Shown one piece after another: positions 1 through 13,122 of a stretch of 13,122 bases of DNA; the first letter of the stretch is position 1, and each line of letters begins with the position of its first letter. Made by a program: the position numbers and the translations under genes. Location: NCBI GenBank assembly GCA_945870545.1, contig CAMBTF010000015.1, positions 1 through 13,122 on the forward strand. The letters are read 5' to 3'. The notes below the pieces were generated by a model. It ran no database searches. It saw only the letters and a program-made list of their open reading frames with translations, and was not told the DNA's origin. The stretch is from Akkermansia muciniphila (GTDB taxonomy: Bacteria; Verrucomicrobiota; Verrucomicrobiia; Verrucomicrobiales; Akkermansiaceae).

Positions 1-587
1 CCCTTGAAATTCACGTAGTCGATGAGGGCGTAGGTGCCCTGCGGCGAGGTGGAGACCTTGCGGTAGTTTTCGTGGATTTTCGCGCGTTCGGAGGTGGGCG
101 CGGCGGCGAGCATTTTCGGCAGGGCGGCGCGGGAGCGGGCGATGATGAAATCCGTTTGCACTCCCACGGTGGAGGCCAGCCATTTCCGCAGGCCGCTCAT
201 TTCCGCCGAGTTGAACTGGCGCTGGAACTCGGCGCGCGAATTCCATGGTGCGTCGGCGCGTTTCGCGATGGCGGGGGGGGTGGCTCCGTTACTTTCCGCG
301 TAGGTGATGAAATCGGGCCACGATTCCTTGAAGGGGCCGTTGAAGTCGGCGGGATACCAGATAAAATGGCCGATGCCGAGCGAGGGGAATTCCTCGCCGA
401 CGTTCCATGCGGTGAGTCCCTCCGCGGTGCCGCCGGATTCGTTCTGCCAGATTTTCCTTCCGATCGAGGTTTTTTGCGCGGCGGTGAGGTGGGTGGCGGG
501 CGCGGCGTTTCCTGCGGCGGGAGGGTTGCCGGGGGCGCAGGCGGTGAGCAGCGCGGCGAGGAGGATAGCGGGGCGGAAAGTTTTCAT
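1..587 (-). CDS. Lysozyme-like lipoprotein, 3' end outside window
   Basis: Open reading frame read leftwards from ATG at 587-585. It has 195 codons and no stop before the window edge, so the C-terminus is missing. The N-terminus is a lipoprotein signal: positive start MKTFR, hydrophobic core, lipobox LTAC with Cys17. After a Pro/Ala-rich linker the mature part carries KIWQNESGG (residues 45-53), then GLTAWNVGEEF (57-67) and SLGIGHFIW (69-77). The order Glu50 ... Leu/Asn/Gly ... Gly-Ile-Gly-His74 resembles the catalytic region of phage T4-type lysozymes (Glu, then TIGxGH about 20 residues later). I therefore suggest, as inference only, a lysozyme-like fold and an envelope location. A short Trp/Phe-rich segment and a helical tail follow. 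The gene is divergent from the membrane-protein gene at 925. The coding frame is clear; the function is uncertain. Confidence 0.8.
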   Translation of the reverse strand, partial: MKTFRPAILLAALLTACAPGNPPAAGNAAPATHLTAAQKTSIGRKIWQNESGGTAEGLTAWNVGEEFPSLGIGHFIWYPADFNGPFKESWPDFITYAESNGATPPAIAKRADAPWNSRAEFQRQFNSAEMSGLRKWLASTVGVQTDFIIARSRAALPKMLAAAPTSERAKIHENYRKVSTSPQGTYALIDYVNFK

Positions 588-650
588 GTTGCAGGGAGCG
601 TATCGGAGTGCGGCGGAACGCCAATCCAGAAAACGGCGCGCGGAAGATCC

Positions 651-680
651 AACCACGAATGACACGAATTTTCACGAATG
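651..680. repeat. Short direct repeat CACGAAT x3
   Basis: The heptamer CACGAAT occurs at 654-660, 663-669 and 673-679, a spacing of 9 and 10 bases (about one helical turn). From memory, clusters of this form are scattered in intergenic regions of Verrucomicrobiota and related genomes. I know no assigned function or family name. Confidence 0.7.
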
Positions 681-689
681 GGAAAATTG

Positions 690-821
690 AACCGCAGATG
701 GACGCAGATGAACGCTGATAAGAAGATCACACCCAGTGCTGGGGATTAAAAAAGTCAGTTTTGAAGACAAATTTTACGGGGGTTCTCTTCCATCTGCGTG
801 TATCTGCGTCCATCTGTGGTT
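690..821. repeat. Inverted repeat made of 10-bp-periodic GCAGATG units
   Basis: The left arm (690-720) contains GCAGAT at 694-699 and 704-709, then the variant GCTGAT at 714-719. The right arm (790-821) is its inverted copy, with ATCTGCG or ATCTGTG units again 10 bases apart. The arms pair over about 30 bases with a few mismatches and enclose roughly 70 bases of AT-richer sequence. The layout fits a small non-coding dispersed element or a protein-binding array. The window contains no other copy that I noticed. Confidence 0.75.
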
Positions 822-924
822 AGATTTCTTACTATTCGTCCGCAGATAAGTTGACCTCCTTAATGAGGGTTTGGGCTTTCATGATGCGGAATCTATGTGT
901 TTGCTACCACCGAAATTTTTCCCC

Positions 925-1701
925 ATGACGACTGAAGAGAAAAAACCCAGCCCGGCACAGGAGCATCCGCTCGCGAATATCCTGATCAACGTGCTCATCC
1001 CCGTGCTGGCGTTGAGTTACCTGAGCAAGGATCCTGCGATGCAGGACGAGGCGAAGCTCTGGCACATCGGTCCGCTCAAGGCGCTGTTCGTGGCGCTGGC
1101 TTTCCCTATCGGTTACGGCGTGTGGTTTTTCGTGAAGACGCGGAAGATGAATTTCTTCTCAAGCCTTGGATTCTTTTCCGTGCTCCTGACGGGTGGACTG
1201 ACGCTTTTCCTCTGGAACAAAGACGGCACGGTAAAGGAACACGCGGCGGTCCTTTTCGGTCTCAAGGAGGCGTCGATCCCCTTCGTCCTCGGCATCGCGA
1301 TCATCGCGTCGCATTGGTCGAAAACTCCGTTACTGCGGACGTTCCTTTACAACGACACGGTCTTCGACATCCCGAAGATCGAGAAAAAAGTGGGCGAGCT
1401 GGGCAGGGAAGCGGACTACCGCAAGGTGATTCTCAACGCCACCATTCTCTTCGCCGTATCGTTTTTTCTTAGTATGCTGATGAACTTCGGGATGGCGATG
1501 TGGTTCCTCGGTGATCTCAATCACGCGGCGACGGATGCACGCGAGGTTTACAACGAAAAGGTGGCGCAGATCACCGGCTGGGGTTTCTTAGTGATCGGCG
1601 TGCCTGTCATGGTGTTCCTTTTCATCACCCTAAAGAAGCTACTCAGTGGCTTGAGGGAAATCACCGGCCTCACGGACGACGATCTGATGATGCCGCGCTG
1701 A
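925..1701 (+). CDS. VC0807-like multi-pass membrane protein
   Basis: 258-residue integral membrane protein. Hydrophobic segments lie near residues 18-33, 49-70, 77-97, 113-130, 168-195 and 217-238, giving about six passes with a short charged N-terminus. The features NFFSSLGFFSVLLTGG (76-91), a Lys-Glu-Ala loop before the fourth helix (114-116), FFLSMLMNFGMAM (180-192) and a C-terminal TGLTDDD match what I recall of the VC0807 family, whose function is unknown. The frame is open upstream to a TTG at 871, but the ATG at 925 gives a normal charged N-terminus and is preferred; no clear ribosome binding site is seen. The stop lies one base from the stop of the convergent dehydratase gene, so there is no room for a separate terminator. 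Family assignment is moderate; the membrane nature is certain. Confidence 0.8.
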   Translation: MTTEEKKPSPAQEHPLANILINVLIPVLALSYLSKDPAMQDEAKLWHIGPLKALFVALAFPIGYGVWFFVKTRKMNFFSSLGFFSVLLTGGLTLFLWNKDGTVKEHAAVLFGLKEASIPFVLGIAIIASHWSKTPLLRTFLYNDTVFDIPKIEKKVGELGREADYRKVILNATILFAVSFFLSMLMNFGMAMWFLGDLNHAATDAREVYNEKVAQITGWGFLVIGVPVMVFLFITLKKLLSGLREITGLTDDDLMMPR

Positions 1702-1702
1702 C

Positions 1703-1987
1703 TCAATCGACGAGGTTGTCGATGCGCTGCGCGAGCTGGATGTCGAGTGCGGTGACGCCTCCGACATCGTGGGTCGTCAGCTTGAGCGTGACCTTGGTGT
1801 GCTTGATCGTGATGTCGGGATGGTGCTGTGCCTCCTCGGAGATCTCGCCCACGTCGTTGACGAAATCGATCCCTTCCATGAATTCCTCGAACTCGATGGT
1901 GCGGGTGATGTGCTTTTTCTCGTATTCCCACTCAGGGCATTTCTTGAGTGCGGAGGTGAGTTCTTCTTCTTCTAATAATTCGGACAT
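1703..1987 (-). CDS. phhB: Pterin-4a-carbinolamine dehydratase
   Basis: 94-residue protein of the PCD/DCoH family, which dehydrates 4a-hydroxytetrahydrobiopterin and so recycles the pterin cofactor of aromatic amino acid hydroxylases. The signature is intact: QHHPDI (54-59) with the paired active-site histidines 55 and 56, LTTHDVGGVTALD (70-82) with His73 and Asp82, and a closing LAQRID. The length is typical. The ATG at 1987-1985 gives the usual short N-terminus; the frame stays open further upstream without family-like sequence. No phenylalanine hydroxylase gene is in the window, so the partner enzyme is unknown. In many bacteria this gene stands alone, and other roles have been proposed. 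It converges on the membrane-protein gene with a 1-bp gap and is divergent from the lipoprotein gene at 2153. Confidence 0.93.
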   Translation of the reverse strand: MSELLEEEELTSALKKCPEWEYEKKHITRTIEFEEFMEGIDFVNDVGEISEEAQHHPDITIKHTKVTLKLTTHDVGGVTALDIQLAQRIDNLVD

Positions 1988-2152
1988 GTAAGGGTGCTGG
2001 ATGGTTCGTTGAAACGTTCGGACGAAGATTGGAGGCACGCTTTCCGAGTTGGCAAGCCCGTCTTTAATGTTTTGTGAAAAATCATTTCCGCGCTCACGGC
2101 ATGGAGGAGGATGCGGTTTGCATACCGCCGCTCGCCGTGCGAAGCTTCGGGC

Positions 2153-2593
2153 ATGAAACAATCCCTCGTGTATCTGTTTTCGGTTTCCTTATGCCTCCTT
2201 ACCCTTTCATGCGCGCCATCGACGCCGGCGGCGCGCATTGCCGAGAAGCCGCTGGCCTTCGAGAAGCTCAGCGATGAGCACAAGGAGCTGGTGCAGCGCG
2301 GAGAGATCGGGAAAGGGATGGATATGTCGGCTGTGGCGCTGGCTTGGGGGAATCCATCGAGCAGGATGGAGGGCTTCAGCGGAAAGGGGCGGACTGAGCG
2401 CTGGGAATACATCGGCACGCAACCTGTGATGACGAACACGTTTTACGACAGCTACCGATACGACCGCATCCATCCGCACGGTTATTCGCGCGCAGGTGGC
2501 TACTACGGGACGGAAATCGTCTATGTCCCATACCGCAAAAGCACCGTATGGTTCATCGGCGGAAAAGTGACCGAATGGGAGCGCCTGAAATAA
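2153..2593 (+). CDS. Small lipoprotein with BamE/SmpA-like repeat
   Basis: 146 residues. The N-terminus is a signal peptide (MKQSL, hydrophobic to residue 19) ending in LTLSC, so Cys20 is a probable lipidation site, although Thr at -3 is not the classical lipobox. Residues 50-67 (GEIGKGMDMSAVALAWGN, then Pro) follow the short pattern of BamE/SmpA-like domains, G-hydrophobic-x-x-G-M-x(4)-V-x(3)-W-G-x-P. A predicted beta segment ERWEY comes next, and the C-terminal half is rich in Tyr, Arg and Gly with WFIGGKVTEWERL at the end. This suggests a small envelope protein; the partner is unknown. A start at 2111 is possible but would place a charged stretch before the signal peptide, so 2153 is preferred. 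It lies 61 bases before the L,D-transpeptidase on the same strand, so cotranscription is possible. Confidence 0.8.
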   Translation: MKQSLVYLFSVSLCLLTLSCAPSTPAARIAEKPLAFEKLSDEHKELVQRGEIGKGMDMSAVALAWGNPSSRMEGFSGKGRTERWEYIGTQPVMTNTFYDSYRYDRIHPHGYSRAGGYYGTEIVYVPYRKSTVWFIGGKVTEWERLK

Positions 2594-2654
2594 CCGGGAG
2601 TTTTCCGGAAACGGATTCTTGCCGTCCACCGCGGGGTGCCGCTGAATCGAAGCC

Positions 2655-3338
2655 GTGAACGCGAAAACAGTATTGGCCGTATTGCTGGGAGCGGTGGTCG
2701 TGGTGGCATCTTCCTCCTGCTCGATGAGGGCGAAGAGGGGCGGAGGACTGGAGGCCTACCAGGCTTACGACCGCCCGGCCAAGCGGCCGCAAAACCCGTC
2801 GGAGGTGAGTGTCAAGGTATCGCTCAGCAAGCAGCGGGCCTACGTGATGGAGGACGGGAAAATGCTGATGGTGATGCCCGTTTCCGTGGGCAGGCAGGAT
2901 ACGCCGACACCCACCGGCACATTCAGGATTTCCAGGAAAGAGCACAAGCACCGGGACCATGCCCGCGGCTACGCTTACAGGGGGAAGCAGGTGCGGAAAT
3001 GCGGCATCGAAAACAAGCCCTCCGGCTGGTCGTTCAAGGGCGCGCCGATGCCCTACTGGAGCGAGTTCAAGCCGTCCTACGGGTTCCACACCGGCTGGGT
3101 GCGGCATTCCCCGTGCACCACCGACGGATGCATCAGGATGCACGAGAACCTCGCGCCCAAGTTTTTCCACATGGTTTCCATCGGCACGCCGGTGAACATC
3201 GACTACGCGCAGCCGGAGGACGCGCGATGGTCTTACATCCCCCTGCCCCCGGATGCGGGGCCGCTGCCCGATCACCCATATCCGATGTATCTGGGCAACG
3301 GCTATTTCACGCGGCACAAGACGCCGGAGTTTGACTGA
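2655..3338 (+). CDS. L,D-transpeptidase (YkuD family), probable lipoprotein
   Basis: 227 residues from a GTG start. An N-terminal hydrophobic segment (4-21) ends in SSSC, so Cys22 may be lipidated. The YkuD domain spans about 50-182: VSVKVSLSKQRAYVMEDG (51-68) is the typical opening, PVSVGRQDTPTPTGTF (75-90) is the conserved Thr-Pro-x-Gly turn, and the active site is GFHTGW with His145, then TTDGCIRMHE with Cys159 and Arg161, closing with GTPVNI. Such enzymes cross-link peptidoglycan stem peptides (3-3 links) or attach lipoproteins to the wall, acting in the periplasm. The usual SHGC motif reads TDGC here, with Asp157 at the His position. The next in-frame ATG falls after the signal peptide, which supports the GTG start. 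The C-terminal 45 residues are Pro-rich and family-unspecific. Confidence 0.9.
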   Translation: MNAKTVLAVLLGAVVVVASSSCSMRAKRGGGLEAYQAYDRPAKRPQNPSEVSVKVSLSKQRAYVMEDGKMLMVMPVSVGRQDTPTPTGTFRISRKEHKHRDHARGYAYRGKQVRKCGIENKPSGWSFKGAPMPYWSEFKPSYGFHTGWVRHSPCTTDGCIRMHENLAPKFFHMVSIGTPVNIDYAQPEDARWSYIPLPPDAGPLPDHPYPMYLGNGYFTRHKTPEFD

Positions 3339-3400
3339 CTCCTCCTCCGTGTCGGAAAGCGCTTGCATCGCGGGGCGAAAGACTGCCTTGTCCTTCGGCT

Positions 3401-4273
3401 ATGAGTAAATTTTCCGGAATCCTGACGCATCCGGGCAGCGCCCATAAGGACGAGTTCCTCGCGTGCTGCCTGCTGGTCGCCGTCCACGAAGCGCCGATTT
3501 TCCGGCGAGAACCCACGCAGGCGGATCTCGACAATCCGGCGCTGGCCGTCGTCGATGTCGGCGGCGAGGACGATGCCGCGCGCGGGAATTTCGACCACCA
3601 TCAGTTCCCCAAGGATCACCCGCCGGTTTGCTCGCTGAGCCTGGTGCTGATGGCTCAAGGGCTGTATGGGGATGCGAAGCTCTACTGCGATTGGCTGGAG
3701 GTGGCGGAGTGGTTCGATACCCGCGGGCCGGTGGAAACGGCGGCGTGGCTCGGTGTGGAGCGGACGCTGCTGGCGAAGCTGAATTCCACTGTGGATCTGA
3801 CGCTGTTGAGGCGTTTCGCCGGAATGTCGGAAATCCGCGCCGGCGAGCCAATGTGGGAAGTGATGCGCTGGGTCGGTGGGGACCTGATCGGCTACCTGAG
3901 ATCGCTGCGGGAAAAGCTCAATGAGATCGCACGGCTGAGTGAGATCTGGGAAATGAGCCATGAGGCAGGGGATTTCCGGGTGCTGTTCCTGCCCCGGGCG
4001 GAAAATTTCTCGGAGGACGCTTCGGCGGGCTTGGCGCGCTATGCATCGGGATTGCCGGAGGAAAAGCAGGTGATTGCGATGGTTTACCCCGACCGGCGCG
4101 GTGCGGGCTTCGCGCTGTCCCGCTACAACGACGATCTCGGGATGGATTTCGCGCGCATTTCCGGGGAGCCCGATGTCCATTTTGCGCATGCCCGCGGCTT
4201 CGTGGCCAAGACCAGCGCCACCGATCTCGCGCGGATCCGGGGCTTGCTGGCGAAGAGCCGCGTGGCGCGTTGA
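3401..4273 (+). CDS. MYG1 family protein (DHH-like phosphohydrolase fold)
   Basis: 290 residues. Two metal-site motifs identify the MYG1 (UPF0160) family: THPGSAHKDEFLAC (9-22), matching the family THxGxxHxDE pattern, and VVDVGGEDD (50-58) followed by NFDHHQF (63-69), matching DVGG...DHHQ. These His and Asp residues correspond to the metal ligands of DHH-type phosphoesterases. The eukaryotic relative MYG1 is reported to be a 3'-5' RNA exonuclease; bacterial members are uncharacterised, so nuclease activity here is inference. The C-terminal half (about 170-290) has the family's mixed pattern, including VIAMVYPDRRG (206-216) and a GFVAKT segment. The length is slightly shorter than that of eukaryotic proteins. 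It stands alone, 62 bases after the transpeptidase stop and 141 bases before pyrD. Confidence 0.85.
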   Translation: MSKFSGILTHPGSAHKDEFLACCLLVAVHEAPIFRREPTQADLDNPALAVVDVGGEDDAARGNFDHHQFPKDHPPVCSLSLVLMAQGLYGDAKLYCDWLEVAEWFDTRGPVETAAWLGVERTLLAKLNSTVDLTLLRRFAGMSEIRAGEPMWEVMRWVGGDLIGYLRSLREKLNEIARLSEIWEMSHEAGDFRVLFLPRAENFSEDASAGLARYASGLPEEKQVIAMVYPDRRGAGFALSRYNDDLGMDFARISGEPDVHFAHARGFVAKTSATDLARIRGLLAKSRVAR

Positions 4274-4306
4274 AGCTCCCGCATCCTCCTTGATTGAAGC
4301 ACCCTG

Positions 4307-4332
4307 CCGCCGCAGGTTTTCGGCTGCGGTGG
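4307..4332 (+). terminator. Possible hairpin after the MYG1-like gene
   Basis: CCGCCGCAG at 4307-4315 pairs with CTGCGGTGG at 4324-4332 over nine bases with one G-T pair, around an 8-base loop. It lies 34 bases after the MYG1-like stop. No T-run follows (the next bases are CCATTAAT), so it is at best a weak or factor-dependent terminator, or a 5' leader structure of pyrD. Confidence 0.3.
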
Positions 4333-4414
4333 CCATTAATCTAAAAGATCACACTTGGCGGAACGGGAGTGATTCAGGATTTGCAGATTCACCGCATTCG
4401 GCCAGCATCGCCGC

Positions 4415-5434
4415 GTGCTTGCTGCCGCCTATCCTATCGCCCGGAAAATTTTGTTCTCGCTGGATGCCGAAACCGCCCACCACGCCAGCATGGCGGGGCT
4501 GCGTTTCGCGGAGAAAACGGGGTTGCTCAAAGCCCTTTCCGAACCCCTTCCCCAGGGCAAGCCTGTGGAGCTGATGGGCCTGAAGTTTCCGAACCGCATC
4601 GGCCTCGCGGCGGGGCTCGACAAGGAGGGCAACACCATCGATGCGCTCGGGCGGCTCGGCTTTGGCTTCATCGAGATCGGCACGATCACGCCGCGTCCGC
4701 AGGCGGGGAATCCCAAGCCTCGCCTGTTCCGGCTCATCCCCCAGGAGGCAATCATCAACCGCATGGGCTTCAACAACCCTGGCATCGACGCGGGCGTCGC
4801 CAACGTCCGCGCCCACAAGTCCTTCACCGGCCCCATCGGTTTCAACATCGGGAAAAACAAGGACACCCCGAATGAGAATGCGGCCGACGATTACCTCGCC
4901 TGCCTAGAAAAAGCCTATCCGGTGGCGGATTACATCGCGGTGAACCTTTCCTCTCCGAACACCCCCGGTCTCCGCGATCTGCAGGCCGCCGACTCCTCCG
5001 CGCGGCTGTTGGAGACCTTGAAAAAATCGCAGGAAAACCTCGCCGCCCGCCATGGGAAACGCGTGCCCATCCTCTTTAAGGTCGCGCCCGATCTGACTGA
5101 CGAGCAGGTAGCGGATCTCGCCGCCGCATTTCTCCACGGCGGCCTCGAAGGACTGATCGCCACGAACACCACGCTGGATCGTGAGCTTGTGAAGGATCAC
5201 CCGTGGGCGAACGAGGCGGGCGGGCTTTCGGGGAAACCCGTCTTCGAGAAATCGAACCACGTCCTCGCCGCGTTCGCATCCGCCTTTTCCGGGAAAATCC
5301 CGATTATCGGTGTCGGCGGCGTTTCCTCGAAGGCGGATGCGGAGGAGAAATTCAAGGCAGGAGCGGATCTGGTGCAGATCTACACGTCCTTCGTTTATCA
5401 GGGCCCCGCGCTGGTGAGGGAACTCGTTTGCTGA
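4415..5434 (+). CDS. pyrD: Dihydroorotate dehydrogenase, class 2 (quinone-dependent)
   Basis: 339-residue flavoprotein oxidising dihydroorotate to orotate in pyrimidine synthesis, passing electrons to membrane quinone. It is class 2: an N-terminal extension (1-50, with YPIARKILFSLDAETAHH) forms the quinone-side helices, and the catalytic base is Ser180 in NLSSPNTPGLRDLQ (177-190). Other landmarks are GLAAGLDKEG (63-72) for FMN, GFGFIEIGTITPRPQAGNP (82-100), NRMGFNN (115-121), FKVAPDL (221-227), TNTT (250-253) and IIGVGGVSSKADAE (297-310) with AGADLVQIYT (315-324). The GTG at 4415 matches the start of family members, and no ATG is available earlier in the protein. It is followed two bases after the stop by a strong hairpin terminator. 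No other pyrimidine gene is adjacent. Confidence 0.97.
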   Translation: MLAAAYPIARKILFSLDAETAHHASMAGLRFAEKTGLLKALSEPLPQGKPVELMGLKFPNRIGLAAGLDKEGNTIDALGRLGFGFIEIGTITPRPQAGNPKPRLFRLIPQEAIINRMGFNNPGIDAGVANVRAHKSFTGPIGFNIGKNKDTPNENAADDYLACLEKAYPVADYIAVNLSSPNTPGLRDLQAADSSARLLETLKKSQENLAARHGKRVPILFKVAPDLTDEQVADLAAAFLHGGLEGLIATNTTLDRELVKDHPWANEAGGLSGKPVFEKSNHVLAAFASAFSGKIPIIGVGGVSSKADAEEKFKAGADLVQIYTSFVYQGPALVRELVC

Positions 5435-5435
5435 T

Positions 5436-5511
5436 GGAGAGCCGTGCCTTTGGCCGGCTTCTTTCGTAGTCGTTGCAAAAGCCGGCCAAAGGCACGGCTC
5501 TCCTTTATTTT
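5436..5511 (+). terminator. Perfect 25-bp hairpin terminator after pyrD
   Basis: The left arm 5436-5460 is an exact inverted copy of the right arm 5479-5503, with an 18-base loop between them. TTTATTTT follows at 5504-5511, giving a U-tract for transcripts coming from pyrD. The arms fill nearly the whole gap between the two convergent stops (5434 and 5505), and the U-tract overlaps the last codons of the ferredoxin gene. On the opposite strand no T-run follows, so it is less ideal for that gene. The perfect long arms suggest a dispersed palindromic repeat recruited as a terminator. Confidence 0.85.
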
Positions 5512-5810
5512 CCGATGCGGAAATCCTCCACCGGCACGCCTCCGACAAGGTGACCGGTGATGATCCTTTCCAGCACTTCCGGTGTGCAGGAGTGATACCA
5601 GACGCCTTCCGGATACACGACCGCCACCGGCCCCTTCATGCAGACCCGCAGGCAATCCGCCTTCGTGCGCAGGATGACCTTTTCGCCCTTTCCCGCGAGG
5701 CCGAGTTCCTTGAGCCGGCGTTTCAGGAACTCCCATGAACGCGCGCCCTCGGCGGGATCGCAGCATTTTGCCTCGGTCGGCTGGGCGCAGAGAAAGATGT
5801 GCCGTTCCAT
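5505..5810 (-). CDS. Thioredoxin-like [2Fe-2S] ferredoxin
   Basis: 101 residues from the ATG at 5810-5808. The start [10 protein letters not shown] is the typical N-terminus of stand-alone thioredoxin-fold [2Fe-2S] ferredoxins, followed by KCCDPAEG (15-22), [19 protein letters not shown] (51-69), VWYHSC and a closing helix [11 protein letters not shown]. Cys8, Cys16 or 17, Cys53 and Cys57 are the likely cluster ligands. Proteins of this family are soluble electron carriers or subunit-like modules related to the NuoE and hydrogenase 24-kDa domain; the partner here is unknown. An in-frame ATG at 5858 would add [17 protein letters not shown] prefer 5810 because the family starts there and GGATAGG lies directly in front of it, but the longer form cannot be excluded. 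It is divergent from the M23 peptidase and convergent with pyrD. Confidence 0.88.
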
Positions 5811-5933
5811 CCTATCCAAATTCAGTGCGGCGACGCTTTTCTCCAATTCCACATCCATGCCCGGAAAGTTTGACCTGCCATCGGAAAACTGAACACTGAA
5901 AACATCCACCGCCCGCACCCCGTATCCCATCCC

Positions 5934-6731
5934 GTGAAAGCCGCCCGCCTGCTCATTACTCTCGTCCTCGCCGCCGGGATCGTCGGCTATGCGGTGTGGC
6001 GGAGTTCGCGGACGGCCGCGCCGGAGGAGAAGCTGGTCGGCTTCCAGGATTCGGATGCGCCCTTCGCGATGCCCGAGAGCGGCCAGCCCGACATGCGTTT
6101 CCATTTCCTCTCCGCCTGGCAGGCGAACCAAGTCCCGACGGCCAGCCGCATGGACACGCCGATGGGTTCGGAAAACGGCGCGCTCGTTTACAACGCCCAG
6201 AAATTCTGGGAAATGAACCAGAAGCGCGGCGGCCACCACACCGGGGACGATCTCAACGGCATCGGCGGCATGAACACGGATCTCGGTGATCCCGTTTTTG
6301 CGGCGGGCGACGGCCTGGTGGTCTATGCGGGTGAGCCTTCGCCGGGCTGGGGAAAAATCGTCGTGCTCGCCCACCGTGATCCGGCGGGGAAACCCGTGCA
6401 CACGATGTATGCCCACCTCGACGAGATTAAAACTACGCTCAACACCCTCGTTGCGCGCGGCGGAGTGATCGGCACCGTCGGCACGGGCAACGGATCTTAT
6501 CCCGCCCACCTCCACTTCGAGACGCGCTCCTCGGACGGCGCGGACATCGGCGCGGGCTACACCGCCCAGCCCCTCAACCGCCTCGATCCCGCTGCCGTCG
6601 TCGCCGCCCTGCACGATGCCTCCGAGAAAGGGATTTTAGCCGCACCGCTGAACCTCGCCGACAAGGACGACGCGCCCTGGACGAAACTGGAAATGAAGAA
6701 CGCGGAGAAATTTTCGGAGCTGAAGGAGTGA
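5934..6731 (+). CDS. M23 family metallopeptidase (LytM-like), membrane-anchored
   Basis: 265 residues from a GTG start. A single hydrophobic segment (about 5-22) with no cleavage motif suggests an inner-membrane anchor with the rest in the periplasm. The LytM/lysostaphin-type zinc motifs are intact: [13 protein letters not shown] (100-112), with His102 and Asp106 as the H-x3-D ligands; MYAHLDE (158-164) with His161; and AHLHFETR (191-198) with the H-x-H pair 192 and 194. [16 protein letters not shown] (119-134) is the usual beta-hairpin. The spacer between the anchor and the catalytic domain is only about 70 residues and shows no coiled coil. Enzymes of this fold cut peptidoglycan cross-links; some are degenerate regulators, but here all ligands are present. 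The C-terminal 50 residues after the domain are charged and of unknown role. The upstream gap is shared with the divergent ferredoxin gene. Confidence 0.92.
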
Positions 6732-6735
6732 GAAG

Positions 6736-6917
6736 CTTGGACTGCTACAGCCTGCTGTAGCTTTCGGCCATGCAGCCTGCTGCGAGCCGCACGGCATTGG
6801 CATCTTGCTGCGCGATCCCTCCCAGTCCTCCGCCGTGGACAGCCCAGCCTTTGCTGAAGCTATGGCGGGCAGGCAGGCTGTCACACGGAAAGCTACAGCA
6901 GGCTGTAGCAGTCCAAG
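6736..6917. repeat. 182-bp palindromic element with perfect 30-bp inverted ends (REP/BIME-like)
   Basis: Positions 6736-6765 and 6888-6917 are exact inverted copies of each other. Each arm contains GCTACAGCCTGCTGTAGC (or its complement), itself an 8+2+8 hairpin, so the element is a pair of facing REP-like hairpins. Inside are partial copies of the same core (CAGCCTGCTG at about 6774) and a nested inverted repeat, GACAGCC at 6838-6844 with GGCTGTC at 6876-6882. It fills the gap between two convergent genes (stops at 6731 and 6921) and has no credible reading frame of its own. No transposase is present, so any movement would need help in trans. It may also act as a two-way transcription stop. 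Confidence 0.8.
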
Positions 6918-6920
6918 GCC

Positions 6921-8441
6921 TCAAACCCCCGTTACAATCTCCACGGCGGGCAGCGCTTTCTTGATCTCCGCGATGGCTTCCGGCGTGACCGCCGTTTGCC
7001 AGAGATAGAGGCGCTTCAGGTTAGGGAGGGCAGTGAGTTTCTTCACGCCCGCGTCGGTGACCTTGGTGCCGTAGAGGTTCACGGATTCGAGTTTCGTGAG
7101 CTTTGCGAGCGTGTCCATCGAGGCGTCGGTGATACCGGTTTCGGAAAGGCGCACCATGCGCAGATTCGTGGCGGTGGCGAGCTTGGCGATGGACGCGTCC
7201 GTCACCGAAGTGGCGGAAAGATCGACCGTGACCATCTTCGGGATCACGGGGGAGAGTTTCGCGAAAAGCTCGTCGGTGAGGTTTTTCCGCAGGGAAACGC
7301 CGGTGAAGGTGAGGTTTGCGGAGGATTGCGACTCGAAGCTCAGGCCGCCGGGGAAATCGGCGCTGAGTTTACTGACCGTGGCGCGGAGATCGTCCGACGG
7401 CAGGTCGGAGACCTCTTCTGCCACGGCCACTTCGCTCGCACCGATGCCTAGATCCAGTTTACCAATCGCCGCGCGGATCTCTTCGGTCAGCTTCAGCTCG
7501 CCGACTTTTTTCGCGGGATCTGCCCCTTCGTTGATCCACCATTTCACGATCGCGAGCTCGTGTTCCTCGATGTCCTTTTTGCCCTCGGGCGGCATGTGTT
7601 CCTCGTCGTCCATCGGCAGTTCGGGGCGAATGACAATGTTGCTGTCCTCGGCGCTGCCCGGCTCGATGGCTGAGCCTTCCTTGCCGCCTTTCACGAGCAT
7701 CTCGAAGGTGTCCATCCGCAGCTTGCCCTTGGATTTGCCTTCCTTGTGGCACTCCACGCAACGCTTGTTGAGGATGGGCTGGACGATGTCCGCATAGACG
7801 ACCTGCTCCTCCAGCGGCTTGGCGGGGATTTCTTTTTCCTCCACCTTAGGCTCCAGGCCGAGGGCTTTACGGATCGGGTTCGGGGCGTATTCGGTGAGGT
7901 AATCGGGGCCGTGGGTGATGGAGGCGCCGTCGTGGCTGGCATAGCCCATGACACCGACGCTACCGAAAAGCAGGATGCGGTAGAACGCCTGCGAGGCGGT
8001 CGGCGCGAGGCTCCACGCTTTCACGATCAGCGTGAGAACCGCGGCGCAGGCAAAGCCTAGCCCGCCCCAGAGGTGATCCTCGACCAACTCGCCCTCGAAG
8101 CCGCCGCCTTGGTAAAGCAGGAAACCGGCGATCACCGCCGCCACCGCGCTGGCCGCGCCGAAGAAGATCGGCAGGATGCCGCGTTGCGGTTTCTCCTTGG
8201 AAAACATCCCCAGCAACTCTTGGAGCAGGATCAGCGAGAAAATCCCGATGGGAAGGTGCAGGATGACGGGATGGAAACGACCGAGGAAACGCACGATGTC
8301 CGGCATTTTTTCCCCATCCGGTTCACCGGCGAGAAAGGGCATAGCGATCATGCCGCCGATAGTGAGCAGGCCGGTGAGAGTCAGGAACCATGGTAGTCCT
8401 TTTCCGGCGGGCTGGGTGTCGAGGTCGATTTCTTTGGACAT
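6921..8441 (-). CDS. DUF2231 membrane domain, Planctomycete-type cytochrome c and leucine-rich repeats
   Basis: 506 residues in three parts. Residues 15-168 form a membrane domain of the DUF2231 type, with about four or five hydrophobic segments and the hallmark FHPVILHLPIG (56-66). Residues 210-310 are a c-type cytochrome domain of the Planctomycete kind: IVQPILNKRCVECHKEG contains the single haem site C228-V-E-C231-H232, Met283 in HMPPEG is the likely sixth ligand, and WWINEGADP closes the domain. Residues 360-506 hold leucine-rich repeats of about 23 residues (VTDASIAKLATATNLRMVRL and similar). The haem domain must face the periplasm, anchored by the membrane part. Family knowledge: such multi-domain cytochromes are frequent in Verrucomicrobiota and Planctomycetota; electron partners are unknown. 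An electron-transfer or sensing role is inference. No cytochrome maturation gene is in the window. Confidence 0.88.
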   Translation of the reverse strand: MSKEIDLDTQPAGKGLPWFLTLTGLLTIGGMIAMPFLAGEPDGEKMPDIVRFLGRFHPVILHLPIGIFSLILLQELLGMFSKEKPQRGILPIFFGAASAVAAVIAGFLLYQGGGFEGELVEDHLWGGLGFACAAVLTLIVKAWSLAPTASQAFYRILLFGSVGVMGYASHDGASITHGPDYLTEYAPNPIRKALGLEPKVEEKEIPAKPLEEQVVYADIVQPILNKRCVECHKEGKSKGKLRMDTFEMLVKGGKEGSAIEPGSAEDSNIVIRPELPMDDEEHMPPEGKKDIEEHELAIVKWWINEGADPAKKVGELKLTEEIRAAIGKLDLGIGASEVAVAEEVSDLPSDDLRATVSKLSADFPGGLSFESQSSANLTFTGVSLRKNLTDELFAKLSPVIPKMVTVDLSATSVTDASIAKLATATNLRMVRLSETGITDASMDTLAKLTKLESVNLYGTKVTDAGVKKLTALPNLKRLYLWQTAVTPEAIAEIKKALPAVEIVTGV

Positions 8442-8471
8442 GTTGGTGATGGGGGTGCAGGGGCAAGGTTC

Positions 8472-8723
8472 TCAAACGTCGATCGTGACATCTTTCTTAC
8501 CCGCCGGGCGGGGAGCTGTATTGGATTTGCCTTTTTTTCCGATGAAGGGCAACCATTTCCTAAGGTCATAACCTAGGTATGAGGTGCATTTCAGGAAAAA
8601 GCCGAGGGCGACGACTTCATCGATGAACGGCAGCGGATCCATCACCGGGAAAGGCAATGGCCCAATGATGAGTAGATACAATCCCGAGAGAATCGCTCCG
8701 ATCCATGCGAGTTTCCGTTTCAT
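8472..8723 (-). CDS. Small DUF1232/YkvA-like membrane protein
   Basis: 83 residues. One hydrophobic segment (7-27) runs into LPFPVMDPLPFIDEVVALGFFL (23-44), in which the Pro-Asp-Pro-x-Pro-x-Ile-Asp-Glu arrangement resembles the DUF1232 (YkvA) hairpin, and a basic Lys/Arg-rich tail follows. The family function is unknown. The gene lies 30 bases upstream of the cytochrome gene on the same strand and may be cotranscribed with it. The ATG at 8723-8721 is the natural start, and the codon pattern looks genuine. Family assignment is tentative. Confidence 0.65.
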   Translation of the reverse strand: MKRKLAWIGAILSGLYLLIIGPLPFPVMDPLPFIDEVVALGFFLKCTSYLGYDLRKWLPFIGKKGKSNTAPRPAGKKDVTIDV

Positions 8724-8809
8724 AAACGCATTCTATTACGGATCTCAGCAGATACAACTTTCAGGGTTTCGCTTGATTCGTCCCCGCCGCCCGCTGAAGC
8801 TCCGCCGCC

Positions 8810-9142
8810 ATGGATCCATTCATTCTGAAAACCCTCCACCTCGCCGGTGTCTTCGCCCTTTTTTCCTCGCTCGGTGCCACCATGCTGGCGGGTTCGAAAG
8901 GCAAATCCGCCTCCATGCTGCATGGCATTTCGCTTGTCCTGATCCTGCTGATCGGTTTCGCGATGCTGGAGAAGCCGCCGATGGACCAGCAGTGGTGGAT
9001 GGTGAAGCTCGGCCTCTGGCTCTTCATCGGCGTGGCTCCCGTCCTCGCGAAGCGTAAATTACTGGCTCCGTGGATGGTCTTCGCGCTTTGCCTCGTAGCC
9101 GCCACCGCCGCCGCCTACCTCGGGCTGCGCAAGCCGTTCTGA
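8810..9142 (+). CDS. Small four-helix integral membrane protein
   Basis: 110 residues with hydrophobic segments near 8-27, 37-53, 65-80 and 86-105. Histidines sit in or at the edge of the first two helices (LHLAGVF with His10; LHGISL with His38), and a Lys-Leu-Gly-Leu-Trp stretch opens the third. That layout resembles small SirB/CopD-like or haem-binding membrane proteins, but I do not recognise a specific family. The ATG gives a short N-terminus that leads straight into helix one. It is divergent from the DUF1232-like gene across an 86-base gap, and 159 bases precede the next gene on the same strand. It may belong functionally with the cytochrome, but nothing proves this. Confidence 0.7.
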   Translation: MDPFILKTLHLAGVFALFSSLGATMLAGSKGKSASMLHGISLVLILLIGFAMLEKPPMDQQWWMVKLGLWLFIGVAPVLAKRKLLAPWMVFALCLVAATAAAYLGLRKPF

Positions 9143-9253
9143 GTGTTCTGGCGGCTGGCTTCGGCCCGATGACTCCGCCTGGCGGGTGCGTTTTTATGGT
9201 GGTAGCGGAAATTTCGACCGGGGGGACGAAAGAAATCGGCTAACCACAGGCTT

Positions 9254-9269
9254 TGGCGCGGGGGATGCT
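9254..9269 (+). promoter_or_regulatory. Candidate sigma-54 (-24/-12) promoter
   Basis: The sequence TGGCGCGGGGGATGCT matches the sigma-54 consensus (TGGCACG, four bases, TTGCW) at all but two fixed positions. The essential GG (9255-9256) and GC (9267-9268) are exactly ten bases apart. Initiation would fall near 9280, about 20 bases before the ATG at 9302. The G-rich spacer makes a chance match possible, and no activator gene is in the window. Confidence 0.35.
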
Positions 9270-9301
9270 ATGGGTGGAGAGATCACAAACCCAACGATTC
9301 G

Positions 9302-10729
9302 ATGTTCGAAGGCTACACGGCGGATAAATTTTACGATGAGATGTTCTCCCCCGACGGGAAAGTCAGGAAACATTGCGAGCCCCTGCACCGGAAGTTTCAG
9401 CAGCTCGGGAACAAGGAATTCCTTTCCCGGAAAGCGACCAGCGAGCTGTATTTCATGCGGCAGGGGATCACGTTCAACGTTTATCACGACAACCGCGGCT
9501 CGGAGCGCATCTTCCCGTTCGATCCCGTCCCGCGCGTGATCCCGGCGGAGGAGTGGACTCACCTAGAGGCGGGTTTGACTCAGCGGATCCTCGCTCTCAA
9601 CCTTTTCCTTCACGACGTCTATCACGACCAAAATATCCTCAAGGACGAGGTCATCCCGCGCCATTACATCGAGAACGCGAAGCATTTCCGCAAGGAATTC
9701 CGCGGGGTGGATGTGCCGAAGGACATCTACATCCACATCTGCGGCAGCGACCTGATCCGCGGCGGCGACGGCACCTACTACGTGCTCGAGGACAACGGCC
9801 GCTGCCCCTCCGGCGCGTCCTACCTGCTGGAGAACCGCAATGCCTTGAAGCGGGCTTTCCCCTCGCTCTTCGACTCCGTCGGCGTGCGTCCGGTCGATTC
9901 CTATCCGCGCGATCTGCTCAACATGCTCCACCACATCTCCCCGCGCCGCGAGGGCGAGCCGGTGTGTGTGCTGCTGACGCCCGGCTGCTACAACAGCGCC
10001 TATTTCGAGCACTGCTACCTCGCCCGGAAAATGGGCATCGAGATCGTGGAGGGCCGCGACCTGGTGGTGATCGACCGCTTCGTTTACATGCGGACGACGA
10101 AAGGGCTGGTGCGCGTGGACGTGATCTACCGCCGCATCGACGATGATTTCATCGATCCCGTGGTCTTCCGGAAAGACTCGGTGCTGGGCGTGCCCGGCCT
10201 GATGAACGCCTACAAGGCGGGCAACGTCGCGCTGGCAAACGCCGTCGGCACGGGTGTGGCGGATGACAAGGTGATCTATTATTTTGTGCCACGCATGATC
10301 GAGTATTACCTCGGCCAGAAGCCCATCCTGCCGAACGTGCCGACCTTCCTCGCCTCCGAGGAAGCGGACTACAAACACATCATGGCGCACCTCCCCGAGC
10401 TGGTGGTGAAAGCGGCGAACGAATCCGGCGGCTACGGCATGCTGATGGGCCCGCAGGCGACTTCGGCGGAGATCGAGAAATTCCGCGAGCTCATCCAAGC
10501 GGATCCGCGCAATTACATCGCGCAGCCGGTCGTTTCCCTTTCCCAATCCCCCACCTGGTGCGACGGCGCGATGGACGGCCGCCACCTCGACCTGCGGCCT
10601 TACATCATCTACGGCCAGGACGTGAAAATCGTGCCCGGAGGCTTGACGCGCGTGGCGCTGACGAAAGGCTCGCTGGTCGTGAACTCCTCCCAGGGCGGCG
10701 GCAGCAAGGACACCTGGGTGCTCAAATAA
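9302..10729 (+). CDS. Circularly permuted ATP-grasp protein
   Basis: 475 residues, typical for the family. The N-terminus (MFEGYTADKFYDEMFSPDGK) is characteristic. Landmarks: GITFNVYHDNRGSERIFPFD (55-74), ICGSDLIRGGDGTYYVLEDNGRCPSG (146-171) with Glu163, Asp164 and Asn165, a Tyr-Arg-Arg-Ile-Asp-Asp-Asp segment (276-282), the nucleotide-binding VVKAANESGGYGM (368-380) with Lys370, DLRPYIIYG (430-438), and NSSQGGGSKDTWV (461-473). ATP-grasp enzymes form amide or ester bonds through an acyl phosphate. The permuted branch is placed among amidoligases by domain analysis, but its substrate is unknown. It is the first gene of a three-gene cluster with the alpha-E and transglutaminase-like proteins, and 22 bases (an A8-C-T6 stretch) separate it from the next gene. 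The M. tuberculosis counterpart is Rv2411c. Confidence 0.93.
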   Translation: MFEGYTADKFYDEMFSPDGKVRKHCEPLHRKFQQLGNKEFLSRKATSELYFMRQGITFNVYHDNRGSERIFPFDPVPRVIPAEEWTHLEAGLTQRILALNLFLHDVYHDQNILKDEVIPRHYIENAKHFRKEFRGVDVPKDIYIHICGSDLIRGGDGTYYVLEDNGRCPSGASYLLENRNALKRAFPSLFDSVGVRPVDSYPRDLLNMLHHISPRREGEPVCVLLTPGCYNSAYFEHCYLARKMGIEIVEGRDLVVIDRFVYMRTTKGLVRVDVIYRRIDDDFIDPVVFRKDSVLGVPGLMNAYKAGNVALANAVGTGVADDKVIYYFVPRMIEYYLGQKPILPNVPTFLASEEADYKHIMAHLPELVVKAANESGGYGMLMGPQATSAEIEKFRELIQADPRNYIAQPVVSLSQSPTWCDGAMDGRHLDLRPYIIYGQDVKIVPGGLTRVALTKGSLVVNSSQGGGSKDTWVLK

Positions 10730-10751
10730 AAAAAACTTTTTTACCGAACGA

Positions 10752-11783
10752 ATGCTCTCCCGCGTAGCCAACACACTTTACTGGATGGTTCGTTATGTCG
10801 AACGCGCCGACAACCTCGCGCGCCTCATCGACGTGAACGAGCAGGTACTCCTCGATTTCGAAAGCCTCGATAGCGAGCGGCTGCGGGGATTCTGGAATCC
10901 CATCATCCTGAGCACCGGCGACGAGGAGGCTTTCCATAAGCTTTATGATGATGTCGGCAGCTACCAGGTGATCCGTTTCCTGACCACCGACACTCGCAAC
11001 CCGAACAGCATTGTCTCATGCATCGGATTGGCGCGGGAAAACGCCCGGACGGTGCGCGACCAGCTTTCCGACGACCTGTGGGAGGAGCTGAACTCGCTCT
11101 ACCTTTTCACGAAGTCCGAGGAGTCCGCCCAGCTTCTCGCCAATAACCCGCCGCGCTATTATGAGAGGGTGCGCCGCGCGGCGATGACCTTTCTCGGCAT
11201 CTCTGACTCGACGACGGCGCGGGACGGGCGCTGGGATTTCATGTCGCTCGGACGGCACCTCGAGCGCGCGGACAAGACCACCCGTTTCCTCGATATCTCC
11301 ACCTATTTCCCGAAAGGCGCGGAGGGACTCGAACGCGCCTCGCCGGGCGTGCTGCACTGGTCCGCCATCCTCAGCTCCTGCGGCGCAATGGGTGCTTTCC
11401 GCGCGACGCGGCAGGAAATCACCTCGCGTACGGTGATGGCGTTCCTGCTGTTCTCGCCGGATTTCCCTCGGTCTGTTAGATACTGCATCGATCAGGTGGA
11501 CGCGGCGCTGCACCGCATTTCCGGCACCTCGCGCGGCACCTACTCGAATGAATCCGAGCGCGAATGCGGCATGATGCTCGCCACCCTCAACTTCGGAAAA
11601 CCCGAGGATATCCCCGAGGACGGGCTGCACCTTTTTCTCGATGAGATCCAGGCGAAGCTCAACAAGATCGCCGGGGAGATTTTCGAAACCTATGTGCTGA
11701 TGCCCGAGCGGATCGAATCCAGGGTGCCCGAGATTCCGGCCCTTTCCACGCTCCGGCATATCCAGGAGCTGCCCCAGCAATGA
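10752..11783 (+). CDS. Alpha-E domain protein
   Basis: 343 all-helical residues. The start MLSRVANTLYWMVRYVERADNLARL (1-25) is the signature of the alpha-E family. A second motif of the same type, SLGRHLERADKTTRFLD (165-181), lies mid-protein, and RENARTVRDQLSDDLWEELN (95-114) is another conserved helix. The C-terminal helix is FLDEIQAKLNKIAGEIFETYV. No catalytic residues are known for the family, and its strict genomic pairing with permuted ATP-grasp and transglutaminase-like proteins suggests a scaffold or partner role. It follows the ATP-grasp gene by 22 bases, and its stop overlaps the start of the next gene as ATGA, implying translational coupling. The M. tuberculosis counterpart is Rv2410c. 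Confidence 0.94.
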   Translation: MLSRVANTLYWMVRYVERADNLARLIDVNEQVLLDFESLDSERLRGFWNPIILSTGDEEAFHKLYDDVGSYQVIRFLTTDTRNPNSIVSCIGLARENARTVRDQLSDDLWEELNSLYLFTKSEESAQLLANNPPRYYERVRRAAMTFLGISDSTTARDGRWDFMSLGRHLERADKTTRFLDISTYFPKGAEGLERASPGVLHWSAILSSCGAMGAFRATRQEITSRTVMAFLLFSPDFPRSVRYCIDQVDAALHRISGTSRGTYSNESERECGMMLATLNFGKPEDIPEDGLHLFLDEIQAKLNKIAGEIFETYVLMPERIESRVPEIPALSTLRHIQELPQQ

Positions 11784-12655
11784 CCGGTGAAACCGAAACG
11801 GACTGCGCGGGGATCACGCTCGCGGTCAGGCACCGGACAGTTTTCCGATACGCGGGAGCGGTGCGCAACAGCGTGAATACGCTCCACCTCGAGCCGCGCG
11901 ATTTCCTTTTCCAGAGAACGCTCAGCGCCTTCATCAAGGTCATTCCCGCGACCCGGCTACGGCGCTTCGACGACCTTTTCGGAAACGTGACCCACCACTT
12001 CGAGCTCAGCAGCGAGCACGACCGGTTGGAGATCGAGAGCATGGTGAAAGTCCGCAACCTGCCGCTCCATATCACGAACCGCGGCTACTCGGACGGCATG
12101 GATTGCTATGATGATCCCACGATCCGCGAGCATTGCTGGCAGTATCTCCTGGAAAGCAGGTGGGTCTCCCTGCCGCCGGAGATCTGGAGGCAGGCGCTGG
12201 ATCTGACCATGGCGGAAACAGCGGTGTTCGAGAAAGCGGCGGCGATCATGCGCTGGATTCACGAGGAGTTTACCTACGAGCCGGGGACGACCGATGTGGA
12301 GACGCACCTTGAGCAGGCGTTCGCGTTGCGGAAAGGGGTCTGCCAGGATTTCACCCACGTCATGATCGGCATGTGCCGCGCCATCGGCTTACCCGCGCGC
12401 TACGCTTCCGGTTACATCCTGACGGGTGGGCGTGACTCGTTGGTTGGAGCGCAGGCCTCGCACGCATGGTGTGAGGTATATCTGCCGGAGACAGGCTGGA
12501 TCGGGTTCGACCCGACAAATTCCGTTCTCGCAGACCAACGCTACGTCAAAATCGCGGTGGGTCGGGATTACGGGGATGTTGCGCCGATCCATGGATCATA
12601 CATCGGCAGCGCGGGCTGCCGGATGGAGGTCGAGGTCTTGGTGGAGCGGCTCTGA
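11780..12655 (+). CDS. Transglutaminase-like cysteine protease family protein
   Basis: 291 residues. The N-terminal part (about 12-100) is the beta-rich domain that precedes bacterial transglutaminase-like cores (ITLAVRHRTVFRYAGAV; NTLHLEPRD). The core has the full Cys-His-Asp triad: Cys188 in LRKGVCQDFTHVMIGMCR, His228 in QASHAWCEVYLP, and Asp244 in GWIGFDPTN. Bacterial members mostly hydrolyse or transfer amide bonds, so this protein could trim or transfer the product of the neighbouring ATP-grasp ligase (inference). There is no signal peptide, which points to the cytoplasm. The start ATG overlaps the alpha-E stop by four bases. The M. tuberculosis counterpart is Rv2409c. The next gene has its own candidate promoter, so the operon probably ends here. 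Confidence 0.94.
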   Translation: MTGETETDCAGITLAVRHRTVFRYAGAVRNSVNTLHLEPRDFLFQRTLSAFIKVIPATRLRRFDDLFGNVTHHFELSSEHDRLEIESMVKVRNLPLHITNRGYSDGMDCYDDPTIREHCWQYLLESRWVSLPPEIWRQALDLTMAETAVFEKAAAIMRWIHEEFTYEPGTTDVETHLEQAFALRKGVCQDFTHVMIGMCRAIGLPARYASGYILTGGRDSLVGAQASHAWCEVYLPETGWIGFDPTNSVLADQRYVKIAVGRDYGDVAPIHGSYIGSAGCRMEVEVLVERL

Positions 12656-12674
12656 ATCGTGGCCTATTGAAAAG

Positions 12675-12703
12675 TTGACCCGGCGCGCTGATCATGCAAT
12701 GAT
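12675..12703 (+). promoter_or_regulatory. Candidate sigma-70 promoter of the SH3 lipoprotein gene
   Basis: TTGACC at 12675-12680 (five of six to the -35 consensus) is followed after exactly 17 bases by AATGAT at 12698-12703 (four of six to the -10). The downstream ATG is at 12713, so initiation would fall only a few bases before it, giving a very short leader or a leaderless message. No Shine-Dalgarno sequence is seen before that ATG. Confidence 0.35.
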
Positions 12704-12712
12704 TGCGCTCGA

Positions 12713-13122
12713 ATGAAATTTTCCACCTACGGCATCATTCCGGTCGCGCTGTCCCTAGTGGCCTGCGGAACTTACAACTCGCCCAATGGCAGTTATGGTG
12801 ACTTCGACCCACTGAGGGTTCCCGGCAGAGGGATCAACAGCCCTGACACAAGCTATGGCCCGACGATATCGCCGGGGCAGTTCGTAACCGCGAACATTCC
12901 CAACACCGCTTTCTACAAGGATAAGCCCAAAGGCAGCGAGGATGCTGACAAGCTTCTCAGCCTTGGCAGCAACATGAAGATCGTTTCCAACGACGGATCC
13001 TATGTGAAAGTCGAACTCGACAGCGGCGAGGTGGGCTGGGTGCCTTCCGTAATGGTTTCCTCGTCCAGCTCCGACCTTGCGCCCATTGACGGAGCGTATC
13101 AGGTGTATCCGCCTTTGCCAGA
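12713..13122 (+). CDS. SH3-domain lipoprotein, 3' end outside window
   Basis: Reading frame from ATG 12713 to the window edge: 136 complete codons, no stop. The signal peptide MKFSTYGIIPVALSLVAC ends in a good lipobox (LVAC, Cys18). A low-complexity Gly/Ser/Tyr/Pro-rich linker (19-55) follows. Then comes a bacterial SH3-like domain (about 58-117): QFVTANIPNTAFYKDKP opens it, GSNMKIVSNDGSYVKVEL is the central strand pair, and GEVGWVPSVMV is the typical closing Gly-Trp-Val strand. A Ser-rich stretch comes next. Such domains bind peptidoglycan or peptides in the envelope. The gene starts 57 bases after the transglutaminase-like stop on the same strand, but a possible promoter of its own lies between them. 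Whether a catalytic domain follows downstream cannot be seen. Confidence 0.85.
   Translation, partial: MKFSTYGIIPVALSLVACGTYNSPNGSYGDFDPLRVPGRGINSPDTSYGPTISPGQFVTANIPNTAFYKDKPKGSEDADKLLSLGSNMKIVSNDGSYVKVELDSGEVGWVPSVMVSSSSSDLAPIDGAYQVYPPLP

Follow-up and report, generated by a model that had tools for sequence, protein, structure and literature searches.

Results

The 13,122 nucleotide window (the whole stretch of Akkermansia muciniphila DNA that was analysed) carries three consecutive genes on the forward strand. They encode a circularly permuted ATP-grasp ligase (CP_ATPgrasp_2; 9302..10729, 475 aa), an Alpha-E protein (10752..11783, 343 aa) and a transglutaminase-like cysteine enzyme (11780..12655, 291 aa). 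A first-pass annotation, made from the letters alone, had proposed this set of three coupled genes. The three open reading frames are real and lie exactly where it had placed them, and Pfam profiles confirmed the family assignments. The gap between the ligase and Alpha-E genes measures 22 nt, while, by the ORF coordinates, the stop codon of Alpha-E and the start codon of the transglutaminase gene share a 4 nt ATGA overlap (11780..11783, +), from which we infer probable translational coupling of the two genes.

In 78 of 80 GTDB loci Alpha-E lies directly 3' of the ligase on the same strand, and the two misses end at or near a contig end. The same adjacency was found in 48 of 49 additional Verrucomicrobiota genomes, which supports the earlier view that the trio is widespread. 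M. tuberculosis Rv2411c-Rv2409c is presumably the same trio. The three genes of the window represent the already known 'Anbu operon' by its ATP-grasp, Alpha-E and transglutaminase members. A plasmid scan found the ligase in 117 plasmid records, 67 of them from Sinorhizobium.

Active sites and predicted folds

The ligase matched CP_ATPgrasp_2 (PF14403) over the complete profile (1-374 of 374; E 2e-163, 544 bits at a cut-off of 32) and PDB entry 3n6x with an E-value of 8.7e-171; its AlphaFold2 model reached a pLDDT of 86 and a pTM of 0.90. Glu163-Asp164-Asn165 (codons 9788..9796, +), which we take to be the metal-binding motif by the residue roles of ATP-grasp enzymes, precedes the stretch from Lys370 to Gly379 (VVK...SGGYG; codons 10409..10438, +), taken likewise to be the ATP lysine and glycine-rich loop. 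This is the permuted order. Glu163, Asp164, Asn165, Lys370, Gly376, Gly377 and Gly379 are all present in 50/50 stand-alone Verrucomicrobiota ligases, in agreement with the complete nucleotide site claimed at first pass. Loss of nucleotide-site residues, which had been raised as a possible objection, does not affect the trio ligase; it is seen in a fused ligase-Alpha-E paralogue of the same genome.

Fold-neighbour comparison placed the predicted ligase fold with eukaryotic-type glutathione synthetase and glutathionylspermidine synthetase, far from RimK. With the Pfam profiles for glutathionylspermidine or glutathione synthetase the ligase gave no match at E-values up to 0.001, and its hits were to CP_ATPgrasp only. 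The fold narrows the likely reaction and points to an enzyme that would link a small peptide, by its C-terminal carboxylate, to an amine. The first-pass annotation had offered a peptide tag, a polymer or a modified protein as the product, a range wider than the class to which the modelled fold points. Phosphate release has been reported for the homologous ligase of Y. bercovieri (PMC6376114).

Alpha-E covered positions 1-293 of the 294 in PF04168 (E 3e-88, 297 bits). Its model is all-helical (pLDDT 86, pTM 0.84), and the fold-neighbour comparison of this model returned no clear match. R14, E17, R18, S86, R95, R102, W110, N114, E171 and S241 are invariant in 60/60 aligned sequences, and the ER motif is conserved at both of its occurrences (E17-R18 in 60/60; E171 in 60/60 with R172 in 59/60). 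The transglutaminase-like enzyme, for which 3isr is the structural match, contains Transglut_core (E 6e-27) and Bact_transglu_N (E 9e-19) and, according to Pfam, no domain beyond these two. Its predicted catalytic residues Cys188 (codon 12341..12343, +), His228 (12461..12463, +) and Asp244 (12509..12511, +) are each invariant among the 31 transglutaminases aligned (31/31), and the triad is intact as had been proposed.

Anbu and the flanking genes

The absence of Anbu from the window, noted at first pass, was confirmed. Anbu was likewise not found in the rest of the incomplete MAG (PF00227 at E up to 1, and an Anbu profile) or in the same-genus genomes sampled (0/23); the Anbu profile was built from three sequences, so that a very divergent Anbu could escape it. 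Four single-contig genomes of the genus also have the trio without Anbu. Trio loci occur in Haloferula and Luteolibacter species as well, and the loci L020, L022, L025 and L026 have no Anbu within 6 kb. These observations bear on the proposal of protein tagging by Iyer et al. 2009 (as cited in PMC5666114 and PMC6376114), in which the ligase would make or attach a peptide tag, the transglutaminase would remove or transfer it, and Anbu, where present, would serve as the peptidase. In its favour, 17 of 80 loci have Anbu on the downstream side of ligase and Alpha-E, all five Anbu genomes of our phylum sample carry the trio, and protein turnover is plausible in nitrogen starvation. However, 45 of the 50 trio genomes lack Anbu, and in the family sample one genome, G254 (86% complete), contains a fragment of Anbu but gives no Alpha-E match. 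The Y. bercovieri study (PMC6376114) detected neither peptidase activity of Anbu nor a specific interaction with the other operon proteins. Furthermore, the fold predicted for the ligase belongs with the small-peptide ligases, at a distance from RimK, and no conserved small tag protein was present among flanking ORFs of at least 100 codons, a limit below which a shorter tag would be missed. We regard protein tagging as rather improbable.

A constant fourth partner across Verrucomicrobiota, the search for which had been suggested at first pass, did not emerge. No flanking family occurred in more than 10 of 25 Verrucomicrobial loci. The survey took in 797 flanking ORFs of at least 100 codons, with antisense ORFs retained, and several of the loci are cut short on one side. 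Eight loci share the upstream neighbour present in the window (8810-9142 region), and a flavoprotein of the succinate-dehydrogenase type, assigned by Pfam on one copy, adjoins the trio in up to 10.

ATP-grasp enzymes of the glutathione synthetase fold make glutathione-type peptides. This chemistry would also suit a small-molecule pathway unrelated to stress, with the trio making a secreted or structural peptide metabolite. But the flanks surveyed hold no constant fourth gene, and the trio sits in many differing gene neighbourhoods; we consider such a pathway very unlikely.

A conserved sigma54-type promoter box

A sigma54 (-24/-12) promoter-like box, TGGCGC-N5-ATGCT with a preceding T (9254..9269, +), starts 48 nt before the start codon of the ligase. 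GG (-24) and GC (-12) stand at the fixed spacing close upstream of the gene. Weighted by the general sigma54 consensus, the box scored 19.4 of 22.9, which 1.5% of shuffles of that single region reach. The strict form TGGC-N8-TGC was found upstream in 20/23 Verrucomicrobiales loci (versus 1/132 other ORFs) and in 23/49 additional Verrucomicrobiota genomes (versus 3/113 other ORFs). It was absent from 10/11 genomes of one family (f5) and from 16/16 genomes of nine other families, and none of the 26 Firmicutes loci reached a box score of 19.3. The sigma54 gene rpoN was found in 28/31 same-genus genomes and not in the window's own MAG, which is 72% complete. amtB of the same genus carries the same promoter type, although 15/29 amtB ORFs, as delimited here, are without the box. 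Neither of the two amtB copies of the window's MAG shows it (L111, and L185, which starts too near a contig end). The first-pass annotation did not list the box.

The trio is probably one operon read from this putative sigma54 promoter. The conserved switch suggests that cells turn the trio on when nitrogen is short. The B. cenocepacia cluster I35_5080-5083 is reported to be under NtrC and sigma54 (PMC5491218). In P. putida, Anbu (PP_2685) was up by log2 4.44 on nitrate versus ammonium (PMC8050072), and its rise in nitrogen shortage is also cited in PMC5666114, PMC6376114 and PMC7801951. Since Anbu is raised as well, the nitrogen response alone does not separate the trio from Anbu. PMC7801951 further gives an Anbu change of just 1.12 fold in the P. 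putida wild type, and a trio that was still induced about 14 to 20 fold in an rpoN mutant; sigma54 dependence is therefore not universal, or this mutant is unusual.

We also searched for the activator. In the regions preceding the Verrucomicrobial trio and those preceding amtB, NtrC-type palindromes scored on average no higher than in shuffles, and no dyad was enriched in both sets. NtrC-type sites with at least 10 of 12 positions occurred upstream of 0/44 trio and 1/16 amtB genes in this lineage, and in 11/23 of the loci L038-L061, a set that includes the non-Betaproteobacterial L040, L045, L046 and L058, with L040 among the 11 matches. The search was tied to one consensus and would miss a different site sequence. 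Given neither an NtrC-type palindrome nor a shared dyad, the signal need not be nitrogen. Sigma54, which serves many activators, could control the trio in response to envelope or other stress, and the nitrogen link would then be a Proteobacterial speciality. In line with this, a second rpoN and an NtrC-family regulator adjoin two transglutaminase genes in one genome (G186). But amtB of the same genus uses the same promoter type, and independent nitrogen-limitation and NtrC data are reported for Burkholderia and Pseudomonas. On balance, control by another signal appears unlikely to us.

Discussion

The explanation that we favour, if tentatively and at somewhat less than even chances, is a nitrogen-stress sigma54 operon encoding an amide synthesis and hydrolysis pair that resembles glutathionylspermidine synthetase/amidase. 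The sigma54 promoter would drive the three genes as one operon, with nitrogen shortage as the most likely inducer in this lineage. The ligase would use ATP to activate a small peptide at its C-terminal carboxylate, to which it would then join an amine. Its near-constant partner Alpha-E, encoded next door or, in paralogues, as part of the same protein, probably docks on the ligase or keeps hold of the substrate. The transglutaminase-like enzyme would use Cys188 to hydrolyse the amide bond made by the ligase or to transfer it, which would close a reversible conjugation cycle like that of the bifunctional glutathionylspermidine enzyme, built from other protein families. A broader version, possible but doubtful, is that of an ancient sigma54 nitrogen-stress cycle of conjugation and deconjugation in Verrucomicrobiota and Proteobacteria. 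Made up of a glutathionylspermidine-synthetase-like ligase, Alpha-E and a thiol hydrolase, it would store or recycle an amine on a small peptide, with Anbu as a later, optional addition and the fused paralogue as a non-catalytic regulator or scaffold.

The trio is widespread, yet we found no defined product in the literature searched, in keeping with the earlier statement that its substrate and product are not established. The conserved promoter supplies a growth condition, nitrogen shortage, under which the product can be sought, and Anbu-free genomes take away a confounding protease. Together with the fold, they make this question experimentally approachable in culturable Verrucomicrobiales or in P. 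putida.

The Anbu operon of Y. bercovieri and P. putida (PP_2685-2688) comprises the same families, in many loci in the order ligase, Alpha-E, transglutaminase, and the trio ligase is 54-57% identical to those of the Betaproteobacterial loci. It differs in having Anbu, which the locus described here lacks. B. cenocepacia I35_5080-5083 shares DUF404/407 (ligase), DUF403 (Alpha-E) and transglutaminase-like genes with our locus and includes a large transglutaminase-like protein (PMC5491218), whereas here the large transglutaminase-DUF2126 protein is encoded on another contig (L087). Like the trio, the Rlo operon of P. aeruginosa combines an ATP-grasp enzyme with a transglutaminase-type domain. 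However, its ligase is 24% identical to RimK, its membrane transglutaminase is inactive, it has an aspartic protease, and the term 'alpha-E' occurs 0 times in the main text of PMC12239564.

Among structurally characterized proteins, Mfla_0391 (PDB 3n6x), a putative glutathionylspermidine synthase, offers a structure for comparison. Eukaryotic-type glutathione synthetases (2hgs, 3kal, 5oes) share 10-11% identity with the trio ligase, which has no Pfam match to their family. Nor does it match GSP_synth. The synthetase fold of glutathionylspermidine synthetase/amidase (2io7-2iob, 3o98) is nevertheless the one predicted for the trio ligase. Where that enzyme is bifunctional, the locus described here has two separate genes together with Alpha-E, and its cysteine enzyme is of the transglutaminase type.

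Trio genes and predicted active sites

The first-pass annotation was correct in describing a trio, namely three adjacent plus-strand genes with the expected Pfam families: a ligase matching CP_ATPgrasp_2 and also the related CP_ATPgrasp_1 (9302-10729), an Alpha-E protein (10752-11783) and a transglutaminase-like enzyme with Bact_transglu_N and Transglut_core domains (11780-12655), the last two genes overlapping by 4 nt. An NCBIfam profile search at E up to 0.001 gave zero matches for any trio protein. Among solved structures, 3n6x (E 8.7e-171), from a putative Methylobacillus flagellatus glutathionylspermidine synthase, is closest to the ligase and 3isr to the transglutaminase; a sequence search for a solved relative of Alpha-E returned none. 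Elsewhere in the window lie genes for a YkuD protein (2655-3338), a MYG1-like protein (3401-4273), pyrD (4415-5434), an M23 peptidase (5934-6731) and, on the minus strand, a PSCyt1/LRR protein (6921-8441).

Glu163, Asp164, Asn165, Lys370, Gly376, Gly377 and Gly379 were kept in all 50 stand-alone Verrucomicrobiota ligases compared (that of the window and 49 others). These seven nucleotide-site residues were also invariant, save Gly379 in one sequence, among 34 stand-alone ligases sampled more widely across Verrucomicrobiota, Betaproteobacteria and Firmicutes plus one Bryobacterales locus (a fused paralogue, L005, formed a 35th row and was excluded). Cys188, His228 and Asp244 of the transglutaminase were invariant in 31/31 sequences, and ten Alpha-E residues, four of them Arg, in 60/60. 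Judged by the residues named, the nucleotide site and the predicted catalytic triad are complete, as had been proposed.

A sigma54-like element upstream of the ligase gene

Upstream of the ligase gene we found TTGGCGCGGGGGATGCTA, which contains a sigma54-like box (9254-9269) starting 48 nt ahead of the ATP-grasp reading frame. The box is a good match to the sigma54 pattern TGGCAC-N5-TTGCW; it scores 19.4 of 22.9, a value reached by 1.5% of shuffles of the same region. The case for this putative promoter rests on its conservation. A strict TGGC-N8-TGC box occurred within 110 nt upstream of the ligase in 20 of 23 Verrucomicrobiales loci (excluding L007, which is near-identical to the window), versus 1/132 other ORFs, 0/20 Alpha-E starts and 1/19 transglutaminase starts of the same loci. 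Of the 49 genomes in a second sample, 23 had a strict box starting 20-75 nt upstream of the ligase, versus 3/113 other ORFs, 0/60 Alpha-E starts, 1/44 transglutaminase starts and 0/18 same-strand starts of further ligase genes (Fisher p = 2e-11, which is optimistic as the genomes are related). The box was present throughout families f20 (6/6), f3 (4/4), f22 (4/4), f2 (3/3), f23 (3/3), f1 (1/1) and f9 (1/1), nearly missing in f5 (1/11) and missing in the nine remaining families (0/16). At two positions not used for selection, T preceded the box in 33/43 cases versus 20/92 elsewhere and was the 16th base in 38/43 versus 18/92. Among wider loci with at least 250 nt upstream, a score of 19.3 of 22.9 was reached by 15 of 20 Betaproteobacterial loci, several of them near-identical Pandoraea, by 0/26 Firmicutes loci and by 0/6 Opitutales-like loci. 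Our literature searches found no report of a Verrucomicrobial trio promoter.

As a positive control, ammonium-transporter (amtB) loci of the genus were inspected and had TTGGCACG-N4-TTGCT-type boxes. Among 29 full amtB ORFs delimited by script, 14 had the strict box close to their start, and maximal-score boxes were located farther upstream of some others (e.g. L102, L104, L120, L124). The two amtB copies of the window genome show no box (L111; L185, which begins too near the contig end). In the regions preceding amtB and the Verrucomicrobial trio, NtrC-type palindromes did not exceed chance. In L114, L115 and L121, a gene beside amtB for a secreted-looking protein (e.g. L121:3437-4147, 236 aa) also has a sigma54-like box.

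The sigma54 gene rpoN was detected in 28/31 same-genus genomes and in 190/193 genomes of a phylum sample; none was detected in the window's own MAG, from which about a quarter of the genome is missing. G186 has a second rpoN copy with two transglutaminase genes at its side (L179:3503-8429) and, adjoining, the gene of a response regulator of the NtrC family with receiver, sigma54-activation and Fis-type domains; transglutaminase and rpoN matches are likewise side by side in G189 (L180).

Gene neighbourhoods and occurrence without Anbu

Alpha-E follows the ligase in 78 of 80 GTDB loci (by record title, 32 Verrucomicrobiota, 26 Firmicutes, 21 Betaproteobacteria, 1 Bryobacterales), the two misses stopping at or near a contig end. 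Compared by ligase, the nearest relatives of the window's MAG in GTDB are MAGs that carry the labels Verrucomicrobiaceae, Prosthecobacter and Akkermansiaceae. Anbu, the proteasome-like protease, is downstream in 17 of the 80, none in Verrucomicrobiota or Firmicutes. The ligase-Alpha-E pair was kept in 48 of 49 further Verrucomicrobiota genomes; the gene directly after it was a transglutaminase in 22 cases, a further, fused ligase in 10 and Anbu in 1, and in 15, no system gene came after it within the stretch examined. The hydrolase modules (transglutaminase, Anbu) thus differ in position between loci, and since the pair is near-constant, ligase and Alpha-E form the fixed core. The suggested constant fourth partner did not emerge from the flanks, where the best family occurred in at most 10/25 loci. 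In five Opitutales-like loci (L030, L031, L033, L034, L084), ligase and Alpha-E are present and tblastn detected no transglutaminase; in L031 an AcrB-type efflux gene comes next.

The window's MAG (1.97 Mb, 317 contigs) is 72% complete; the phylum sample combined it with 192 Verrucomicrobiota genomes at least 90% complete. Of these 193 genomes, 50 had Alpha-E; the same 50 had CP_ATPgrasp_2 above cut-off as well as Bact_transglu_N, which was also found in two others (G013, G115), where neither ligase nor Alpha-E accompanies it. With a profile built from three Anbu sequences, Anbu was detected in five, all among the 50, and adjoined the stand-alone trio in two (G047, G052). In a same-family sample, 61/145 genomes had Alpha-E and 3/145 Anbu, one of the latter being a fragment in the 86% complete genome G254, where Alpha-E gave no match. 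Within the genus, Alpha-E was present in 21/23 genomes and the Anbu profile matched 0/23; four are single contigs with the trio in identical order, bearing out the idea of a trio without Anbu. Genus g2, perhaps Akkermansia (17 genomes, 2.2-3.3 Mb, phylum sample), gave no ligase, Alpha-E or Bact_transglu_N matches; rpoN is present in all 17.

Fused paralogues

The window's MAG also encodes an 816 aa fused CP_ATPgrasp-Alpha-E protein (L005:920-3370, minus strand) and, truncated where its contig stops, a large transglutaminase-DUF2126 (putative amidoligase) protein (L087:2746-5320, plus strand). In the fused protein, Glu163, Asn165, Lys370, Gly376, Gly377 and Gly379 are all replaced. Asn165 and Gly379 (once as a gap) are absent in 21/21 fused paralogues, of which 18 come from other Verrucomicrobiota genomes, one from the window's MAG and two from Betaproteobacteria, while Glu163 is retained in some and Lys370 in most, although loop columns of these very divergent sequences may be misaligned; the fragment L163 lacks the relevant columns. 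These fused proteins are unlikely to be ordinary ATP-grasp ligases. Across the genus, a frame of 823-865 codons holds most of the second Alpha-E matches, as expected for ligase-Alpha-E fusions.

Comparison with known systems

In B. cenocepacia, the trio and a large transglutaminase-like protein are reported as a target shared by NtrC and sigma54 (PMC5491218). Nitrogen-limited P. putida is reported to raise PP_2686-2688, its trio, 11 to 15 fold, with only a 1.12 fold change of the Anbu gene PP_2685 in the same wild type (PMC7801951); on nitrate versus ammonium, PP_2685 and PP_2688 rose by log2 4.44 and 3.99 (PMC8050072). Anbu induction by nitrogen status is also cited in PMC5666114, PMC6376114 and PMC7801951, and metagenome abundance tied the trio domains to urea metabolism (PMC3597751). 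Against sigma54 control, a P. putida rpoN mutant still induces the trio 14 to 20 fold; urt expression rises in it as well, by 7 to 17 fold (PMC7801951). A 2025 sigma54-regulon survey lists COG3484, a proteasome-type protease, among the Proteobacterial targets, but its main text lacks the terms transglutaminase, ATP-grasp, COG2307, COG2308 and COG1305 (PMC12316311).

The trio belongs to an already known kind of system. To this, our analysis adds a putative sigma54-type promoter and a clean Anbu-free occurrence, together with a chemistry narrowed via the fold and a degenerate fused paralogue.
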